The position numbers were made by a program, and so were the translations under genes. The notes beneath the pieces are model-generated. The model was not told the DNA's origin. It saw only the letters and a list, made by a program, of their open reading frames with translations, and ran no database searches. A stretch of 64,000 nt of DNA. Source: Solirubrobacteraceae bacterium (GTDB lineage Bacteria; Actinomycetota; Thermoleophilia; Solirubrobacterales; Solirubrobacteraceae). The stretch covers positions 1-64,000 of the forward strand of contig JADGPL010000004.1 in assembly GCA_017882455.1 (NCBI GenBank), given 5' to 3'. The stretch's first letter is position 1; each line of letters starts with the position of its first letter. Shown one piece after another: positions 1 through 64,000 of the stretch.

Positions 1-99
1 TCAGCGGTGACAGTGAGCACCGCCGACTTCGATCTGACTGCCTATGACCCCTTCCCACGACCCACAGCCACCCCACCGGCCGTGGCACTACTCATCTAG
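1..99 (+). CDS. C-terminal fragment of an unidentified protein (5' end outside window)
   Basis: The first reading frame is open from base 1 to a TAG at 97-99 and encodes 32 residues ending in a Pro/Ala-rich stretch (PTATPPAVALLI). Nothing in the fragment is diagnostic of a family. It is convergent with the lipoprotein gene that ends 8 bp further on. It could equally be a chance open frame; the upstream sequence is needed to decide. Confidence 0.3.
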   Translation, partial: SAVTVSTADFDLTAYDPFPRPTATPPAVALLI

Positions 100-106
100 A
101 CAGCGC

Positions 107-355
107 TCAGCCGGTTCCGAGTTCCTGTTCGCGAGCCTGTTCCTGCGCTTCCTGGTGCATTTCGCGGAGGCTGACGAGTTCCTGGTGTTCGGCTTCGTCG
201 TCTTCTCGTTTGAGCTGTTCGACGAATTCTTCGACCAGGCCCGTCTGTCTGCTCGCCGAAGTCGCAGCTGTGGTGCCCGCACACCCGGACAGGCCGGGCA
301 CCACCAGCGCTGCGACCAGAAGGGTGGTGCAGAGGGGCTTGCGGCTTGCGACCAT
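107..355 (-). CDS. small putative lipoprotein
   Basis: An 82-residue protein read from ATG 355. Residues 1-26 form a lipoprotein signal: a basic start (MVASRK), a hydrophobic core (LLVAALVVPG) and a lipobox LSGC that would place the lipidated cysteine at about residue 25. The rest is a short Glu/Gln-rich segment that looks helical and possibly coiled-coil (EEFVEQLKREDDEAEHQELV). An upstream in-frame GTG exists, but only the 355 start puts the hydrophobic core at the N-terminus. No strong ribosome binding site is seen. The family is not recognised; the lipoprotein call rests on the signal alone. Confidence 0.55.
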   Translation of the reverse strand: MVASRKPLCTTLLVAALVVPGLSGCAGTTAATSASRQTGLVEEFVEQLKREDDEAEHQELVSLREMHQEAQEQAREQELGTG

Positions 356-597
356 GGGATTACTTCGACGCCCTGGGTGCACTGCTTGAGCGCCATCACG
401 ATCTGGACGCGTTCTCGGGCCGCATGGCACTCCTACACGTGTTCTTCTAATCGAACGCCGACCCGAGCATTCGAACTACCGGAAAAAAGTCGGAGACACA
501 CCTCGACTTAGGCGTCCATAGGTACGAACCTTCTGTACACGCGCGAGTGGGCGAAAGCTCTGTCTGCGCGCCTGATCCCCGCGGGTTCCCTGGCTCG

Positions 598-624
598 TTG
601 TGATCGGAGTGCCCAACATATACT
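598..624 (+). promoter_or_regulatory. candidate promoter of the TetR-type regulator
   Basis: TATACT at 619-624 is a near-consensus -10 box. The -35 is weak: TTGTGA at 598-603 with a 15-bp spacer or GTTGTG with 16. The transcript would start near 631 and carry a 20-25 nt leader with the ribosome binding site of the regulator starting at 654. The 356-597 stretch in front of it holds no other gene or signal that I can support. Confidence 0.35.
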
Positions 625-653
625 GGCGAAACGGACGATTAGGCGGGAAAGAG

Positions 654-1637
654 ATGGCATTCATGTACAAGACACGCGCCGCGACTCCAAGGCTGCGCCC
701 GGGGCCCAACGGGCTCCCCCGTGGACAGGTGACCGAGATTCAACGCAGTCGAATGCTCGCTGCGGCGGTCGATGCGGTCGAGGAGGTCGGCTACGCGCGG
801 ATGACCGTGGCTCAGGTGATCAGCCGGGCGAGGGTCTCGCGGAAGACCTTCTACGACGTCTTCGCGGACCGCGAGGACTGCTTCCTGGCTGCCTTCGAGC
901 AGGCGCTTTCCCAGGCCAGCTTGATCGCTAGGGAGGCATATGAGCGCGAGAGCGTGTGGCGCGAGGGGGTTCGCTCGGCGCTTGCTCGTCTGCTCATGTT
1001 CATGGACGAAGAGCCGGGCTTGGCCAAGCTGTGCGTCGTGGAGGCTCTCGCGGCGGGTGAAAAGGTGCTGGAGCGCCGGGCGCAGGTGCTCGACGAAGTG
1101 GCCGTGATCGTGGATCAGGGGCGTTTCCTGACCAACACGACGCGCGAACCGCCGGCGGTAACGGCTGAAGGCATCGTGGGTGGCGTCTTCGCTGTGGTCC
1201 ACACGCGTCTGCTCGAGGACGGCGATGAGCCTCTGACGGACCTGCTCGGGCCCCTGATGAGCATGATCGTGCTCCCCTATCTAGGCGCCAGAGCTGCGAG
1301 CCGCGAACTCGGCCGACCGGCCACCGAGGTTGCCAAGGAAAGAACCCCGCGAGGCCACTCGAGGTCGAGAGACCCTCTCGAAGGTCTCAACATGCGTTTG
1401 ACCTATCGAACTGTTCGGGTGCTGATGGTCATAGCCGAACATTCCGGAGCGAGCAATCGTGAGATCGCGGAAGGGTCGGGAATCATCGACCAGGGGCAGA
1501 TCTCGAAGCTGCTCAACAGGCTGGCCCGCCTAGAGCTCGTGGACAACCGCGGCGAGGGCCAGGAGAAGGGCGCTGCCAACGCCTGGCATCTGACGCCTCG
1601 CGGCGCCCAGGTCGAGCGAGCTACCCGCCCGCGCTGA
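654..1637 (+). CDS. TetR-family regulator with fused C-terminal winged-helix domain
   Basis: A 327-residue regulator. Residues about 26-85 are a TetR/AcrR DNA-binding domain, with the helix-turn-helix in MTVAQVISRARVSRKTFYDVF. A helical ligand/dimer region follows. Residues about 247-325 form a second, MarR-like winged helix (TVRVLMVIAEHSGASNREIA, then QISKLLNRLARLELV). A normal TetR repressor is about 200 residues, so the protein is a two-headed fusion. ATG 654 is chosen over GTG 600 because GGGAAAGAG lies just before it and the extra 18 residues have no domain. It precedes the conjugation-like module and could control it; its ligand is unknown. Confidence 0.8.
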   Translation: MAFMYKTRAATPRLRPGPNGLPRGQVTEIQRSRMLAAAVDAVEEVGYARMTVAQVISRARVSRKTFYDVFADREDCFLAAFEQALSQASLIAREAYERESVWREGVRSALARLLMFMDEEPGLAKLCVVEALAAGEKVLERRAQVLDEVAVIVDQGRFLTNTTREPPAVTAEGIVGGVFAVVHTRLLEDGDEPLTDLLGPLMSMIVLPYLGARAASRELGRPATEVAKERTPRGHSRSRDPLEGLNMRLTYRTVRVLMVIAEHSGASNREIAEGSGIIDQGQISKLLNRLARLELVDNRGEGQEKGAANAWHLTPRGAQVERATRPR

Positions 1638-1767
1638 GCCCGAGAGGCGCGCGGTCACCGCGTGCGCCTGCGCGTCGTCGCGACGATCACAGTCGATCGC
1701 CCGGCGGCGCGTCACCTGTGCGTCTCCTCGTCCCGCCCTCGCGCCGGCGGTCGGAGAGAGCGATGAG

Positions 1768-4700
1768 GTGCTTCGCTTTCTACTGTGGCGGATGCTTGGC
1801 CTGCTGGCCGCATTCGTGGGCCTGTGCCTGCTTGCTTGGCTTCTCACAGGAGGATTGGGGAAGGCGCTCCGTGGCAGCGCTGGCAGCTCGTCCCATCTGA
1901 CGTTCAGCGTTCCCTGGGATGTGCTCGCCAAGGCCGTTCGAGATGGCTGGGGTTGGCGCCCGGCGTCTGGCATCGCCCCCACCCACTTGCTCGCGGCATC
2001 TCTCACAGCCTCGATCGTCCTCGTCACGGGGGTGCGCTGCGTGCTGCGGCGCAGGCGCCGCTATGTGCGCTTGCGGGTGGATGCTTACCGCACCGACCAG
2101 GCCGAGCCTGAGGCGCTCATCAGAATGTTCGAAGCGCTGCACAAGCGTCTGCTGCGACGCTGGTGGCGTCGCCTGATGCTCGGGCAGCCGTCGGTCGCGC
2201 TCGAGGTGCATCACACCGGCTCTGGCGCCAACGGGTGCGCGTGGCTGGGCGTCAGCTGTCCGCAGGGCCTTGAGCCCCTGGTGCATGCGGCGCTCCAGGC
2301 GGCCTACCCCAACTGTGGTTTGACCGTGGCCGAATGCGAGCTCGGCATCGCGCCGTCGGTCGTGAGGGTGAAGAAGCACACCGCGTTCCTCAGGAGGAGC
2401 AAGCCGACTCAGCGATTCGAGTTCGATCGTGAGCCTCCCGTGAACCGTCTGCTCACCGTAATGGGGGCGTGCGGCGAGCCGGCCTTCGTGCAGATCTCGT
2501 TGACCCCCACGCCTGCCGCTTTTGAGAGCTTCGCCAGGTGCTTGTTCAAACATCAGGAGGCGCGTATCTCCCGCGAGCGCCGGGAGCATCTCTATGTTCG
2601 TGATCGCTCGATGGTTCAGGACGTCGAGCTCCGGGGTGGCCTCGACATCCAGCACAGGCCGCTCTTCTTCGTCGACCTGCGGGTCATCGCGCCGAGCCGA
2701 GCGATCTGTGAGCGCGTGGCGTCTGAGCTGCGGGTCGAGACCGCCGAGAATCGCCTGGTGGAGCGCGGCACCACTTTTCGCCACGGCGTGCTCGGACTCT
2801 ACGGTCGCCGGGTGCAGCGCGGCGAGGGGAACCCGCTCCCGCCGTTTCGCAAGGGCGTCTTCGCCACCACCGAGCTCGTATCTCTTTGGCAGTTGCCCTC
2901 GATCGACTACACCACCGTGCCATTTGCGCGCTCGAGCCTGCCGATTGCACCCGCTCCTCCCGGGATCTTCCGACCGCAGAACGGCTGCGGCACGCTGCGC
3001 GACGCACTCGGGCCCGTCTCCATCCACGAGGAGCTGCGACGGCAGAACACCGCTGTTCCCGGAACGGTGGAGCAGGGCAAGTCGAGCTACCTCGTAGCAA
3101 CGGTCGCCGAGGATGTCCGCCGCGAGCGCTGCGCGCTGATCGTGCTCGATCCGAAGGGCGACGCGGCCGAGGCAGCGTTGAGCGTCATCCCAGCCGGCCG
3201 GACGTGCACGCTGCTGGACTTCTCCAACCCGACCTGCGGCTTCAATCCTCTGGCCGTAGACGCCCCGGCCGACGTCATCGCCGACTACGTGGTTGCAGCA
3301 CTGAAGAACCTCTTCACCGACGCTGATATTCGCGCCTCCTCGGACCGGTATCTGCGCAACGCGATCATCGCGGTGCTGGCGCACGACCGCACGGCCAGCC
3401 TGTGGGATGCCGCTCGGCTGCTGTCTGTGGGCGAGGAGGGCTACGCGTACAGGAGCAGCGTGGGCGCAAGCGTTCGTACGCTGCCAGAGTTCAAGGAGAT
3501 CTCTGAGTTCTTCACCTCAGAGTTGACGGCTCAGCTCGCCGACGCTCGCAGCACCACAACCGCAAAGCTGGATGCGCCGGTGAACAAGCTGGCGCGTTTG
3601 TTGAACTCGGCGTCGATCAAGCGGGTGCTCCTGAATGACTCGCTAACAGTCGACTTCGACCGCGTGATCGCTGATCGCGAGGTGCTCGTCGTCAAGGGAG
3701 CGCTGGGCGCCATGGGCGCCGGGAACACTTCGGTATTGATGCAGCTGCTCATGGGGATGCTCGATGCTGCGCTGGCTCGCCAGCAGGATCTGGTTCCCGC
3801 ACATCAGCGGGTCGCTGTCGCGCTGAAGGTCGATGAGGCGCCTCTGGTCATCAACCGCGGCTTTGCCGAGACAATGGCACTGAAGCGATCGGCCGGTCTC
3901 GAGACCGTGGCCTGCTGGCAGACCGACGCCCAATGGATCGACCGGGACGTGCGCGCCCAACTGGACGCCCTGTTCGCTCACCGGGTCTATTTCGCGACTG
4001 CCTCATCGAGCGACGCCCGTGACGCAATCTCGCTGACGATGGCTGAGTTCTCCGACACGGTGCGTCCGGGAATCGGGAACCTGTCGAGCCTGGGTCGTCC
4101 CGACGTGCGCCTGCACCTGCCCAAGCACCATGCGGTCGTGAGCTGGAGCACGCCCATGGGTCGCCAGTCGTCCTTCATCGCCCAGACGCTGCCGCTGCGT
4201 GTCGACCGGGAGCGCCTGGCGCTCCATGCAGCAGCTCAGAAGCAGCGCGGGGGACGCCATCGCACCGATCTGCGCCAGCCCCACTGGGAGCGTGCCAGGA
4301 CGGACCGTGGCGTTGCAGCGTGCGCTCCGACGGTCCGCCGCGTCGAGCCCACAGGCTCGGGAGACGGCGCGGGTGGGGGATCCCGAGAGCCCCCGCAGGC
4401 AGACACCGCCCTGCCGACCATTCCGGCCGAGAGCTACGGCGAGCTGGTCGAGTTGGATCGCGCCCAGAGCGCGCGGCGGGCTCCGCCCCTCACTCCGCCA
4501 CGCGTTCTGCAACCAGATCGGATCGATCTCGAGGTACTTGCGCTGATCAGCGCTCTCGGGCACGTGCTGACCAGCCAGCTCCATCGGCGGATCAATCCCG
4601 AGCGCTCGCCCACGACCACTCAGCGCCGCTTGAAGCGCCTGGCGGACGCCGGCCTGGTCGAGCGCTTCCAGTTCCATCGGCGTGACGGAGGTGGCGTGCC

Positions 4701-5538
4701 CATGTGCTACGCCATCACTGCTGAGGGGATGCGGGCGCTCGGCAGAGGCGACGAGCGCTCCGAGTCCGGTCAGGTGGCCCGCCCATCCGCGTCCCCCGCC
4801 GCTGGCGTGACAGGCCTGCGACAGGCCCGTCACGAGATCCATGTAGCCGGCTGGGTCCTTGCGCTCGCTGGTGTTCTCGGCGAATCTGTTGCGGGGCTCC
4901 GCGGAGCGCGGGACGCGGTGTTGTCCGTGCCGCAGCGCGCGAGCGGAGACGGTCGCGTGGCGTTGGCACCTGCGGATCTGAGGCTGCCGGGTGGGCGCGC
5001 GCCACATGACTTCCTGAGAACGGATCGGGCTGGTGGGAGAGTCGAGGTCGAGCGATTTGAGACGCTGCGGCCCGACGCGATCGTCGAGGTGTCGCTCGGA
5101 ATCGACTTGATCATCGAGCGCGATGACCGGATATCGGACGCGGGAGCCACCGCCAAGCTCGAGCGCTATGACCACTTTCTGGCCGGCTGGTCGGTGCACA
5201 CCAAGCGCTACGGGCGCCGCGCAGCAGCCGAGCCCACAGCCGTATTCCTTTGCCGGGACCGCGCACGGGCTCGCGACTGCGCCAGAGGCGCGGACGCGCT
5301 CCTGTGTGCTTGCCGCGCCTATGCGGGCGAGTACCCCTTCGACTGGGAGTATCCGGGGAGGGAGCGAATCCTGTTTGCCGCCGAGCGTGACATCCACGAG
5401 GGGCTGTTGCTCGCGTATGGAGTCCCCACCCTGCCTCCGGCGGTGCGGGTCGCAGCGGCCCACGGCGACCCCCGGGCGGGCGAGGCAGCGATCCTGCTCC
5501 GCGAGCTGCCAGGTGCCCGCCTCGACTCCGACGCTTGA
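1768..5538 (+). CDS. VirD4-like coupling ATPase fused to replication-relaxation-type domain
   Basis: A 1256-residue membrane ATPase. Two transmembrane segments lie near residues 8-28 and 73-92. A HerA/VirD4-type P-loop domain follows: Walker A GTVEQGKSS at about 432, Walker B LIVLDPKGD at 457, and a second acidic strand VDE at about 688-690. A Gly/Pro-rich linker leads to a winged helix (about 920-985) and a C-terminal replication-relaxation-like region with RPD at 1101-1103 and IERD near 1117, which may be a nuclease-like fold (inference). The GTG 1768 start has GGAGAG about 10 nt upstream. Coupling proteins of this family move DNA through a type IV channel. A separate coupling ATPase (8006) and a separate relaxation-type protein (9751) nearby make this fusion notable. 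Confidence 0.75.
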   Translation: MLRFLLWRMLGLLAAFVGLCLLAWLLTGGLGKALRGSAGSSSHLTFSVPWDVLAKAVRDGWGWRPASGIAPTHLLAASLTASIVLVTGVRCVLRRRRRYVRLRVDAYRTDQAEPEALIRMFEALHKRLLRRWWRRLMLGQPSVALEVHHTGSGANGCAWLGVSCPQGLEPLVHAALQAAYPNCGLTVAECELGIAPSVVRVKKHTAFLRRSKPTQRFEFDREPPVNRLLTVMGACGEPAFVQISLTPTPAAFESFARCLFKHQEARISRERREHLYVRDRSMVQDVELRGGLDIQHRPLFFVDLRVIAPSRAICERVASELRVETAENRLVERGTTFRHGVLGLYGRRVQRGEGNPLPPFRKGVFATTELVSLWQLPSIDYTTVPFARSSLPIAPAPPGIFRPQNGCGTLRDALGPVSIHEELRRQNTAVPGTVEQGKSSYLVATVAEDVRRERCALIVLDPKGDAAEAALSVIPAGRTCTLLDFSNPTCGFNPLAVDAPADVIADYVVAALKNLFTDADIRASSDRYLRNAIIAVLAHDRTASLWDAARLLSVGEEGYAYRSSVGASVRTLPEFKEISEFFTSELTAQLADARSTTTAKLDAPVNKLARLLNSASIKRVLLNDSLTVDFDRVIADREVLVVKGALGAMGAGNTSVLMQLLMGMLDAALARQQDLVPAHQRVAVALKVDEAPLVINRGFAETMALKRSAGLETVACWQTDAQWIDRDVRAQLDALFAHRVYFATASSSDARDAISLTMAEFSDTVRPGIGNLSSLGRPDVRLHLPKHHAVVSWSTPMGRQSSFIAQTLPLRVDRERLALHAAAQKQRGGRHRTDLRQPHWERARTDRGVAACAPTVRRVEPTGSGDGAGGGSREPPQADTALPTIPAESYGELVELDRAQSARRAPPLTPPRVLQPDRIDLEVLALISALGHVLTSQLHRRINPERSPTTTQRRLKRLADAGLVERFQFHRRDGGGVPMCYAITAEGMRALGRGDERSESGQVARPSASPAAGVTGLRQARHEIHVAGWVLALAGVLGESVAGLRGARDAVLSVPQRASGDGRVALAPADLRLPGGRAPHDFLRTDRAGGRVEVERFETLRPDAIVEVSLGIDLIIERDDRISDAGATAKLERYDHFLAGWSVHTKRYGRRAAAEPTAVFLCRDRARARDCARGADALLCACRAYAGEYPFDWEYPGRERILFAAERDIHEGLLLAYGVPTLPPAVRVAAAHGDPRAGEAAILLRELPGARLDSDA

Positions 5539-5608
5539 TGCGCCGCCGGAGCGTGAGCGCGCAGGCGCTCGCAGCAGTGCATCCGGTTCCTGGCGCGAAT
5601 GTGGCCGT

Positions 5609-5689
5609 GCAGTTGCCTGAGGGTCAATGCAGTCGCCGCCCCGCATAACGCAGTTGCGGCCGTTCGGAGCGCCTCATACGCGCAGTCGC
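5609..5689 (+). repeat. four direct GCAGTYGC repeats, helically phased
   Basis: GCAGTTGC at 5609, GCAGTCGC at 5629, GCAGTTGC at 5650 and GCAGTCGC at 5682. The spacings of 20, 21 and 32 bp are close to 2, 2 and 3 turns of the helix, and the T and C versions alternate. All four are in the same orientation. This resembles iterons or an operator array bound by one protein on one face of the DNA. Which protein binds is unknown; the flanking fused ATPase and the unknown protein at 6154 are candidates by position only. Confidence 0.55.
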
Positions 5690-6012
5690 GATCGCTCCAG
5701 CTCGCGCCCGGCTGCGCACACATGACCTCGGATTGGCGCATTCCAGAGCCGAATACTCGATGTGCACGGAGGGCAACGGCTCGTGATTCGCCCCGCGCGC
5801 GAGTTGCCCGGGCGATGGGGCCCCGCTGCCGGCTAACCTGCGTGCCTCTCCTCCTCTCAATCCCCTCGAGTCTCAGCCACATATGCGCGCCTGCAGCTCA
5901 CTGCGCCGGAATGACGAACACCGCCACCGTGCCACCGCGCACGCTCACGGCCTCGCCTCGAGGAGCCCGTTCGCGCCAGGTTGATGGCGACGCCGACTCA
6001 CGCAATGAGTCT

Positions 6013-6038
6013 CCGAGACCCCCTTAAGGGGTTCTCGG
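6013..6038. promoter_or_regulatory. 26-bp near-perfect palindrome, candidate operator
   Basis: The arms CCGAGACCCCCTT and AAGGGGTTCTCGG match at 12 of 13 positions with no spacer. It ends 37 bp before the -35 box of the 6154 gene. There is no T-run, so it does not look like an intrinsic terminator. The position fits an upstream operator or activator site; the binding protein is unknown, though the response regulator of the same operon is a natural suspect. Confidence 0.4.
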
Positions 6039-6075
6039 CCTCCGCCAGGACAGGGCGCCCCCTCGCTCTGTGCCC

Positions 6076-6104
6076 TTGACGACTGTTCGCCGGGCTCCTA
6101 TTAA
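6076..6104 (+). promoter_or_regulatory. sigma70-type promoter of the 6154-7805 operon
   Basis: TTGACG at 6076-6081 and TATTAA at 6099-6104 are separated by exactly 17 bp. Transcription would start near 6111, leaving a leader of about 43 nt with a GGAGG ribosome binding site at 6144-6148. This is one of the two clearest housekeeping-type promoters in the window. Confidence 0.7.
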
Positions 6105-6153
6105 GCCGGCCCAGTCATGACCGCAATAGCGACGAGCCCAACCGGAGGCAACC

Positions 6154-7095
6154 ATGCAGAGCACCCTCTCGCCGACCTTCAGCGTCCGACGCTCTCACGA
6201 GCGTCGAAACACTCCATCGGGCCAGTGGCTTCCCGTGGGGAGTCACTCGCCTCGCCCTCGATCTCGCTCATTGGCGCGCTACACGGACGAGCTGGGACGC
6301 CCGCGCGAGCTGGTCTCTCTGCAGGCGCTGGCCGGCAGCGTTCTGCTCATCGATCGTGATGCGGCCACCCAGGGGGACGGTCGTCTGCTCGCAAGGCTCT
6401 CGCCCGATGAGCCTGTCGAGAACTGCTCGCTCGTCTGCGAGCAGTATCTGCGCGAGCCCAACGACGGCAGGCGACGTTGTCGTGCATTGACCTATGCGGA
6501 CCTGTCGAGTGCCTCCCGCGAGGAGCTCGAGTCGAGCACCGGATCAGAGATCCCGAAGGAACCCGTGATCGACCCGGACGGAGGCTCTTGTGCGCTCGAG
6601 CGCGTGCCGAGTCGCCTGCCAATCCCCCATCTGCGGTGGTGTCGTCAGGCGGCTGGCCAAGTCGGCGGCCTGCTCGAGCCGGTGAGCCTGCGCGAGGTGA
6701 TCGCCCGTCTCGAGAGCTACGAGCCCGTGTGCGCCCTCACGCGCCGGGCACTCGCTCGCCACGCTGAGGACCCTGCACTCTCGACAGCCGTGCTGCAAGC
6801 CGAGCTTGTTCGCGTCCAGGAGAGCCCGATCGTCCTCAACCGAGGGTTGCGGGAAAGCGTGCTCGCGATGGTCGAGCGCGAGCGACTGAGCATGAGCGAG
6901 ATCGCCCTGCGCTGTGGACGCATCAAGCGGGACCGCAAAGGCAACGAGAGCGGTGAGACGAGCTGGCTCGCGCGCCGTCTCGGCCTCTTGCCCGACGCAG
7001 CCACCGGCACTTCCACCCCGTGGATCCACAGCGATGTGCTCGGGCTGATCGCGCGTCAGGGTCTCGGGCTCAGTCCACGCGAGGTCGAACTCTGA
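6154..7095 (+). CDS. hypothetical protein with C-terminal helix-turn-helix-like region
   Basis: A 313-residue protein of unrecognised family. The ATG at 6154 has GGAGG five bases upstream and a good promoter, so it is a real gene. The N-terminal 40 residues are Arg/Ser-rich. A middle section has scattered cysteines (ENCSLVCEQ, GRRRCRAL). Residues about 232-313 are helical with a possible helix-turn-helix (RLSMSEIALRCGRIKRD). Its TGA overlaps the ATG of the response regulator, so the two are co-translated. It may be a DNA-binding partner of the regulator or of the transfer proteins; that is a guess from position. Confidence 0.7.
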   Translation: MQSTLSPTFSVRRSHERRNTPSGQWLPVGSHSPRPRSRSLARYTDELGRPRELVSLQALAGSVLLIDRDAATQGDGRLLARLSPDEPVENCSLVCEQYLREPNDGRRRCRALTYADLSSASREELESSTGSEIPKEPVIDPDGGSCALERVPSRLPIPHLRWCRQAAGQVGGLLEPVSLREVIARLESYEPVCALTRRALARHAEDPALSTAVLQAELVRVQESPIVLNRGLRESVLAMVERERLSMSEIALRCGRIKRDRKGNESGETSWLARRLGLLPDAATGTSTPWIHSDVLGLIARQGLGLSPREVEL

Positions 7096-7805
7096 TGGAC
7101 GGGGAGCCACCGGGGCCGATCCTCGTCGTCGAGGCCGACAGGCGTCTGGGCATGGCGCTCGCCGAGCAGCTGCTCGCCGACGGCTATGCGGTCGAGCTCG
7201 CCCACACCGCAGAGCATGCGCGGATACTCGCGCGCCGAAGTGCCCCGACGCTGGCCGTGCTGGGTGACCTGGATTTGCCGCGTGGCTCCTTGCAGCTACT
7301 AGAGGAGATCCGAAGCGCCGGCGGGCGCGGCATGTTGTGGCAGAGCTCGCTGCCAGCCGTCGTGCTCGCCTCCAGCGCCCAGCAGCTGGACATGCTCCGA
7401 GCGTTCGATGCCGGGGCCGACGACTTTGTCTCCAAGCCCGCCGCCTACCTTGAGTTGAGAGCCCGCGTTCGAGCAATTCTGCGGCGGGCCGAGGGTCGCC
7501 CCGAGCAGGCGCGCCTGCTCGAAGTAGGCCCGCTGGTGATCGATCTCGCAACGCGTGAGGTGAGCCTTCACGCTCGCCCAGTCTGCCTGCGGCGGATGGA
7601 GTTTGAGCTGCTCACGCAGCTCGCGCGCGAGCCGTCGCGCGTATTCGCCAGGAACGAGCTCCTGCAGGCCGTGTGGGGCTACCGCTCGAGTGGGTCCACG
7701 AGGACCCTTGACAGCCACGCCAGTCGCCTGCGCCGCAAGCTCGACGTGGACGGGTCCGGAGGCTGGGTCATCAACGTCTGGGGCGTGGGTTACCGCCTGA
7801 TCTGA
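7095..7805 (+). CDS. OmpR/PhoB-family response regulator (orphan)
   Basis: A 236-residue two-domain regulator. The receiver domain spans residues about 8-120, with acidic-pocket residues E13 and D15, the likely phosphate acceptor D58 in GDLDLP and the conserved Lys in VSKP. The output domain (about 140-236) is the PhoB-type winged helix, ending in the typical NVWGVGYRL. No histidine kinase gene lies in the window. It overlaps the upstream gene by one base (TGATG), so both are made from the promoter at 6076. Its target could include the palindrome at 6013-6038 (inference). Confidence 0.88.
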   Translation: MDGEPPGPILVVEADRRLGMALAEQLLADGYAVELAHTAEHARILARRSAPTLAVLGDLDLPRGSLQLLEEIRSAGGRGMLWQSSLPAVVLASSAQQLDMLRAFDAGADDFVSKPAAYLELRARVRAILRRAEGRPEQARLLEVGPLVIDLATREVSLHARPVCLRRMEFELLTQLAREPSRVFARNELLQAVWGYRSSGSTRTLDSHASRLRRKLDVDGSGGWVINVWGVGYRLI

Positions 7806-7902
7806 GTCGGAACCGCCGCGGAGTGGAGACCGCCCAGCGCGCACTCCCACGAACTTGACGGGCCCAAACGGCCCGGCATGAGGACAGCCGACCCGCGACC
7901 GA

Positions 7903-7958
7903 GGACCCGCGGGTCCGGCCGACGGGCCTGGTCATTGCGACCGGTCTGCTCCGGTCGC
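7903..7958. repeat. palindrome and hairpin upstream of the coupling ATPase gene
   Basis: GGACCCGCGGGTCC (7903-7916) is a perfect 14-bp palindrome. A hairpin with 8-bp perfect arms GCGACCGG/CCGGTCGC and a six-base loop follows at 7937-7958. Neither is followed by a T-run. They could be a structured leader, a poor terminator of the response regulator transcript, or binding sites. Confidence 0.4.
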
Positions 7959-8005
7959 CTACCCGCCTGTCCGGGCTGCGGACGGGCCGAGAAAGGAGGG
8001 GCGTG

Positions 8006-9631
8006 ATGCCCCCATCGAATGCAAACCCCGAACCGCGGGTGGATCCGCTGGTGCTGTTGGAGGAACTTCTTCACGGCCTGACGGGCTCACTCGTGCGCCT
8101 CGCGCTCGGCTTGGCGATCGGCATGATCGCCGCTCGACAGATGCGCAGGGCACATCTCCACTGGAGCTGGGCGGCCATCGCCTTCGTCTTGGTGGTGCTC
8201 GCGCGCAAAGGCCTGGGCACCGGCGCTCTGCCACTGGGTGTCGGCTCTGCCTGTGCGACGTCGCGTGGCCGACGCTGGCATCGCGAGGACCTCGACGCGG
8301 GTGGCGACTTGGCAGAGATCGCCGAGCTGCGCCGCACCCCGCTCGATGTTCTCCGTGCGCGCATCGCGGCCGCCCTCCCGCGGCTGCGCCGCCTCGGCGC
8401 GGTCGACCGTGTGCTCGCGAGTCGCAGTCGACGGGATGGTGAGCTCATCATCGGCCGTGACGAGCGCAGTCGAGCGGTGTGGATCCCGTTCGGCGATCAC
8501 CGCGGAGGCCGGCACACGCTGGTGGTCGGTGCGACCGGATCAGGCAAGACGGTCACCCAGACCTCCATGGCGGTTCACGCCATCGAGCGGGGAATGGGTG
8601 CGATCGTGCTCGACCCCAAGGGAGACGACGGCATGCGCGAGCGGCTTCGGCGCGCGGCCCTGGCCGCAGGGCGAGAGTTTCTCGAATGGACCCCGGGCGG
8701 CGGTCTGGTCTACAACCCGTTTGCCGGTGGGGGCGAGACAGAGATCGCCGACAAGGCGCTGGCCGGCGAGCGTTTCACCGAGCCCCACTATCTGCGCCAG
8801 GCTCAGCGCTACCTGGGGCACGTGATCCGCGCTCTGCACTCGAGCTCATCCGAGGTCAGCCTCCGGGCGATCGTCGAGCTGCTCGATCCGGAGTGCCTCG
8901 AGGGCTTGGCTCGCCGCCTGCCCGACGCCGTCGCCGAGCGGACGTTCGCCTATCTGGACTTGCTCACCCCGCGCCAGCGCAGCGATCTCGCGGGGGTGCG
9001 TGACCGATTGGCGATCATGGTCGAGTCGGACGTTGGTCGGTGGCTGGACCCGGAGGCGAGTCACGCCGGTCGTCTCGATCTTCCGACGGCGGTGCGCGCA
9101 CGCGCGACCGTCTATTTCAGGCTCGAGTCCGATAGCCGCCCGCTGCTCGCGCAGATGCTGGGCGCGGCGATCGTCCAAGATCTCCAGACGACGGCGGCCG
9201 CCTTGCAGGCCCACCCACTTGCCACGATGGTCGTGATCGATGAGTTCTCTGCCGTGGCCGCCGAGCAGGTTGCAAGGCTGTTCGGACGGGCACGGTCGGC
9301 CGGGTTCAGCCTGCTCCTGGGAACACAGGAGCTATCGGACCTGCGCCTCCCGGGACGCGAGCGCCTGCTCGAGCAGGTCATGGGCAACCTCTCCGTCCTG
9401 ATAGCCCATCGCCAGATCGTTCCCGGCTCGGCTCAGCTGATCGCCGATGTCTCCGGTAGGAGAGGCGCATGGCGGGTGTCCCGTCACAGCGACGGACGCG
9501 CCACGCGCACCAGGACGCGCGAGGGGATTCTCGATCCAGGCCGGGTCATGAGCCTCGGACAGGGCTGGGCCGCCGTGGTCGTGCCGGGCGCTCCGGGTGG
9601 GGCTCGGATCGCGGCCATCTCCGCTCTCTAG
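8006..9631 (+). CDS. type IV secretion VirD4/TraG-like coupling ATPase
   Basis: A 541-residue protein. Two membrane segments near residues 28-45 and 53-68 are followed by a P-loop ATPase domain: Walker A GATGSGKT at 175-182, a conserved LDPKGD strand near 204, and Walker B VVIDE at about 409-413. The family docks DNA-protein complexes at a type IV transfer channel. ATG 8006 is preferred to GTG 8003 because it leaves six bases to the GGAGG at 7995-7999. The gene sits between the response regulator and a relaxation-type protein. No other transfer-channel gene (VirB4, VirB6 and so on) is visible in the window. Confidence 0.85.
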   Translation: MPPSNANPEPRVDPLVLLEELLHGLTGSLVRLALGLAIGMIAARQMRRAHLHWSWAAIAFVLVVLARKGLGTGALPLGVGSACATSRGRRWHREDLDAGGDLAEIAELRRTPLDVLRARIAAALPRLRRLGAVDRVLASRSRRDGELIIGRDERSRAVWIPFGDHRGGRHTLVVGATGSGKTVTQTSMAVHAIERGMGAIVLDPKGDDGMRERLRRAALAAGREFLEWTPGGGLVYNPFAGGGETEIADKALAGERFTEPHYLRQAQRYLGHVIRALHSSSSEVSLRAIVELLDPECLEGLARRLPDAVAERTFAYLDLLTPRQRSDLAGVRDRLAIMVESDVGRWLDPEASHAGRLDLPTAVRARATVYFRLESDSRPLLAQMLGAAIVQDLQTTAAALQAHPLATMVVIDEFSAVAAEQVARLFGRARSAGFSLLLGTQELSDLRLPGRERLLEQVMGNLSVLIAHRQIVPGSAQLIADVSGRRGAWRVSRHSDGRATRTRTREGILDPGRVMSLGQGWAAVVVPGAPGGARIAAISAL

Positions 9632-9638
9632 CCGCCTC

Positions 9639-9710
9639 GCGGGGAGGGCCGGGGACCGCTCATCGGTCCGTAGGCACGGAGGCGGGTCCTCCCCGCGCCG
9701 CAGCTCTGCG
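9639..9710. repeat. nested inverted repeats in the leader of the relaxation-type gene
   Basis: GCGGGGAGG (9639-9647) pairs perfectly with CCTCCCCGC (9688-9696). Inside it, GGACCG/CGGTCC (9653-9658/9664-9669) forms a hairpin with a five-base loop, and a third small repeat CGCAG/CTGCG follows at 9699-9710. The gap between two transfer-type genes is a common place for an origin of transfer, and inverted repeats fit, but no nic site can be recognised. It could also be a terminator without a U-tract. Confidence 0.4.
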
Positions 9711-9750
9711 CTGCAGAACAAAGGCCAACCACCAAAGCAAGGAGAAGTCG

Positions 9751-10485
9751 ATGAAGCTGTCAACTCATACACACACCCAGGAGCGACTGGCGCTCGTTGA
9801 GTGGGTCGCGCGCATCGGTGTCGTCACCGCGGAGGCGCTCGCCATCCGCGAGGGCTGCACCGTTGCCTCTGCGCGGGCTCGGCTGAACGGTGCCAGACGT
9901 GCCGGCCTGCTCGCCCGTGAGCGTCCGCTGACCGACCAGCCAGCCGTGTTCATCGCCACGCGAGCTGGGCTCCGCGCGAGCTCGCTCGTGGGAGTCGCCC
10001 CAGCTCGTGTGAGCGCCGCCAGCGCTCACCACGCGATCGTCTGCGCGGCGGTCGCTGCAGCGCTCGAGCGACGCTACCCCGATCATCGGCTCGTGGGCGA
10101 GCGCGAGCTGCGTCGTCAGGAGAGCCTGCCCGGGGTGCCGGTCGCGAGCGCATCTCTTGGCTTCGGCGCCCGTGGGGATCGGCTGCTGCACCGCCCGGAC
10201 CTCGTGCTCCTCTCACCGGTCGCCGAGGGAGCAGCTCCTGTTGCAGTCGAGGTCGAGTTGACCGTCAAGGCGCCCAGGCGGTTGCTGGCGATCTGTCGCG
10301 CGTGGGCCCGGGCACGTCATCTCGCCGGCGTGCTCTACGTGGTCACGCCCGAGGTGCGTGGTCCGCTCGAAAGGGCGATCACGGAGGCGAGGGCGAGTGC
10401 GGCGATCACCCAGATTCCCCTGGAGGCCTTGGCTGAGACTGCGCCGAGGCATGCGGACCAGAGAACCGTCACCGCGAGTGCGTAA
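9751..10485 (+). CDS. replication-relaxation-type protein (winged helix + nuclease-like domain)
   Basis: A 244-residue protein. Residues about 8-75 form a winged helix (RIGVVTAEALAIREGCTVAS). The C-terminal half has RPD at 148-150 and VEVELTVK at 166-173, a D...ExE...K arrangement reminiscent of PD-(D/E)xK nuclease folds; this reading is an inference. The start is ATG 9751 because AAGGAG lies just upstream at 9739-9744; the frame stays open further upstream but that part has no domain. Its layout matches the C-terminal end of the fused ATPase at 1768, so the two loci contain the same pair of modules, once fused and once split. Confidence 0.65.
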   Translation: MKLSTHTHTQERLALVEWVARIGVVTAEALAIREGCTVASARARLNGARRAGLLARERPLTDQPAVFIATRAGLRASSLVGVAPARVSAASAHHAIVCAAVAAALERRYPDHRLVGERELRRQESLPGVPVASASLGFGARGDRLLHRPDLVLLSPVAEGAAPVAVEVELTVKAPRRLLAICRAWARARHLAGVLYVVTPEVRGPLERAITEARASAAITQIPLEALAETAPRHADQRTVTASA

Positions 10486-10526
10486 CTTTGCTTACGGGGG
10501 GTCCACCACCAGCAATGGAGACCCGA

Positions 10527-10961
10527 ATGTCCTACTTTTCCATCAACCGTGTCGTCCTCGTCGGTCGTCTGACCCGTGATCCCGAGCTCCGCGCGCTCCC
10601 ATCGGGTACGAGCGTCTGCAGCATGCGCATCGCCTGTAACTCCAGTCGCCGAGACGCCGATGGGGACTACGTCGAGCGCCCGAACTACTTCGATGTCAGC
10701 GTCTACGGCGTCCCGGCCGAGCGCGTCAGCGAGTTCATGAGCCGCGGTAACCGAGTCGCCGTGGACGGTCGTCTGGAGTGGCGCGAGTGGGAAGCCGGTG
10801 AACAGAAGCGCCAGGCAGTGAGCATCGTGGCGGACACAGTGCAGTTCCTCGACGGACCCGGCGAGCGCCTCCCCGGCGCCGGCGCCGGTAGCGAGGAGGA
10901 CGAGGATCGTGAGCTGGTCGGCGTGGGCGCCGGCGCGGACGAGGAGGACCCGGGCTTCTAG
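10527..10961 (+). CDS. ssb: single-stranded DNA-binding protein
   Basis: A 144-residue SSB with an OB fold in residues 1-110 (NRVVLVGRLTRDPELRALPSG, split here by family knowledge: strand 1 and the conserved RLTRDPE). The short acidic C-terminal tail ends EEDPGF, a variant of the usual DDDIPF tip that contacts partner proteins. ATG 10527 is chosen over ATG 10515 since GGAG ends six bases before it and family members begin MSxxxINRV. The lack of the rpsF/rpsR neighbours of a chromosomal ssb suggests it belongs to the accessory module. A terminator follows. Confidence 0.9.
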   Translation: MSYFSINRVVLVGRLTRDPELRALPSGTSVCSMRIACNSSRRDADGDYVERPNYFDVSVYGVPAERVSEFMSRGNRVAVDGRLEWREWEAGEQKRQAVSIVADTVQFLDGPGERLPGAGAGSEEDEDRELVGVGAGADEEDPGF

Positions 10962-10993
10962 GCGGGTCAGTGTGCGCGCGTGTCTGATCGGGG

Positions 10994-11020
10994 GCGGGAG
11001 TGCGAAGTTCGCGCTCCCGC
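10994..11020 (+). terminator. strong hairpin after ssb
   Basis: GCGGGAGTGCG (10994-11004) pairs with CGCGCTCCCGC (11010-11020) over 11 bp with one G-U pair and an AAGTT loop. It lies 32 bp beyond the ssb stop and is followed 12 bp later by a second, canonical terminator hairpin. It may aid termination or protect the 3' end of the ssb message. Confidence 0.55.
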
Positions 11021-11032
11021 CTGCGGCAGCTG

Positions 11033-11052
11033 AGGCCCTGCGGGGCCTTTTT
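11033..11052 (+). terminator. intrinsic terminator of ssb
   Basis: AGGCCC (11033-11038), loop TGCG, GGGCCT (11043-11048), then a run of five T. This is a textbook Rho-independent terminator and separates the accessory module from the housekeeping genes that follow. Confidence 0.8.
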
Positions 11053-11160
11053 GCGTTAAGGAGGCGGCGCGAGCGTGGACGCACAACCGCTCGCCGTCTG
11101 CATAGACTGGCGCGCCCAAAGACCGCCGAGTCCAGCCCGCACTGCAAGGAGCCTCTCCCG

Positions 11161-11601
11161 ATGCCAGTCAACACCAAAGCGATCGGCAAGACCTATGAGC
11201 CCGTGCTTTATGCGGTGGGCCGCGAGAAGATTCGAGAGTATGCGCGCGCGGTGGGGGAGACCGACCCCGTGCACCTCGACCTGGATGCGGCTCGCGCGGC
11301 GGGCTACACGGACATCGTCGCGCCGCCGATGTTCGCGGTCGTCTACAGCGCCCCGTCGGTCGGGCCGCCGATCTTCGACCCCGAGATCGAGCTCAACTTC
11401 GCGATGATGGTCCATGGCGGCCAGGAGTTCGAGTGGGGGGCTCCGGTCCTCGCCGGCGATGAGATAACCACGACGACGAGCGTCAAGGACATCTCCGAAG
11501 CGGACGGTCGCGGCTATTACGTTTTCGAGTCGATCTCCACAAACCAGCGCGGCGAGCAGGTCTGTCGGGGAACGTGGACCAACATCGTCCGAGGAGTGTG
11601 A
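11161..11601 (+). CDS. MaoC-like dehydratase, HadA-type N-terminal hot-dog subunit
   Basis: A 146-residue single hot-dog domain of the MaoC_dehydrat_N type (start IGKTYEPVLYAVGREKIREY, then GETDPVHLD). In mycobacteria such a subunit (HadA/HadC) pairs with a catalytic MaoC subunit (HadB) to dehydrate 3-hydroxyacyl-ACP in fatty acid synthase II. The next gene is a HadB-like MaoC protein, so a heterodimer is likely. ATG 11161 has AAGGAG about 12 bases upstream; a TAGACT -10-like box at 11103-11108 gives a leader of about 45 nt. The exact substrate (ACP or CoA thioester) cannot be told from sequence. Confidence 0.8.
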   Translation: MPVNTKAIGKTYEPVLYAVGREKIREYARAVGETDPVHLDLDAARAAGYTDIVAPPMFAVVYSAPSVGPPIFDPEIELNFAMMVHGGQEFEWGAPVLAGDEITTTTSVKDISEADGRGYYVFESISTNQRGEQVCRGTWTNIVRGV

Positions 11602-11606
11602 GTCAG

Positions 11607-11996
11607 ATGGCAGATTTCCAGGTTGGGGAGCAGATCCCCGAGGTCAAGGTCACCCCGGACAAGTACCTCACCGTTCGCTACGCGGGAGCCTCCGGAGACT
11701 TCAATCCGATCCACATCGACGAGGAGTTCGCCAAAGCGGTCGGGCTCCCCGGGAGGATCCTCCACGGTCTGTGGACGATGGCGCAGGTGGCCCGCGCGCA
11801 GACCGAGGCGGCCGGCGGCCCCGAGCACCTCAAGCGGCTCTCGGTCCAGTTCCGCGGCATGGGCGTGCCCGAGCAGGAGGTGACGGTGAGCGGAACTGTG
11901 CGCGAGCTCGCCGACGGTCGCGCGGTGATCGACACCGTCGCCGAGCAGGGGGGCAAGCAGATCATCCGCAACGCCGAGGCTGAGCTCGAGCTCTAG
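11607..11996 (+). CDS. MaoC-like dehydratase, HadB-type catalytic subunit
   Basis: A 129-residue MaoC hot-dog protein carrying the hydratase motif ASGDFNPIHIDEEFAKAVG, whose Asp and His (D..N..H) form the active site in the family. It starts five bases after the stop of the HadA-type gene with GAGGAG upstream of ATG 11607. Together the pair probably acts as an (R)-3-hydroxyacyl thioester dehydratase in fatty acid elongation. An ATG at 11574 in the same frame would add 11 residues that overlap the previous gene and is not preferred. Confidence 0.82.
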   Translation: MADFQVGEQIPEVKVTPDKYLTVRYAGASGDFNPIHIDEEFAKAVGLPGRILHGLWTMAQVARAQTEAAGGPEHLKRLSVQFRGMGVPEQEVTVSGTVRELADGRAVIDTVAEQGGKQIIRNAEAELEL

Positions 11997-12028
11997 CGAG
12001 CAGGCCCAGCGGGACTCGGCCCGCCGCC

Positions 12029-12034
12029 TACAAT
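12029..12034 (+). promoter_or_regulatory. -10 box for leaderless hrcA transcript
   Basis: TACAAT ends seven bases before the hrcA ATG at 12042, so transcription would begin at or next to the start codon. No Shine-Dalgarno sequence and no CIRCE inverted repeat (TTAGCACTC type) is present between the stop of the MaoC gene and hrcA. Confidence 0.55.
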
Positions 12035-12041
12035 CAGATCC

Positions 12042-13070
12042 ATGCTCACCTCCCGCCAGGAGCGGATTCTGTGCAAGGTGGTCGATGATTACCTGCGAAC
12101 CGCCCAGCCTGTCGCTTCGCGCTCGATAGCGGCCGATCCGGAGCTCGACTGCGGTCCATCGACCGTGCGAAACGAACTCGCGCTGCTCGAGGAGCAGGGC
12201 CTGCTCGCCCACCCACATGTATCTGCCGGGCGTGTGCCCACCGACGCAGGTCAGCGTTACGTGGTCGACCGTATGCTCAGCTCTCGCCATCTGCTGCCCG
12301 CCCCGCCCCAGCCGCTCGAGCTCTCGTTGATCCGCAGGGAGCTCGACGAGGCCATGCGCGCGACCAGCGAGACGCTCTCGCAAATGACCAATCTGCTCGC
12401 CGTCGTCTCAGCCCCTTCGATCAACACGGCTACGGTCCGCCACATCGAGGTGCTGGCGCTGCAGCCGCAGTTGGTGCTGGTCGTGATCATCACCTCGACC
12501 GGCAGCGTCTCCAAGATGCTCGCCACCTTCGAGCGCGCGGTCGACCCCGGCCTCGTGTCGTGGGCCGGCGAGTATCTCAACGAGCGTCTGGTCGGCCTCG
12601 GCTTGGGCGCGCGGATGCTGCAGCAACGTCTCGTCGATCCAAGCCTCTCCGCGCCGGAGCTGGAGTTCCTGGCACGCTTCGCGCCGGCGTTCGGCGACCT
12701 GGCCTCCGAAGGCGAGGACGCACTCTATGTCGAGGGCGCGGCGCGTCTGTTCGAGGCGGGCCGCTTTGCGGAGACGACCGATGTCAACGAGCTCATCGAC
12801 CTGCTGGAGCGGCGGGTGGCGCTGTTGCGGGTCCTGCGTGCAGCGCTGGGGGAGCCCGGTATCTATGTGCGGATCGGCCGCGAGAACGAGCTGCCCGCGA
12901 TGCACTCGCTGGCGCTCGTGGCCACCGGCTACGGGATGGCTCGGCGCAAGCTCGGCACCGTGTCCTTGATCGGGCCTGTGCGGATGGACTATGCGGGCGC
13001 GATTGCCACGGTGCGTGAGGCCGCGCATCAGCTGTCGCGCTTCGTCGAAGACACCTACGCCGAGAACTGA
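12042..13070 (+). CDS. hrcA: heat-inducible transcription repressor HrcA
   Basis: A 342-residue repressor of class I heat-shock genes. Residues 1-75 are the winged helix (RQERILCKVVDDYLRTAQPV, then GPSTVRNELALLEEQGLL and HVSAGRVPTDAGQRYVVD, all typical of HrcA). The rest is the GAF-like core with the C-terminal helix of the dimer. It is followed after eight bases by dnaJ, the classic hrcA-dnaJ pair of Actinobacteria; grpE, dnaK and groEL are not in the window. HrcA normally binds the CIRCE repeat, which is missing in front of its own gene here. Confidence 0.95.
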   Translation: MLTSRQERILCKVVDDYLRTAQPVASRSIAADPELDCGPSTVRNELALLEEQGLLAHPHVSAGRVPTDAGQRYVVDRMLSSRHLLPAPPQPLELSLIRRELDEAMRATSETLSQMTNLLAVVSAPSINTATVRHIEVLALQPQLVLVVIITSTGSVSKMLATFERAVDPGLVSWAGEYLNERLVGLGLGARMLQQRLVDPSLSAPELEFLARFAPAFGDLASEGEDALYVEGAARLFEAGRFAETTDVNELIDLLERRVALLRVLRAALGEPGIYVRIGRENELPAMHSLALVATGYGMARRKLGTVSLIGPVRMDYAGAIATVREAAHQLSRFVEDTYAEN

Positions 13071-13078
13071 CGGACGCA

Positions 13079-14191
13079 ATGCCTCGCGACCCCTACGAGG
13101 TGCTCGGCGTCGGCCGGGAGGCCTCCGAGCAGCAGATCAAGAAGGCCTTTCGCCAGCTGGCTCGAGAGCTGCATCCCGACGTCAACGCCCACGATCCCGA
13201 CGCCGAGGAGAAGTTCAAGGAGGCAGCCGAGGCCTATGAGATCGTCTCCGACCCCGAGCGGCGCGCGACCTACGATCGTTACGGCCACGATGGCCTGCGC
13301 TCCGGCGGCTACGCCCCCAACTTCGAGGGCTTCGGGTCGATCAGCGACCTGTTCAATGCCTTCTTCGGTGGTGGCGGCCCGGGCTCGGGGCCGGCACAGG
13401 GTGGCGACATCGGCGTTGCGGTGGAGATCGATCTGATCGAGGCCGCCAACGGCGCCAAGGTGCAGGTCGCATACGACGCGGTGAAGCGCTGTGAGCGCTG
13501 CCACGGAAACGGGGCCGAGCCCGGCACGCCGATCGAGACCTGCGAGCGCTGCGGCGGAGCGGGGCAGCTGCAGGCCGTGCAGCGCACACCGTTCGGACAG
13601 ATGATGCGGACGATGGTCTGCGACGTCTGCCACGGCGACGGGCGCGTCCCCAAGCAGCCCTGCCACGAGTGTCGCGGCCGAGGGCGCCTCGCCGCGAGGC
13701 AGGAGCTCGAGGTCGACATTCCCGCGGGCATCGCCGATGGTCAGCGCATCAGGATCAGCGGTCGCGGCCACGAGGGGGAGGCCGGCGCGCCTGCCGGCGA
13801 TCTCTACGTGGTGGTGGGGGTGCGCGAGGACGAGCGCTTCGTGCGCGAGGGCGACGATCTCATCACCGCGCTCGACGTCGCCGCGCCGCTGGCCGCGCTC
13901 GGCGCCACGCTCGAGGTGCCCACGCTCGATGGCGCCACCTCGATCGAGCTCCCCGCCGGCACGCAGCCCGGCGAGGTGCTGACCGTCAGAGGCGCGGGTA
14001 TGCCCGGCCTCAGGCGCGGTCGGCCCGGAGATCTGCGCGTCATCGTCAACGTCGTGATTCCGCGCCGCCTCACCGCCGAGCAGCGTGAGCTGCTGGATCG
14101 CCTGAACGAGACTCTGACCGAGGAGAACCTGCGCTCGCAGGAATCGATGTTCGCCAAGCTGCGTCGCGCGCTCGGCAGCCAGGCGGCGTGA
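13079..14191 (+). CDS. dnaJ: molecular chaperone DnaJ
   Basis: A 370-residue type I DnaJ. The J domain (about 4-68) contains the HPD tripeptide that stimulates DnaK. A Gly/Phe-rich linker (FGSISDLFNAFFGGGGPG) precedes four CxxCxGxG zinc-binding repeats (CERCHGNG, CERCGGAG, CDVCHGDG, CHECRGRG), followed by the substrate-binding C-terminal domains. The gene directly follows hrcA and its stop overlaps the GTG of prmA, so hrcA-dnaJ-prmA is one operon. Many actinobacteria have a second dnaJ next to dnaK; this is probably the hrcA-linked copy. Confidence 0.95.
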   Translation: MPRDPYEVLGVGREASEQQIKKAFRQLARELHPDVNAHDPDAEEKFKEAAEAYEIVSDPERRATYDRYGHDGLRSGGYAPNFEGFGSISDLFNAFFGGGGPGSGPAQGGDIGVAVEIDLIEAANGAKVQVAYDAVKRCERCHGNGAEPGTPIETCERCGGAGQLQAVQRTPFGQMMRTMVCDVCHGDGRVPKQPCHECRGRGRLAARQELEVDIPAGIADGQRIRISGRGHEGEAGAPAGDLYVVVGVREDERFVREGDDLITALDVAAPLAALGATLEVPTLDGATSIELPAGTQPGEVLTVRGAGMPGLRRGRPGDLRVIVNVVIPRRLTAEQRELLDRLNETLTEENLRSQESMFAKLRRALGSQAA

Positions 14192-15090
14192 TCCGCCTTG
14201 CCATCCGTGTGGCTCGCGATCAGGCCGAGCTCGTGCTCGCCGAGCTGCTCGAGCTGACGCCGGCCGGAGTCGAGGAGTCGCAGGGTCACGACGACACGAT
14301 CGAGTATGCCGTCTACGGCGCCCCGGGTGAGCTCCCGAGCCTGCCCGACCTGGAGGCCGTCGTGGGGGAGGCGCTCGTGGAGATCTCCACGAGCGAAGTG
14401 TCCGACGACTGGCATGAGCGGTGGAAGCGCTTCCACCGGCCGATCCTGATTCCAGCGCCCGCCGGCGCGGCTGCCGGCGTCAGCGGAATGCCGGTCTCCG
14501 CGCTGCATGTGCGCCCGCCGTGGGAGGCGCCCAGCGAGCACTCAGGCGGCGCGGTGCGAGAGATCGTGATTGACCCTGGACAGGCCTTTGGCACGGGCGC
14601 GCATGCCAGCACGCGCCTGTGCCTCGAGCTGCTGCTGGAGCTGGCCGCGCGCGAGGGCCCATCCGGTGCGCTGCTGGACGTGGGCACCGGCTCGGGGGTC
14701 CTGGCGATAGCGGCGGCCGCGCTCGGCTTCGCCCCGGTACTGGGTCTCGACAACGAGCAGGAGAGCGTGCTCGCGGCCGCCGAGAACGCGACCGTCAACG
14801 GGGTCGATGTCGCCGTTCGTCGCCTCGACCTGCGCTCAGAAGCGTTGCCCTGGGGCGAGCGGGCCGGGGCGCCGAACGCTCCGTCGGTGGTTCTCGCCAA
14901 CCTCCTGCGCCCCTTGCTGCTGGAGCTCGCCGGCACGATGCCGGGCGTCCCCGCCCATCTCGTGGCCGGTGGCCTGCTGCGAGGGGAGGTCGACGAGGTC
15001 GTCGGGGCATTCGCCCAGCGGCTCGGCCTGCATGAGCGCGAGCGGCGCGCCAGCGGCGAGTGGGCCGCCGTATGGCTGACCGCCGCCTGA
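14188..15090 (+). CDS. prmA: ribosomal protein L11 methyltransferase
   Basis: A 300-residue S-adenosylmethionine-dependent methyltransferase that trimethylates ribosomal protein L11 in E. coli. The PrmA signature GQAFGTGAHASTRLCLELL precedes motif I LDVGTGSGVLAIAA, and VVLANLLRPLL matches the conserved (N/A)xL motif of the catalytic loop. The GTG start at 14188 overlaps the dnaJ stop by four bases (GTGA). It ends one base before the stop of the convergent amidohydrolase gene; no terminator is visible between them. Confidence 0.9.
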   Translation: MIRLAIRVARDQAELVLAELLELTPAGVEESQGHDDTIEYAVYGAPGELPSLPDLEAVVGEALVEISTSEVSDDWHERWKRFHRPILIPAPAGAAAGVSGMPVSALHVRPPWEAPSEHSGGAVREIVIDPGQAFGTGAHASTRLCLELLLELAAREGPSGALLDVGTGSGVLAIAAAALGFAPVLGLDNEQESVLAAAENATVNGVDVAVRRLDLRSEALPWGERAGAPNAPSVVLANLLRPLLLELAGTMPGVPAHLVAGGLLRGEVDEVVGAFAQRLGLHERERRASGEWAAVWLTAA

Positions 15091-15091
15091 C

Positions 15092-16225
15092 TCAGCCGGC
15101 GTCGGGCAGCTCCGTGGCCGCGCACACGTTCGCGCGGAAGACCAGATCGATCGCCGCGCGGACGCCGTCCTCCTCCTCGAGCAGGGCGTCGGCCGCGCTG
15201 AGCGCCGAGCCGATCGTCTCGAGCGCCTCGCCCACCGCTCCCGGATCCGGGTCCCGGCATGCAGCGATGGCCATGTCGAGCATCGCTCGCGCCTGCTCGA
15301 CCACCCCTGTGAACAGGGCGGGGCCGACCAGGCTCGCGTAGTTGTACACGCGCGCCAGCCGCCCCGAAAGCGTGACCGAGGGGCCTCGCCTGACCGGCTT
15401 CACCGGCGCCAGCCCGGTTCCGTCGAGCAGCGCCGCCATCGTCTCGCCGAGCACCGCCCTCGTGGCCGTCTCGTCCAGCCCGGCCTGGCGTGCGACACGC
15501 AGCGCCATGTACAACGAGGTGGCGGGCAGCCCGTAGGGCGGATCGGAGGCGAACACGATCCGCTCGGCCGGGACGCGCGCGAAGAGCTCGATCACATCGA
15601 GCGGAAAGAAGCACGAGATGTCGTAGAGGACGCCCGGATGGTCGGCCAGGCGCGAGGTCAGGATCCCCTGGTCGCAGATGGCGCCGTGGGCCAGGATCAG
15701 CACCGCTCCGGGATGGCGTAGGGCGAGGTCCACGAGGCCCTCCGCCAGCGGCGGCAGGCCACGCCCCGCATGGATCAGGATGGGCACAGAGGCCGTTTCA
15801 GCGAGCTTGAAGATCTCGCCCATCTCCTGGCCGTCGAAGCGGAAGTCCTGTGCCCGGGGGTGAAGCTTGATGCCCCGCGCCCCAGCCGCAAGGCAGCGTT
15901 CGCCCTCCTTCAGCGGGTCTTCGGCAGGATCCAGGCGGCAGAAGGGCGCCAGTCGTCCGCCGCTTTCGCCGGCCCATGCCAGGACGCGATCGTTGGGCAG
16001 GCTGTAGGAGGGCTTGCGCTCAGGGTCGTGCAGGGGAAACACGCATGCCCGTCGTGCCTGTGCGTCGTCAAGCTCCCCCAGCAGCTGCTCGAGGTTGAGC
16101 GAGCGCCCGTCCTCGTCCAGGCCGAGGTGGGTGTGAGCGTCGATCACTTCGGCTCCGGCGGGACGCATCCTGGCCGCATCCGCCAGAAAGGGCGCCAGCG
16201 CCTCGGCATACAGGGAGTGGTTCAC
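15092..16225 (-). CDS. amidohydrolase-family metal-dependent hydrolase
   Basis: A 377-residue TIM-barrel hydrolase of the amidohydrolase_2 type. It has the metal motif IDAHTHLG near the N-terminus, GIKLHPRAQ, LIHAGRG, LAHGAICD and the late Asp in FASDPPYG, in the family order. The substrate is unknown. GTG 16225 is preferred over GTG 16234 because TAGGGT (minus strand, 16238-16233) then lies seven bases upstream, the leaderless pattern common in this window. The gene is divergent from the NADH dehydrogenase with only about 23 bp between starts. Confidence 0.8.
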   Translation of the reverse strand: MNHSLYAEALAPFLADAARMRPAGAEVIDAHTHLGLDEDGRSLNLEQLLGELDDAQARRACVFPLHDPERKPSYSLPNDRVLAWAGESGGRLAPFCRLDPAEDPLKEGERCLAAGARGIKLHPRAQDFRFDGQEMGEIFKLAETASVPILIHAGRGLPPLAEGLVDLALRHPGAVLILAHGAICDQGILTSRLADHPGVLYDISCFFPLDVIELFARVPAERIVFASDPPYGLPATSLYMALRVARQAGLDETATRAVLGETMAALLDGTGLAPVKPVRRGPSVTLSGRLARVYNYASLVGPALFTGVVEQARAMLDMAIAACRDPDPGAVGEALETIGSALSAADALLEEEDGVRAAIDLVFRANVCAATELPDAG

Positions 16226-16232
16226 GCCGTGC

Positions 16233-16238
16233 ACCCTA
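16233..16238 (-). promoter_or_regulatory. -10 box for leaderless amidohydrolase transcript
   Basis: TAGGGT on the minus strand ends seven bases before GTG 16225. It overlaps by two bases the -10 box of the divergent gene, so RNA polymerase could serve only one of the two starts at a time. Confidence 0.4.
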
Positions 16239-16242
16239 TTGT
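16237..16242 (+). promoter_or_regulatory. -10 box for leaderless NADH dehydrogenase transcript
   Basis: TATTGT ends six bases before ATG 16249. No ribosome binding site is present. It overlaps the reverse-strand -10 box of the amidohydrolase gene. Confidence 0.5.
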
Positions 16243-16248
16243 GTCTCT

Positions 16249-17574
16249 ATGGCCTGTCAGGTCGTGATCGCGGGTGGCGGGTTTGCGGGTTTCTACGCAG
16301 CTCAGGCCCTCGAGCGCCTGCTGCCGGAGCAGAGCGCCCACGTGACCCTCGTCAACGAGGCCAACTTCCTGCTCTATACGCCCTTGCTCCCGGGCGCCGC
16401 CGGAGCCACGCTCGATCCGCGCCACGTGGTCGTGCCCCTGCGCTCGCAGCTGCGCCGCACCGACCTCGTGATCGGGCGGGTGACAGGGGCCGAGCCCACG
16501 CGCCGCACGCTCGGGGTGCTACGGATCGACGGTGAGCAGCTCGAGCTCGGCTACGACCAGCTGATCGTGGCACTCGGGTCGGTGTCCCGAACGCTTCCGA
16601 TTCCCGGCCTGGCCGAGCACGCCACCGGCCTGAAGTCGCTCTCAGATGCCACCGCGCTGCGCAACCAGGTGCTCAGCTGCCTCGACATCGCCGAGTCGAT
16701 CGAGGACCCCGCTCGTCGCAGCGAGTACCTCGGGTTCGTGTTCGTCGGTGCCGGATACGCCGGCGTGGAGGGCCTGGCCGAGCTCCAGGACTTCGCCGTG
16801 CAGGCGATCGAGCTGTATCCCCGCTGCCGGGCCCAGGGGATGCGCTGGGTCCTGGTGGAGGCCAAGGGCCGGATCATGCAGGAGGTTCCCGCGAGCCTCT
16901 CCGAGTTCGCCGAACGCGAGCTGCGCCGGCGCGGGATCGAGGTCCGCACCGAGACGACGCTGGCCGAGGTCAGCGCTCACGGCGCGAGGCTCTCCGTGGG
17001 CGAGGAGATCCCTGCGCGCACCGTCGTGTGGACCGCGGGCGTAAAGCCGAGTCCTGCGATCGCCAGGCTCGGTTTGCCGCTCGACGGCGCCGGCAGGATC
17101 GTGGTCGACGCCACCATGCGGGTCGTCGACCCGGCTGCGCCGTCACCCGCTGCGACCACTGCCGGTGCCCCGATCGCCCAGGTCTGGGCGATCGGAGATG
17201 GCGCAGCCGTTCCCGACGCCTCGCGGCCGGGCCAGGCGTGTCCGCCGACAGCGCAGCACGCGATCCGGCAGGGCCGGCTGGTGGCGCGCAACGTTGTGGC
17301 CACGCTGGGCGGGGAAGCTCCACGGCCGTTTCGCTACCGCACCAAGGGCGTCGTGGCGGAGCTCGGCCGCAACAAGGCCGTGGCGATCACCCTGGGCATT
17401 CGCTGGCGGGGCTTTCCGGCCTGGCTGATCGCGCGCACCTACCACCTGCTGCTGATGCCCGGCTTTGGACGCAGGCTGCGTCTGCTCGTCGACTGGAACG
17501 TCGCGCTGCTGTTCGGTCGGGACGCCTCCTCTCCCGGGCGCCTCGGCGCTCCCACGCCGTTGGAGCATGATTGA
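16249..17574 (+). CDS. type II NADH dehydrogenase-like FAD oxidoreductase
   Basis: A 441-residue member of the pyridine nucleotide-disulfide oxidoreductase family, closest to NDH-2, which passes electrons from NADH to quinone at the membrane without pumping protons. The FAD-binding loop GGGFAGFYAA is at the N-terminus; FLLYTPLLPGAAGATLDPRH is the typical NDH-2 stretch; the NADH-binding loop VGAGYAGVEGLAEL lies mid-protein; the second FAD motif VWAIGDGA follows near residue 317. A basic, aromatic C-terminal region (WLIARTYHLLLMPGFGRRL) probably anchors it to the membrane. It stands alone, divergent from the amidohydrolase. Confidence 0.85.
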   Translation: MACQVVIAGGGFAGFYAAQALERLLPEQSAHVTLVNEANFLLYTPLLPGAAGATLDPRHVVVPLRSQLRRTDLVIGRVTGAEPTRRTLGVLRIDGEQLELGYDQLIVALGSVSRTLPIPGLAEHATGLKSLSDATALRNQVLSCLDIAESIEDPARRSEYLGFVFVGAGYAGVEGLAELQDFAVQAIELYPRCRAQGMRWVLVEAKGRIMQEVPASLSEFAERELRRRGIEVRTETTLAEVSAHGARLSVGEEIPARTVVWTAGVKPSPAIARLGLPLDGAGRIVVDATMRVVDPAAPSPAATTAGAPIAQVWAIGDGAAVPDASRPGQACPPTAQHAIRQGRLVARNVVATLGGEAPRPFRYRTKGVVAELGRNKAVAITLGIRWRGFPAWLIARTYHLLLMPGFGRRLRLLVDWNVALLFGRDASSPGRLGAPTPLEHD

Positions 17575-17601
17575 GCTCGGCGCGCTGTCGCCCGACCGGC
17601 G

Positions 17602-17607
17602 TATCCT
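17602..17607 (+). promoter_or_regulatory. -10 box upstream of the YqeY-like gene
   Basis: TATCCT ends nine bases before ATG 17617, giving a leaderless or nearly leaderless transcript for the yqeY-phoH-ybeY-era operon. GGGTGGCGG between the two is G-rich but not a proper Shine-Dalgarno sequence. Confidence 0.45.
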
Positions 17608-17616
17608 GGGTGGCGG

Positions 17617-18048
17617 ATGGCGATACTCGAGCAGATAAAGACCGACCTGCATGGCGCCATGCGCGCTGGCGAACGTGACCGGGTTGGCGCGTTGCGGCTG
17701 GTGCTCTCCGAGCTGCAGAAGGCCGCCAAGGAGGGTGGCAGCGACGAGCTGGCGGTGTTGCGCCGCGAGCGCAAGCGCCGGATCGAGGCTGCCAGGGCCT
17801 ACCGCGAGGCGGGACGCGAGGATCTCGCGGGCGGGGAGGAGGCCGAGGGGGAGCTGATCGGCGGCTATCTCCCGGCAGAGCTCTCCGAGTCCGAGCTCGA
17901 GGCGATCGTGCGCCAGGCCGTCAGCGACAGCGGTGCCTCCTCCGCCAAGGACATGGGCACGGCGATGAAGCACGCTATGGCCGCCGTGGACGGTCGCGCG
18001 GACGGCAAGCGGGTCTCCGGGCTCGTGCGGGCCGCGTTGCAAGGATGA
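17617..18048 (+). CDS. GatB/YqeY domain protein
   Basis: A 143-residue all-helical YqeY protein (ERDRVGALRLVLSELQKAAK at the start, EGELIGGYLPAELSESELEA in the middle, KDMGTAMKHAMAAVDGRADG near the end). The domain is related to the tail of GatB, the tRNA-dependent amidotransferase, and is thought to touch tRNA; its role as a free protein is not settled. Its stop overlaps the ATG of phoH (ATGA), and it heads a run of translation and RNA-processing genes. Confidence 0.88.
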   Translation: MAILEQIKTDLHGAMRAGERDRVGALRLVLSELQKAAKEGGSDELAVLRRERKRRIEAARAYREAGREDLAGGEEAEGELIGGYLPAELSESELEAIVRQAVSDSGASSAKDMGTAMKHAMAAVDGRADGKRVSGLVRAALQG

Positions 18049-19052
18049 GGACACAGATAGAGCTCTCGAACGAAGTGGCCGCCGAGCTGGCGGGAAGCCA
18101 GGACGCCGTGCTGCGCGCGCTGGAGGCCCACCTCGATTGCAAGGTCTTCCTGCGCGGAAACCTTCTCACCTTCGACGGCGATGAGAGCGAGACGCACGCG
18201 GGCGAGCGGGTGGTGCGGGAGCTCTCTGACCTGATCGCACGGGGTCACCAGATCGGGCCCGGAACGATCTCGGCGGTGACGGGCGCGCTCGACGCGCACG
18301 AGTCCCCGGCGCGGGTGCTCGAGGACGTCGTCTGGAGCCACCGCGGGCTGCGCGTGGCGCCGAAGACCGTCAACCAGAAGCGCTACGTGGACTCCGTGCG
18401 CCAGAGCACCGTCACCTTCGGAGTCGGTCCTGCCGGCACCGGCAAGACCTTCCTGGCGGTGGCGATGGCGGCGGCAGCGCTCTCTCGTCACGAGGTCAAC
18501 CGCATCATCCTCACCCGTCCCGCGGTCGAGGCCGGCGAGCGTCTGGGCTTTCTTCCGGGCGATCTGATGGCCAAGGTGGACCCCTACCTGCGCCCGCTCT
18601 TCGATGCGCTGCACGACATGCTCGACCCCGAGAAGGTCTCTCAGCACATCGAGCGCGGCGTGATCGAGATCGCGCCCTTGGCTTTCATGCGGGGGCGCAC
18701 GCTCAACGACTCCTTCGTGATCCTCGACGAGGCGCAGAACACCACCCCTGAGCAGATGAAGATGTTCCTGACGCGCCTGGGCTTTGGCTCGAGGATGGTC
18801 GTCACCGGGGACATCACCCAGGTCGACCTACCCCGCGAGCAGCAGTCTGGCCTGATCGTGGTGGGGGACGTGCTCGAGCAGATCGAGGGGATCGAGTTCG
18901 TGCGCTTCGGCGGACAGGACGTCGTGCGCCACAAGCTCGTGCAGCGGATCGTGGAGGCCTACGACGCCCACACCCAGCGCGAGCACCCCGGTCGTTCAGA
19001 GGGCGGGGCGCCGGTCGGGGAGGGCGCACGTCCGGCCATTCGCAGTGCCTGA
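18045..19052 (+). CDS. PhoH-like ATPase
   Basis: A 335-residue PhoH-type ATPase. A short N-terminal KH-like region (about 1-110) is followed by a RecA/helicase-like domain with Walker [12 protein letters not shown], the family stretch [16 protein letters not shown] and Walker [12 protein letters not shown]. PhoH proteins are RNA-linked ATPases usually encoded beside ybeY. Here it overlaps the yqeY-like gene upstream and is six bases from ybeY. The last 30 residues are a Gly/Arg/Pro-rich tail without a known role. Confidence 0.9.
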
Positions 19053-19058
19053 GCCCCA

Positions 19059-19499
19059 ATGATCGAGGTCGAGGTGTTCGGCGCGGGTGCCCTGCCCGCT
19101 CCGCGGACTCAGGAGTTGGAGGATCTGTGTGCGGCCGTCGCGGCGCGCTTGGAGGTCGCTGACGGGCATGTGGCGATCGAGTTCGTCGATGCGCCGCGGA
19201 TCGCCGAGCTCAACCTCGCGCACCGCGGCAAATCCGAGCCCACCGACGTGCTGTCGTTTCCGATCGACGGCGTTGCGTCCTCGCCAGCCGGCGAAGCTCC
19301 ATCGCCCACGCCCAGGTCTGTGTCCGCCGGCGGAGTGCCAAGCGAGCTGGGCGACATCGTCATCTGCCCCGAGCACACCACCGATATTCGGGAGGCGGTC
19401 GTTCACGGGATGCTGCACCTGCTCGGCATGGACCACGAGACCGACGACGGCGAGATGCTGGCCCTCCAGTGCGAGCTGCTCGTGAGCGCTCGCCGGTGA
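19059..19499 (+). CDS. ybeY: endoribonuclease YbeY
   Basis: A 146-residue single-strand-specific endoribonuclease of 16S rRNA maturation and ribosome quality control. The zinc-binding motif HGMLHLLGMDH (HxxxHxxxxxH) is complete, and the upstream strand TDVLSFP is present. A loop of about 20 residues (SSPAGEAPSPTPRSVSAGG) is inserted between the conserved strands. It follows phoH by six bases and overlaps the GTG of era by four, the usual phoH-ybeY-era order. Confidence 0.92.
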   Translation: MIEVEVFGAGALPAPRTQELEDLCAAVAARLEVADGHVAIEFVDAPRIAELNLAHRGKSEPTDVLSFPIDGVASSPAGEAPSPTPRSVSAGGVPSELGDIVICPEHTTDIREAVVHGMLHLLGMDHETDDGEMLALQCELLVSARR

Positions 19500-20377
19500 G
19501 CCGCAGCGGCTTCGTGGCGCTCGCCGGGCGCCCCAACGTCGGCAAGTCGACCTTCGTCAACGCCGTGGTGGGCGAGAAGGTCGCAATCGTCTCCGACCGC
19601 CCCCAGACCACCAGGCGCGCGATTCGCGGGGTTCATCGAAGCGGCGATACCCAGATGGTCCTCGTCGACCTGCCCGGCGTGCAGCGCCCCCGCGACGCGC
19701 TCACCTCGCGGATGGCCCGGCGCGTCCAGCAGGAGCTGGAAGGCGCGGATGCCGCGCTGCTGATTCTCAACGGCGAGCAGGGTGTCGGCCCCGGCGACCG
19801 CTTCATCGCCAAAACGCTCGGCGAGGCGCGGCTCGATGTCGCGATCGCGGTCAACAAGGCGGATCGACTCTCTCGAGCAGCGCTCATCGCCGTGCTCGAG
19901 CAGGCCGCCGAGCTCGAGCTCGAGGGCGAGGTGTTTCCGATCTCGGCGCGCCGCGGATCGGGCGTGGCCGAGCTCGTGGCCCATCTCGCCTCGCTGATGC
20001 CCGAGGGCCCTTTCATGTTCGCTGCCGAGGCTTCATCCGATCAGCCTCGCGAGCAGCTGTTGGCGGAGCTGATCCGCGAGGCTGTCATCAGGCGCACCTT
20101 CCAAGAGGTGCCCCATGCGGTCGAGGTGGTGGTCGAAGAGGTTGACCTCGTGCGCGAGGGTCTCGCCAGGGTGAGGGCGCTGATCTGGGTGGAGAGCGAC
20201 TCGCAGAAGGGCATTCTGATCGGCGCGAGGGGACGGATGATCAAGGCGATCGGCACGGCCGCACGCCGCGAGCTGCAGCGCGAGCTCGACTGCCAGGTCC
20301 ATCTCGACCTCTCTGTGCGGGTGCGCCGCGACTGGCGCGGCGACGAGGGGCTGCTGGATCGGCTCGGCATCACCTAG
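19496..20377 (+). CDS. era: GTPase Era
   Basis: A 293-residue GTPase that binds the 3' end of 16S rRNA during 30S assembly. G1 is GRPNVGKS, the switch region is TTRRAIRG, G3 is DLPG, G4 is NKAD, and a C-terminal KH domain follows (GILIGARGRMIKAIG). GTG 19496 overlaps the ybeY stop and gives the family start SGFVALAGRPNVGKS; an earlier in-frame start at 19469 would lie inside ybeY and add nothing. The stop codon is part of a long palindrome (20375-20398). Confidence 0.94.
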   Translation: MSRSGFVALAGRPNVGKSTFVNAVVGEKVAIVSDRPQTTRRAIRGVHRSGDTQMVLVDLPGVQRPRDALTSRMARRVQQELEGADAALLILNGEQGVGPGDRFIAKTLGEARLDVAIAVNKADRLSRAALIAVLEQAAELELEGEVFPISARRGSGVAELVAHLASLMPEGPFMFAAEASSDQPREQLLAELIREAVIRRTFQEVPHAVEVVVEEVDLVREGLARVRALIWVESDSQKGILIGARGRMIKAIGTAARRELQRELDCQVHLDLSVRVRRDWRGDEGLLDRLGIT

Positions 20378-20398
20378 GTGGTTGGAACCAACCACCTA
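20375..20398. terminator. palindrome including the era stop codon; possible terminator
   Basis: TAGGTGGTTGG (20375-20385) pairs perfectly with CCAACCACCTA (20388-20398) around a central AA. The TAG is the era stop. A stem of this strength would end or stabilise the transcript, but no T-run follows. It could instead be an operator, for instance for the PadR-type regulator encoded 150 bp downstream. Confidence 0.45.
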
Positions 20399-20484
20399 GA
20401 CGCGCGCCTCTCGCAGGGTTCCGATAAACGCACGGGATCTACTGCCAGGAAGTTCCAGCCCATCTGATTCATTGCACCCTTGGG

Positions 20485-20501
20485 ATGCGTCCCATCCGCA
20501 T
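20485..20501. promoter_or_regulatory. inverted repeat upstream of the PadR gene
   Basis: ATGCG-N7-CGCAT lies 46 bp before the PadR start codon. PadR proteins often bind short inverted repeats of the ATGx-N-xCAT kind in their own promoters, so this is a candidate autoregulatory site. The arms are only five bases, so chance is possible. Confidence 0.3.
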
Positions 20502-20547
20502 TTGGGATACCTTCTTGGTTGAAGCGGCCTCGTGGGGAAGGGAATGC

Positions 20548-21168
20548 ATGTCGGCGAAGCACGCCATCTTGGGCCTCGTGATCGAGCGACCCGGCTACGG
20601 ATATCAGCTTGCCCAGCGCCTGGAGGAGCGCTTCGGTTCGTCTGCGTTCGCGCCTTCGGGCGTTTACTCGGCGCTCGATCAGCTGAGTCGCGACCAATAC
20701 GTTCGGGCCGCCGGCGAGATGGGAGCTGGGCCTGCCCGCCGCGCGGCGCCCCGCACCATCTATGAGGCCACCGAGGAGGGGATCGACCACTTCGAGACCT
20801 GGATGCTCGGCTCCTCTCCCACGCCACCCCTGCGTGACGAGCTGCACATGAAGATCGCGCTGTGCAGCCCCCGCAACGTGCCACGTCTGATCGACATGGT
20901 CTATGGGCAGGAACTCGCGTGCATGGGTCGCCTGCGCGACCTCAAGGAGCTCTCCGAACAGGAGGACGCCATCGATCCCCGGGAGTGGTCGAAACTCATG
21001 CGCGTGCTCGCGCGTGACGCCGAGATCGCTCTGTGGAGAGCGCGAATCGAGTGGCTGCAGAGCGCCAGGGAGATGCTGGAGGGTTTGGTGAACGACAAGC
21101 GGCGCTCGCCAGCCGATGGCGCGATGCTCGTGGGCGGCAGGCGGATGGGCCGGCTGCGGGCGCTCTGA
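20548..21168 (+). CDS. PadR-family transcriptional regulator
   Basis: A 206-residue regulator. The N-terminal PadR winged helix spans about 5-90 (AKHAILGLVIERPGYGYQLA, then PSGVYSALDQLSRDQYV and TIYEATEEG). The C-terminal helical domain of the Vir_act_alpha_C type provides the dimer interface. ATG 20548 follows GGGGAAGGGA; an upstream ATG at 20485 lacks such a site. Its stop overlaps the ATG of the first ABC ATPase gene, so it probably controls the transporter operon it heads, as PadR proteins often do for efflux systems. Confidence 0.88.
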   Translation: MSAKHAILGLVIERPGYGYQLAQRLEERFGSSAFAPSGVYSALDQLSRDQYVRAAGEMGAGPARRAAPRTIYEATEEGIDHFETWMLGSSPTPPLRDELHMKIALCSPRNVPRLIDMVYGQELACMGRLRDLKELSEQEDAIDPREWSKLMRVLARDAEIALWRARIEWLQSAREMLEGLVNDKRRSPADGAMLVGGRRMGRLRAL

Positions 21169-21902
21169 TGGAAGTGGCGCTGCTCTCTCTGCAGGGGGTC
21201 AGCAAGAGCTACTGGCGCGGTCCACACGAGCTGATGGTGCTCGCTGATCTCTCGCTCGAGGTTCACGCCGGCGAGCTCGTCGCGGTCTGGGGCAGGCGGG
21301 GCGCTGGCAAGACCACGCTGCTGAGGATCGCGGCCGGGTTGGAGACATTGGACGCGGGCGTGGTGCGCTTCGAAGGCGAGGATCTCGCAATGCTCTCCGA
21401 GCGCGCGCACGCTCGGCTGATGCGGGAGCGGGTGGGGTGGGTGGGCAGAGGGGGGCCGCGCAGCGAGCTCACGATGATCGACTACGTGGCGCTTCCACTG
21501 CTGATCGAGCACGGGCGCCGCCGCGCCCACGCTCGCGCCAGCGAAGCGCTCAGGCGCGTGGGAATGTCGGACTGCGCAGGTCAGCGATGGGGCGGTCTCT
21601 CCGATGGAGAGCGCGCGCTCGTCGGGATCGCGCACGGAATCGTGCGCAGGCCCCGGCTGATGCTCATCGACGATCCCACCGCCAACCTGGGGGTGATCGA
21701 GCGCGAGGAGGTCGTGCAGCTGCTGCGCGCGCTCGTGGAGGAGACGAGCCTCGCTGTGCTGATGACGGTTCCCGACATGCCGACCGCGATGCGCTCGCAA
21801 CAGCTGACGGCGTTGAGCGGAGGTCGCCTGCTCGTGCCTACCCCTGCTCCCGACCGCGGCGGGAACGTCATCGACTTTCCCGGAACCGAGCGGTCGGCAT
21901 AG
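21168..21902 (+). CDS. ABC transporter ATP-binding protein with degenerate catalytic motifs
   Basis: A 244-residue ABC ATPase of the LolD/MacB type. Walker A is intact (GRRGAGKTT, residues 42-50) and the signature reads LSDGERA. Three catalytic positions are altered: the Q-loop has R94 where Gln is expected (VGWVGR), the Walker B pair is D168-D169 instead of Asp-Glu (LIDDPTANLG, also without the D-loop Asp), and the H-loop His is V201 (LMTVPD). It may bind ATP without efficient hydrolysis. The next gene encodes a normal ATPase, so a heterodimer with one weak site is a fair guess. Start ATG 21168 overlaps the PadR stop. Confidence 0.85.
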   Translation: MEVALLSLQGVSKSYWRGPHELMVLADLSLEVHAGELVAVWGRRGAGKTTLLRIAAGLETLDAGVVRFEGEDLAMLSERAHARLMRERVGWVGRGGPRSELTMIDYVALPLLIEHGRRRAHARASEALRRVGMSDCAGQRWGGLSDGERALVGIAHGIVRRPRLMLIDDPTANLGVIEREEVVQLLRALVEETSLAVLMTVPDMPTAMRSQQLTALSGGRLLVPTPAPDRGGNVIDFPGTERSA

Positions 21903-21954
21903 ATGTCCGTGGGAGGCGCCGGCTCCGGTTCACGCGCCGATCTGCGGGGGCATA

Positions 21955-22662
21955 TTGCTCTCGCTGGTTGATCTCAGCAAGCGGTTTCCGGGCGCCTGTG
22001 GCGAGCCGGTCCGCGCCGTCGACGGCGTCTCGCTGTCGGTGGCGCCGGGCGAGCTGCTCGCGCTCTACGGGCCCAGCGGCTCGGGCAAGACCACCCTGAT
22101 GATGCTCATCGCGGCTCTGCTGCGCGCTGACAGCGGACAGGTGATCTTCGACGGTCGCGACATCTCCGCGCTCAGCGCGCGCCAGGCGGCGCGCTATCGC
22201 CTGCTGGAGCTCGGATTCGTACGCCAGTCGCCCAACCTGATCGCCGGCGCCGACGCGCTTGACAACGCCGCGTTGAAGCTGATGGCCGCGGACATCGGCG
22301 CCCGCGAGGCGCGCAGGCGGATCAGGCCACTGCTCGATCGGCTCGGGTTGCATGAGCGCGCGCTGCATCGCCCGGAGCAGCTCTCGACGGGCGAGCGCCA
22401 GCGGGTGATGATCGCCCGCGCCCTCTCCACCGACCCGAAGCTGGTTCTCGCCGATGAGCCCACAGGCTCATTGGACAGCCGGCGCAGCGGTGAGGTCCTC
22501 AGCCTCCTCTCGAGTCTCTGCAAGGACCGCGGGGTCGCAGTGGTGCTCGTGACCCACGATCCACAGGCTGCGGCTTACGCGGGCCGCGTGCACACCTTGA
22601 GAGACGGTCGGCTCGTCGATGACGGCGACGAGCGCGCGGCAGTTCCTGGCAATGCGGCGTGA
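21955..22662 (+). CDS. ABC transporter ATP-binding protein (canonical)
   Basis: A 235-residue LolD/MacB-type ABC ATPase with all motifs: Walker A GPSGSGKTT, Q-loop GFVRQ, signature LSTGERQRV, Walker B LVLADEPTGSLD and H-loop VTHD. The start is TTG 21955, four bases after GGGGG; no ATG or GTG in frame fits better. It lies between the degenerate ATPase and the large permease and presumably drives that permease together with its partner. The substrate is unknown; such systems extrude lipids, lipoproteins or peptides. Confidence 0.88.
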   Translation: MLSLVDLSKRFPGACGEPVRAVDGVSLSVAPGELLALYGPSGSGKTTLMMLIAALLRADSGQVIFDGRDISALSARQAARYRLLELGFVRQSPNLIAGADALDNAALKLMAADIGAREARRRIRPLLDRLGLHERALHRPEQLSTGERQRVMIARALSTDPKLVLADEPTGSLDSRRSGEVLSLLSSLCKDRGVAVVLVTHDPQAAAYAGRVHTLRDGRLVDDGDERAAVPGNAA

Positions 22663-22683
22663 GCTGCCGCAAGGGCGGCAGCT

Positions 22684-25203
22684 GTGAGGTTCTCGAGCAT
22701 CGCCCGGCTCTATCGAGTCCGGCTCCGCGCGCGGCTCGTGCAGGAGCTTTTTGCGGCGCTCGGCATCGCCATCGGCCTCGCGCTCCTGTTCTCCTCGCAG
22801 GTGTCCAGCACGAGCCTCAATGGCGCGGTAGCGGAGCTTACGAGCGGGATCGTGGGCCAGATGCGCTTTCAGATATCGGCACGCGACCCGCACGGCATCC
22901 CGGAATCGCTGATGCGTCAGGTGGGGGCGATCCCGGGCGTGCGGGCCACGGCGCCGATGCTCGAGCAGGGCGCCACGATCATCGGCTCAGGGCGCACACG
23001 CTCCGTCGACGTCGTGGGGATCAACCCGCAGCTCGCGCGCCTCGGCGGCAAGCTCGTGCGTGGCTTCGGCGTCTTTCGCCTGGCCAAGGTCGACGCCCTG
23101 ATGCTGCCCGCCTCGATCGCCCGCGCGGTGGGGGACTCCTCGCTGCAGAGCGTCAAGCTACGCATCGGCGCCGACATCGACACGGCGCTCGTGGTCCCCG
23201 ACCTGCTCGTGGGCGTATCGGACGGGCTCGCGAACAGCCCGGTCGCGATCGCCCCGCTCGCCTATGTCCAGGCGCTCAGCGGCATGAGCTCTCGCGTGAC
23301 CAGCATCTTCGTTCAATCGACTCCAGGCCGTGACCGGGAAGTCCTCGCCGCCCTCGAGCGTCTCGCCGCAGGCCGTCTCAACGTCAGGCCGGCGGCCTTC
23401 ACCGAGACCCTGTTCGATCGAGCCGCCGAGCCGACCAACCAGTCGACGGGCCTGTTCTCGGCGATCAGTGCCCTGGTCGGCTTTCTCTTCGCGTTCAACG
23501 CGCTGCTGCTCACGGTCCCACAGCGCAGACGGCTGATCGAGGACCTCAGGCTCGACGGCTACACGCGCAGGATGATCGTCGAGGTGCTGGCGTTCGACGC
23601 GCTCGTCCTCGGCGTGGTCGCCTCCGCCGCGGGACTGGCGCTGGGAGATCTCCTCTCGATCGCGTTGTTCGACTCGAACCCGGGATACCTCTCGTTCGCC
23701 TTTCCGATCGGGACCGAGCGGATCGTCACCTGGACGAGCGTGGCGCTGTGTGTAGGCGGAGGACCGCTCGCCGCCCTGGTCGGCGTTCTCGGCCCGTTGC
23801 GCGGAGCGATCTTCGCTCACCACGCGGAGTTCTTCGGCGCCTCGGCCCTCACGTCTGCCCGAGCGACCTCGTGGCTGCTGGGTGGCGTCTCGATCTGCCT
23901 CGTGGCTACCACGGCCATCCTCGCGCTCGCCCCCTCGGCTGCGATCACCGGGGTCGTGACCCTGACCCTGGCGCTACTGCTGGCGTTGCCCGTGCTGCTC
24001 GACGTGCTCACCCGCGTGTTCAATCGCCTGCAGGCTCTCGGCAGGGCGAGCTCCCCGTACCTGGCCGTGATGGAGATCCGCTCCGCGGCCAACCGCTCCC
24101 GTTCGATCGCGGTCGCCGCGACCGGCGCGATCGCTGTGTTCGGCAGCGTTGCCATCGAGACCGCGCATCGCGACCTCCAGGCCGGCTTGAACAAGGTCGC
24201 CCACGGGTTGAACGCGACGACCGACCTGTGGGTACTGCCGTCGGGGACCGCCAACGCGCTTGCCACGACGCCGTTCGGTGGGACGGACGCAGGCAGGATC
24301 GCGGCGCTTGCGGATGTGGCGAAGGTCGAGATCTACCGTGGTTCGTTCCTCGACGTCGGGGACCGTCGCGCCTGGGTGATCGCGCCGCCCCGTGACGTCG
24401 CCCACCCGATCCCGTCGGGTCAGCTGGTGGTGGGAGACATGCGGCTCGCAACCGAAAGGCTGCACGCCGGTGGCTGGATGGTCGTCTCGGCGGCGATCGC
24501 CGCCGCCCAGCACCTCCGCGTCGGCCAATCGTTCCTGTTGCCCTCGCCACGTTCGACCGTACTGCGCATAGCTGCGCTGGGCACCAATCTCGGCTGGCCG
24601 CCTGGCGCGATCATGCTCAACGCCGAGGACTATCGGCGGGCCTGGGGCAGCTCCGATCCCAGTGCGCTGGAGGTCGCCCTGCGGCCCGGCGTCTCAGACG
24701 CGGACGGGGCGCGGGCGGTTCGTGACGTCCTCGGCCCGCGCTCGGGTCTCGGAGTGCAGAGCGCAGCTCAGCGCGAGCAGGCGTTTCGCGCGACCGCCCG
24801 GCAGGGTTTGGCCCGTCTGAGCGAGATCTCAGCGCTGGTCCTGATAGCCGCGATCCTTGCGATGGCGGCCACGATGGGCGCGATGATCTGGCAGCGGCGC
24901 GGGCGGATCGCGGACATGAAGGTCGACGGCTTCAGCCGTGGCGTGCTCTGGCGGGCGCTCATGTGGGAGGGCGGGCTTCTGCTCGGCGCCGGATGCTCGC
25001 TGGGCGCGCTGTTCGGCCTCTACGGCCAGGTGCTCCTCAGCCGGGCGCTGTCGACCGTCACCGGGTTCCCCGTGGCGTACTCGCCGGGCTTCACGGTCGC
25101 GCTCGACAGCTTTGTGACGGTGACGGCCACGGCGATGCTGATAGTCGCGATTCCAGGAGGTATGGCGACGCGGGTGAGACCCGCGATCGCGCTCAGGGAC
25201 TGA
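22684..25203 (+). CDS. FtsX-like ABC transporter permease
   Basis: An 839-residue membrane protein with two FtsX/MacB-type repeats. One transmembrane segment lies near residues 22-38, followed by a large extracytoplasmic domain and a group of membrane segments around 255-425 (including SALVGFLFAFNALLLTV). A second extracytoplasmic domain runs to about residue 710 and the last membrane segments lie around 715-835. GTG 22684 follows AAGGGCGG. It has no visible peptidase or lipocalin domain. With the two ATPases it forms an export or mechanotransmission complex. Confidence 0.85.
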   Translation: MRFSSIARLYRVRLRARLVQELFAALGIAIGLALLFSSQVSSTSLNGAVAELTSGIVGQMRFQISARDPHGIPESLMRQVGAIPGVRATAPMLEQGATIIGSGRTRSVDVVGINPQLARLGGKLVRGFGVFRLAKVDALMLPASIARAVGDSSLQSVKLRIGADIDTALVVPDLLVGVSDGLANSPVAIAPLAYVQALSGMSSRVTSIFVQSTPGRDREVLAALERLAAGRLNVRPAAFTETLFDRAAEPTNQSTGLFSAISALVGFLFAFNALLLTVPQRRRLIEDLRLDGYTRRMIVEVLAFDALVLGVVASAAGLALGDLLSIALFDSNPGYLSFAFPIGTERIVTWTSVALCVGGGPLAALVGVLGPLRGAIFAHHAEFFGASALTSARATSWLLGGVSICLVATTAILALAPSAAITGVVTLTLALLLALPVLLDVLTRVFNRLQALGRASSPYLAVMEIRSAANRSRSIAVAATGAIAVFGSVAIETAHRDLQAGLNKVAHGLNATTDLWVLPSGTANALATTPFGGTDAGRIAALADVAKVEIYRGSFLDVGDRRAWVIAPPRDVAHPIPSGQLVVGDMRLATERLHAGGWMVVSAAIAAAQHLRVGQSFLLPSPRSTVLRIAALGTNLGWPPGAIMLNAEDYRRAWGSSDPSALEVALRPGVSDADGARAVRDVLGPRSGLGVQSAAQREQAFRATARQGLARLSEISALVLIAAILAMAATMGAMIWQRRGRIADMKVDGFSRGVLWRALMWEGGLLLGAGCSLGALFGLYGQVLLSRALSTVTGFPVAYSPGFTVALDSFVTVTATAMLIVAIPGGMATRVRPAIALRD

Positions 25204-25269
25204 CCGCCGCGCAGACTACCTTTCGGGAAGATTCCAATCCCCGGACTTCTCGAAAAGCTCTGCCTGGCA

Positions 25270-26337
25270 GTGCGTCAGGCGCTGGCGTGCTCGGCCGTGT
25301 GTGCCCGCGAGCTCTTGTGGATACGCCCGAATGTCGCGCGGGAGGTGGAGCATTGGCGTCGCTGCGCCGTCTTGATCCCCGATGCCACGATTCGCCACGA
25401 CGCCCTTGCGGCGCTCAGCCAGAAGCGCCTCAACATCGAGGGGGCGGCGCTCTTCGCCGTGCTCGCGCCGCGACGGGACTCGCGCCTGGTGCGCCTGCTC
25501 GTGGCATTCCAGGTCCTTCTCGACTTCCTCGACAGCATCACCGAGCGCCCGGCCTGCGACCCGGTCGCCGACGGACGCCGTCTGCATCTCGCACTGAGGG
25601 ACGCATTGGATCCGGACGGGCACATCTGCGACTACTACGCTCACCATCCGTACCGCGGGGATGGCGGTTATCTACACGCCCTGGTGCAGGTCTGTCGCGA
25701 TTGCTGCATCTCGCTGCCCTCCTATCCCTCCATTCGCCCGCTGGCGATCGAGGGCGCCGAGCGCTGCGGCGTCCAGGGCATCAACCACGACCCCGACCCG
25801 GTGCGTCGCGACCGGGCGCTTGAAGCCTGGGCGGCGGGCGCGTTCAGAGGAGGATGGGACGTGAACTGGTGGGAGCTCACCGCCGCCGCGAGCAGCACGC
25901 TGGGGGTTCTTGCGCTACTGGCCCTTGCGGCCGATCCGGCCAGCGGCGAGCAGGAGGCCGTGGCGCTCGACGGCGCATACATGCCCTGGATCTGTGCCGC
26001 GAGCACGATGCTCGACAGCTACGTGGATGAGGTCCAGGACGCCGACAGCGGCTCGCACAGCTACTTCGGCCATTACCCCACGCCGAAGGTCGCCGTCGAA
26101 CGCACCTGCGAGCTGGTTCGGCGCTCCCTGTACGAGGCCCGCCGGCTGCATAATGGCGCTCGCCACACGCTGATCGCGGCGGGTATGGTGGCCATGTATC
26201 TCTCTTGCGACGATGCCTGCACGCATGCAAAGCGCAACCCCACTCGCAGGCTGGCTCGAGCTGGAGGCTTCCTCACAAGGCTGCTGCTGCCGGCGCTGCG
26301 GACGTGGCGTGTCGCCTACCAGCTGCGTCCGGCGTAG
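25270..26337 (+). CDS. DUF2600 family protein (YtpB-like terpene synthase fold)
   Basis: A 355-residue protein of the DUF2600 family, whose Bacillus member YtpB makes tetraprenyl-beta-curcumene. Two acidic motifs are visible: LLDFLDSITE near residue 90 and MLDSYVDEVQD near 255, which in the family bind magnesium and the diphosphate of the prenyl substrate. LNIEGAALFAVLAP near residue 55 is also typical. GTG 25270 is the first usable start; no good ribosome binding site is seen. It lies 66 bp behind the permease gene, so the transporter may handle a lipid or terpenoid product (inference). The prenyl substrate cannot be told from sequence. Confidence 0.75.
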   Translation: MRQALACSAVCARELLWIRPNVAREVEHWRRCAVLIPDATIRHDALAALSQKRLNIEGAALFAVLAPRRDSRLVRLLVAFQVLLDFLDSITERPACDPVADGRRLHLALRDALDPDGHICDYYAHHPYRGDGGYLHALVQVCRDCCISLPSYPSIRPLAIEGAERCGVQGINHDPDPVRRDRALEAWAAGAFRGGWDVNWWELTAAASSTLGVLALLALAADPASGEQEAVALDGAYMPWICAASTMLDSYVDEVQDADSGSHSYFGHYPTPKVAVERTCELVRRSLYEARRLHNGARHTLIAAGMVAMYLSCDDACTHAKRNPTRRLARAGGFLTRLLLPALRTWRVAYQLRPA

Positions 26338-26343
26338 TCAGAA

Positions 26344-26355
26344 CTGAATATTCAG
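26344..26355. promoter_or_regulatory. 12-bp perfect palindrome, candidate operator
   Basis: CTGAATATTCAG is a perfect palindrome and unusually AT-rich for this DNA. It lies between the DUF2600 stop and the regulator gene at 26403, about 33 bp before a GATAGT -10-like box (26388-26393). It may be the autoregulatory site of that regulator. Confidence 0.4.
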
Positions 26356-26402
26356 CGGCGCCTTGCGAGAGCTGGGCCCGCCGCGATGATAGTGCGCACG
26401 CG

Positions 26403-26939
26403 ATGACGGATGAGAACACAGCCGGGGTCCTGCCAACAGGGAGAGAAAAGCGGCGTCGTCCGCGACGCGCCAAGGCAGGCAACTCGGGTGCATCCAAGGC
26501 CGCGTCGTCTCGCCAGTGGCAGCGGGCCGGGCGTCCCACGCGGCGTTCGGCCCGCAAGGACGAGGCGGGCGAGGAGACGGTAGTGATCGAGCTCACCAAG
26601 GGCCAGGTCGATCACGTGATCCGCGCCGCGGGCCAGGGGGGCACGATGTCGGTGCTGCTCTCGGCTCTCAAGGATCCGAAGTGGACGCTGTCGCTGAGCT
26701 CTGAGGAGTGGGCTTACCCGTCGCAGATGGATGACAGGCGCCTGTCACGCTCGCTCTTGTCGGGCCTGCTCGTGCTCTCCTGCTTTCCCTCTGACGGCGA
26801 TTACCTGGGAATCGCCGAGCTCGCGCGAATGTTGGACATGAACACGAGCACGACTCATCGATACGTCACCACGCTGCTTGCCGTGGGCCTGCTCGAGCGC
26901 GATCCAGCCACGCGCCGCTATCGAATCGCGCCGCAGTAG
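26403..26939 (+). CDS. IclR-type helix-turn-helix regulator
   Basis: A 178-residue protein. The first 60 residues are very basic (REKRRRPRRAKAG and similar) and look disordered. Residues about 115-175 are an IclR N-terminal winged helix (SLLSGLLVLSCFPSDGDYLG, then IAELARMLDMNTSTTHRYV, TLLAVGLLERDPATRRYRI). The usual IclR ligand domain is missing, so it is a short form. The start at ATG 26403 is nine bases after GATAGT, suggesting a leaderless message. It converges on the ATPase gene ending at 26949. Confidence 0.75.
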   Translation: MTDENTAGVLPTGREKRRRPRRAKAGNSGASKAASSRQWQRAGRPTRRSARKDEAGEETVVIELTKGQVDHVIRAAGQGGTMSVLLSALKDPKWTLSLSSEEWAYPSQMDDRRLSRSLLSGLLVLSCFPSDGDYLGIAELARMLDMNTSTTHRYVTTLLAVGLLERDPATRRYRIAPQ

Positions 26940-26948
26940 TCGCACCGC

Positions 26949-27872
26949 TCAGAGCTTGCGGGCGAGGCGCGTGGAGATGCCTTCCACGGCCGCCAGGTCC
27001 AGCCGGCTCCCCCAGACGAAGGGAACGCCGATCACCTCGAAGCTGCGGCGGCGCAGGCGAGCCATCTGGTTGTGCTGCAGGCGCGAGCGCTCGTGCACGG
27101 CCCGGGCAGCCCGGGCGGCGGCCAGCGCCACCGCGTCGGCGCTCTCGGCGAGGCGGGTGACGCGGTCGAGCTCCGCGCCTGTGAAGCGCCTCGGCAGCAG
27201 GCTGTTGACGATCACCGCCTCGAGGTTGCGGGCGAGCTGTCCGTTCAGCGCGTCCTGCAGCTCGAGCGCCTCTGTCACAGCCATCTCGCTAGCGAGCGCC
27301 ACCGCCAGGTAGGCGCTGAGCGCCGGGTCGCCGAGCAGCTCCTGAACCTCGGCGGTGTGCCCGGCGATCGGCCCCACCCGCGCGATCGCCCCGAAGGTCT
27401 GGGGCGAGCGCAGCAGACCGAGCGCGTGACCGGTCGCGGGCGCGTCCACGACCACGAGGTCATAGCCGCCGGCGCCCCGCCTGCGCGCGGAGCGAGTGAG
27501 CTGCCAGATCTTGACCATGCTCACGAGCTCCTTGGCTCCCGGGGCCGCCGCGGCGAAGTACTGGAAGGTGCCGCTCGATGCCAGCACGCGCCCGGAGATA
27601 CGCCCGCCGATCGCCTGCAGCCACTCCAGCAGGGCGCGGTCGGGGTCGATCGTGATGCTCGACAGGCCCGCCTGCAGGCGCGCCTCGATTCCGGGCGCGG
27701 CGGGCGGAAGGCCGAAGAGCCGCGCCAGCTGGCTCTGCTCACCGACCTCCACCACGATCGTCCGGCGTCCAGCGCGCGCCGCCATGATGCCGATCGCCGC
27801 GGCCATCGTCGTCTTGCCGACGCCGCCCTTGCCGGTGACGAAGAGCAGCTTGCGGTCGAGTATCGATTGCAT
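26949..27872 (-). CDS. ArsA/GET3-like ATPase
   Basis: A 307-residue P-loop ATPase of the anion-transporting ATPase family. The deviant Walker A is GKGGVGKTT near residue 14; the later strand [18 protein letters not shown] holds the switch II Asp and the A-loop typical of ArsA/GET3. ArsA drives arsenite export; most actinobacterial members have unknown roles and no arsB is nearby. An in-frame TTG at 27893 would add seven residues; ATG 27872 is preferred. In many actinobacteria two such genes sit side by side; here there is one. It is divergent from hisIE. Confidence 0.8.
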
Positions 27873-27915
27873 CCACGTGGGAGTGTGTCTCAAACCGCGG
27901 GGGACCGGAGGTACC

Positions 27916-27921
27916 TACAAT
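27916..27921 (+). promoter_or_regulatory. -10 box of the hisIE-trp operon (leaderless)
   Basis: TACAAT ends eight bases before the hisIE ATG at 27930. There is no Shine-Dalgarno sequence and no room for a leader peptide or attenuator, so tryptophan control, if any, is not by classical attenuation at this start. Confidence 0.5.
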
Positions 27922-27929
27922 CGCCTGAG

Positions 27930-28556
27930 ATGAGCACCCCCTCCCAGGATCACATCGCGGAGCAGATCGCCTATGACCGGGATGGTCTGGTGCCGTGCGT
28001 GGTGCAGGACTGGAGCACCGGCGAGGTGCTCATGCTCGCCTACATGAACGAGCCGGCGCTGCAGCGCACGCGTGACACGGGCGAGCTGCACCTGTGGAGT
28101 CGCTCGCGCGGCGAGCAGTGGCACAAGGGAGCTACGAGTGGCAACGTCCAGGCCGTGCGCGCGCTGCGCCTGGACTGTGACGGCGATACGGTCCTCGCGC
28201 TCGTCGAGCCCGCGGGGCCGGCCTGTCACACGGGCGAGCGCAGTTGCTTTCACCGTGGCGAGCTCGAGCCGGGCGCGCCCTGCGAGACGCTTCCCGCCCT
28301 CGAGCGCACGCTCGCCGAGCGCGCCCGGGAGCGGCCGGGCGGCTCCTACACGGTGGAGCTTCTGGAGAACCCGAGCCGGATCGGCGAGAAGGTGATGGAG
28401 GAGGCCGAGGAGGTGGCGCGGGCGGCGCGCGAGGAGTCCGACGAGCGCGTCGACGAAGAGGCCGCGGACGTGCTCTACCACCTGCTGGTGCTGTTGCGCA
28501 GTCGGGGGCGCTCGCTCGCGGACGCCGAGCGGGTGCTCGATGGTCGCCGCTCCTAG
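27930..28556 (+). CDS. hisIE: bifunctional phosphoribosyl-AMP cyclohydrolase / phosphoribosyl-ATP pyrophosphatase
   Basis: A 208-residue two-domain enzyme for steps 2 and 3 of histidine biosynthesis. HisI spans about 10-115 ([33 protein letters not shown], then DCDGDTVL and [10 protein letters not shown] with metal-binding Cys). HisE spans about 120-205 ([34 protein letters not shown]). It overlaps trpE by 17 bp, so a histidine gene heads the tryptophan operon; both pathways use phosphoribosyl pyrophosphate. ATG 27930 is chosen because of the -10 box just upstream and the domain boundary. Confidence 0.94.
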
Positions 28557-30053
28557 CGCTCCCGGCGCGACTCCGCCGGCGGCGCTCGTGCGTGGCGTGA
28601 GCATCGTGCCGGACATCGACGGCGCGCGCGAGCTCGCGCGCTCGCACAACCTGATCCCGCTCAGCTACACGTTCATAGAGGACTGCGAGACGCCCGTTTC
28701 GGCGTTCCTGAAGCTGCGCACGCTCGCCCCGGGCGAGCCTGCCTTCCTGCTGGAGTCAGCCGAGCAGGGACAGCGGGTGGGACGCTGGTCGTTCATCGGC
28801 TTTCGTCCGCGCGAGGTGCTCAGGTGGTCTCTCGCCGACGGCGGGGATCCGTATGCGCTGGCGGCCGCACACGTGTCCCGCTTCGACCAGGCGCCGATGC
28901 ACGACGCGCCTCCCTTCACGGGAGGCGCCGTGGGCTTCTTCGGCTACGACCTCGTACGGACGGTCGAGCCTCTGGGCGATCCACCGCCCGATCCTCTCGG
29001 CCTGCCCGACATGGCGCTGATGCTCTCCGATGCGCTCGTCGTCTTCGACCATCTCAAGCACACCGTCACGATCCTGGCCAACGCCGACCTGCAGGCCGAG
29101 CCGGACGTCGAGCGCGCCTACGCCGAGGCGCAGCGAACGATCGAGCAGGTTCGCGAGGTCCTGGCCGGTCCGGTCCCACGCGGGGAGCCAGTGCTCGCCG
29201 GCAGCCGTCCGGCGCCCGAGTTCCACTCGAACATGTCTCCCGAGCGCTTCGAAGCGATGGTGGCGCGGATCGTCGAGTACATCTATGCGGGCGATGCCTT
29301 CCAGGTCGTGCCGTCGCAGCGCTGGTCGGCACGCGTGCCGATCGAGGCGTTCTCCGTCTACAGGGGCCTGCGGGCGGTGAACCCGAGCCCGTACATGTAC
29401 TTCCTCGACTTCGGCGACTTCCAGGTGGCCGGTGCCAGCCCTGAGCCGCTGCTGACGGTCACGGGGCGGCGCGTGTCAACCAAGCCGATCGCGGGCACGC
29501 GCCCGCGCGGCTCGACGCCCGAGGAGGATCGCCGCATCGAAGCCGAGCTGCTCGCCGACGAGAAGGAGCGCGCCGAGCACGTGATGCTCGTCGACCTCGG
29601 GCGCAACGACCTCGGGCGCGTCTGCGAGTACGGAAGCGTGACCGTCGAGGAGCTGATGGAGATCGAGCTCTACAGCCACGTCATGCACATCGTCTCCACG
29701 GTCTCGGGAACACTGCGCGACGGCGTCGGGGCGATGGACGCGCTGCGCTCGGTGCTGCCCGCGGGCACCCTCTCCGGCGCGCCCAAGGTGCGCGCGATGC
29801 AGATCATCGACGAGCTCGAGCCCGTCAAGCGCGGCGGCTACGGCGGCGCGATCGGCTACCTCAGCTACGCCGGGGACCTCGACACGGCGATCCACATCCG
29901 CACGGTGGTGGTCAAGGACGGCGAAGCCCACGTGCAGGCGGGCGGCGGCACCGTCGCCGACGCCAAGCCGGACTACGAGTATCGGGAGTCGGCCGCCAAG
30001 GCCCAGGCGGCGCTGCGCGCGATCGCGCTCGCCTGTGAGCAGCCGGACTGGTC

Positions 30054-30057
<4 letters not shown>
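28540..30057 (+). CDS. trpE: anthranilate synthase component I
   Basis: A 505-residue enzyme that makes anthranilate from chorismate with ammonia supplied by TrpG. The N-terminal half carries the tryptophan-binding stretch FLLESAEQ; the C-terminal chorismate-binding domain has [81 protein letters not shown] and GGAIGYLS. All are standard for TrpE. It starts inside the end of hisIE and overlaps trpG by four bases. Confidence 0.95.
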
Positions 30058-30613
<556 letters not shown>

Positions 30614-30614
<1 letters not shown>

Positions 30615-31687
30615 TGGCAAACGCGATCCTCACACGCGCGATCGACGCGCTCGCCTCACGCACCGACCTCAGCGCCGAGCAGACCGCCGAGGTGCTCGCC
30701 GAGATCATGCACGGAGAGGTCTCCGAGACCCAGATCGCGGGCTTCCTGATCGCCCTGAGGACCAAGGGGGAGACGGTCCAGGAGCTTGCCGGGCTGGCGC
30801 GCACGATGCGCGATCTGGCTGCCCACGTGCCCACCGATCGCCACGATCTGCTCGACACCGCCGGGACCGGCGGGGGGCGCAGCTCGTTCAATGTATCGAC
30901 GACGGCCGCCCTGATCGCCGCTGGAGCCGGCTGCGCGGTGGCCAAGCACGGCAACCGCTCGGCCACCAGCCGCTCGGGCTCGGCCGACCTGCTCGAGGCG
31001 CTCGGCGCACGCATCGATCTGGGCCCCGCGGAGGTCGCGGGCTGCATCGAGGAGGCGGGCTTCGGGTTCATGTTCGCGCCCGCTCACCATCAGGCGACGC
31101 GTTTCGTGGTGCCCGTGCGTCGCGATCTCGCGGTCAGGACGATCTTCAACCTGCTCGGTCCGCTCACCAATCCGGCCGGCGCCAGACGGCAGCTGATCGG
31201 CGTCCCCGACGTGCGCTTCCTGGACACGATCGCCGGAGCGCTGGCGATCCTCGGCGTCGACCGCGCTCTTGTGGTTGCCGGCGAGGACGGGCTCGACGAG
31301 GTCTCCGCGAGCGCGCCCACCCAGGTGGTCGAGGTCAACGGCGAGGAGATCACCCGCTACGTGCTCACGCCCGAGGAGGTGGGCATCGCGCCGCCACCGG
31401 AGGGCTCCGGATCGGCTCAGGGGCCGGGCGGGGGCACGCCCGCGGAGAACGCTGCGGTGACGCGCGCGATCCTGGAGGGCTCCCCCGGCGCCGCCTGGCG
31501 CCCGCCCGGCGAGGCGCTCGCGCTGATCAACGCCGGCGCGGCGATCTATGCGGCGGGGGGCGCCGAGACGATCGCCCAGGGGGTCGAGGCTGCTCGCGCG
31601 GCTCTCGCCGAAGGCAGGGCAGCGGCCGCGCTCGAGCGCTACGTGGAGGCCAGCCGCAGGCGCGCGCCGGCCGAGACCGCCCGATGA
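30614..31687 (+). CDS. trpD: anthranilate phosphoribosyltransferase
   Basis: A 357-residue enzyme that adds a phosphoribosyl group to anthranilate. The PRPP loop reads DTAGTGGGRSSFNVST, followed by AKHGNRSATSRSGSADLLEALG with the substrate-binding residues, and FNLLGPLTNPAGARRQLIGV. The metal-binding acidic pair is in GEDGLDEVS. A Gly-rich loop (PPPEGSGSAQGPGGGTPAEN) is a small insertion before the last helices. It overlaps trpC by four bases. Confidence 0.95.
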
Positions 31688-32469
31688 GCACGGGCGCCAC
31701 CTCGGTCCTCGAGCGGATCCTCGCCGAAACCCGCATCGAGGTCGCGCGCCGCAGGCGCGACGTGCCCTTGCCCGTCACCTCTGCGACCGCGCGACCCGGC
31801 GAGCGTGCCTTCCACGCGGCCCTGGCTCGCGACGGCATCGGCGTGATCGCCGAGTTCAAGCGTCGCTCGCCCTCCGCGGGCGCGCTGCGCGAGCGCCCCG
31901 AGCTGCTCGAGATCGTCCCCGCCTATGAGCGGGGCGGAGCCGTGGCCGTGTCGATCCTCACCGAGGGACCCAACTTCGAGGGATCGCTGGAGGATCTGCG
32001 CGCGGCGCGCAGCGCCTGCGATCTGCCGCTGCTGCGCAAGGACTTCATCGTGGATCCCTACCAGCTGCACGAGGCGCAGGCCGCCGGCGCCGACGCAGTG
32101 CTGCTGATCGTCGCCGCGCTCGCGCCCGCTGAGCTCGCTGCCCTGCATGCGCTGGCTCGCGAGCTTGGGCTCGACGTCCTCGTGGAGGTCCACGATCGCG
32201 CTGAGCTGCAGGCGGCACTCGAGCTGGGGGCCGAGATCGTCGGCATCAACAACCGCGACCTCAGGGACTTCAGCGTGGACCTGCTGCGCACTGAGCGCCT
32301 GATGGCAGAGGTCCCTCCAGGAGTGATCGTGGTATCGGAGTCCGGAATCGGGAACCCCGAGCAGCTGCTGCGGTTGCAGGAGCGCGGGGTGCAGGCGGTG
32401 CTGGTGGGCGAGTCGCTGATGCGCGCCGAGGATCCGGCTGCGGCGCTCGGCGAGCTGACATCCTTCTGA
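31684..32469 (+). CDS. trpC: indole-3-glycerol phosphate synthase
   Basis: A 261-residue TIM barrel that closes the indole ring. The conserved catalytic stretches are VIAEFKRRSPSAG, VSILTEGPNFEGS, LLRKDFIVDPYQ, VEVHDRAEL, GINNRDLRDFSVD and VSESGIGN. The gene is monofunctional; trpF is separate. It overlaps trpD by four bases and is followed not by trpF but by an htrA gene with its own likely promoter. Confidence 0.95.
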   Translation: MSTGATSVLERILAETRIEVARRRRDVPLPVTSATARPGERAFHAALARDGIGVIAEFKRRSPSAGALRERPELLEIVPAYERGGAVAVSILTEGPNFEGSLEDLRAARSACDLPLLRKDFIVDPYQLHEAQAAGADAVLLIVAALAPAELAALHALARELGLDVLVEVHDRAELQAALELGAEIVGINNRDLRDFSVDLLRTERLMAEVPPGVIVVSESGIGNPEQLLRLQERGVQAVLVGESLMRAEDPAAALGELTSF

Positions 32470-32476
32470 GATTCTT

Positions 32477-32507
32477 TTAGACACACCGTGCAAGACATTT
32501 AGATGTC
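32477..32507 (+). promoter_or_regulatory. candidate htrA promoter with overlapping inverted repeat
   Basis: TTAGAC at 32477-32482 and TTAGAT at 32499-32504, 16 bp apart, could be -35 and -10 boxes. GACAT-TTAG-ATGTC (32494-32507) is a perfect inverted repeat lying over the -10 box. It could be an operator for an envelope-stress regulator or, as RNA, a small hairpin after trpC. The stretch is AT-richer than its surroundings. Confidence 0.4.
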
Positions 32508-32537
32508 CTTCACACCGGCCGCTCATCCTCTTCTCAC

Positions 32538-33752
32538 ATGAAACGCATGTTCGCCATCCCGTTTGTCTCCGCCCTGATCGGCGGCGGCGTGGTCGTGGCC
32601 GTGATCGCGGCCGCCGGTGATCTGGGAGGGGGCAGCCAGACGACGGTGACGACCGTGCAGGCCGCTCCGGCTGCTCCGTCCAACGCGTCGCAGATCACAA
32701 AAGGCCTGACGCCGCACGAAGTCTACGTGCGGGATGCGCCCGGGGTGGCGTTCGTGACCTCCACGATCGTGCAGAAATCGGAATCCCCGTTCAACCTCTT
32801 CGGCGGCGAAAGCCAGCGACAGGGCCAGGCCACGGGCTCGGGCATCGTGATCTCCGCCAACGGCACGATCCTGACCAACTACCACGTGGTCGAGAACGCC
32901 ATCAAGGTGACCGTGAGCTTCGAAAAAGGCAAGGCCGTCGAAGCGCAGGTCGTCGGCAGGGATCCCTCCAACGACCTGGCCGTGCTCAAGATCCCGACGG
33001 ACGGGTTGACGCTGCATCCGCTCACGCTCGGCGACTCGAGCGCCGTCACGGTTGGCGACCCTGTCTATGCGATCGGCAACCCGTTCGACCTCGAACGGAC
33101 GCTCACCACCGGCGTGATCTCGGCGCTTCAGCGCCAGATAACTGCCCCCAACGGCTTCACCATCGACAACGTGCTCCAGACCGACGCGCCCATCAACCCC
33201 GGGAACTCCGGCGGACCGCTGCTCAACGCCGCGGGCCAGGTGATCGGCATCAACTCGCAGATCGAGACGGGCGGCTCGGGCGGCGGCAGCGTCGGCATCG
33301 GCTTTGCCGTCCCGATCAACACGGCCAAGTCCGAGATCGCGCAGCTCGAGAAGGGCGGGACCGTGCGCGGCGCCTATCTCGGTCTGACCTCGCTGACGAT
33401 CGACGGGTCCCTATCGGCGCTGAACCTCCCGGTCAAACAGGGAGCGCTCGTGCAGAGCGTCCAGAAGGGCACGGCAGCGGCCAAGGCCGGGATCCGCGGC
33501 GGATCGGTCACCTCGAACACCGAAAACGGCCAGATCGCGGTCGGCGGCGACATCATCGTCGCGATCGACGGCAAAGCGGTCGCCAGCTCCGAAGACCTCG
33601 CCAACGACATCGCGGCCAAGAAGCCCGGCGACAAGGTGACGATCGAACTGCGCCGGGCCACGGGCAACGGCAACTACGAAAAGAAGACCGTGCCCGTCAC
33701 GCTCGGCAGCCGACCCAACTCGGTGCCGAACCCGAGCACGCCCGAAGGCTGA
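32538..33752 (+). CDS. HtrA/DegP-family serine protease
   Basis: A 404-residue envelope protease. One N-terminal membrane segment (about 4-26) anchors it; a short linker leads to the trypsin-like domain with H116 (ILTNYHVVE), D146 (SNDLAVLKI) and S224 (NPGNSGGPLLN), and a PDZ domain covers about 290-390. It digests or refolds damaged exported proteins. It lies between trpC and trpF in an otherwise continuous trp operon, with about 70 bp in front of it, so it is probably separately controlled. It uses mostly GAA for glutamate, unlike the trp genes around it. Confidence 0.92.
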   Translation: MKRMFAIPFVSALIGGGVVVAVIAAAGDLGGGSQTTVTTVQAAPAAPSNASQITKGLTPHEVYVRDAPGVAFVTSTIVQKSESPFNLFGGESQRQGQATGSGIVISANGTILTNYHVVENAIKVTVSFEKGKAVEAQVVGRDPSNDLAVLKIPTDGLTLHPLTLGDSSAVTVGDPVYAIGNPFDLERTLTTGVISALQRQITAPNGFTIDNVLQTDAPINPGNSGGPLLNAAGQVIGINSQIETGGSGGGSVGIGFAVPINTAKSEIAQLEKGGTVRGAYLGLTSLTIDGSLSALNLPVKQGALVQSVQKGTAAAKAGIRGGSVTSNTENGQIAVGGDIIVAIDGKAVASSEDLANDIAAKKPGDKVTIELRRATGNGNYEKKTVPVTLGSRPNSVPNPSTPEG

Positions 33753-33789
33753 GCGCGGGCTCGGTCGCAGGTGGCCCGGCGGGCCTCGC

Positions 33790-33795
33790 TACCGT
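33790..33795 (+). promoter_or_regulatory. -10 box for leaderless trpF-trpB-trpA transcript
   Basis: TACCGT ends seven bases before ATG 33803 of trpF. It would let trpFBA be made apart from hisIE-trpEGDC. Confidence 0.45.
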
Positions 33796-33802
33796 GTGGA
33801 CG

Positions 33803-34582
33803 ATGACGGCCGCGCCCCAACAGAGCGAGATCCCCGCCGCGGCGGCGCAGGCGCGAGCCGACCTTGGCCATCCGCAGATCAAGATCTGCGGCATCACCAA
33901 CCTTCCCGACGCCGAGCTGGCGGTCGGGCTCGGGGCGTGGGCGTTGGGGATGATCTTCTACGAGGGCTCTCCGCGTCAGTGCTCGGCGGCGGAGGCGCAG
34001 ATGATCGTGGCGGCGATGCGTCGCCGTGTGGAGCTCTGCGGGGTGTTCGTCAACGCACCGCTCGAGGAGGTCGTGCACGCGAGCGAGGATCTCGGTCTCA
34101 CGATGGTCCAGCTCCACGGCGACGAGGGCCCGTCCTTCTGTGCCGAGGTTCGCCGCCGCACGGGCGCGCGGGTGATCAAGGCCGCCCAGGTCTCGGGCTC
34201 CGCTGACGTTCAGGATCTCGAGCGCTTCCACGTCGACTTCCACCTGCTCGACGCGCGCTCGAAGGCGGTGGCGCGCCAGGGCATGCGGGGCGGGACGGGC
34301 GAGACCTTCGACTGGGGCCTTTTGCGGGCGCGGCGCTCGAAGGTTCCGCTGATCCTCAGCGGAGGTCTGACCGGCGAGAACGTGGCGGAGGCGATCGCCG
34401 TGGCCCGTCCCTACGCCGTGGACAGCGCCAGCGGAACCGAGGCCGCCCCGGGGCGCAAGGACCCCGCCAAGCTGCGCGCGCTGTTCGATGCGGTGCGCGG
34501 ATCTGCGGATGCTCAGGCGACGGTTGGCGATGCGATGGCGCCGGTCCCGGACGCACAGGCGGCGATCGGCGAGCCGGCGTGA
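33803..34582 (+). CDS. trpF: phosphoribosylanthranilate isomerase
   Basis: A 259-residue TIM barrel enzyme of tryptophan synthesis. The catalytic Cys is in IKICGITN and the catalytic Asp is in the HLLDARS region of the fifth strand; VQLHGDE and [10 protein letters not shown] are further family motifs. About 25 extra residues precede the barrel and about 25 follow it (a tail rich in Ala and Asp), so it is somewhat longer than usual. ATG 33803 is preferred over GTG 33794 because of the -10 box at 33790. It overlaps trpB by four bases. Confidence 0.92.
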
Positions 34583-35763
34583 GCGCGCCCACGGAGGAGC
34601 GTCCGCTCGAGCACCGCTTCGGCCCCTACGGTGGCCAGTTCGTGCCCGAGACGCTGATGCCGGCGCTGGCGGAGCTCGAGGCGGCTTGGAGCGCCGCGCG
34701 CGTGGACCCCGGCTATCGCTCGGAGCTCGATGGGCTGCTGCGCGACTTCGGCGGGCGACCGACGCCCATCTACCGGGCACGCCGGCTCTCCGAGCGGGCC
34801 GAGCGCCCCATCTACCTCAAGCGCGAGGATCTCAACCACACGGGCTCGCACAAGCTCAACAACGCGCTCGGCCAGGTCCTGCTGGCAAAGCGGATGGGCA
34901 AGAGCCGGATCATCGCCGAGACGGGTGCTGGGCAGCACGGTGTGGCGACGGCGACCGTGTGTGCGCTCTTGGGGATGGAGTGCATGGTCTACATGGGCGT
35001 CGAGGACACGCGCCGCCAGCGCCCCAACGTTCAGCGCATGGAACTGCTCGGGGCCAAAGTGCAGCCTGTCGACGCCGGTGCGAAAACCCTCAAGGAGGCC
35101 ACCTCGGCGGCGATCCGCGACTGGGTGACCAACGTGCAGAGCACCCACTACGTGATCGGATCGGTGGTCGGCCCGGCGCCATATCCGGCGCTCGTGCGCG
35201 ATCTGCAGAGGGTCATCGGCGACGAGGCCCGCGCGCAGATGCTCGAGCGCGAGGGGCGCCTCCCGAGCCGGGTCATCGCCTGCGTCGGGGGAGGCTCCAA
35301 CGCGATGGGAATATTCGCCGCCTTCATCCCCGACGAGGAGGTCGAGCTGGTCGGTGTGGAGGCCGGCGGGGAGGGGATCGACACGCCCCGCCATGGGGCG
35401 CCCCTGACGGTTGGGGGACGCGCCGGGATCCTGCACGGCTCACGCTCGGCGGTGATGCAGGACGAGGAGGGCCAGATCGTGCAGGCGCACTCGATCTCGG
35501 CCGGACTGGACTACCCCGGCGCCGGCCCCGAGCACGCCCACCTTCGCGACAGCGGGCGCGCGCGCTACGTGGCCGTCCCCGACCGGGATGCGCTTGGCGC
35601 CTTCCGCGAGGTGGCGCGCCTCGAGGGGATCATCCCTGCGCTCGAGACCGCCCATGCGCTCGCCTGGGTCATGGCGCAGCCGGGCGGCGAGTTGGACCTC
35701 GTGTGCCTCTCCGGCCGGGGCGACAAGGACCTGGCCGAGGTGCTGGGCGCCGCGGGGGCATGA
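34579..35763 (+). CDS. trpB: tryptophan synthase beta chain
   Basis: A 394-residue pyridoxal phosphate enzyme that joins indole and serine. [17 protein letters not shown] is the typical start, the cofactor Lys is in [21 protein letters not shown] is the ammonium-like loop, [10 protein letters not shown] binds the phosphate, and [11 protein letters not shown] is also diagnostic. The GTG start overlaps trpF and the stop overlaps trpA, ensuring equal synthesis of the two subunits. Confidence 0.96.
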
Positions 35764-36584
35764 GCACGACGGCGATGACCGGCGTGCAGCGGATCGCGGA
35801 CGCCTTCGCCAGCACGACCAAGCGCGCGGCGCTGATGCCGTACGTGATGGCGGGCTTTCCGACGCTCGCGGAGTCGGTGCGCATCGGCGAGGCGTGCGTG
35901 CAGGCGGGAGCAGACGTGATCGAGCTGGGCGTGCCCTATTCCGACCCGCTGGCGGACGGGCCGGTGATCCACGAGGCGGGCACACGGGCGCTCGCGGCCG
36001 GAGCGAACGTGGCGGGCGTGCTCGAGGTCGCCCGCGCGCTCTCCTCGAGCATCCCCGTGGTGTTGATGTGCTACGCAAACATGGTCTTCGCCCCCGGCGT
36101 GGAGGCGTTCGTGGAGCGCCTGGCCCGAACCGGCGCATGCGGCCTGATCGTGCCCGACCTGCCGCTGGGAGAGGCGCCGGAGGTGCTCGCCGCGTGCGAG
36201 AGCCGTGGTCTTGCGCTGGTGCCGCTCGTCGCCCCCACGACCACCCCCGAGCGGATGGCCGCGATCGGGGCCCAGGCGCGCGGGTTCCTGTACGCGGTCT
36301 CGGTGGTCGGCATAACCGGCGAGCGCAGTGGCCTGGCGGAGCGCTTCGCCGAGGTCGTGGCCAAGGCCAGGGCGAGCACGCAGGCACCGGTGGCCCTCGG
36401 CTTCGGGATCGCCACGCCCGAGCAGGCCCGCCAGGCCGCCGATGCAGGCGCCGACGGGGTGATCGTGGGCACCCGTCTCGTCCGAGCCGCCGCCGAGGCC
36501 GAGGATCCGGCAGGCGCCGTGGGGGCGCTCGTCGGCGAACTGGCCGCGGCCCTTGCCCCGACCGATCAGAGATCGGCCAGCTAA
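35760..36584 (+). CDS. trpA: tryptophan synthase alpha chain
   Basis: A 274-residue TIM barrel that releases indole to the beta chain. The catalytic Glu is in [19 protein letters not shown], with the Asp loop at [10 protein letters not shown] and the phosphate-binding GFGIATPEQ and [12 protein letters not shown] 35760 overlaps the trpB stop by four bases. The same reading frame is open far upstream through trpB in the wrong phase, which is not coding. Its TAA stop is part of the -10 box of the next small gene. Confidence 0.96.
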
Positions 36585-36587
36585 GAT
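36582..36587 (+). promoter_or_regulatory. -10 box overlapping the trpA stop codon
   Basis: TAAGAT begins with the trpA stop TAA and ends nine bases before ATG 36597 of a small membrane protein gene. Confidence 0.35.
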
Positions 36588-36596
36588 TCCGCGCGC

Positions 36597-36758
36597 ATGG
36601 GATTGATACTTACTGTCACCGCCGGGCTGGTCGTGTGGATCGTGCTGTGGGCGCTGGGCGCTAAGGGCTTCGATGCGTTCCTGTTGGCCACGGTCATCAT
36701 CCTGGTGGGCACGTCGCTGAAGATCCTCTCCGGCTACCTTCCCGGCCGACGCAGCTAG
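36597..36758 (+). CDS. 53-residue two-span membrane protein
   Basis: A short gene between trpA and the binding-protein gene. It encodes MGLILTVTAG followed by a hydrophobic span to about residue 21 (VVWIVLWALG), a short polar turn AKGFDA and a second span (FLLATVIILVG), with a basic end YLPGRRS. Codon third positions are GC-rich like the neighbours. It starts 12 bases after trpA and ends six bases before the lipoprotein's GTG, so all could be one transcript. The function is unknown; two-span proteins of this size often regulate a partner in the membrane. Confidence 0.65.
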   Translation: MGLILTVTAGLVVWIVLWALGAKGFDAFLLATVIILVGTSLKILSGYLPGRRS

Positions 36759-36764
36759 ATCCCG

Positions 36765-38009
36765 GTGCTGGCGCGCTGGCTGGGCCTAGCCGCTCTCGCC
36801 GCCGCGGGTCCGGTGATCGCAGGGTGTGCCGGGGCTGGGGTCTCGAGCACCGAAGCGACCGGCAGCCAGCTGGCGATCTACTCGAGCCTTCCGCTGCAGG
36901 GTCCCACGGCGGGGATCTCCCAGCAGATCGTGGAGGGCGAGGAGCTCGCGCTCGCGCAGGCCGGCGGCCGCGTCGGGCGCTTCAAGATCGGGTATGTGTC
37001 GCTCGACGACGCCAACCCGACCAGCGGGCAGAGCTCCCCCGAGGTCACCGCCTCCAACGCCAAGACCGCCGCACAGGACACCAGCACGATCGCCTACCTC
37101 GGTGACTACACCTCGGCCGCGACGGCCGTGTCGTTGTCGCTGACCAACGCCGCGGGCATTCTTCAGGTGGGCCCTGCCAGCCCCTACGTAGGACTCACCT
37201 CCTCGCTCGACGCCGGGCAGGACGAGCCGGGCCGCTTCTACCTCGGCGGGCGGCGCACGTTCGGTCGCCTGGAGCCCTCGGACATCGTGCAGGCGGGCGC
37301 GCAGGCGCAGCTGATGCAGGCCCTCGGCGTGCACAAGGTGTACGTGCTCGACGACGAAGACCCGTTCCAGGTGCCGTTGGCCAACATCGTTGCCGGTGAT
37401 GCCGAAAAGGCGGGCATCGCGGTGGCTGCGCACGACAGCATCTCGACTACGACCGGCGCCACCTACACGGGCGAGATCGAAAAGATCGTCGGGAGCGGCG
37501 CGCAGGCCGTGTTCTTCGCGGGTGGCGACGGCGCGGGCCCGGTGGCGTTGTGGCGGGCTCTTCACAGTGCCGATCCGCACCTGCTGCTGCTGGGTACCAG
37601 CTCGATGGTGAGCGAATCGTTCACCTCGCAGATCGGCTCGGCGGGCGCGAGCACATATCTGACGACGCCGATCCTGCCGCTTGGCCTCTATCCGCCCTCG
37701 GCCGCGCGCGTGTTGAGCGCCTACCGCAGGGCCTTCACGGGTGAAGCGGGACCGTATGCGTTGTACGGCTACGAGACGATGAGCGTCGTGCTCGCTGCCA
37801 TCCGCAGCGCCGGCAACCGCGGCAACGACCGCCAGGTGGTCATCGATCGGTTCTTCGCCACCCACGATCGCGACTCCGTGCTCGGCCGCTACTCGATGCA
37901 GGCCAACGGCGAAACCACGCTCACGCGCTATGCCATCGATCGCGTGCGCGGTGGGAGAGCGATGTTCTTGCGCGCCGTCGATGGGGGCTCCGCGGCCTCC
38001 GGCGGCTAG
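36765..38009 (+). CDS. branched-chain-amino-acid-type substrate-binding lipoprotein
   Basis: A 414-residue periplasmic-binding-protein fold of the Peripla_BP_6 (LivK) type. Residues 1-20 are a lipoprotein signal with lipobox VIAGC. The core shows YSSLPLQGPTAGISQQIVEG, VSLDDANPTSGQ and AYLGDYTSAATAVSL, matching the ligand-binding lobes. No permease or ATPase genes of a Liv transporter follow, so it may be a solitary sensor or partner of a distant transporter. GTG 36765 follows the small membrane protein by six bases. Confidence 0.82.
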   Translation: MLARWLGLAALAAAGPVIAGCAGAGVSSTEATGSQLAIYSSLPLQGPTAGISQQIVEGEELALAQAGGRVGRFKIGYVSLDDANPTSGQSSPEVTASNAKTAAQDTSTIAYLGDYTSAATAVSLSLTNAAGILQVGPASPYVGLTSSLDAGQDEPGRFYLGGRRTFGRLEPSDIVQAGAQAQLMQALGVHKVYVLDDEDPFQVPLANIVAGDAEKAGIAVAAHDSISTTTGATYTGEIEKIVGSGAQAVFFAGGDGAGPVALWRALHSADPHLLLLGTSSMVSESFTSQIGSAGASTYLTTPILPLGLYPPSAARVLSAYRRAFTGEAGPYALYGYETMSVVLAAIRSAGNRGNDRQVVIDRFFATHDRDSVLGRYSMQANGETTLTRYAIDRVRGGRAMFLRAVDGGSAASGG

Positions 38010-38025
38010 CTCTTCGCTCTTCGGC

Positions 38026-39780
38026 TCAGCCTTCGCTCTTCTGCAGCCCGAGGACCAGGCGGAAGCGCTGCACTTCTCCGCCGAGATCATGACCGCCTCC
38101 CGCGAGCGTCGAGACGGCGCGCAGGTAGGGAACGAACTTCGAGATGCTCGGGTCTTCGGTGAGTCCCACGCCTTCGAGCAGGCTCACGAGCGTGGGGAAG
38201 TCGAGGGTCAGGCTCGGCTGTATCCCTTCCGCGAGCGCCGAGGAGGCCGCGCTGTGTGACGGCGCGGCGGCGATCGCACTCGGCGGGTTGAGCGCGGCCT
38301 CGACCGAGGCTTCTCCGAACCCGAGGACGAACTTCGTCTGCCCGTCCGAGGCGCGTCCGTCGGCGATGTCGAGGACGACGGGCAGGCCCGTGAGCGCCAC
38401 ACCCACCGCTGCGTCGGTTCCCGGGATCGAGACCGTACGCAGCGATCCGCCGTCTTTGTGCAGCGCGCCTGCCAGCTTGGTCACGGCTGCGCGCGAGAGC
38501 GCCGGGCTCTTCGATGCGATCACGATCGCGGCCTTCAGTTCGAGCAGGCTGGATCCGCTCGCGAAGATCCCCGCCGAGCCCATCCAGCTGGCGAAGTCGT
38601 GCCGGGCCTGTGCGCTGGGGGCGCCGAGCACGGTCAGCGGCGCGATCATCGCTGCCAGCAGTGATTTGATGCTGAGGGTGCTCGTGGAGGTGCCTTCCGG
38701 GCTGGTGGGCCCGGGGGCTGCGCCCAATGCGCTCAACGCGCGCAACCCCTCGACGTCCTGGGGAAGACTTGCGCCGAGATGGCCGAGACCGACGGCGAGC
38801 CAGGATTCACCGGGCAGTTCGCTCAGGGCCTTGGCGCCTTCTGGGTCGCTGGAGAGCAGGCCGGCGCTCGAGGCGCCGGGCGCCGAGAGCGTGTCGGCGT
38901 CGAGCGCGAGCGAGCCCGAGGAGGGCACCAGCGACACGTTGGCCTCGCTCGAGCCCGCCAGCAGTCGCAGCAGCCCGGTGACGCCTTCGGCTGAAGAGGA
39001 GGCGCTCTGCGGCCCTGCGGGGTTGGCGTAGAGGTGGGCGAGCACCCCTGCGGGCGCCTTGGCCATCAGCTTCGCGTATCCGCCGGCGTGCGCCAACGAG
39101 GCTCCGCCCTGGACGGTGTCGATCACGCCGTGGATGCCAGATTCGCTGCCGATCACCGCGAGGCGATCCACGAGCCCGAACGCCACTCCGCCTGAGCTCG
39201 CCCGGTAGGCGACGCCCCGGTAGTTGGTGGTGTGCGCTCCCGCGTGCGTGGCCGCGGCGTTCAGGAAGTTGCGCGCCTTGGTCGCGTCGCTGGTGTCCAG
39301 CACGATCGCTCCCTGAGCGCCGGTGGCACCGAACGGGAAGCTGGGCGCCGCGGATGAGCCACCGAGCAGCCCCTGCTGGAGCAGGCCCAGCAGCGAGCCG
39401 GCGGAGCTCAGGGAGCTGAGGTACACGCCGGCGTCGGGGCCGAGCCAGGGCGCCACGTCGCGCTTGAAGCTCAACTGCGGTGCCCCAGGCGTCTGCAGCG
39501 CGGCCAGCAGGCGCAGGTAGGGGTCGGCCTGGTGAGTCAGGGCGCGCCCGTCAGCGGCGGCTGCGCTCTTCAGAGAGCCACTGGGACGGACGCTCGCGCC
39601 GGCATACAGCGACGCGGAGGCCGGGATGACCGTGGCCGGGTCGGCGCTGCTGCCGGGCGCGGCGCTCGAGCCGCAGCCCGCGAGCGCTCCGATGATGGCG
39701 GCAGCTGCGACAGCGAGCGCGGGCGCGCGCAGTGTGCGGATCGCGCTGCGGGATGCGGCGGAGGTGGGGGAGGCGGGCAA
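38026..39780 (-). CDS. DUF3352-like surface lipoprotein
   Basis: A 584-residue exported protein. The N-terminus is a lipoprotein signal (hydrophobic ALAVAAAAIIGALAGC, lipidated Cys near residue 36) followed by a Ser/Ala linker. The body begins VIPASASLYAGASVRPSGSL, like actinobacterial DUF3352 proteins, and contains two repeated halves rich in Ala, Gly and Ser. No catalytic motif is visible. The TTG start is supported by AAAGGAC about nine bases upstream. It is convergent with the binding-protein gene (16 bp apart) and its promoter side faces the cell-division cluster. Confidence 0.65.
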   Translation of the reverse strand: MPASPTSAASRSAIRTLRAPALAVAAAAIIGALAGCGSSAAPGSSADPATVIPASASLYAGASVRPSGSLKSAAAADGRALTHQADPYLRLLAALQTPGAPQLSFKRDVAPWLGPDAGVYLSSLSSAGSLLGLLQQGLLGGSSAAPSFPFGATGAQGAIVLDTSDATKARNFLNAAATHAGAHTTNYRGVAYRASSGGVAFGLVDRLAVIGSESGIHGVIDTVQGGASLAHAGGYAKLMAKAPAGVLAHLYANPAGPQSASSSAEGVTGLLRLLAGSSEANVSLVPSSGSLALDADTLSAPGASSAGLLSSDPEGAKALSELPGESWLAVGLGHLGASLPQDVEGLRALSALGAAPGPTSPEGTSTSTLSIKSLLAAMIAPLTVLGAPSAQARHDFASWMGSAGIFASGSSLLELKAAIVIASKSPALSRAAVTKLAGALHKDGGSLRTVSIPGTDAAVGVALTGLPVVLDIADGRASDGQTKFVLGFGEASVEAALNPPSAIAAAPSHSAASSALAEGIQPSLTLDFPTLVSLLEGVGLTEDPSISKFVPYLRAVSTLAGGGHDLGGEVQRFRLVLGLQKSEG

Positions 39781-40000
39781 CAGGGTGTCCTTTCGGCGGC
39801 GTCGGGCCTGGGCGGCGAGGCGATCGTATGCCTATGGCGTGACGGCACGCAAGGCCCATCCGTCTGCAACGGCTGTTTCAGCGCGCACGGATGCAGGCGC
39901 GCTTGCACCCGGGAGGGACCGGTGGCGATCCCGCCCGGATCGAGAAAGACCCTGCTCAGAGCTGGGGTTTTGCCCGTACGGTGGGCCTCGTGAAGGGAAA

Positions 40001-40046
40001 GTGGGAGAAGATGTGCATATTGAGTTGCATTGTGGGAGAAAGTGGG
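40001..40046 (+). promoter_or_regulatory. MraZ operator: GTGGG boxes
   Basis: GTGGG occurs at 40032-40036 and 40042-40046, separated by exactly five bases (10-bp period), with a further copy in similar context at 40001-40005 (GTGGGAGAAG). MraZ is known to bind direct TGGG/GTGGG repeats with 5-nt spacers upstream of its own gene. The two close boxes lie wholly between the -35 and -10 elements, so binding should block RNA polymerase. Confidence 0.75.
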
Positions 40047-40053
40047 ATATGTT
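40025..40053 (+). promoter_or_regulatory. promoter of the mraZ/dcw cluster
   Basis: TTGCAT at 40025-40030 and TATGTT at 40048-40053 have a 17-bp spacer. Transcription would start near 40060 and give a leader of about 70 nt with a strong hairpin. The MraZ boxes fill the spacer. Confidence 0.6.
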
Positions 40054-40066
40054 CGCGCACAGCGAG

Positions 40067-40103
40067 CCGGGGTGGAGGGGCTCCTCCCACTCCTCCACCT
40101 CGG
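40067..40103 (+). other. hairpin in the 5' leader of mraZ
   Basis: CCGGGGTGGAGG (40067-40078) pairs with CCTCCACCTCGG (40092-40103) over 12 bp with one G-U pair and a 13-base loop. It begins a few bases into the predicted message and ends 16 bases before the GGAG ribosome binding site of mraZ. It could stabilise the 5' end or affect translation. Confidence 0.5.
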
Positions 40104-40131
40104 CTCGGTAAACAACTTGGAGCCCCAACCC

Positions 40132-40575
40132 GTGGCACCTTTCCGTGGCACCTTCGACCATACGCTCGACGCCAAGAACCGCCTCACGGTGCCGGCTCGC
40201 TACCGCGCCGCGCTCGCGGAGGGCGTGGTGCTCGCGATGCCCGTCGACCTGAAGCCCTGCGTGGGCGTGTGGTGCCCGGAGGAGTACGAGCGCTACACGC
40301 GACGCGCCCTGGCCGAGCTGCCGCCGCTCTCCCCGCGCCTGAACGAGATGGAGCGCTTCTTCTACGGCAGCTCTCACGACGCCGACCTGGACGCGGCCGG
40401 ACGCGTGATGATCCCCGGCTTTCTCGGCGAGCACGCAGCCCTGTCCAAGGAGGTAGTCGTGGTGGGGGTGGGGGACCGTCTGGAGCTCTGGGACAAGAGT
40501 GCCTGGAGCGAACATCGATCGACGCTTCTCAGCGGCGTCGCGGAGGTCACCGCGCGTGTCGACGACGCTGCTTGA
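40132..40575 (+). CDS. mraZ: transcriptional regulator MraZ
   Basis: A 147-residue SpoVT/AbrB-fold DNA-binding protein with two MraZ repeats: FRGTFDHTLDAKNRLTVPAR near the start and HDADLDAAGRVMIPGFLGEH in the second half, each with the DxxGR/DxKNR signature. It represses the division and cell wall cluster it heads by binding GTGGG repeats in its promoter. GTG 40132 is preferred since GGAG is nine bases upstream and it gives the family start; an earlier GTG at 40030 would lie upstream of the predicted transcript. It overlaps rsmH by 20 bp. Confidence 0.93.
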   Translation: MAPFRGTFDHTLDAKNRLTVPARYRAALAEGVVLAMPVDLKPCVGVWCPEEYERYTRRALAELPPLSPRLNEMERFFYGSSHDADLDAAGRVMIPGFLGEHAALSKEVVVVGVGDRLELWDKSAWSEHRSTLLSGVAEVTARVDDAA

Positions 40576-41671
40576 CAGCTGGGACGCTCAGAGCGCTGAG
40601 GCCCGGACGCCCGAGCTTGCCCGGCGCAGGCGCGGAGCGGGCGACGCCGTCCGTCCCCCTCAGGGCAGACGTGGCCCGCGCCCCGGGGCACAGGGCGCAT
40701 GCGCGCTCGGCGGCGCGACGCAGGCCGCGCACACCCCTGTGCTGGCGATCGAGCTGCTCGAGCTGCTCGATCCGAAGCCCGGCCAGACCGCGATCGACTG
40801 CACCTTCGGCGACGGCGGCCACGCTCGCCTGCTGGCCGAGCGACTGGGCCCTGCCGGCACGCTGGTGGCGATCGACCGCGATCCCCAGGCCGAGCAGCGC
40901 TTCGCCAAGCTGGCCGCCGAGACCGCGTGCTCGGTGCGCTTCATCCGCTCGAGCTACGCAGAGGCGCTGGAGCTGCTCGCCGGCGAGGGCATGCGCGCGG
41001 ACATGGCCTACTTCGACCTGGGCATGTCCTCGATGCAGGTCGACACCCGAGAGCGCGGCTTCTCCTACTCCTACGACGCGCCGCTCGACATGCGCATGGA
41101 TCCGGCGCAGGAGCTGAGCGCCCGTGAGGTCGTGGCCGAATGGGACGAGCGTCGCCTGGCGCACGTCCTTCGCGACTTCGGCGAGGAGCGCCACGCGGGC
41201 GCGATCGCGCGGGCGATCGTCCGCCGGCGCGAGCAGTGCCCGATCGTGACCACACTGGAGCTCGTCGACACGATCAAGTCCGCGATCCCCGCTCCCGCCC
41301 GCTTCGCCGGCGGTCATCCCGCCAAGCGCTCCTTCCAGGCGCTGCGGATAGCGGTCAACGACGAGCTGGGACAGCTCGACCGCGCGCTGCCGCTCGCGTG
41401 GGGACTGCTCCGCGAGGGTGGCGTGCTCGCCGGCATCTCCTTCCACTCGCTCGAGGATCGGCGGGTCAAGCGCTTCCTCGCGGATCGCGCCCGCGGCTGC
41501 ATCTGTCCCCCGGACCTGCCGGTCTGCGCCTGTGGCCGCGAGCCGCAGGCCGCTCTGCTGACGCGCCGCTCGATCGTGCCCAGCGCCGAGGAGATCGCAG
41601 AGAACCCACGCGCCACCTCGGCGCGCCTGCGCGCCGCGAGGAAGCTCACCGACGAGGAGGCGCCGGCGTGA
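40556..41671 (+). CDS. rsmH: 16S rRNA (cytosine-1402-N4)-methyltransferase
   Basis: A 371-residue methyltransferase acting on C1402 of 16S rRNA. HTPVLAIELLELL, the SAM loop CTFGDGGHARLL, YFDLGMSSMQVD and FHSLEDRRVKRFL are the family motifs. An N-terminal extension of about 55 residues, rich in Arg, Gly and Ala, precedes HTPVL; typical members begin close to that motif. GTG 40556 has GGAGG at 40542-40546 and overlaps mraZ by 20 bp. Its stop overlaps the GTG of the ftsL-like gene. Confidence 0.94.
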   Translation: MSTTLLDSWDAQSAEARTPELARRRRGAGDAVRPPQGRRGPRPGAQGACALGGATQAAHTPVLAIELLELLDPKPGQTAIDCTFGDGGHARLLAERLGPAGTLVAIDRDPQAEQRFAKLAAETACSVRFIRSSYAEALELLAGEGMRADMAYFDLGMSSMQVDTRERGFSYSYDAPLDMRMDPAQELSAREVVAEWDERRLAHVLRDFGEERHAGAIARAIVRRREQCPIVTTLELVDTIKSAIPAPARFAGGHPAKRSFQALRIAVNDELGQLDRALPLAWGLLREGGVLAGISFHSLEDRRVKRFLADRARGCICPPDLPVCACGREPQAALLTRRSIVPSAEEIAENPRATSARLRAARKLTDEEAPA

Positions 41672-42540
41672 CCCCGCCCGCAGCCGCTGCTCAAGCCGTG
41701 CGCGCTCCGGCCGTGCGCGCCCGCACCGTGGTCCCCGGCCGCCCGCTCAGGAGCGCCCCGGGTCCAAGGCGCGTATCCGGCCCGGCCCGCCGCGAGCCCG
41801 TCACGGCGCCCCGACGCGATGCGGGCGCCCGCGACGGCTTTGTCGTGGGCCTGCTCGCCGGCGTACAGCGGGTCTCGCGCCACCGGCTGCTCGACCGGCT
41901 GATTCGGGGCCGCACCTGGATCGCGCTCGTGGCGTTCGCGCTGATCGGGATCGTGACGCTCCAGCTCGGGCTGCTCAAGTTGAACGCCGGGATCGGGCGC
42001 TCGCTCGAGCGCAGCGCGCTGCTGCAGCGCGAGAACGCCACGCTCAGCATCGAAAACTCCGAACTCGCTGCCGGCAACCGCGTCGAGGCGACCGCTGCCC
42101 ATCTGGGCATGCAGCTGGTGGCGCCGGGGGATCTGCGCTTCCTGACCGCTCGTCCGCGTGCCGACGCCGCGCAGGCCGCCGCCGCGCTCGCCGCCCCCGT
42201 GCACAGCTCGACCACGGGCACCGAAACGGGCTCGTCCCCCGCGAGCGCGCCAGCCGGCGAATCCGGCGCCTCCTCCTCCGGAGCCTCCTCGGGCGAAGCG
42301 GTCTCGACCGAATCGTCCACTGGCGGAGAACGCTCGCCCTCGAGCGAAGCGAGCACTCCGGCTGCTCAGCCCCCGACCTCGAGCACCACCAGCGGCGCAT
42401 CGTCGAGCACCGCGAGCGCGCCATCCTCGAGCGAATCGACGCCGGCCGCGAGCCCGTCCTCGCCTGCGGTCGCGACGCCGGTCGGCCAAGCCTCCGAAGC
42501 GACACCCGCCGGGGGCACCCAGGCGGCTCCCGGGGGTTAG
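41668..42540 (+). CDS. ftsL: FtsL-like septum protein with Ser/Ala/Pro-rich tail
   Basis: A 290-residue bitopic membrane protein. A basic cytoplasmic part (1-85) leads to one membrane span (TWIALVAFALIGIVTLQLGL, about 90-109), then a coiled-coil stretch (SALLQRENATLSIENSELAAG, here two shorter pieces joined) to about residue 155. The last 120 residues are low-complexity Ser/Ala/Thr/Pro. FtsL pairs with FtsB and FtsQ at the division site. Position between rsmH and ftsI and the topology support the name; sequence similarity in this family is always weak. All eight Glu codons of the tail are GAA. AGGAGG precedes GTG 41668. Confidence 0.7.
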   Translation: MTPPAAAAQAVRAPAVRARTVVPGRPLRSAPGPRRVSGPARREPVTAPRRDAGARDGFVVGLLAGVQRVSRHRLLDRLIRGRTWIALVAFALIGIVTLQLGLLKLNAGIGRSLERSALLQRENATLSIENSELAAGNRVEATAAHLGMQLVAPGDLRFLTARPRADAAQAAAALAAPVHSSTTGTETGSSPASAPAGESGASSSGASSGEAVSTESSTGGERSPSSEASTPAAQPPTSSTTSGASSSTASAPSSSESTPAASPSSPAVATPVGQASEATPAGGTQAAPGG

Positions 42541-42543
42541 CCG

Positions 42544-44205
42544 GTGGCCGTCGTCCAGCGACGCATCGGGGCGATCTTCGGGCTCTTCTTCATCCTGCTC
42601 GTCCTGGCGGCCGGACGTACCGCCTACCTCGGGGTCGTGCGTGGCAGCACGCTGCGCAGGGCCGCCAGCAACCAGCAGCTGACCAACGAAACGGTGACCG
42701 CGCTGCGCGGCGCGATCACCGATCGCAATGGCATCGATCTGGCGGTCTCCGAGCCGGCACGCGACCTCGCCGCGGATCCCTACCTGATCACCGACGCGCT
42801 CGGCTCCGCGCAGCGCCTGGCGCCGCTGTTGGGCCAGTCCCAGGCCAGCGTCCTGCGCAAGCTCTCCGAGCACAGCGGGTTCGTCTACCTCGCGCGCGGG
42901 GTGCCGGCGAGCCGGGCCGCCGAGATCCTCGCGCTGAAGGTCCCGGGCGTGACCGGGACCCCGGTGATGCGCCGCGTCTACCCGCGCGGCCCGCTGGCCG
43001 CGCAGGTGCTCGGGGTGTTTGGCACCGAAGGCAGGGGTCTGGCCGGCCTGGAGTACGCGCGTGATGCGACGCTGCGTGGGCGCTCGGGTCAGCGTCGCGT
43101 GGTCAGCGATGCGATCGGCCAGCCGGTGTCGATCACGGAAACCCACGCTGTGGTCCCCGGCTCCTCGCTGTCGCTGACGCTCGACGCCAACATCCAGCAG
43201 CGCACGGAAGACGTGCTGGGGGCCGTGGCGAAGGTGTACAGCCCGAAAGACGCCACCGCGATCGTGATGGACCCCCGCAGCGGGGCGATCCTGGCGGTGG
43301 CCAACTGGCCACAGGTCAACCCCAACGATCCCGGCGCCTCGCCGGCGGGGGCGCTTGAGGATCGCGCGGTCGGCTTCGACTACGAACCCGGCTCCACGTT
43401 CAAGGCGGTGACGGTCTCGGGCGCGCTCCAGCAGGGTCTGATCACGCCGGAAACCCCCTTCAACATCCCAGACCAGATCCAGGTGGCCGATCGCACGATC
43501 CACGACGACACGGAACACCCCGAAGAAACCCTCACCACCTCGCAGATCCTCGCGCGCTCGAGCAACGTCGGGGCGATCAAGATCGGTGGTCTGGAGGGGG
43601 CGAGCGCGTTCAACGGCTGGGTGCACCGCTTCGGCTTCGGAGCGCCCACGGGCGTGGATCTCTCGGGCGAGGAAAGGGGGGTGACGCTCCCGCTCGCCCA
43701 CTACTCGGGCTCCTCGATGGGCAACCTGCCGATCGGCCAGGGCGAGCTGGTCACCCCGATGCAGATGGCGACGGCGTACTCGGCGATCGCCAACGGCGGG
43801 ATCCTGCGCCCACCGCATGTCATCGGCGCGATCGGTGGCCGTGCACAGCCCGAGCCGCAGGGGCATCGGATCATCTCGAGCGCGGCGGCGGCGGCGCTGC
43901 GGCACATGCTCGAGGGTGTGCTCGCTCCCGGCGGTACCGCCAGCGAGGTCTCGATCCCCGGCTACCAGCTCGCGGGCAAGACGGGCACGGCCAGCAAGAT
44001 CGACCCCGCTACCGGCGAATACTCGAAAAGCGCGTATGTGGCCTCGTTCATCGGCTTCGCCCCGGCCTCCGATCCCAAGCTGCTGTGCGCGGTGGTCGTC
44101 GATGAACCGCAGGCGGGCTCGATCTTCGGCGGGACGGTCGCGGCGCCGGCTTTCGGCCAGATCATGAGCTTCGCGCTGTCCTATCTCGGCATCGCGCCCG
44201 GCTAG
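42544..44205 (+). CDS. ftsI: peptidoglycan transpeptidase FtsI (penicillin-binding protein 3)
   Basis: A 553-residue class B penicillin-binding protein that cross-links septal peptidoglycan. One membrane anchor (about 9-28) is followed by the pedestal domain (LRGAITDRNGIDLAVSEPA) and the transpeptidase domain with S284-TFK287 (GSTFK), S339-SN and K479-TG. It lacks PASTA domains. The GTG at 42544 follows the ftsL stop by three bases. It is the last gene before a new promoter in front of murE. Confidence 0.93.
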   Translation: MAVVQRRIGAIFGLFFILLVLAAGRTAYLGVVRGSTLRRAASNQQLTNETVTALRGAITDRNGIDLAVSEPARDLAADPYLITDALGSAQRLAPLLGQSQASVLRKLSEHSGFVYLARGVPASRAAEILALKVPGVTGTPVMRRVYPRGPLAAQVLGVFGTEGRGLAGLEYARDATLRGRSGQRRVVSDAIGQPVSITETHAVVPGSSLSLTLDANIQQRTEDVLGAVAKVYSPKDATAIVMDPRSGAILAVANWPQVNPNDPGASPAGALEDRAVGFDYEPGSTFKAVTVSGALQQGLITPETPFNIPDQIQVADRTIHDDTEHPEETLTTSQILARSSNVGAIKIGGLEGASAFNGWVHRFGFGAPTGVDLSGEERGVTLPLAHYSGSSMGNLPIGQGELVTPMQMATAYSAIANGGILRPPHVIGAIGGRAQPEPQGHRIISSAAAAALRHMLEGVLAPGGTASEVSIPGYQLAGKTGTASKIDPATGEYSKSAYVASFIGFAPASDPKLLCAVVVDEPQAGSIFGGTVAAPAFGQIMSFALSYLGIAPG

Positions 44206-44241
44206 TCACGGGCTCCGGGCGGCTCCGGCGGGGGCGGAAAC

Positions 44242-44247
44242 TAGACT
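44242..44247 (+). promoter_or_regulatory. -10 box for the murE micro-ORF
   Basis: TAGACT ends six bases before ATG 44254, the start of an eight-codon micro-ORF that runs into murE. No good -35 box is visible. It would make the murE-onward genes partly independent of the mraZ promoter. Confidence 0.45.
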
Positions 44248-44253
44248 CAACCC

Positions 44254-44280
44254 ATGCCTGTGCGGGAAATTGAGGAATGA
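44254..44280 (+). CDS. leaderless eight-codon micro-ORF coupled to murE
   Basis: ATG 44254 opens MPVREIEE followed by TGA; the stop overlaps the murE start as ATGA (44277-44280). A TANNNT -10 box ends six bases before it, so the message should begin at this ATG. Ribosomes would load on the leaderless start and reinitiate on murE. The end of the micro-ORF contains TGAGGA, too close to the murE ATG to be a normal ribosome binding site. The same design stands before scpA. The peptide itself need not have a function. Confidence 0.45.
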   Translation: MPVREIEE

Positions 44281-45827
44281 GGCTCGACGTGCTCGCCGCA
44301 GCCGTGGCCGAGGGCGGCGCGGCCGAGCTCGCGCCCGCCGACGCCGCCGCGGAGATCGCAGGCCTGGCGTATGACAGCCGGGGCGTGCGACCCGGCGAGC
44401 TCTTCTTCTGCGTGAGCGGCCTCCGCAGCGACGGGCACGAGTTCGCGCCCGCGGCGCTGCGCAGCGGCGCTGCCGCGCTGGTCGTCGAGCGCCGCCTTGG
44501 GCTGGACGCTCCGGAACTGCTCGTCCCCTCGGTGCGCGACGCGATGGCGCCGCTGGCGGCGTGCTTCTACGGGCACCCGTCGCGTGAGCTGAAGGTGGTG
44601 GGCGTGACCGGCACCAACGGCAAGACCACCACCACCTACATGGTGCGGGCGCTGCTCGAAGCCGCTGGCCGGCAGTGCGGCCTGCTCGGCACCGTCAAGT
44701 CCGTGATCGGCGGACGCGAGCGGACGGTCCAGCGCACGACTCCCGAGGCGATCGACCTACAGGCAGACCTGCGGGCGATGCTCGACAGCGGCGATCGAGC
44801 CTGCGCGATCGAGGTCTCCTCGCACGCGCTCGAGCTCGGACGTACCGATGCGATCTCGTTCTCGGTGGCGCTGTTCACGAACCTGACCCAGGATCACCTC
44901 GATTTCCACGACTCGATGGAGGACTACTTCATCGCCAAGCGCCGCCTGTTCCTGGGAGCGAAGGGGGAGCGCCCGGCGGTGAGCGTCGTGAACGTGGGCG
45001 ATGAGTATGGGCGGCGCCTGGCCGGGGAAGTGGACGGCGCGCTCACGTTTGCGCTGGACGCGCCCGCGGACTACAGCGCGAGCGATGTGCGCTGCGGCTT
45101 CGACGGCTGCCGCTTCCAGCTGCGCACGCCCGAGGGCGAGCGCGAGGTGATGCTGCCGATGGCGGGACGCTTCAATGTCGCAAACGCCCTCGGCGCGCTC
45201 GCAGCCGCCCACGCGCTCGGCGGCGAGCTCGAGGTGATGGTCCCGGCGCTCGAAGCCGGCGTGCGCGTGCCCGGGCGCTTCGAGCCGGTCGAGGAGGGCC
45301 AGGACTTCGCTGTGCTGATCGACTACGCGCACACGCCCGACTCGCTCGAGAACGTGCTCGGCGCGGCCGGCGAGCTCGCGAGCCTCGATGGCGGCGCCCG
45401 CGGCCGCGTGATCTGCGTGTTCGGCGCAGGCGGGGACCGCGATCGCGGCAAGCGACCGCTGATGGGGGAGATCGCGGCGCGCCTGGCCGACGAGGTGCTC
45501 GTCACCTCCGACAACCCGCGCTCGGAGGATCCGGAGGCGATAATCGCGGAGATCATGGCTGGAGCGGCTCACGTCCGGAGCGACCCCGGCGATCGTCACG
45601 CGGAAACGGCGCACGTCCGTCCGATCTGCGACCGGCGCGAGGCAATCGCCGCGGCCATCGCGCTTGGACGGGCAGGCGACGTGCTGGTGATCGCCGGCAA
45701 GGGTCACGAGCAGGGCCAGGAGCTCGCCGACGGGCACAAGGTCCCGTTCGACGACGCCACCGTGGCGCGCGAGGCGCTGAGCGCGCGGCGCGTGCGGGCC
45801 GGCGGGCGGGCGGGCGTCAGCTCATGA
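44277..45827 (+). CDS. murE: UDP-MurNAc-tripeptide synthetase
   Basis: A 516-residue Mur ligase that adds the third amino acid to UDP-MurNAc-L-Ala-D-Glu. The ATP loop is GTNGKTTTT (K116), EVSSHAL and NLTQDHLDFH are standard, and D412-NPR415 is the motif that selects meso-diaminopimelate in the family, so the peptidoglycan is probably of the mDAP type. It overlaps murF by four bases. Translation is probably coupled to the micro-ORF at 44254. Confidence 0.95.
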   Translation: MRLDVLAAAVAEGGAAELAPADAAAEIAGLAYDSRGVRPGELFFCVSGLRSDGHEFAPAALRSGAAALVVERRLGLDAPELLVPSVRDAMAPLAACFYGHPSRELKVVGVTGTNGKTTTTYMVRALLEAAGRQCGLLGTVKSVIGGRERTVQRTTPEAIDLQADLRAMLDSGDRACAIEVSSHALELGRTDAISFSVALFTNLTQDHLDFHDSMEDYFIAKRRLFLGAKGERPAVSVVNVGDEYGRRLAGEVDGALTFALDAPADYSASDVRCGFDGCRFQLRTPEGEREVMLPMAGRFNVANALGALAAAHALGGELEVMVPALEAGVRVPGRFEPVEEGQDFAVLIDYAHTPDSLENVLGAAGELASLDGGARGRVICVFGAGGDRDRGKRPLMGEIAARLADEVLVTSDNPRSEDPEAIIAEIMAGAAHVRSDPGDRHAETAHVRPICDRREAIAAAIALGRAGDVLVIAGKGHEQGQELADGHKVPFDDATVAREALSARRVRAGGRAGVSS

Positions 45828-47263
45828 GGGCATGGAGCGCCGAGCGCGTTGCCCAGTCGGCCGGGGCGAGCCTGCTCGCGCCGCAGTCCACGCGCGCCAA
45901 CCTGTCTGGCCCCACAGGCGTGAGCATCGACTCCCGCGTCCTGCGCCCGGGAGATCTGTTCGTGGGGTTGCGGGGGGAGCGCACCGATGGTGGCAGCCAC
46001 GCCGCGCAGGCGCTCGCAAGTGGCGCCTGGGGCGTCCTGGTGGAGAGCGGGCACGGAGGAGCGACCGCCGCGGCAGCGGCGAGCATGGGCGGCGCGGTGC
46101 TCGTGCACCGGGATCCGCTGGCGGGCATGCAGATGCTCGCGCACGCGTGGCGCCTGGAGCTGCGCTCGCGCGGCGCCAAGGTCGTTGCGATCACCGGCTC
46201 GACCGGCAAGACCTCCACCAAGGACATCCTCGCGGCGCTGCTGGCGGCGCGGCTGCGCAGCGCCGCCAGCCCTGAGAACCTCAACACCGAGATCGGGCTG
46301 CCACTGGCGCTGCTCGCGGCGCCGGGGGACGTCGAGGTGGTGGTGCTCGAGATGGCCATGCGCGGCAGCGGGCAGATCGCCGAGCTGACAGCCATCGCCG
46401 AGCCCGATGTCGGAGTGATCGTCAACGTGGGCCCCGCCCATCTCGAGCTGCTCGGCTCGCTCGAGGCGATCGCAGCTGCCAAGGCGGAGCTGATCGCGGG
46501 AATGTCATCGGGGACGAGCGTGGTCATTCCGGCGGGGGAGCCACTGCTCGAGCCGCATCTGCGCTCCGATCTCGAGGTCATCAGCTTTGGCGAGCATGGT
46601 GAGGTCTCGCTGCTGGAGGTGGGCCCCGACGGGGCGGTGGTGATCGCTCACGGGGAGGAGCAGCTCGCCCTGTTGCCCTCCTTCGCCGAGGCGCACAACC
46701 GGCGCAACCTGCTCGCGGCGGTGGCCGCCGCCAGAGCGCTCGGACACACGCCCGCGGGGCGCCTGGAGGTGCGCTTCTCGGCCATGCGGGGGCAGCGCGT
46801 GCAGCTGGGGGACGGGACCGTCCTGATCGACGACTGCTACAACGCCAACCCGATGTCCATGCGCGCAGCCATCGAGGAGCTTGCCGCCACCGCCCCCGCG
46901 CGCCGGGTGGCGGTGCTCGGAGACATGCTCGAGCTCGGGCCGGCCGCGCCCGCTCTGCACCGTGAGATCGGCCGCTACGCCGCCGAGGTCGGGGTCGATC
47001 TGCTGGTGAGCGTCGGTCCGCTCGCCGTCGAGATCGCCCGGACCTTCGCCGGGGAGACCCACACGGTCCCGGACGCGGCCGGTGCCGCCGATCTGCTCCC
47101 GCGGCTGTTGCAGCCCGGGGACACCGTGCTCGTGAAGGCCTCGCGTGGCGTCGGCCTCGAGCGGGTGAGCGCGAGCCTGGGCGCCGCCGATCGGGCGCCC
47201 ACGCCCGGCCCGCTCGGCGAGCCGCGCGCATTGGCGCCGAGCGCCGGGCCGGAGCGGCGCTGA
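45824..47263 (+). CDS. murF: UDP-MurNAc-tripeptide:D-Ala-D-Ala ligase
   Basis: A 479-residue Mur ligase that adds D-alanyl-D-alanine. The N-terminal domain has SIDSRVLRPGDLFVGLRGER, the ATP loop is ITGSTGKTSTKD, and PENLNTEIGLPL, DDCYNANPMSM and VLGDMLELG are the MurF motifs. A disordered Pro/Ala tail of about 25 residues ends it. It overlaps murE and directly abuts mraY. Confidence 0.95.
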   Translation: MRAWSAERVAQSAGASLLAPQSTRANLSGPTGVSIDSRVLRPGDLFVGLRGERTDGGSHAAQALASGAWGVLVESGHGGATAAAAASMGGAVLVHRDPLAGMQMLAHAWRLELRSRGAKVVAITGSTGKTSTKDILAALLAARLRSAASPENLNTEIGLPLALLAAPGDVEVVVLEMAMRGSGQIAELTAIAEPDVGVIVNVGPAHLELLGSLEAIAAAKAELIAGMSSGTSVVIPAGEPLLEPHLRSDLEVISFGEHGEVSLLEVGPDGAVVIAHGEEQLALLPSFAEAHNRRNLLAAVAAARALGHTPAGRLEVRFSAMRGQRVQLGDGTVLIDDCYNANPMSMRAAIEELAATAPARRVAVLGDMLELGPAAPALHREIGRYAAEVGVDLLVSVGPLAVEIARTFAGETHTVPDAAGAADLLPRLLQPGDTVLVKASRGVGLERVSASLGAADRAPTPGPLGEPRALAPSAGPERR

Positions 47264-48232
47264 ATGGGCGAGATTCTCTTCGGGGGCACCGCCGCGCTGC
47301 TGATCTGCATCTTTCTCAGCCCCAAGTTCATCGAGTTCCTGCGCAAGCGTGAGTTCGGGCAGCAGATCCGCGAGGACGGACCGGAGGGCCACCATCAGAA
47401 GGCCGGTACGCCGACGATGGGCGGGGTGATCATCTTCATCGCCGTGGCCGTCCCGTTCCTGATCCTCACCGACTACAAATGGACCTCGGTGGGGGTGTTC
47501 GGCGCGGCGATCGCCTGCGCGCTGCTCGGCTTCGCGGACGACTACACCAAGCTCGTCAAGCGCCGCTCGCTGGGACTGCGGGCGCGGACGAAGCTGGGGG
47601 TGACGATCGCGATCTCGCTCGGGCTGTGGTTCATCGCCACGCACGAGGCGCACCTGCCCCCGACCCTGTGGCTGCGCTTCGTCGACTACCACATCGACCT
47701 CGGCCCCTTCTACCCGGTCGTCATCTACCTCGTCGTCGCAGGGACGACGAGCGGGGTGAACCTCACCGACGGCCTCGACGGCCTCGCGGCCGGCTGCGCC
47801 GCGATCGTGCTGCTCGCCTACGTGGGGATCACGTTCATCGCCGGCGACTTCGACCTGGCGATGCTCGCCGGCTGTCTCGTGGGCGCCTGCATCGGGTTTC
47901 TGTGGTTCAACGCGTTCCCGGCCACGATCTTCATGGGCGACACGGGCTCGCTCGGTCTCGGCGGCGCGATCGCGGGGCTCGCTGTGATGACGAAGACCGA
48001 GGTGCTGCTGATACTGCTGGGCGGGATCTTCGTGGTGGAGGCGCTGTCGGTCGTGATCCAGGTGATCTCCTTCCAGACGACCCGCAAGCGGGTCTTCCTG
48101 ATGGCGCCGATACACCACCATTTCGAGCTCAAGGCCTGGTCTGAGACCAAGATCATCCTGCGCTTCTGGATCGTGGCCTCGATCTGCGGCGCGATCGGCT
48201 TCACGATCTACCGCCAGAGCAGGGGCGTCTAG
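47264..48232 (+). CDS. mraY: phospho-MurNAc-pentapeptide translocase
   Basis: A 322-residue, roughly ten-span membrane enzyme that loads the cell wall precursor onto undecaprenyl phosphate. The conserved active-site stretches are GFADDYTKL, NLTDGLDGLA, FMGDTGSLGLG and MAPIHHHFE. It starts one base after the murF stop. The next gene is ftsW; murD, normally between them, is missing. Confidence 0.95.
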   Translation: MGEILFGGTAALLICIFLSPKFIEFLRKREFGQQIREDGPEGHHQKAGTPTMGGVIIFIAVAVPFLILTDYKWTSVGVFGAAIACALLGFADDYTKLVKRRSLGLRARTKLGVTIAISLGLWFIATHEAHLPPTLWLRFVDYHIDLGPFYPVVIYLVVAGTTSGVNLTDGLDGLAAGCAAIVLLAYVGITFIAGDFDLAMLAGCLVGACIGFLWFNAFPATIFMGDTGSLGLGGAIAGLAVMTKTEVLLILLGGIFVVEALSVVIQVISFQTTRKRVFLMAPIHHHFELKAWSETKIILRFWIVASICGAIGFTIYRQSRGV

Positions 48233-48299
48233 GATCGGGCACCTGGATCTGGGCGCCCAGCCGGGAGGCTTCGGAGAGCCGGCGTCGAAGTGAGCATGG

Positions 48300-49655
48300 A
48301 TGCCAGCAGCGCCAGCACGCCGGGGCAAGCCCAGGGCGTCTCGTCAACCACAGAGCGCGCGCGGCGGCGTCAGCGGGCGCGCCGGGGCGCTGAGCAGCCA
48401 GTCGCTCGAGCACCGCATCCTGCTGACCGCCACCATGTGCCTGCTCGCATTCGGGGCGGTGATGGTCTACAGCGCCTCCTCTGCGACCACGCTGCTGCAG
48501 GGACACGGATACGGCAGCAGCTACCTGATCAAGTTCGTCGTCTACGGAACGCTCGGGCTGATCGTGATGCGCGTGCTGGCCAAGGACGGCGTGGCGAAGG
48601 TGCACGCCATCACGGCGCCCTTGCTGTATGCCTCCTTCGTGCTCGTGCTCGCCGTCCACATCCCGCATGTGGGCGTGAGCGTCAACGGCGCCCGGCGCTG
48701 GATTGGTCCCAGCATGTTCCAGTTCCAACCATCCGAGCTGATGAAGATCGCGCTTGTGCTCTACTCGGCCGCGCTCCTGGCGCGCCGGCCCCAGCGTGTG
48801 CACGACCTGCGCGAGCTGGCCAAACCGCTGTTGATCGTGGTCGGCTCGGCCTGCCTGCTGGTGTTCACCCAGCCCGACCTGGGCACGGCCATGGTGATCG
48901 CCTTCACGATCAGCGCGATGCTCGTCGCGGCCGGGATCCCGATGCGAAAGCTCGGCATGATGGCCGCCACGGTCCTCGGGCTGGTCCTCGTCTACGCGCT
49001 GATCCGCCCCTACGCGCGGGCCAGGCTCACCTCCTTCCTCGATCCGTGGGCGCACGCCTCATCCAGCGGCTTCCAGGCCGTCCAGGGTCAGATCGCGATC
49101 GGCTCGGGCGGGCTCTTCGGGGTCGGTCCGGGGCAGTCGGTGCAGAAGATCTTCTATCTGCCGGAGGCTCCCACCGACTTCATTCTCGCGGTGATCGCCG
49201 AGGAGCTCGGCATGGTCGGCGTGTTCGCGCTGCTCTTCCTGTACGGCCTGATCGCCTACGCGGGCCTGCGCGCGGCCAAGGCGGCGCGCAGCCTCTACAG
49301 CGCCCTGATCGCCGTTGGCGTCACCGCCCTGATCGTCTCCCAGGCGATCCTCAACGCCTTCGCCGTGCTTGGTCTCGCGCCGCTCACCGGTGTGCCGCTC
49401 CCGTTCGTCTCCTACGGCTCGAGCAGCCTGATCGTGATGCTGGCCGCGATGGGCCTGCTGCTCAACGTGGCCTCTGGTGCCACCGGGCACGTGCGCGCGG
49501 TGGCACCGTCGCGCCGGCGCTCGCCCGACGCGCGGGCTCGGGAATCGGGACGATCTGGGGGTGAGCGCAGCGTCGAAGAGGATCGTGATCGCCGCCGGCG
49601 GGACCGCGGGGCACGTGGTGCCGGCGCTGGCCGTCGCGGAAGCGCTGCGGGCTGA
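48300..49655 (+). CDS. ftsW: peptidoglycan glycosyltransferase FtsW
   Basis: A 451-residue SEDS-family polymerase with about ten membrane spans (starting LTATMCLLAFGAVMVYSASS). The family stretches GARRWIGP, QFQPSELMKIA, TQPDLGTAM, FLPEAPTDFI-like (YLPEAPTDFILAVIAEELG) and PLPFVSYGSSSL are present. The cytoplasmic tail after about residue 400 is Arg-rich and, from residue 421, overlaps murG in another frame for 95 bp. ATG 48300 has no strong ribosome binding site; a nearby ATG 48296 and GTG 48290 are in another frame. Confidence 0.9.
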   Translation: MPAAPARRGKPRASRQPQSARGGVSGRAGALSSQSLEHRILLTATMCLLAFGAVMVYSASSATTLLQGHGYGSSYLIKFVVYGTLGLIVMRVLAKDGVAKVHAITAPLLYASFVLVLAVHIPHVGVSVNGARRWIGPSMFQFQPSELMKIALVLYSAALLARRPQRVHDLRELAKPLLIVVGSACLLVFTQPDLGTAMVIAFTISAMLVAAGIPMRKLGMMAATVLGLVLVYALIRPYARARLTSFLDPWAHASSSGFQAVQGQIAIGSGGLFGVGPGQSVQKIFYLPEAPTDFILAVIAEELGMVGVFALLFLYGLIAYAGLRAAKAARSLYSALIAVGVTALIVSQAILNAFAVLGLAPLTGVPLPFVSYGSSSLIVMLAAMGLLLNVASGATGHVRAVAPSRRRSPDARARESGRSGGERSVEEDRDRRRRDRGARGAGAGRRGSAAG

Positions 49656-50631
49656 GGGCGCCGAGGTCGCCTTCATCGGCGGCGAGCGCGCCGAGGTCCA
49701 GCTGGTGCCCGCGGCGGGGTTCCCGCTGCGCCAGATCTCCGTGGAAGGACTGAGCCGCTCCCATCCTCTGCGGGCGCTGCGCGCGCTCGCTCGTGCCGCG
49801 CTCGCGCTGCCGCGGGCGCGCTCGCTGCTCAGGGAGCTGGCGCCAGACGCTGTGATGGGCGGCGGCGGCTATGTGGCGGGCCCGGTGGGGCTGGCCGCGC
49901 TCAGCCTGCGGATCCCGCTGGTCCTGACCGAGGCAGACAGCCACCTGGGCCTGACCAACCGCATGCTCGCGCCCTTCGCCAGGCGGGTGTGCCTGGCCTT
50001 CCCGATCGCGGGTCGCGAGGGACCCCGCTACCGCGTGACCGGCCGCCCGATACCGCCGCCTGCTGGCGATCGCGCGGCAGCTCGGGCGCGCATGGGGGTC
50101 CCGCCGGGAGCCTCCTGCGTGGTGGTCTTCGGCGGCTCGCTGGGGGCGCGGAGCATCAACAGGGCGGCGGTCGAGGCCTTCGCGGATGGGCCCTTCCACG
50201 TGCTCCACATCAGCGGCCGGCGCGACCATCCCGAGCTGGCTGCGCGCGCCCTTCCGAGCGGATATGACCTGCGCGAGTATCTCGACCTGGAGGAGTTCGC
50301 GCAGGCGCTCGCGGCGGCAGACCTGGTGGTGGCGCGCGCCGGTGGGTCGGTCTTCGAGATCGCTGCCCACGGCCTGCCGGCGGTCCTGGTTCCCTATCCC
50401 CACGCGGCCGGGGACCACCAGAGCGCCAACGCGCGGTGGATGGCCGACGCCGGCGCCGCGACCGTGATCGCGGATGAGCAGCTGAGCGGAGAGCGCCTGG
50501 GCGCGGAGGTGGCTGCGCTGCTGGGCGACCGTCCCCGCCTGGCCGCGATGGCAAGCGCCTCGGCGGGGCTCGCGCGCCCGCAGGCCGCGAGCGAGGTCGC
50601 CGGGGAGCTGCTGCAGGCGGCCGAGCGGTGA
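49561..50631 (+). CDS. murG: UDP-GlcNAc:undecaprenyl-PP-MurNAc-pentapeptide GlcNAc transferase
   Basis: A 356-residue GT-B glycosyltransferase that makes lipid II. The first glycine loop is GGTAGHVVPALA, then GGGGYVAGPVGLAA, LTEADSHLGLTNRML, VFGGSLGARSIN and the donor-binding ARAGGSVFEIAAHGLPAVLVPYP. GTG 49561 gives the family start (KRIVIAAGGTAGH); it lies within the ftsW end. It overlaps murC by four bases. Confidence 0.94.
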   Translation: MSAASKRIVIAAGGTAGHVVPALAVAEALRAEGAEVAFIGGERAEVQLVPAAGFPLRQISVEGLSRSHPLRALRALARAALALPRARSLLRELAPDAVMGGGGYVAGPVGLAALSLRIPLVLTEADSHLGLTNRMLAPFARRVCLAFPIAGREGPRYRVTGRPIPPPAGDRAAARARMGVPPGASCVVVFGGSLGARSINRAAVEAFADGPFHVLHISGRRDHPELAARALPSGYDLREYLDLEEFAQALAAADLVVARAGGSVFEIAAHGLPAVLVPYPHAAGDHQSANARWMADAGAATVIADEQLSGERLGAEVAALLGDRPRLAAMASASAGLARPQAASEVAGELLQAAER

Positions 50632-51965
50632 GCGCCTCGAGTCGGCCGTGGGCGGGGCGGCGCCTGCATTTCGTGGGTGTGGGCGGGGCTGGCATGAGCG
50701 GCTACGCGCGCGCGGCGCATGCGCTCGGGGCGAGTGTCAGCGGATCCGATGGGGCGGACGGGCCCTATATCCAGCGTTTGCGCGCCGACGGTGTGCTCGA
50801 CGCCCACATCGGTCATCGCGCCGAGAACCTCCCGGCGGGCGAGGGCCTCGAGCTCGTCTACTCCTCGGCGATCCCGGCTGAGAACGTGGAGCGTGTGGCG
50901 GCGCGCGAGCGCGGGATCCCCGAGCGTCCCCGCGCTGGGCTCCTGGCCGAGCTGAGCACGCTCAAGCGCACGATCGCGGTGGCGGGCACCCACGGGAAGA
51001 CCACCACCTCGGCGATGATCGTGCACGCCCTGCGCGGGGCGGGAATGGCGCCGGGATGGCTGATCGGCGGCTCGATCGGCGCGGGCCTCGGCAACGCGGA
51101 GTGGGGGGAGGGCGAGTGGCTCGTGGTGGAGGCCGACGAGTCCGACCGCTCGATGCTCAGCCTGTCGGTGGAGATCGCGCTGCTGACGAACGTGGAGCTC
51201 GACCACCACGCCACGTACGGCTCGCTGGCCGAGCTGCGGGAGGCCTTCCGCGTCTTCCTGACAGGCCCGGCCCAGGCCGTCATCTGGGACCGCCCGGAGC
51301 TGCTGGAGCTCCGCCAGGGCCCGCTGACCACATACGACGTGCCCCACCCAACGCTCACGCCCGGGGGCTCGCGCTTCGACTGGCGAGGGCACGAGGTCAC
51401 GCTGGCGGTGGCGGGCGCGCACAACGCGCTCGACGCGGCCGGAGCGCTGGAGGCGGCGCGGCTCGCAGGCGCAGATGCGACCTCGGCGATCGCGGAGCTG
51501 GCGGGCTTTGGCGGCGCGGGACGGCGCTTTCAACCGTTGGGCTCGAGCCCGCGGGGAGCGCTCGTGTTCGACGACTACGCCCACCACCCGACCGAGGTCG
51601 CTGCGACGCTGGAGGGCGCCCGCACGCTGGAGCACAGCCGTCTGGTGGCGGTCTTCCAGCCGCACCTGTACTCGCGCACCGCCTCGCTGGCACATGATTT
51701 CGGCGTGGCCCTGGCGCGCGCTGACGTGGTGGTGGTGCTCGACGTCTATCCGGCCCGAGAGCGCGCCGAGGATCATCCCGGCGTGAGTGGCCTCTTGATC
51801 GCGGAAGCGGCCGCCGAGGCCGCGGGCGGCAGGCCTGTGTACTGGCTGGGAACGTTCGCGGCGGCCGAGCCGGTGCTCGCCGAGATGTTGCAGGCGGGCG
51901 ACGTGTGCGTGGTGATGGGGGCGGGTGACGTGGACGCGCTCGCGCGGCGGCTGGTGGCGGCGTGA
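50628..51965 (+). CDS. murC: UDP-MurNAc:L-alanine ligase
   Basis: A 445-residue Mur ligase that adds the first L-alanine. The N-terminal Rossmann loop is FVGVGGAGMSGYA, the ATP loop is GTHGKTTTSAMI, and EADESDRSMLSL, TNVELDHHATY and DDYAHHPTEV are MurC motifs. It lies in an unbroken series murG-murC-murB, with four-base overlaps at both ends. Confidence 0.95.
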   Translation: MSASSRPWAGRRLHFVGVGGAGMSGYARAAHALGASVSGSDGADGPYIQRLRADGVLDAHIGHRAENLPAGEGLELVYSSAIPAENVERVAARERGIPERPRAGLLAELSTLKRTIAVAGTHGKTTTSAMIVHALRGAGMAPGWLIGGSIGAGLGNAEWGEGEWLVVEADESDRSMLSLSVEIALLTNVELDHHATYGSLAELREAFRVFLTGPAQAVIWDRPELLELRQGPLTTYDVPHPTLTPGGSRFDWRGHEVTLAVAGAHNALDAAGALEAARLAGADATSAIAELAGFGGAGRRFQPLGSSPRGALVFDDYAHHPTEVAATLEGARTLEHSRLVAVFQPHLYSRTASLAHDFGVALARADVVVVLDVYPARERAEDHPGVSGLLIAEAAAEAAGGRPVYWLGTFAAAEPVLAEMLQAGDVCVVMGAGDVDALARRLVAA

Positions 51966-52900
51966 GCGCGGTGCCCCCGGCCCCGACCCCGCCCTCGACC
52001 CCGCCTCCGCCGGGCGTGCAGCGCGACTACTCCCTCAGCCGCCTGACGACGGTGCGCACGGGCGGGATCGGCGAGCTGTTCGCGCGGGTGGGCAGCCGCG
52101 CCCAGCTGCTGGAGCTGCTCGCATGGGCCGCCGAGGCGGGCGTGCAGACGAGCGTGGTCGGGTCGGGGTCCAACCTGCTCGTGGCGGATGAGGGGGTCAG
52201 AGGTCTCGTGGTCAAGCTCGACCGCGAGCTGTCCGCGATCGCGGTGGCGGGCACGCGGATCCTCGCCGGAGGGGGTGCGCGCCTGCCGGCGGTGGCCGCG
52301 CGGGCAGCCTCGGCGGGCCTGTCGGGCATCGAGTTCGGGGTCAACATCCCGGGGACGCTGGGGGGAGCGGTGCGCATGAACGCGAACGCCTATGGCGGCG
52401 AGCTGGGGAGCGTGCTCGAGTGGGTTGAGATCGCGCGGGCAGGGGACGTGGAGCGGCGCGAGCCTCATGAGCTGGGCCTCTCCTACCGCAGCTCGAGCCT
52501 CGGGCCCGGAGAGGTCGTCCTCGGCGCCTCGCTGCTGCTGGGCGAAGCGCCGGTGGAGCAGGTGAAGGCGACCCTCGCGGAGATGCGCCGCCGCCGCCAT
52601 GAGGCCCAGCCACAGGGGATCAAGACGTTCGGCTCGACCTTCAAGAACCCGGATGATCCTCGCGCGGGGGGGCGCAGCGCGGGCTTGCTGCTGGCCGAGG
52701 CCGGCTGCAACGGGCTGGCGATCGGCGGGGCGCGCTTTGCGCCCAAGCACGCCAACTTCATCGAGAACACCGGCGCGGCCACGACCGCGGACGTGCTCGC
52801 GGTGATGGCGGCGGGGCGTGCTCGCGTGCTGGAGCGCTTCGGGGTGGAGCTCGAGCCGGAGGTCCAGACGCTCGGGCCGGTGCGGTTTCCCTGGCTGTGA
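51962..52900 (+). CDS. murB: UDP-N-acetylenolpyruvoylglucosamine reductase
   Basis: A 312-residue FAD enzyme that completes UDP-MurNAc. TVRTGGIGELFARVGSR, VGSGSNLLVADEGVRGLV, GIEFGVNIPGTLGGAVRMNANAYGGELG and SYRSSSL are family motifs; GSTFKNP near residue 220 and the final catalytic Glu region are present. Lacking the Tyr loop of E. coli MurB, it appears to be of type II. About 15 Pro-rich residues precede the domain. It overlaps murC by four bases. Confidence 0.93.
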   Translation: MSAVPPAPTPPSTPPPPGVQRDYSLSRLTTVRTGGIGELFARVGSRAQLLELLAWAAEAGVQTSVVGSGSNLLVADEGVRGLVVKLDRELSAIAVAGTRILAGGGARLPAVAARAASAGLSGIEFGVNIPGTLGGAVRMNANAYGGELGSVLEWVEIARAGDVERREPHELGLSYRSSSLGPGEVVLGASLLLGEAPVEQVKATLAEMRRRRHEAQPQGIKTFGSTFKNPDDPRAGGRSAGLLLAEAGCNGLAIGGARFAPKHANFIENTGAATTADVLAVMAAGRARVLERFGVELEPEVQTLGPVRFPWL

Positions 52901-52939
52901 GCCGGTAGGGGTTGGCGGTGCTAGGTCGAACAGGTAGGG

Positions 52940-54061
52940 ATGGAACGCTCGCTGGTAGCGCGTCTCGTCGGTCCTCTCGGGCTTCCGGCGCTTCGCCGAC
53001 CGCCGCGCTCTCCTGCCTCCAGGCCCCGCCCCCGTGAAAAGCCGTCGCGCTCCTCCTCGGGGCTGCGGCCGCTGGATCGCACGCGCGCGGTGCTCGCGCT
53101 GCTGTGGCGCGGTCGGCGCACGCGCATTGCGCTGATCGCGGTGCTGATCGCGCTGCCGGTGCTCGCGGGCGGCTACCTGCTGCTGCGCAACTCCTCCTTC
53201 GTGGCGGTGCGGCGGGTGCAGGTCAGCGGCGTGCACGGCGCGGAGGCGCAGGCGATCGAAGCGGCGCTGGTCACGGCGGCCCGGCACATGAGCACGCTGG
53301 ACATCCACGCGGGCGCGCTGCGGGCTGCGGTCGCGCCGTTTCGCGTCGTGAGCTCGATCCGGGCGATCCCGAGCTTTCCACACGGCCTGCGCATCGAGGT
53401 CTCCGAGCAGCTGCCCGTGGCGGCGCTGCTTGTGAACTCTCAGCGCACTGCTGTGGCGGCGGATGGCATCGTCCTCGGTCCGGCTCTGCTGTCGAGCTCG
53501 CTGCCCACGCTCACCGGCTACCTCGAGCAGCCGCCCGGCGCGCGGCTGCACAGCCCGTTCCTGCTCGAATCCCTGGCTGTGCTCGGGGCGGCGCCGCGAG
53601 CGCTTGCAAGGCATGTGGCCAAGGTCTACACGAGCCCGGAGGGCCTGACGGTGGCGATGGGTAACGGGCTGCTGGCCTACTTCGGCGACTCGACCCTGCC
53701 GCACGCCAAGTGGCTTTCGCTGGCGCGGGTGCTGGCCGACCACAGCTCGGCGGGCGCCGCCTATGTGGACGTGCGCCTGCCTGCGCGCCCCGCCGCGGGC
53801 TTCCCTGCGGGCGCGGGTCCGGCGAGCTCGCCCACGGGCGAAGGATCCCCTGCGGCCGAAGCCACGGGTTCATCGGAATCGGCGGTTGGTGCGCTCGCGG
53901 CGGGTCTGTCCAAGGAAGGCGGCACGAGCACCACGGCCACCGAACCCTCCTCGAAGGGAGCGACGAGCGAAGAAGCCAAGACGACTTCGGGAGGCACGGG
54001 AGAATCGGAATCGGCCTCCCCGGCGGAAGCCGGTCAGGAAGCGCCTGCGCCCGGCGGTTGA
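52940..54061 (+). CDS. ftsQ: cell division protein FtsQ
   Basis: A 373-residue bitopic division protein. A basic cytoplasmic part (1-60), one membrane span (IALIAVLIALPVLAGGYLLL, about 64-83), and a POTRA domain (FVAVRRVQVSGVHGAEAQAI) are followed by the FtsQ/DivIB beta domain to about residue 280. The last 90 residues are low-complexity Ser/Glu/Gly/Ala, with all eleven Glu codons GAA. It recruits FtsL/FtsB and later division proteins. AGGTAGGG lies before ATG 52940. A hairpin follows its stop. Confidence 0.88.
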   Translation: MERSLVARLVGPLGLPALRRPPRSPASRPRPREKPSRSSSGLRPLDRTRAVLALLWRGRRTRIALIAVLIALPVLAGGYLLLRNSSFVAVRRVQVSGVHGAEAQAIEAALVTAARHMSTLDIHAGALRAAVAPFRVVSSIRAIPSFPHGLRIEVSEQLPVAALLVNSQRTAVAADGIVLGPALLSSSLPTLTGYLEQPPGARLHSPFLLESLAVLGAAPRALARHVAKVYTSPEGLTVAMGNGLLAYFGDSTLPHAKWLSLARVLADHSSAGAAYVDVRLPARPAAGFPAGAGPASSPTGEGSPAAEATGSSESAVGALAAGLSKEGGTSTTATEPSSKGATSEEAKTTSGGTGESESASPAEAGQEAPAPGG

Positions 54062-54069
54062 TAGGCTAA

Positions 54070-54090
54070 GCCTCGACCTGAGGTTGAGGC
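54070..54090 (+). terminator. hairpin after ftsQ
   Basis: GCCTCGACC (54070-54078) pairs with GGTTGAGGC (54082-54090) with one G-U pair and a TGA loop. It begins eight bases after the ftsQ stop, but no T-run follows, so it is only a possible terminator between the dcw operon and the ftsZ promoter. Confidence 0.4.
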
Positions 54091-54166
54091 AGCTGGAATG
54101 CCATTCTCAGGTGGTGGTTGAGAGTCCTGGGATCTGCAACGATTCTTGCGAGACTCGGGGGCGTCG

Positions 54167-54195
54167 TTGACAGGGCGAAGATCCCTGCATAACGT
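54167..54195 (+). promoter_or_regulatory. ftsZ promoter
   Basis: TTGACA (54167-54172), a perfect -35, lies 17 bp before TAACGT (54190-54195). The start would be near 54202, about 68 nt before ftsZ. This gives ftsZ its own expression apart from the long upstream operon. Confidence 0.75.
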
Positions 54196-54244
54196 GCACA
54201 ACCCGGCGGTCCAGCGATCAGTATGCTGCGAACCCTCAATTCCT

Positions 54245-54259
54245 ACCGAAGGCTTCGGT
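54245..54259 (+). other. hairpin in the ftsZ leader
   Basis: ACCGAAG-G-CTTCGGT forms a small stem just before the ftsZ start (11 bases to the ATG). The only Shine-Dalgarno-like bases (GAAGG) lie inside the stem, so folding could limit ribosome access. Confidence 0.4.
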
Positions 54260-54269
54260 CAGAACCATC

Positions 54270-55346
54270 ATGGAGAGCAGCTCTAGCTATCTGGCAGTGA
54301 TCAAGGTCGTGGGCGTGGGCGGCGGCGGCACCAACGCGGTCAGCCGCATGGTCGACGCGGGTCTGCGCGGCGTGGAGTTCATCGCGGCCAACACGGACGC
54401 CCAGGCGCTCGCCATGTGCGACGCCGACATCAAGCTCAACATAGGCCACGACTCGACCAAGGGCCTCGGCGCGGGCGCCAACCCGGACGTGGGTCTCGCA
54501 GCCGCCTCGGAGTCGCGGGACGACATCAAGGAGGCGCTGAAGGGCGCTGACATGGTGTTCGTGACTGCGGGCGAGGGCGGCGGCACGGGCACGGGCGCGG
54601 CCCCGGTGATCGCGGAGATCGCCAAGAATGAGATCGGCGCGCTCACGGTGGGCGTGGTGACGCGCCCGTTCGACTTCGAGGGCTCCCAGCGCGGCCGTCA
54701 GGCGACCGAGGGGATCGAGCGCCTGCGCGAGGTGGTGGACACGCTGATCGTGATCCCCAACGAGAAGCTGCTGGCTGTGGTCGAGCGGCGCACCTCGATG
54801 CTGGACGCCTTCCGCGAGGCCGACAATGTCCTGCGCCAGGGCGTCCAGGGAATAACCGACCTGATCACGATCCCCGGGCTGATCAACCTCGACTTCGCCG
54901 ACGTGCGCACGATCATGCACGACGCGGGCTCGGCCCTGATGGGCATCGGCACGGCAAGCGGCGAGAGCCGCAGCGCGGACGCGGCCAGGGCGGCGATCTC
55001 CTCGCCGCTGCTGGAAGAGTCGGTCGATGGAGCCACGGGCATCCTCCTGAACATCACCGGGGGCAAGGACCTGGGCCTGTTCGAGGTCAATGACGCCGCC
55101 GAGATCATCCAGAACGCGGCTGACGCCAACGCCAACATCATCTTCGGCGCGGTGATCGACGAGGGCATGTCCGATGAGGTCCGCGTGACGGTCATCGGGA
55201 CCGGCTTCGACCACCGCCCCGGCCGCAGCGCAGCACGCGCCAGTCGCACGACGCGTCCGGATCGCGGACCGAGCATCTCAGAGCGCCAGCGCTCCACCCT
55301 GGAGATCTCAGACGACGACATCGACGTCCCGCCGTTCTTGCGGTAG
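54270..55346 (+). CDS. ftsZ: cell division protein FtsZ
   Basis: A 358-residue tubulin-like GTPase that forms the Z ring. [13 protein letters not shown], the tubulin signature [18 protein letters not shown] and the T7 loop [11 protein letters not shown] are all present. A short linker (about 320-345) leads to the conserved C-terminal peptide [11 protein letters not shown], which binds FtsZ partners such as SepF and FtsW. ftsA is absent, as in Actinobacteria. The usual downstream ylmD/yggS/sepF genes are also not here. Confidence 0.97.
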
Positions 55347-55382
55347 GCGGCTCGCTGAGACTCATTCTTTGAGCTGAAAGCT

Positions 55383-55452
55383 CAGATGGCGCATGCGCCA
55401 TCTGGCGGGAGCCCACATGTGGGCTCCCGACGGGCCGCACATGTGCGGCCCG
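55383..55452. repeat. three tandem perfect palindromes, centres 24 bp apart
   Basis: Perfect palindromes of 22 bp (55383-55404, half-site CAGATGGCGCA), 24 bp (55406-55429, half-site CGGGAGCCCACA) and 22 bp (55431-55452, half-site CGGGCCGCACA). Their centres are at 55393.5, 55417.5 and 55441.5. The inner bases are alike (CATG core) while the outer arms differ. A smaller hairpin (TGAGCT-GAA-AGCTCA, 55370-55384) precedes and another (CCGAA-GGGA-TTCGG, 55462-55475) follows. They lie 36 bp behind ftsZ. They may be a terminator cluster, a protein-binding array or a structured RNA. Confidence 0.75.
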
Positions 55453-55454
55453 AA

Positions 55455-55691
55455 CTACTGGCCGAAGGGATTCGGTGCTGCTCGAGTGACTGGTCGTTCG
55501 TCGGCGGGTTGCCTCGAGCGCATCCACCGGTGGATCTTCACGAGTAGCAGCGACGCAGCGAGCCCGGCAAGCAGTATCCAGAACATGCAGCCGGTAGCGA
55601 TGGCTGTGAGACCGAACACCATCACGTGCGGGATGGTGGCGAAGGGGCTGGCGCGGCCCCTGCGATTGGCCTTGCCCGAGTCGCGCGACAT
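55455..55691 (-). CDS. small putative membrane protein
   Basis: A 78-residue protein. After a basic, polar start of about 22 residues it has one long hydrophobic stretch (MVFGLTAIATGCMFWILLAG, continuing LAASLLLVKI) that could span the membrane once or as a hairpin, then a polar tail ending APNPFGQ. Codon third positions are GC-rich in the first two thirds. It is divergent from hicB (29 bp between starts) and converges on ftsZ. No family is recognised and no strong ribosome binding site is seen, so its reality is likely but not certain. Confidence 0.5.
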   Translation of the reverse strand: MSRDSGKANRRGRASPFATIPHVMVFGLTAIATGCMFWILLAGLAASLLLVKIHRWMRSRQPADERPVTRAAPNPFGQ

Positions 55692-55720
55692 CCAATCGAG
55701 CAGTCGGGCGTCCCAGGGGA

Positions 55721-55942
55721 GTGCCTGAGCAGCTCGATTTGACTATCGTCTACGAGTCCGGGGAGGACGGCTGGATTCTCGCGTCGATCCCGGAGGTCGC
55801 CGGCGTCTTCAGCCAGGGTCGCACGCGAGACGAGGCGCGAGCCAACGTCATCGACGCCCTGCGGCTCATGCTCTCGCCCGCGCCCGGTGACATCGACGAT
55901 CAACGCGAGCGCGAGGCACTGCATCTGACCATCGCTGCGTGA
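55721..55942 (+). CDS. hicB: HicB-family antitoxin
   Basis: A 73-residue protein with the HicB fold: LTIVYESGEDGWILASIPEVAGVFSQG is split by strands that end in the typical PEVxGxxxxGxTxxEAxxNxxEAL pattern (TRDEARANVIDALRLML). HicB proteins neutralise the HicA mRNA interferase. This form has only the partial RNase H-like domain and no added DNA-binding domain. GGGGA lies just before GTG 55721. The partner hicA is only a stub (55939-55986), so this is a solitary antitoxin. Confidence 0.8.
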   Translation: MPEQLDLTIVYESGEDGWILASIPEVAGVFSQGRTRDEARANVIDALRLMLSPAPGDIDDQREREALHLTIAA

Positions 55943-55986
55943 AGCGACGAGATCTGGAGCGCCACGAACGGGTCAGGGTACGCTGA
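55939..55986 (+). pseudogene. hicA: truncated hicA toxin remnant
   Basis: GTG 55939 overlaps the hicB stop as GTGA and opens VKRRDLERHERVRVR before a TGA. Complete HicA toxins begin very similarly (MKRRDLxRHLxxxGC) and continue for 50-60 residues with the catalytic His in a GSHxxW/Y motif, none of which is present. The position directly behind hicB supports a decayed toxin gene. The final TGA overlaps a -10 box of the next small gene. Confidence 0.5.
55979..55984 (+). promoter_or_regulatory. -10 box for the 55991 small gene (leaderless)
   Basis: TACGCT ends six bases before GTG 55991. It lies within the end of the hicA stub. Confidence 0.4.
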
Positions 55987-55990
55987 GCCG

Positions 55991-56194
55991 GTGCGCCGGT
56001 ACTTCTACAGAGGTCCCGCGATCTGGCCCGCACGTATCGGAGTGCTCGTCTTCGTTGGGAGCTCGGTCTTCGCGCCCCATAGCGCCGGCTGGCAATACGC
56101 GGGCCAGGCTCTGATGGCGCTCGGCCTCGGAGCTGCGGGTGCGCTCGGTGTTCATAGGCGTCGCCGCAGTGCAGCCACGGACTCGGCCGAATAG
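55991..56194 (+). CDS. 67-residue two-span membrane protein
   Basis: A small protein with a basic start MRRYFYRG, a first hydrophobic span (IGVLVFVGSSVFA), a second (GQALMALGLGAAGALGV) and a basic end HRRRRSAATDSAE. The GTG start is supported by the TACGCT box six bases upstream, the leaderless pattern seen elsewhere in the window. The family is not recognised. It precedes gcvT, which has its own -10 box. Confidence 0.55.
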   Translation: MRRYFYRGPAIWPARIGVLVFVGSSVFAPHSAGWQYAGQALMALGLGAAGALGVHRRRRSAATDSAE

Positions 56195-56267
56195 CTGCGC
56201 GACACATCCCCTGAGCCGGGAATCTCGACCGGATGGTGGCTCGAGGGGCGTCGTGTCTCTCGCCCGC

Positions 56268-56273
56268 TAGCCT
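56268..56273 (+). promoter_or_regulatory. -10 box of the glycine cleavage operon (leaderless)
   Basis: TAGCCT ends eight bases before the gcvT ATG at 56282. With no 5' leader there is no place for a glycine riboswitch, and none of its conserved features is seen in the 87 bp upstream. Confidence 0.45.
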
Positions 56274-56281
56274 GGGGCCGG

Positions 56282-57352
56282 ATGCCGCTGACCCTGCGCC
56301 GCACCGCCCTGTTCGACCGCCATGTGGCGGCGGGCGCCAAGATGGTGGACTTCGCCGGCTGGGAGATGCCGGTGCAATACGAGGGCGTTCGCCAGGAGCA
56401 CATGGCCGTGCGCAACAGCTGCGGGATCTTCGACGTCTCGCACATGGGTGAGATCGAGACCAGCGGACCGCAGGCCCTGGAACTGCTCCAGCGCCTGCTC
56501 TCCAACGACGTCTCCCAGATCCCCGTCGGCGGAGCCCAGTACAGCGTGCTCTGTCGCGAGGACGGCGGCGTGCTCGACGATCTCTTCACCTACAGGCTCG
56601 GCATCGAGCGCTACCTGACGGTCACCAACGCCTCCAACCACGAGCGCGACCTGGAGTGGTTCCAGGCGCACGCCGCGGACTTCCCCGAAGCTCAGGTCAG
56701 CGACGGGATCGACGACTGGGCGATGCTGGCCGTGCAGGGACCGCTCGCGCGCGAGCGAGTCCAGGCGATCTCCGACTGGCCGCTTCCCCCACGCATGAGC
56801 GTGGGCAGACGGCGCCTGGCCGGGGCCGATGTGCTCGTCTGCGGCACCGGCTACACGGGCGAGGAGGGAGTCGAGCTGCTGTGTGATCCCGCCGCCGCGC
56901 CCGCGCTGTGGGATGAGATCGTGCGTCGCGGCGCCATGCCCGCGGGGCTGGGAGCCCGCGACACGCTGCGCCTTGAGGTCTGCTTTCACCTCTACGGCAA
57001 CGACCTGAGCGTGGAGCGCGGGCCGATCGAAGCGGGACTCGGCTGGTGCTGCAAGGAGGACACCCGCTTCATCGGCGCAGAGGCCGTCCGCGCCGTTCGA
57101 GCCGCTGGGCCGGCCGAGAAGCTCGTGGCGTTCGAGATCGACGGCCCCGGGATCGCGCGGCAGGGCAACCAGATCGTCGGGGGAGGGGTGGTCACCAGCG
57201 GCACGCTCTCGCCGAGCCTGGGACGCGGCATCGGCATGGCCTATGTGCCTGCCGCGCGCGCCGCCACGGGGACCCGCCTGGAGATAGACGTTCGTGGCAA
57301 GATGCGCCCCGCCGTGATCAAGGACAAGCCGCTTTACAGAAAGGGCTCGTGA
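56282..57352 (+). CDS. gcvT: aminomethyltransferase (glycine cleavage T protein)
   Basis: A 356-residue folate enzyme that releases ammonia from the lipoyl-bound aminomethyl group and forms methylene-tetrahydrofolate. MVDFAGWEMPVQYEGVRQEH, FDVSHMGEIE, YTVTNASN-like (YLTVTNASNHERDL) and GTGYTGEEGVEL are family motifs; GLGARDTLRLEVCFHLYGND holds the folate-contacting residues. It is followed with no gap by gcvH. Confidence 0.95.
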   Translation: MPLTLRRTALFDRHVAAGAKMVDFAGWEMPVQYEGVRQEHMAVRNSCGIFDVSHMGEIETSGPQALELLQRLLSNDVSQIPVGGAQYSVLCREDGGVLDDLFTYRLGIERYLTVTNASNHERDLEWFQAHAADFPEAQVSDGIDDWAMLAVQGPLARERVQAISDWPLPPRMSVGRRRLAGADVLVCGTGYTGEEGVELLCDPAAAPALWDEIVRRGAMPAGLGARDTLRLEVCFHLYGNDLSVERGPIEAGLGWCCKEDTRFIGAEAVRAVRAAGPAEKLVAFEIDGPGIARQGNQIVGGGVVTSGTLSPSLGRGIGMAYVPAARAATGTRLEIDVRGKMRPAVIKDKPLYRKGS

Positions 57353-57751
57353 ATGGCCCAGGCCAGCTATCCCGACGAGTTGCTCTATCACCCCGAACAC
57401 GATTGGGCGCGGATCGACGCCGCGGATCCCGCGCTGGCGACCCTCGGGATCACCTGGTATGCCCAGGACGCGCTCGGCGAGGTCGTCTTCTTCGACCCGC
57501 CCGCCGTCGGCACCACGCTCGCCAAGGACGCCTCCTACGCCGAGGTCGAGTCGGTCAAGGCCGTCTCCGACGTGATCGCGCCGCTGTCCGGCGAGATCGT
57601 GGAGGTCAACGAGGCGCTGTCCGAGAACCCCGCCATGATCAACGAGGATCCCTATGGCGAGGGCTGGCTCGTGAAGGTGCGCCTGTCCGAGCCCTCCGAG
57701 CGCGACAGCCTGATGGATGCCGCCGCCTACAGGGCGACGCTGGCTGGCTAG
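57353..57751 (+). CDS. gcvH: glycine cleavage H protein
   Basis: A 132-residue lipoyl carrier. The lipoylated lysine lies in the hairpin AEVESVKAVSDV, and PLSGEIVEVNEAL and NEDPYGEGWLVKV are standard. It carries the aminomethyl intermediate from the P to the T protein. The ATG follows the gcvT stop directly. Confidence 0.96.
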   Translation: MAQASYPDELLYHPEHDWARIDAADPALATLGITWYAQDALGEVVFFDPPAVGTTLAKDASYAEVESVKAVSDVIAPLSGEIVEVNEALSENPAMINEDPYGEGWLVKVRLSEPSERDSLMDAAAYRATLAG

Positions 57752-57762
57752 GCTCTCCTTAG

Positions 57763-59241
57763 TTGAGCCGCTACACCGCAATCACACCCGAGGACCTCGC
57801 TGCGATGCTCGCGGCGGTCGGCGTGGACTCCCTGCAGGAGATCTTCGAGCGCCAGATCCCCGAGGGCGTGCGCCTGAACCGCGAGCTCGAGCTCCCGCCC
57901 GGGCTGCCCGAGCAGGACGTCTACGAGCACCTGCGCGCGCTCGCCGCGCGCAACACCAGCGCGGAGGATGAGCTGAGCTTCCTCGGCGCCGGGATGTACG
58001 ACCACTACGTCCCCGCGCTGATCGACATGCTCACCGAGCGCTCCGAGTTCCTCACCCCCTACACGCCCTATCAGCCCGAGATCTCCCAGGGTGGGCTGCA
58101 GGTGATGTTCGAGTACCAGACCGCCATCTCCGAGCTCACCGGGCTGCCCGTCTCCAACGCCTCAGCCTACGAGGGCCCTTCGGCTGTCGCCGCGGCGGGC
58201 TATCTCGCAAAGCTCCACAACGGCAAGGCCAAGTTCGTGGTCAGCGCCGGGATGCACCCGCACTCCATCGAGACCCTTCGCACCAACGCCCACGGCTACG
58301 GCATGGAGGTCGTCGAAGTCCCCCTACGGGACGGGGTCACCGACCCGGACGCATGGGCGCAGGCAATCGACGAGGACACCAGCGCCGCGATCTTCGCCCA
58401 GCCCAACTTCTATGGCGCCGTAGAGGACGGAGCCGCGCTCGCCGCCGCCGCCAAGGCGATCGCGACCGAGCCGCCGTCCGCCGATGGTTCCGCAGAAGGG
58501 CGACCCGCGCGCACACGTGCGCACGGGGGCGCGCAGGCGCCGGTCGTCATCGCCCAGGTCGACCCGATCGCTCTCGGCGTGCTCGCCTCGCCGGGCGAAT
58601 GCGGTGTGGACGTGGCCGTCGGCGAGGGCCAGCCGCTCGGCAACCGCCTCGACTTCGGCGGCCCCTCCTTTGGTCTGTTCGCAGCCCGCGAGGAGTATCT
58701 GCGGCGCATGCCCGGCCGTATCGCCGGCGAGACCCGCGACGTGGACGGCCGCCGCGGCTTCGTGCTCACGCTCCAGACCCGCGAGCAGCACATCCGCCGC
58801 GAGAAAGCCACCTCCAACATCTGCACCGCCCAGGCGCTCAACGCGCTCGCCGGCGTCGTCTACCTGACCTGGCTCGGGCGCCGGGGGATCGTGGAGCTCG
58901 GCGAGCTGCTGCTCGCGCGCACCCACTACGCCCGGGAGACCCTCAGCGCGATCGAGGGGGTGGAGAAGCTCCACGAGCAGCCCGTGATCCGCGAGTTCGC
59001 CCTGCGTCTGGACGCCGACGTGAGCGCCGTGCGCCGGCGCTGCGCCGCCGAGGGCGTCAACCCGGGGGTTGACCTGCAGGCGATCACCGGCCGGAAGGCC
59101 GACCGTGGTGGCCTGCTCGTGGCGGTCACCGAGAAGCGCAGCCGCGCAGACATAGATCGCCTCGCCGGCGTGCTCGCGCAGGCCGTTGCCGCAGAGCGGG
59201 AGGCCGCAGTCGCCGTATACCCCATGGCGGGGCACAGGTGA
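57763..59241 (+). CDS. gcvPA: glycine dehydrogenase (decarboxylating) subunit 1
   Basis: A 492-residue N-terminal-half subunit of the split P protein. MYDHYVPALIDMLTERSEFL, TPYQPEISQGGLQVMFEYQT and GVDVAVGEGQPLGNRLDFGGPSFG are typical. A hydrophilic insertion of about 25 residues (from about residue 236, EPPSADGSAEGRPARTRAHG) interrupts the strand before VVIAQVDPIALGVL and is not found in usual GcvPA. The start is TTG 57763; no better codon fits the family start SRYTAITPEDLAAML. It overlaps gcvPB by four bases. Confidence 0.93.
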   Translation: MSRYTAITPEDLAAMLAAVGVDSLQEIFERQIPEGVRLNRELELPPGLPEQDVYEHLRALAARNTSAEDELSFLGAGMYDHYVPALIDMLTERSEFLTPYTPYQPEISQGGLQVMFEYQTAISELTGLPVSNASAYEGPSAVAAAGYLAKLHNGKAKFVVSAGMHPHSIETLRTNAHGYGMEVVEVPLRDGVTDPDAWAQAIDEDTSAAIFAQPNFYGAVEDGAALAAAAKAIATEPPSADGSAEGRPARTRAHGGAQAPVVIAQVDPIALGVLASPGECGVDVAVGEGQPLGNRLDFGGPSFGLFAAREEYLRRMPGRIAGETRDVDGRRGFVLTLQTREQHIRREKATSNICTAQALNALAGVVYLTWLGRRGIVELGELLLARTHYARETLSAIEGVEKLHEQPVIREFALRLDADVSAVRRRCAAEGVNPGVDLQAITGRKADRGGLLVAVTEKRSRADIDRLAGVLAQAVAAEREAAVAVYPMAGHR

Positions 59242-60848
59242 GCCCGATCGACGAGAGCCACCTCCACGCCGATCCCGGCATCGAGGCCCACGCACCGAGC
59301 GCCAACGGGATCGGCCCGAGCGCAGCTGCGCCCTCGGCGCCAGTGTCCTCCGCCGCTCCCCTGCAGCGCCAGCACGCGACCACCATCTTCCAGAAGGGCG
59401 CGCCCGGGCGCCGCGCCTTCCTCTGCCCGGCCCTTGACGTGCCAGAGGTCGACCCCGAGACGCTGCTGCCGGCGCGCTTTCGCCGCAGCGAGGGCCCGCG
59501 GCTGCCCGAGGTCTCAGAGCCCGAGATCGTGCGCCACTACGTGGGCATCTCCAAGCGCAACTTCGACCTGGACTCGGGCTTCTACCCGCTCGGCTCGTGC
59601 ACGATGAAGCACAACCCGCGCCTGCACGAGCGCGCCGCCGCGCTGCCCGGGCACGCTCGGCTGCACCCGCTGCAGGATCCCGAGCGCGCCCAGGGGGCGC
59701 TCGAGCTGATGTGGAACCTGCAGGAGGCGCTCGCCGAGATCTCCGGATTGCCCCACGTCTCGCTGCAGCCCTCGGCCGGCTCCCACGGCGAGCTCGCCGG
59801 CGTGCTGCTGAGCCGCGCCTACCACGAGGACAGAGGCGAGAGCCGCCACAAGGTGCTGACCCCCGACACCGCCCACGGCACCAATCCGGCGACCGTGACC
59901 ATGGCGGGCCTGGAGGTGGTGAAGGTGGCTACCAACGCCGACGGCGGCGTGGACATCGAGGATCTGCGCGCCAAGGCCGACGGCGATGTCGCCTGCCTGA
60001 TGCTCACCAACCCCAACACCCTCGGCCTGTTCGACCCCAACATCGCCGAGATCGCCGAGATCGTCCACGGCGTGGGCGCCACGCTGTATTACGACGGCGC
60101 CAACCTCAACGCCGTGATGGGCCTCTCACGCCCCGGCGACATGGGCTTCGACATCGTGCACTTCAACCTGCACAAGTCCTTCACCCAGCCCCACGGCGGC
60201 GGCGGCCCCGGCTCCGGCCCGATCGCGGTCTCCGGGCGCGTCGCCCCGTACCTGCCCGTGCCCGTGGTCGCGCGCCGCGAGGACGGCTCCTTCGACCTCG
60301 ATCACGACCGACCGAAGTCGATCGGGCGCCTGCGTGGATTTCACGGCAACTACGGCTGCTTCGTGCGCTCCTACGCCTACATCTGCTCGCTGGGCGGCGA
60401 CGGCCTCAAGGACGCCTCCGAAACAGCTGTGCTGAACGCCAACTATCTGCTCGCGCGACTGCGGAATTGTGCCCACCCACCCGTGGCCGAGTATCTGCCT
60501 CTCGCCTACGGCGATCTCTGCATGCACGAGTTCGTGCTCTCCGGCGGGCCCATGAAGAAGACGCTCGAGATCAAGACGCTCGACCTCGCCAAGCGGCTGC
60601 TCGACTTCGGCTTCCACCCGCCCACCGTCTACTTCCCGCTGCTGGTCGATGAGGCGCTGATGGTCGAGCCGACCGAGACCGAGACCAAGGAGACCCTCGA
60701 CGCCTTCGCCGACGCGATCGCAGCGATCCTGAAAGAGGCCGCCCAGGATCCCGAGATCGCCCGAGGCGCGCCCTACACCACCCCCGTCCGCCGCCTCGAC
60801 GAGGTCGCCGCGGCCAAGCGCCCCGTCATCCGCCAGGCCCTCTCATGA
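59238..60848 (+). CDS. gcvPB: glycine dehydrogenase (decarboxylating) subunit 2
   Basis: A 536-residue pyridoxal phosphate subunit that decarboxylates glycine. The cofactor Lys lies in NLHKSFTQPHGGGGPGSGP; GSCTMKHNPR, TAHGTNPATVTMAG, NPNTLGLFD and YYDGANLNAV are further GcvPB motifs. About 40 low-complexity residues precede the family start TIFQKGAPGRRAF, so the GTG 59238 start gives an N-terminal extension. It completes gcvT-H-PA-PB; the L protein is not here. Confidence 0.95.
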   Translation: MSPIDESHLHADPGIEAHAPSANGIGPSAAAPSAPVSSAAPLQRQHATTIFQKGAPGRRAFLCPALDVPEVDPETLLPARFRRSEGPRLPEVSEPEIVRHYVGISKRNFDLDSGFYPLGSCTMKHNPRLHERAAALPGHARLHPLQDPERAQGALELMWNLQEALAEISGLPHVSLQPSAGSHGELAGVLLSRAYHEDRGESRHKVLTPDTAHGTNPATVTMAGLEVVKVATNADGGVDIEDLRAKADGDVACLMLTNPNTLGLFDPNIAEIAEIVHGVGATLYYDGANLNAVMGLSRPGDMGFDIVHFNLHKSFTQPHGGGGPGSGPIAVSGRVAPYLPVPVVARREDGSFDLDHDRPKSIGRLRGFHGNYGCFVRSYAYICSLGGDGLKDASETAVLNANYLLARLRNCAHPPVAEYLPLAYGDLCMHEFVLSGGPMKKTLEIKTLDLAKRLLDFGFHPPTVYFPLLVDEALMVEPTETETKETLDAFADAIAAILKEAAQDPEIARGAPYTTPVRRLDEVAAAKRPVIRQALS

Positions 60849-60887
60849 ACGTGCATGGCGGCGCTGGGTCGGCGTCCTCGGTCGCTC

Positions 60888-60902
60888 GCGTGCCAAGCAC
60901 GC
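60888..60902 (+). terminator. small hairpin between gcvPB and trpS
   Basis: GCGTGC-CAA-GCACGC lies 40 bp after the gcvPB stop. It has no T-run. No T-box features are seen before trpS. It is at best a weak terminator or processing site. Confidence 0.3.
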
Positions 60903-60954
60903 CTCGCGGGGTGGGCGGGCCATTCATTCCTTGCCCAGCTTGCCTTGCGCGTCC

Positions 60955-61962
60955 ATGAGTCGCATTCGGATCTTCTCGGGCATACAGCCGACCGGGCGCA
61001 AGCACCTCGGCAACTACATCGGCGCGATCGCCCAGTACATCTCCAGTCAGGAGCGCGGGGAGGGCATCTTCTGCATCGTCGATCTGCACGCCATCACGGT
61101 CGCCTACGACCCCGCCGAGCTGCGTGCGCGCCTGTATGACACGACCGCGATCCTGCTCGCCGCGGGCCTGGACCCCGGGCGCTGCATCCTCTTCCGCCAG
61201 TCAGACGTGCACGAGCACACCGAGCTCACATGGCTCTTGTCCAGTGTCACCGAGCTCGGACGCCTGCAGCGGATGCACCAGTTCCGCGACAAGTCGATCG
61301 CTCAGCGCGAGCTCGTCTCGGCCGGGCTGTTGCTCTACCCCGTGCTGCAGGCCGCCGACGTGCTCGCCTACCGAGCCGAGGAGGTCCCCGTGGGCGAGGA
61401 CCAGCGCGAGCACCTGGAGCTGATGCGCGACGTGGCCCGGCGCTTCAACGCCCGCTTCGGTGACGGCAAGGAGGTGCTGGTGGTTCCCGAGCACCGCATC
61501 CCCGAGGTCGGCGCGCGGATCATGGACCTGCAGGACCCCACGCGCAAGATGTCCACGACCGGCGGCAGCGAGCAGGGAACCGTCTACGTGCTCGACGAGG
61601 CCAAGGCGATCGAGAAGAAGCTCAAGAGCGCCGTCACCGACTCCGGCAGCGAGGTGCGCCGCGACCCGGACAAGCCCGGCGTCTCCAACCTGATCGAAAT
61701 CCTCGCCGCCGTGCGCGGCGCGAGCCCGGATGCGATCGAGGCCGAGTTCGCGCAGGCGCGCTACGGCGAGCTGAAGACAGCGGTCGCCGCGGCCGTCGTC
61801 GACTACCTGGCGCCGGTGCGCGAGCGCTTTCAAGAGCTGCGCGCCGACGAGGCCGCGCTCGAGTCGATCCTCGCCGGCGGCGCCGAGCGTGCCGGGGCGA
61901 TCGCCGCGCAGACGCTGGGCGACGTGCGCCAGCGGATGGGTGTGGGCGGGACGCGCCGGTGA
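60955..61962 (+). CDS. trpS: tryptophanyl-tRNA synthetase
   Basis: A 335-residue class I synthetase. The HIGH-like signature is PTGRKHLGNYIGA and the KMSKS-like one is RKMSTT; FCIVDLHAIT, LYPVLQAADVLAY and VGEDQREHLELMRDVARRFN are typical. ATG 60955 gives the family start MSRIRIFSGIQPTG; an in-frame GTG 24 bases upstream is unlikely. It is separate from the trp operon and no attenuator or T-box is visible. Confidence 0.95.
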   Translation: MSRIRIFSGIQPTGRKHLGNYIGAIAQYISSQERGEGIFCIVDLHAITVAYDPAELRARLYDTTAILLAAGLDPGRCILFRQSDVHEHTELTWLLSSVTELGRLQRMHQFRDKSIAQRELVSAGLLLYPVLQAADVLAYRAEEVPVGEDQREHLELMRDVARRFNARFGDGKEVLVVPEHRIPEVGARIMDLQDPTRKMSTTGGSEQGTVYVLDEAKAIEKKLKSAVTDSGSEVRRDPDKPGVSNLIEILAAVRGASPDAIEAEFAQARYGELKTAVAAAVVDYLAPVRERFQELRADEAALESILAGGAERAGAIAAQTLGDVRQRMGVGGTRR

Positions 61963-62008
61963 GCCGTGCGAGCCTCGGCCGGCGCGGGCAGCCGTCGGGG
62001 CCGGCCGC

Positions 62009-62014
62009 TACCGT
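62009..62014 (+). promoter_or_regulatory. -10 box for the scpA micro-ORF
   Basis: TACCGT ends six bases before ATG 62021, the same distance as at murE. No clear -35 box is seen. Confidence 0.45.
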
Positions 62015-62020
62015 GCGCGG

Positions 62021-62047
62021 ATGCGCCCTGCGGAGGTGAGGAGATGA
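62021..62047 (+). CDS. leaderless eight-codon micro-ORF coupled to scpA
   Basis: ATG 62021 opens MRPAEVRR followed by TGA, and the stop overlaps the scpA start as ATGA (62044-62047). Length (27 bases), overlap and distance to the -10 box are identical to the micro-ORF before murE. The micro-ORF contains GGAGG (62032-62036) seven bases before scpA's ATG, so scpA could also be started in the ordinary way. The peptide sequence is not similar to that at murE. Confidence 0.45.
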   Translation: MRPAEVRR

Positions 62048-62826
62048 GCCTGGCCGCACTCGAGCTCGACCTGGACGTGTTCAGTGGGCCCTTCGACCTG
62101 CTGCTCACGCTGGTGCTGCGCGAAGAGGTCGACCTGCTCGAGCTGCAGCTCGCCGAAGTGGTGCTCGCCTATCTCGATCACCTCGAGCAGCGCGGAGAGC
62201 TCGACCTCGAGACGGCCACCGAGTTCATCGTTCTGATCGCCGCCCTGCTCGAGCTCAAGTCGCGGCTGATGCTCACCGGCGAAGAGGAGCAGCTGCTCGA
62301 CATCGAGCCTGAACAGGCCGCCGAGGAGCTGCTCGCGCGCATGCTCGACGCCCGCCGCTACCGAGCCGCCGCGACCCATCTCGAGGAACTGCTCGCCGGC
62401 GAGCACGGAGTGCGCTTCCGCTCGGCACCGCTGCCGGCCGACCTCAGGCGCACTATCGTCCCGCCGCCCGACGGCTCCCAGGATCCGGAGCTGCTGGGGG
62501 AGGCGATTGGGTGCCTCTTGAAGATGCCCCCCGCGATCAATCTCCGGCACATCGCCGTGCCGAGGATCTCCGTGGCCGAGCGCCTCGAGCATCTGCGAGG
62601 ACTGCTGCGCAGAGGCGCCTTCAGCTTCGACGAGGCCGTGCGCGGGGCCGACCGGATGACCGTCGCGGTCACCCTGTTCGCGCTGCTCGAGCTCTACAAA
62701 CGCGGCGAGGCCTCCTGGGAGCAGCAGGAGTGCTTCGGCGAGATCGCCGTCAACAGCCTTTCGCGCCCGGCGGCCGCCGCGCCACCGCTCGCCCTGGCCG
62801 CCGGCGCGAGGGGAGCGGCCCCGTGA
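62044..62826 (+). CDS. scpA: segregation and condensation protein A
   Basis: A 260-residue kleisin that bridges the two SMC heads. The N-terminal stretch FSGPFDLLLTLVLREEVDLL and the following ATEFIVLIAALLELKSRLML are diagnostic; the C-terminal winged helix (VAVTLFALLELYKRGEASWE) binds the SMC cap. It overlaps scpB by four bases. The SMC gene itself is not in the window. Confidence 0.94.
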   Translation: MSLAALELDLDVFSGPFDLLLTLVLREEVDLLELQLAEVVLAYLDHLEQRGELDLETATEFIVLIAALLELKSRLMLTGEEEQLLDIEPEQAAEELLARMLDARRYRAAATHLEELLAGEHGVRFRSAPLPADLRRTIVPPPDGSQDPELLGEAIGCLLKMPPAINLRHIAVPRISVAERLEHLRGLLRRGAFSFDEAVRGADRMTVAVTLFALLELYKRGEASWEQQECFGEIAVNSLSRPAAAAPPLALAAGARGAAP

Positions 62827-63476
62827 GCGACGCGCAGCACGCAGCGCCGCAGCCCGCGCCCGCCGTGGAGGACGACGAGCAGCTGCCCACGCTCGCGCGC
62901 ACAGTCGAGGCGCTGCTGTTCCTCTCCAGCGATCCTCTCAGCGTCGCCGAGCTGGCCGACGCCACGCAGGCGGGCGAGGGCGCGGTCGGGACGGCGCTGG
63001 CCGTGCTCGCGGAGCAGTATGCGCCCGGTCGGCGCGGGCTGCGGCTGCGCGAGCTGGGCGGTGGCTGGACCCTCGCGAGCGACCCCGCCAGCGAGGACGC
63101 GGCCCGCCGGCTGCTAAGCCGCCCCCGTGCCTCCACGCTCACGCCCGCCCAGGCCGAGACACTCGCGATCGTCGCCTACCTGCAACCGATCTCGCGGCCG
63201 GAGATCACCCGCATCCGCGGCGTGAGCGCCGACTCGGCGAGCTCCACGCTGCTCGAGCGCGGGCTGATCGAAGAGGCCGGCAGCTCCCAGTTCGGCGCCG
63301 TCCTCTACCGCACCACCACCGCCTTCCTCAAGCTGTTCGGGCTGCGCAGCCTGCAGGAGCTGCCCGACGTCGCCCGCTGGGATCCCACGCCCGAGGAGCA
63401 GGCCGAGCTGCGCGAGCGTCTGCTGCGCGCGGGCGAGGCGCGCAGCGGCAACGGGCGGCGCGAGAGCGACGGCTAG
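62823..63476 (+). CDS. scpB: segregation and condensation protein B
   Basis: A 217-residue winged-helix protein that forms the ScpA-ScpB-SMC complex. TVEALLFLSSDPLSVAELAD, TLTPAQAETLAIVAYLQPIS and RPEITRIRGVSADSASSTLL, then YRTTTAFLKLFGL, match the two winged helices of ScpB. GTG 62823 overlaps the scpA stop. The frame is open far upstream, but that part runs through scpA out of phase and is not coding. Confidence 0.94.
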   Translation: MSDAQHAAPQPAPAVEDDEQLPTLARTVEALLFLSSDPLSVAELADATQAGEGAVGTALAVLAEQYAPGRRGLRLRELGGGWTLASDPASEDAARRLLSRPRASTLTPAQAETLAIVAYLQPISRPEITRIRGVSADSASSTLLERGLIEEAGSSQFGAVLYRTTTAFLKLFGLRSLQELPDVARWDPTPEEQAELRERLLRAGEARSGNGRRESDG

Positions 63477-63538
63477 GCCCAGGCCGCCGCGCGCGGCAAG
63501 CCGGCCGCGGCCGACAGCGCGTCGCGTTTAATATCGGC

Positions 63539-63544
63539 GGCGCG
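63539..63544 (+). promoter_or_regulatory. -10 box upstream of the secreted protein gene
   Basis: TAATAT (63539-63544) is a near-consensus -10 in an otherwise GC-rich gap; no convincing -35 is visible. The message would begin near 63551 with a leader of about 40 nt containing the AGGAGGAG ribosome binding site. Confidence 0.4.
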
Positions 63545-63591
63545 CCGGGGCATCCCTGCGCAGATGGAGACCCCTACTAAGGAGGAGCACG

Positions 63592-64000
63592 ATGCGGACC
63601 CACCGTCGCACCGCTGGAGCCATGGCCCTGCTCGCCTCGGTGTCACTCACAGCCACCGCGCTCGCCGCGAGCCCGACCAAGGGCGCCAGGTTCAAGGGCA
63701 CAGCGTCGGGCCGCGTGCAGTTCGCCACCAGCTTCATCGCCAAGGACCCCCTGAGCTTCGCAGCCTCGAGCGACGGCAAGGCTCTGCTGAGCTTCGATTA
63801 CACCGACAACGTCTGCGATCTCGCATCCTCGAAGGTCATCAAGCTCGGCACCGTCAAGCTCGTGAACGGAAGGTTTTCAGTGTCAGGCCACAAGTCGGCT
63901 CCCGAAACGGACGCACTCGGAGACGGCGGCACGGTCCTCACCACCACCAAGCTCAGCGGCAGGTTCGTGTCGGCCACAAAGGCCACGGGAACGCTCGAAT
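63592..64000 (+). CDS. secreted protein, 3' end outside window
   Basis: The ATG at 63592 has AGGAGGAG about six bases upstream. The first 136 residues begin with a Sec signal peptide (MRTHRRTAGAMALLASVSLT, then ATALAASP with a likely cleavage after ALA). The mature part is rich in Gly, Ser, Thr and Lys with alternating strands (FKGTASGRVQFATS, KLSGRFVSATKATGTL), suggesting a beta-sandwich. No family is recognised. The frame is still open at the window edge. Confidence 0.75.
   Translation, partial: MRTHRRTAGAMALLASVSLTATALAASPTKGARFKGTASGRVQFATSFIAKDPLSFAASSDGKALLSFDYTDNVCDLASSKVIKLGTVKLVNGRFSVSGHKSAPETDALGDGGTVLTTTKLSGRFVSATKATGTLE

What the first reader, a model, noticed from the sequence alone, without database searches (positions are those of the whole stretch)
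55370..55475. Three perfect palindromes with an exact 24-bp period behind ftsZ
Palindromes of 22, 24 and 22 bp are packed end to end with centres at exactly 24-bp steps. They share the central CATG but differ in their arms, so they are not simple duplications; arm sequences have diverged while pairing was kept, which signals selection for palindromy. Smaller hairpins flank them. None is followed by a T-run as in a usual terminator.
Basis: seen in the sequence. Interest (0 to 1): 0.65.

Follow-up and report, generated by a model that had tools for sequence, protein, structure and literature searches.

The report
Dispersed arrays of 24-bp DNA palindromes
The three palindromes behind ftsZ are one copy of a roughly 70-bp repeat made of tandem 24-bp palindromes that is scattered through three genera of soil bacteria, sits between genes and even in frame inside essential genes, and changes its sequence freely while its two arms stay complementary.

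Summary
The trio at 55383-55452 is one of 20 arrays in this genome (a Solirubrobacterales MAG). I collected 107 array loci (354 palindromes) from this genome and relatives. The unit is a 24-bp palindrome: 10-bp arms of almost free sequence, a YRCATGYR core, a 24-bp step, usually 3-4 units. Inside the arms 3100 of 3123 base pairs are Watson-Crick and only 2 are G.T (tRNA stems of the same genome: 4.6%), so RNA pairing is unlikely to be what is maintained. At shared sites, arrays of different species differ by compensated changes (495) far more than by one-sided ones (16), many of them transversions. Arrays come and go: one ~100-bp insertion between convergent genes is absent in several relatives, and others sit in frame inside leuS, lysA and an ABC-F gene. 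They show no polarity relative to transcription. A terminator is therefore excluded as the general explanation. Best reading: a mobile-like palindromic repeat (REP/Rickettsia-palindromic-element-like) whose working form is DNA hairpins and whose arms are probably kept complementary by arm-to-arm copying. No Y1 (RAYT) or Y2 transposase was found in this genome. Mobiliser and function remain unknown.

The parts
55382..55405 (.). Palindrome unit 1 (24-bp tile; perfect over 55383-55404), CAGATGGCGCATGCGCCATCTG
55406..55429 (.). Palindrome unit 2 (perfect 24 bp), CGGGAGCCCACATGTGGGCTCCCG
55430..55453 (.). Palindrome unit 3 (24-bp tile; perfect over 55431-55452), CGGGCCGCACATGTGCGGCCCG
55370..55384 (.). 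Small hairpin TGAGCT-GAA-AGCTCA overlapping the left edge of the array; not part of the repeated unit in other copies
   Evidence: read directly
55462..55475 (.). Small hairpin CCGAA-GGGA-TTCGG right of the array; not part of the repeated unit
   Evidence: read directly; paired in the fold
54270..55346 (+). ftsZ, upstream neighbour; its stop codon is 36 bp before the array
   Evidence: Pfam Tubulin and FtsZ_C; distance

Best explanation
This is one copy of a dispersed, mobile-like palindromic repeat: usually 3-4 abutting 24-bp palindromes, each with 10-bp arms and a YRCATGYR core. Shown: the array family; its place between genes and in frame inside genes; gain or loss between close species; complementary arms without sequence conservation; almost no G.T pairs; no polarity relative to transcription. 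Inferred: (1) what matters is pairing of arm with arm in DNA (single-strand hairpin or cruciform with a CATG tip), because bases that are free but perfectly correlated cannot come from a protein that reads the bases; (2) the arms stay complementary mainly because one arm is copied onto the other (template switching during replication at a hairpin), while some constraint holds the length at 24 bp and keeps the CATG core; (3) the element spreads by an unidentified activity that needs the hairpins, and behaves as selfish or nearly neutral DNA tolerated near stop codons and in loops of proteins.
For: 20 array loci in this genome, 27 pattern matches against 0 for the reversed control; 107 array loci with 354 palindromes, step 24 in 171 of 247, length limited to 24 bp (13 of 282 pair further). 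Interior arm pairs 3100 of 3123 Watson-Crick, 2 G.T, 3 A.C; random dealing 50%; tRNA stems 4.6% G.T. Shared sites: 495 compensated against 16 one-sided interior differences, with transversions in the majority; cleanest case L095/L161. Empty sites: Rrf2/ABC gene pair, acyl-CoA dehydrogenase locus, ftsZ. In-frame insertion in leuS, lysA, ABC-F and a carboxylase gene. Copy number 27 here against 1 in sister G010. No polarity: 28 against 30. Template switching as a source of coupled hairpin changes: PMC8794818, PMC6649704.
Against: No mobilising enzyme identified; no clear target-site duplication. Arrays at the same sites in many species, even between genera, could mean a conserved function rather than mobility. 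Enrichment near stop codons and between convergent genes leaves room for a role in transcription. Copying has not been observed directly; very strong selection could also leave few one-sided pairs. Collecting only arrays with at most two mismatches per palindrome (or seven or more matched inner arm pairs) hides decayed copies.
Confidence: 0.5

Rival explanations
1. Transcription terminator or mRNA 3'-end stabiliser: tandem RNA hairpins without a U-tract, working in both directions at operon ends.
For: Median distance to a stop codon about 12 bp; convergent gaps enriched (26 of 96 against 17 of 135 background gaps); divergent gaps depleted (12 of 96 against 41 of 135). Stable RNA fold.
Against: In-frame copies inside leuS, lysA, ABC-F and carboxylase genes; 12 in divergent gaps; absent behind the same genes in close relatives; G.T pairs almost absent and no rarer or commoner than A.C; no polarity; no T-run; a copy between pheS and the next co-oriented gene 24 bp away.
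Confidence: 0.12
2. Conserved DNA site for a host protein that recognises a cruciform or a series of CATG-tipped hairpins (chromosome organisation, replication or repair), kept by purifying selection with ordinary compensatory mutation.
For: Fixed core, fixed 24-bp length and step, free arms; arrays at the same sites in several species, in part across genera.
Against: Copy number varies from 27 to 0-1 between close species; insertion into essential genes; compensated transversions without intermediates need more than ordinary selection.
Confidence: 0.2
3. Member of the REP/BIME elements mobilised by RAYT (Y1) transposases.
For: Short dispersed palindromes between genes, near gene ends, with variable copy number.
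Against: No Y1_Tnp match in this genome although the search works in control genomes; no GTAG or CGTC tag stands out in the flank consensus; arms have no family sequence.
Confidence: 0.05
4. Pure mutational by-product: template switching makes perfect palindromes anywhere, without an element or a function.
For: Coupled changes; a few other perfect palindromes of 22 bp or more without CATG occur in the sampled 864 kb.
Against: Does not explain the common CATG core, the 24-bp length limit, the 24-bp step, the arrays of three or more, or the clean ~100-bp insertions.
Confidence: 0.08

Closest known systems
Rickettsia palindromic elements (RPE)
   Same: Dispersed palindromic repeats that also insert in frame into protein-coding genes, which stay open; mobiliser unknown (described in PMC10969869, PMC3733652)
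   Different: RPEs are about 150 bp with a recognisable family sequence and lose arm identity with time (as cited in PMC6649704); here 24-bp tandem units with free arms that stay perfect
REP / BIME / REPIN elements with RAYT transposases
   Same: Short palindromic repeats between genes, near gene ends, variable copy number
   Different: No Y1 gene in this genome, no GTAG or CGTC tag, perfect palindromes, no arm consensus
Coding palindromes of Nematomorpha mitochondria
   Same: Perfect inverted repeats, also in coding DNA; gained and lost; a repeat-conversion mechanism was proposed because imperfect repeats are lacking (PMC6649704)
   Different: Those vary in length up to 284 bp and have no common core or period; here fixed 24 bp, CATG core, arrays, dispersed family
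Integron attC sites
   Same: From general knowledge: sequence-variable palindromes recognised by structure as folded single strands
   Different: From general knowledge attC sites have core boxes and extrahelical bases and flank cassettes; none is seen here. No integrase was searched for
Tandem or U-tract-less intrinsic terminators of actinobacteria
   Same: GC-rich hairpins after stop codons without a T-run
   Different: In-frame copies inside genes, no polarity, no G.T pairs, absent in close relatives

Membership tests
REP elements (RAYT-associated) | Y1 (RAYT-type) transposase in the genome | tested here: not met
   PF01797 absent from G000 (95% complete) while found in 5 control genomes; one relative, G006, has it
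REP elements (RAYT-associated) | GTAG or CGTC tetranucleotide at one foot of the palindrome | tested here: not met
   Flank consensus over 107 arrays shows a weak G..GTT on one side, no GTAG or CGTC
Rickettsia palindromic elements | Palindromic repeat inserted in frame in protein-coding genes | tested here: met
   leuS, lysA, ABC-F, carboxylase
Rickettsia palindromic elements | Shared family sequence of about 150 bp | tested here: not met
   24-bp units, 270 different sequences among 354
Intrinsic terminator | GC-rich hairpin followed by a T-run | tested here: not met
   No terminator-like site at the array
Intrinsic terminator | Transcript 3' ends at the element | not testable with these tools
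   Needs Term-seq
Known structured RNA family | Match to an Rfam model | tested here: not met
   No match up to E = 1 in 54000-57000
IS91-type (Y2) mobilised element | Y2 transposase in array-bearing genomes | tested here: not met
   PF04986 in G022 only of 14 genomes; none in G000. The family also rang in none of the 14 controls
Integron attC | IntI-type integrase and attC core boxes | not tested
   No integrase search was made

The most novel reading that the evidence does not exclude
A class of mobile DNA with almost no sequence of its own: only a form (tandem 24-bp hairpins with a CATG tip) is recognised and spread, while an active arm-to-arm copying process keeps rewriting the arms and restoring perfect palindromes in place, including inside essential genes.
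Probability: 0.3. Interest if true: 0.85.

Novelty: new variant of a known kind. Interest (0 to 1): 0.62.

Why it matters
In most dispersed repeats the sequence is inherited and the structure decays; here the structure is inherited and the sequence drifts. With 20 arrays in one genome, hundreds of palindromes, empty sites and shared sites, it gives a natural test of how compensatory changes arise: by selection on single mutations, or by coupled copying of one arm onto the other. It would also be an actinobacterial counterpart of the in-frame palindromic insertions known from Rickettsia, and points to an unidentified enzyme that handles DNA hairpins.

Tried and rejected
Terminator as the general role: rejected (in-frame copies, no polarity, no U-tract). 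RAYT/REP: no Y1 gene, no tag. IS91-type Y2: only in G022 among 14 genomes, so not linked to array number. Rfam: nothing. Phage or plasmid origin: nothing similar in phages or plasmids, and the strict two-palindrome pattern is absent from viral contigs. A base-reading protein binding the arms: rejected, the arms are free. My first look behind ftsZ in relatives read minus-strand loci on the wrong side; corrected. Two calls to count tRNA pairs failed in parsing before worked. Searches for papers on tandem palindromes or on palindromic repeats in this order found nothing about this family.

Full report
Observation. The three palindromes exist at the given place: 55383-55404, 55406-55429 and 55431-55452, centres exactly 24 bp apart, all with CATG in the middle. 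Shuffled windows contain about 0.04 palindromes of at least 22 bp per 64 kb. There is no T-run behind them. They begin 36 bp after the stop codon of ftsZ.

They are not specific to ftsZ. A blastn search of the genome with the 135-bp stretch found similar DNA elsewhere, and those places turned out to be arrays of CATG palindromes. The pattern CATGYRN{12,20}YRCATGYRN{12,20}YRCATG, which does not ask for arm pairing, matches 27 times on each strand of this 3.3-Mb genome and 0 times when read backwards, at 20 loci; the middle palindromes of these matches are nevertheless palindromic. In 864 kb of this genome 66 of 115 palindromes of at least 18 bp have a CATG centre; none of those exceeds 24 bp, and nearly all are in arrays.

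Distribution. Among 201 genomes of the order and 299 of the class, arrays were seen only in three genera of one family; isolated matches elsewhere are not palindromic by eye. An exact two-palindrome pattern in one genome for each of 84,980 species gave 9 stretches, titled Solirubrobacterales, Solirubrobacteraceae or, once, Actinomycetes MAGs; the last has the same array and flanks as G019 of this genus. No match in viral contigs; nothing similar in phages or plasmids.

Anatomy. 107 array loci with 354 palindromes were collected. Arrays have 3 units (72), 4 (24), or rarely 2, 5 or 6. The step between centres is 24 in 171 of 247 cases and 23-26 in all (neighbours were sought within 30 bp). Over 24 bp, 282 palindromes are perfect, 65 have one and 7 have two unpaired positions; 56 of 79 mismatches are at the outermost pair. 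The core is always YRCATGYR, partly by construction of the search. Pairing beyond 24 bp occurs in 13 of 282, against a quarter by chance, so the length is limited. 270 different sequences occur among the 354. Caveat: collection allowed at most two mismatches per palindrome, or at least seven matched inner arm pairs, so decayed copies are missed.

DNA or RNA. Without duplicate genomes, 3123 interior arm pairs contain 3100 Watson-Crick, 2 G.T, 3 A.C and 18 other pairs; random dealing of right arms gives 50%. Stems of eight tRNAs in the same genome have 4.6% G.T (8 of 174). A structure kept by selection on RNA would be expected to accept G.U. The arrays also show no polarity relative to adjacent co-oriented genes (28 against 30). 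A protein that reads bases would fix bases. Free but correlated bases point to pairing of one arm with the other in DNA, or to copying of one arm onto the other.

Position. A simple codon-usage gene caller of my own placed arrays in ++ 24, -- 34, convergent 26 and divergent 12 gaps and 8 inside genes; background gaps were 35, 42, 17 and 41. The median distance to a stop codon is about 12 bp. Neighbours are ordinary genes: lysyl- and phenylalanyl-tRNA synthetase, dxs, murJ, glyA, ribosomal protein S7, H+-pyrophosphatase and others.

Inside genes. Arrays lie in frame in leuS of G019, lysA of G006, an ABC-F gene in this genome and three relatives, and a carboxylase gene. Other species have a shorter loop at these places; leuS of G013 and G007 seem to carry related inserts. 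All eight in-gene copies are read in the same codon phase, with CAT as His. The reading frames stay open, as with Rickettsia palindromic elements (PMC10969869).

Gain and loss. At the convergent Rrf2/ABC gene pair this genome has GCGCTGAGGCGCTGT[array]TCCCGGATCCACTAAGAGGCG, whereas G012 has GCGCTAGGAGGCG and G022, G018 and G004 have similarly short gaps. The partial repeat of the target on both sides of the insert suggests, but does not show, a target duplication. The sister species G010 has 1 match against 27 here. Behind ftsZ, arrays occur here and in G022, G006 and G009, but not in most other genus members. Behind an acyl-CoA dehydrogenase gene, six species have one and about ten do not.

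Coupled change. Between arrays at shared sites there are 495 compensated and 16 one-sided interior differences; including outermost pairs, 294 of 516 compensated changes are transversions, which have no G.U step. These counts reuse arrays in several comparisons and are not independent. The cleanest pair is L095/L161 (this genome and G022, near murJ): the right flank is identical over 16 bp and two interior pairs differ, both compensated. Palindromes at shared sites are only a little more alike than unrelated ones (6.9 against 6.5 of 10 pairs), so arms are rewritten fast or arrays re-enter the same sites; I cannot fully separate these.

Mechanism. I favour a mobile-like palindromic repeat whose working form is a series of DNA hairpins, with arms kept complementary by template switching between arms. 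That process was proposed for the coding palindromes of Nematomorpha (PMC6649704) and for compensated hairpin changes in general (PMC8794818, abstract only). The mobilising activity is unknown: no Y1 and no Y2 transposase in this genome.

Comparison. It resembles REP/BIME elements and RPEs in dispersal, and RPEs in entering genes, but it lacks the tag and the RAYT, has no family sequence in the arms, and tiles at 24 bp. I class it as a new variant of a known kind.

Noticed in passing
window 14372-14395 and 14419-14438: Two perfect palindromes (24 and 20 bp, no CATG core) 45 bp apart in what looks like coding DNA; 24 bp is far above chance.
   Followed up: no
window 20374-20399 and 17170-17195: Two further 11-bp-stem hairpins with 4-base loops (CTAGGTGGTTG-GAAC-CAACCACCTAG and CCGATCGCCCA-GGTC-TGGGCGATCGG).
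   Followed up: no
window 55721-55942: A 73-aa open frame between the array and gcvT, weakly like UPF0150/HicB antitoxins (PF21748, E = 4.7e-5, below the cut-off), with no toxin gene noticed.
   Followed up: partly
G000:C20:125547-126608 and all relatives searched: A second FtsZ-like protein (56-62% identical, open frame about 500 aa) in nearly every genome of the order searched.
   Followed up: no
L020 (G019) downstream of ftsZ: Tandem copies of a ~60-bp unit containing TGGTGAGCGGCTTCCGCTGCCGACCGCTGCATCCGTCCGCTGGGCGTTCACTGACCCCGCC between ftsZ and the next gene, a different repeat from the palindromes.
   Followed up: no
L108 about 9130-9230 (own genome C37): A looser series in which TGCTGTT or TGTCTGTT precedes single palindromes (GGGATCGCACATGTGCGATCC, GGGGCCGCACATGTGCGG, GGGGCCGCACGTGTGCGGCCCC), perhaps a single-unit form of the element.
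   Followed up: no
G004 (several contigs): A 1.4-Mb, 66% complete relative shows many array-like matches in the blastn lists, perhaps the richest member of the genus.
   Followed up: no
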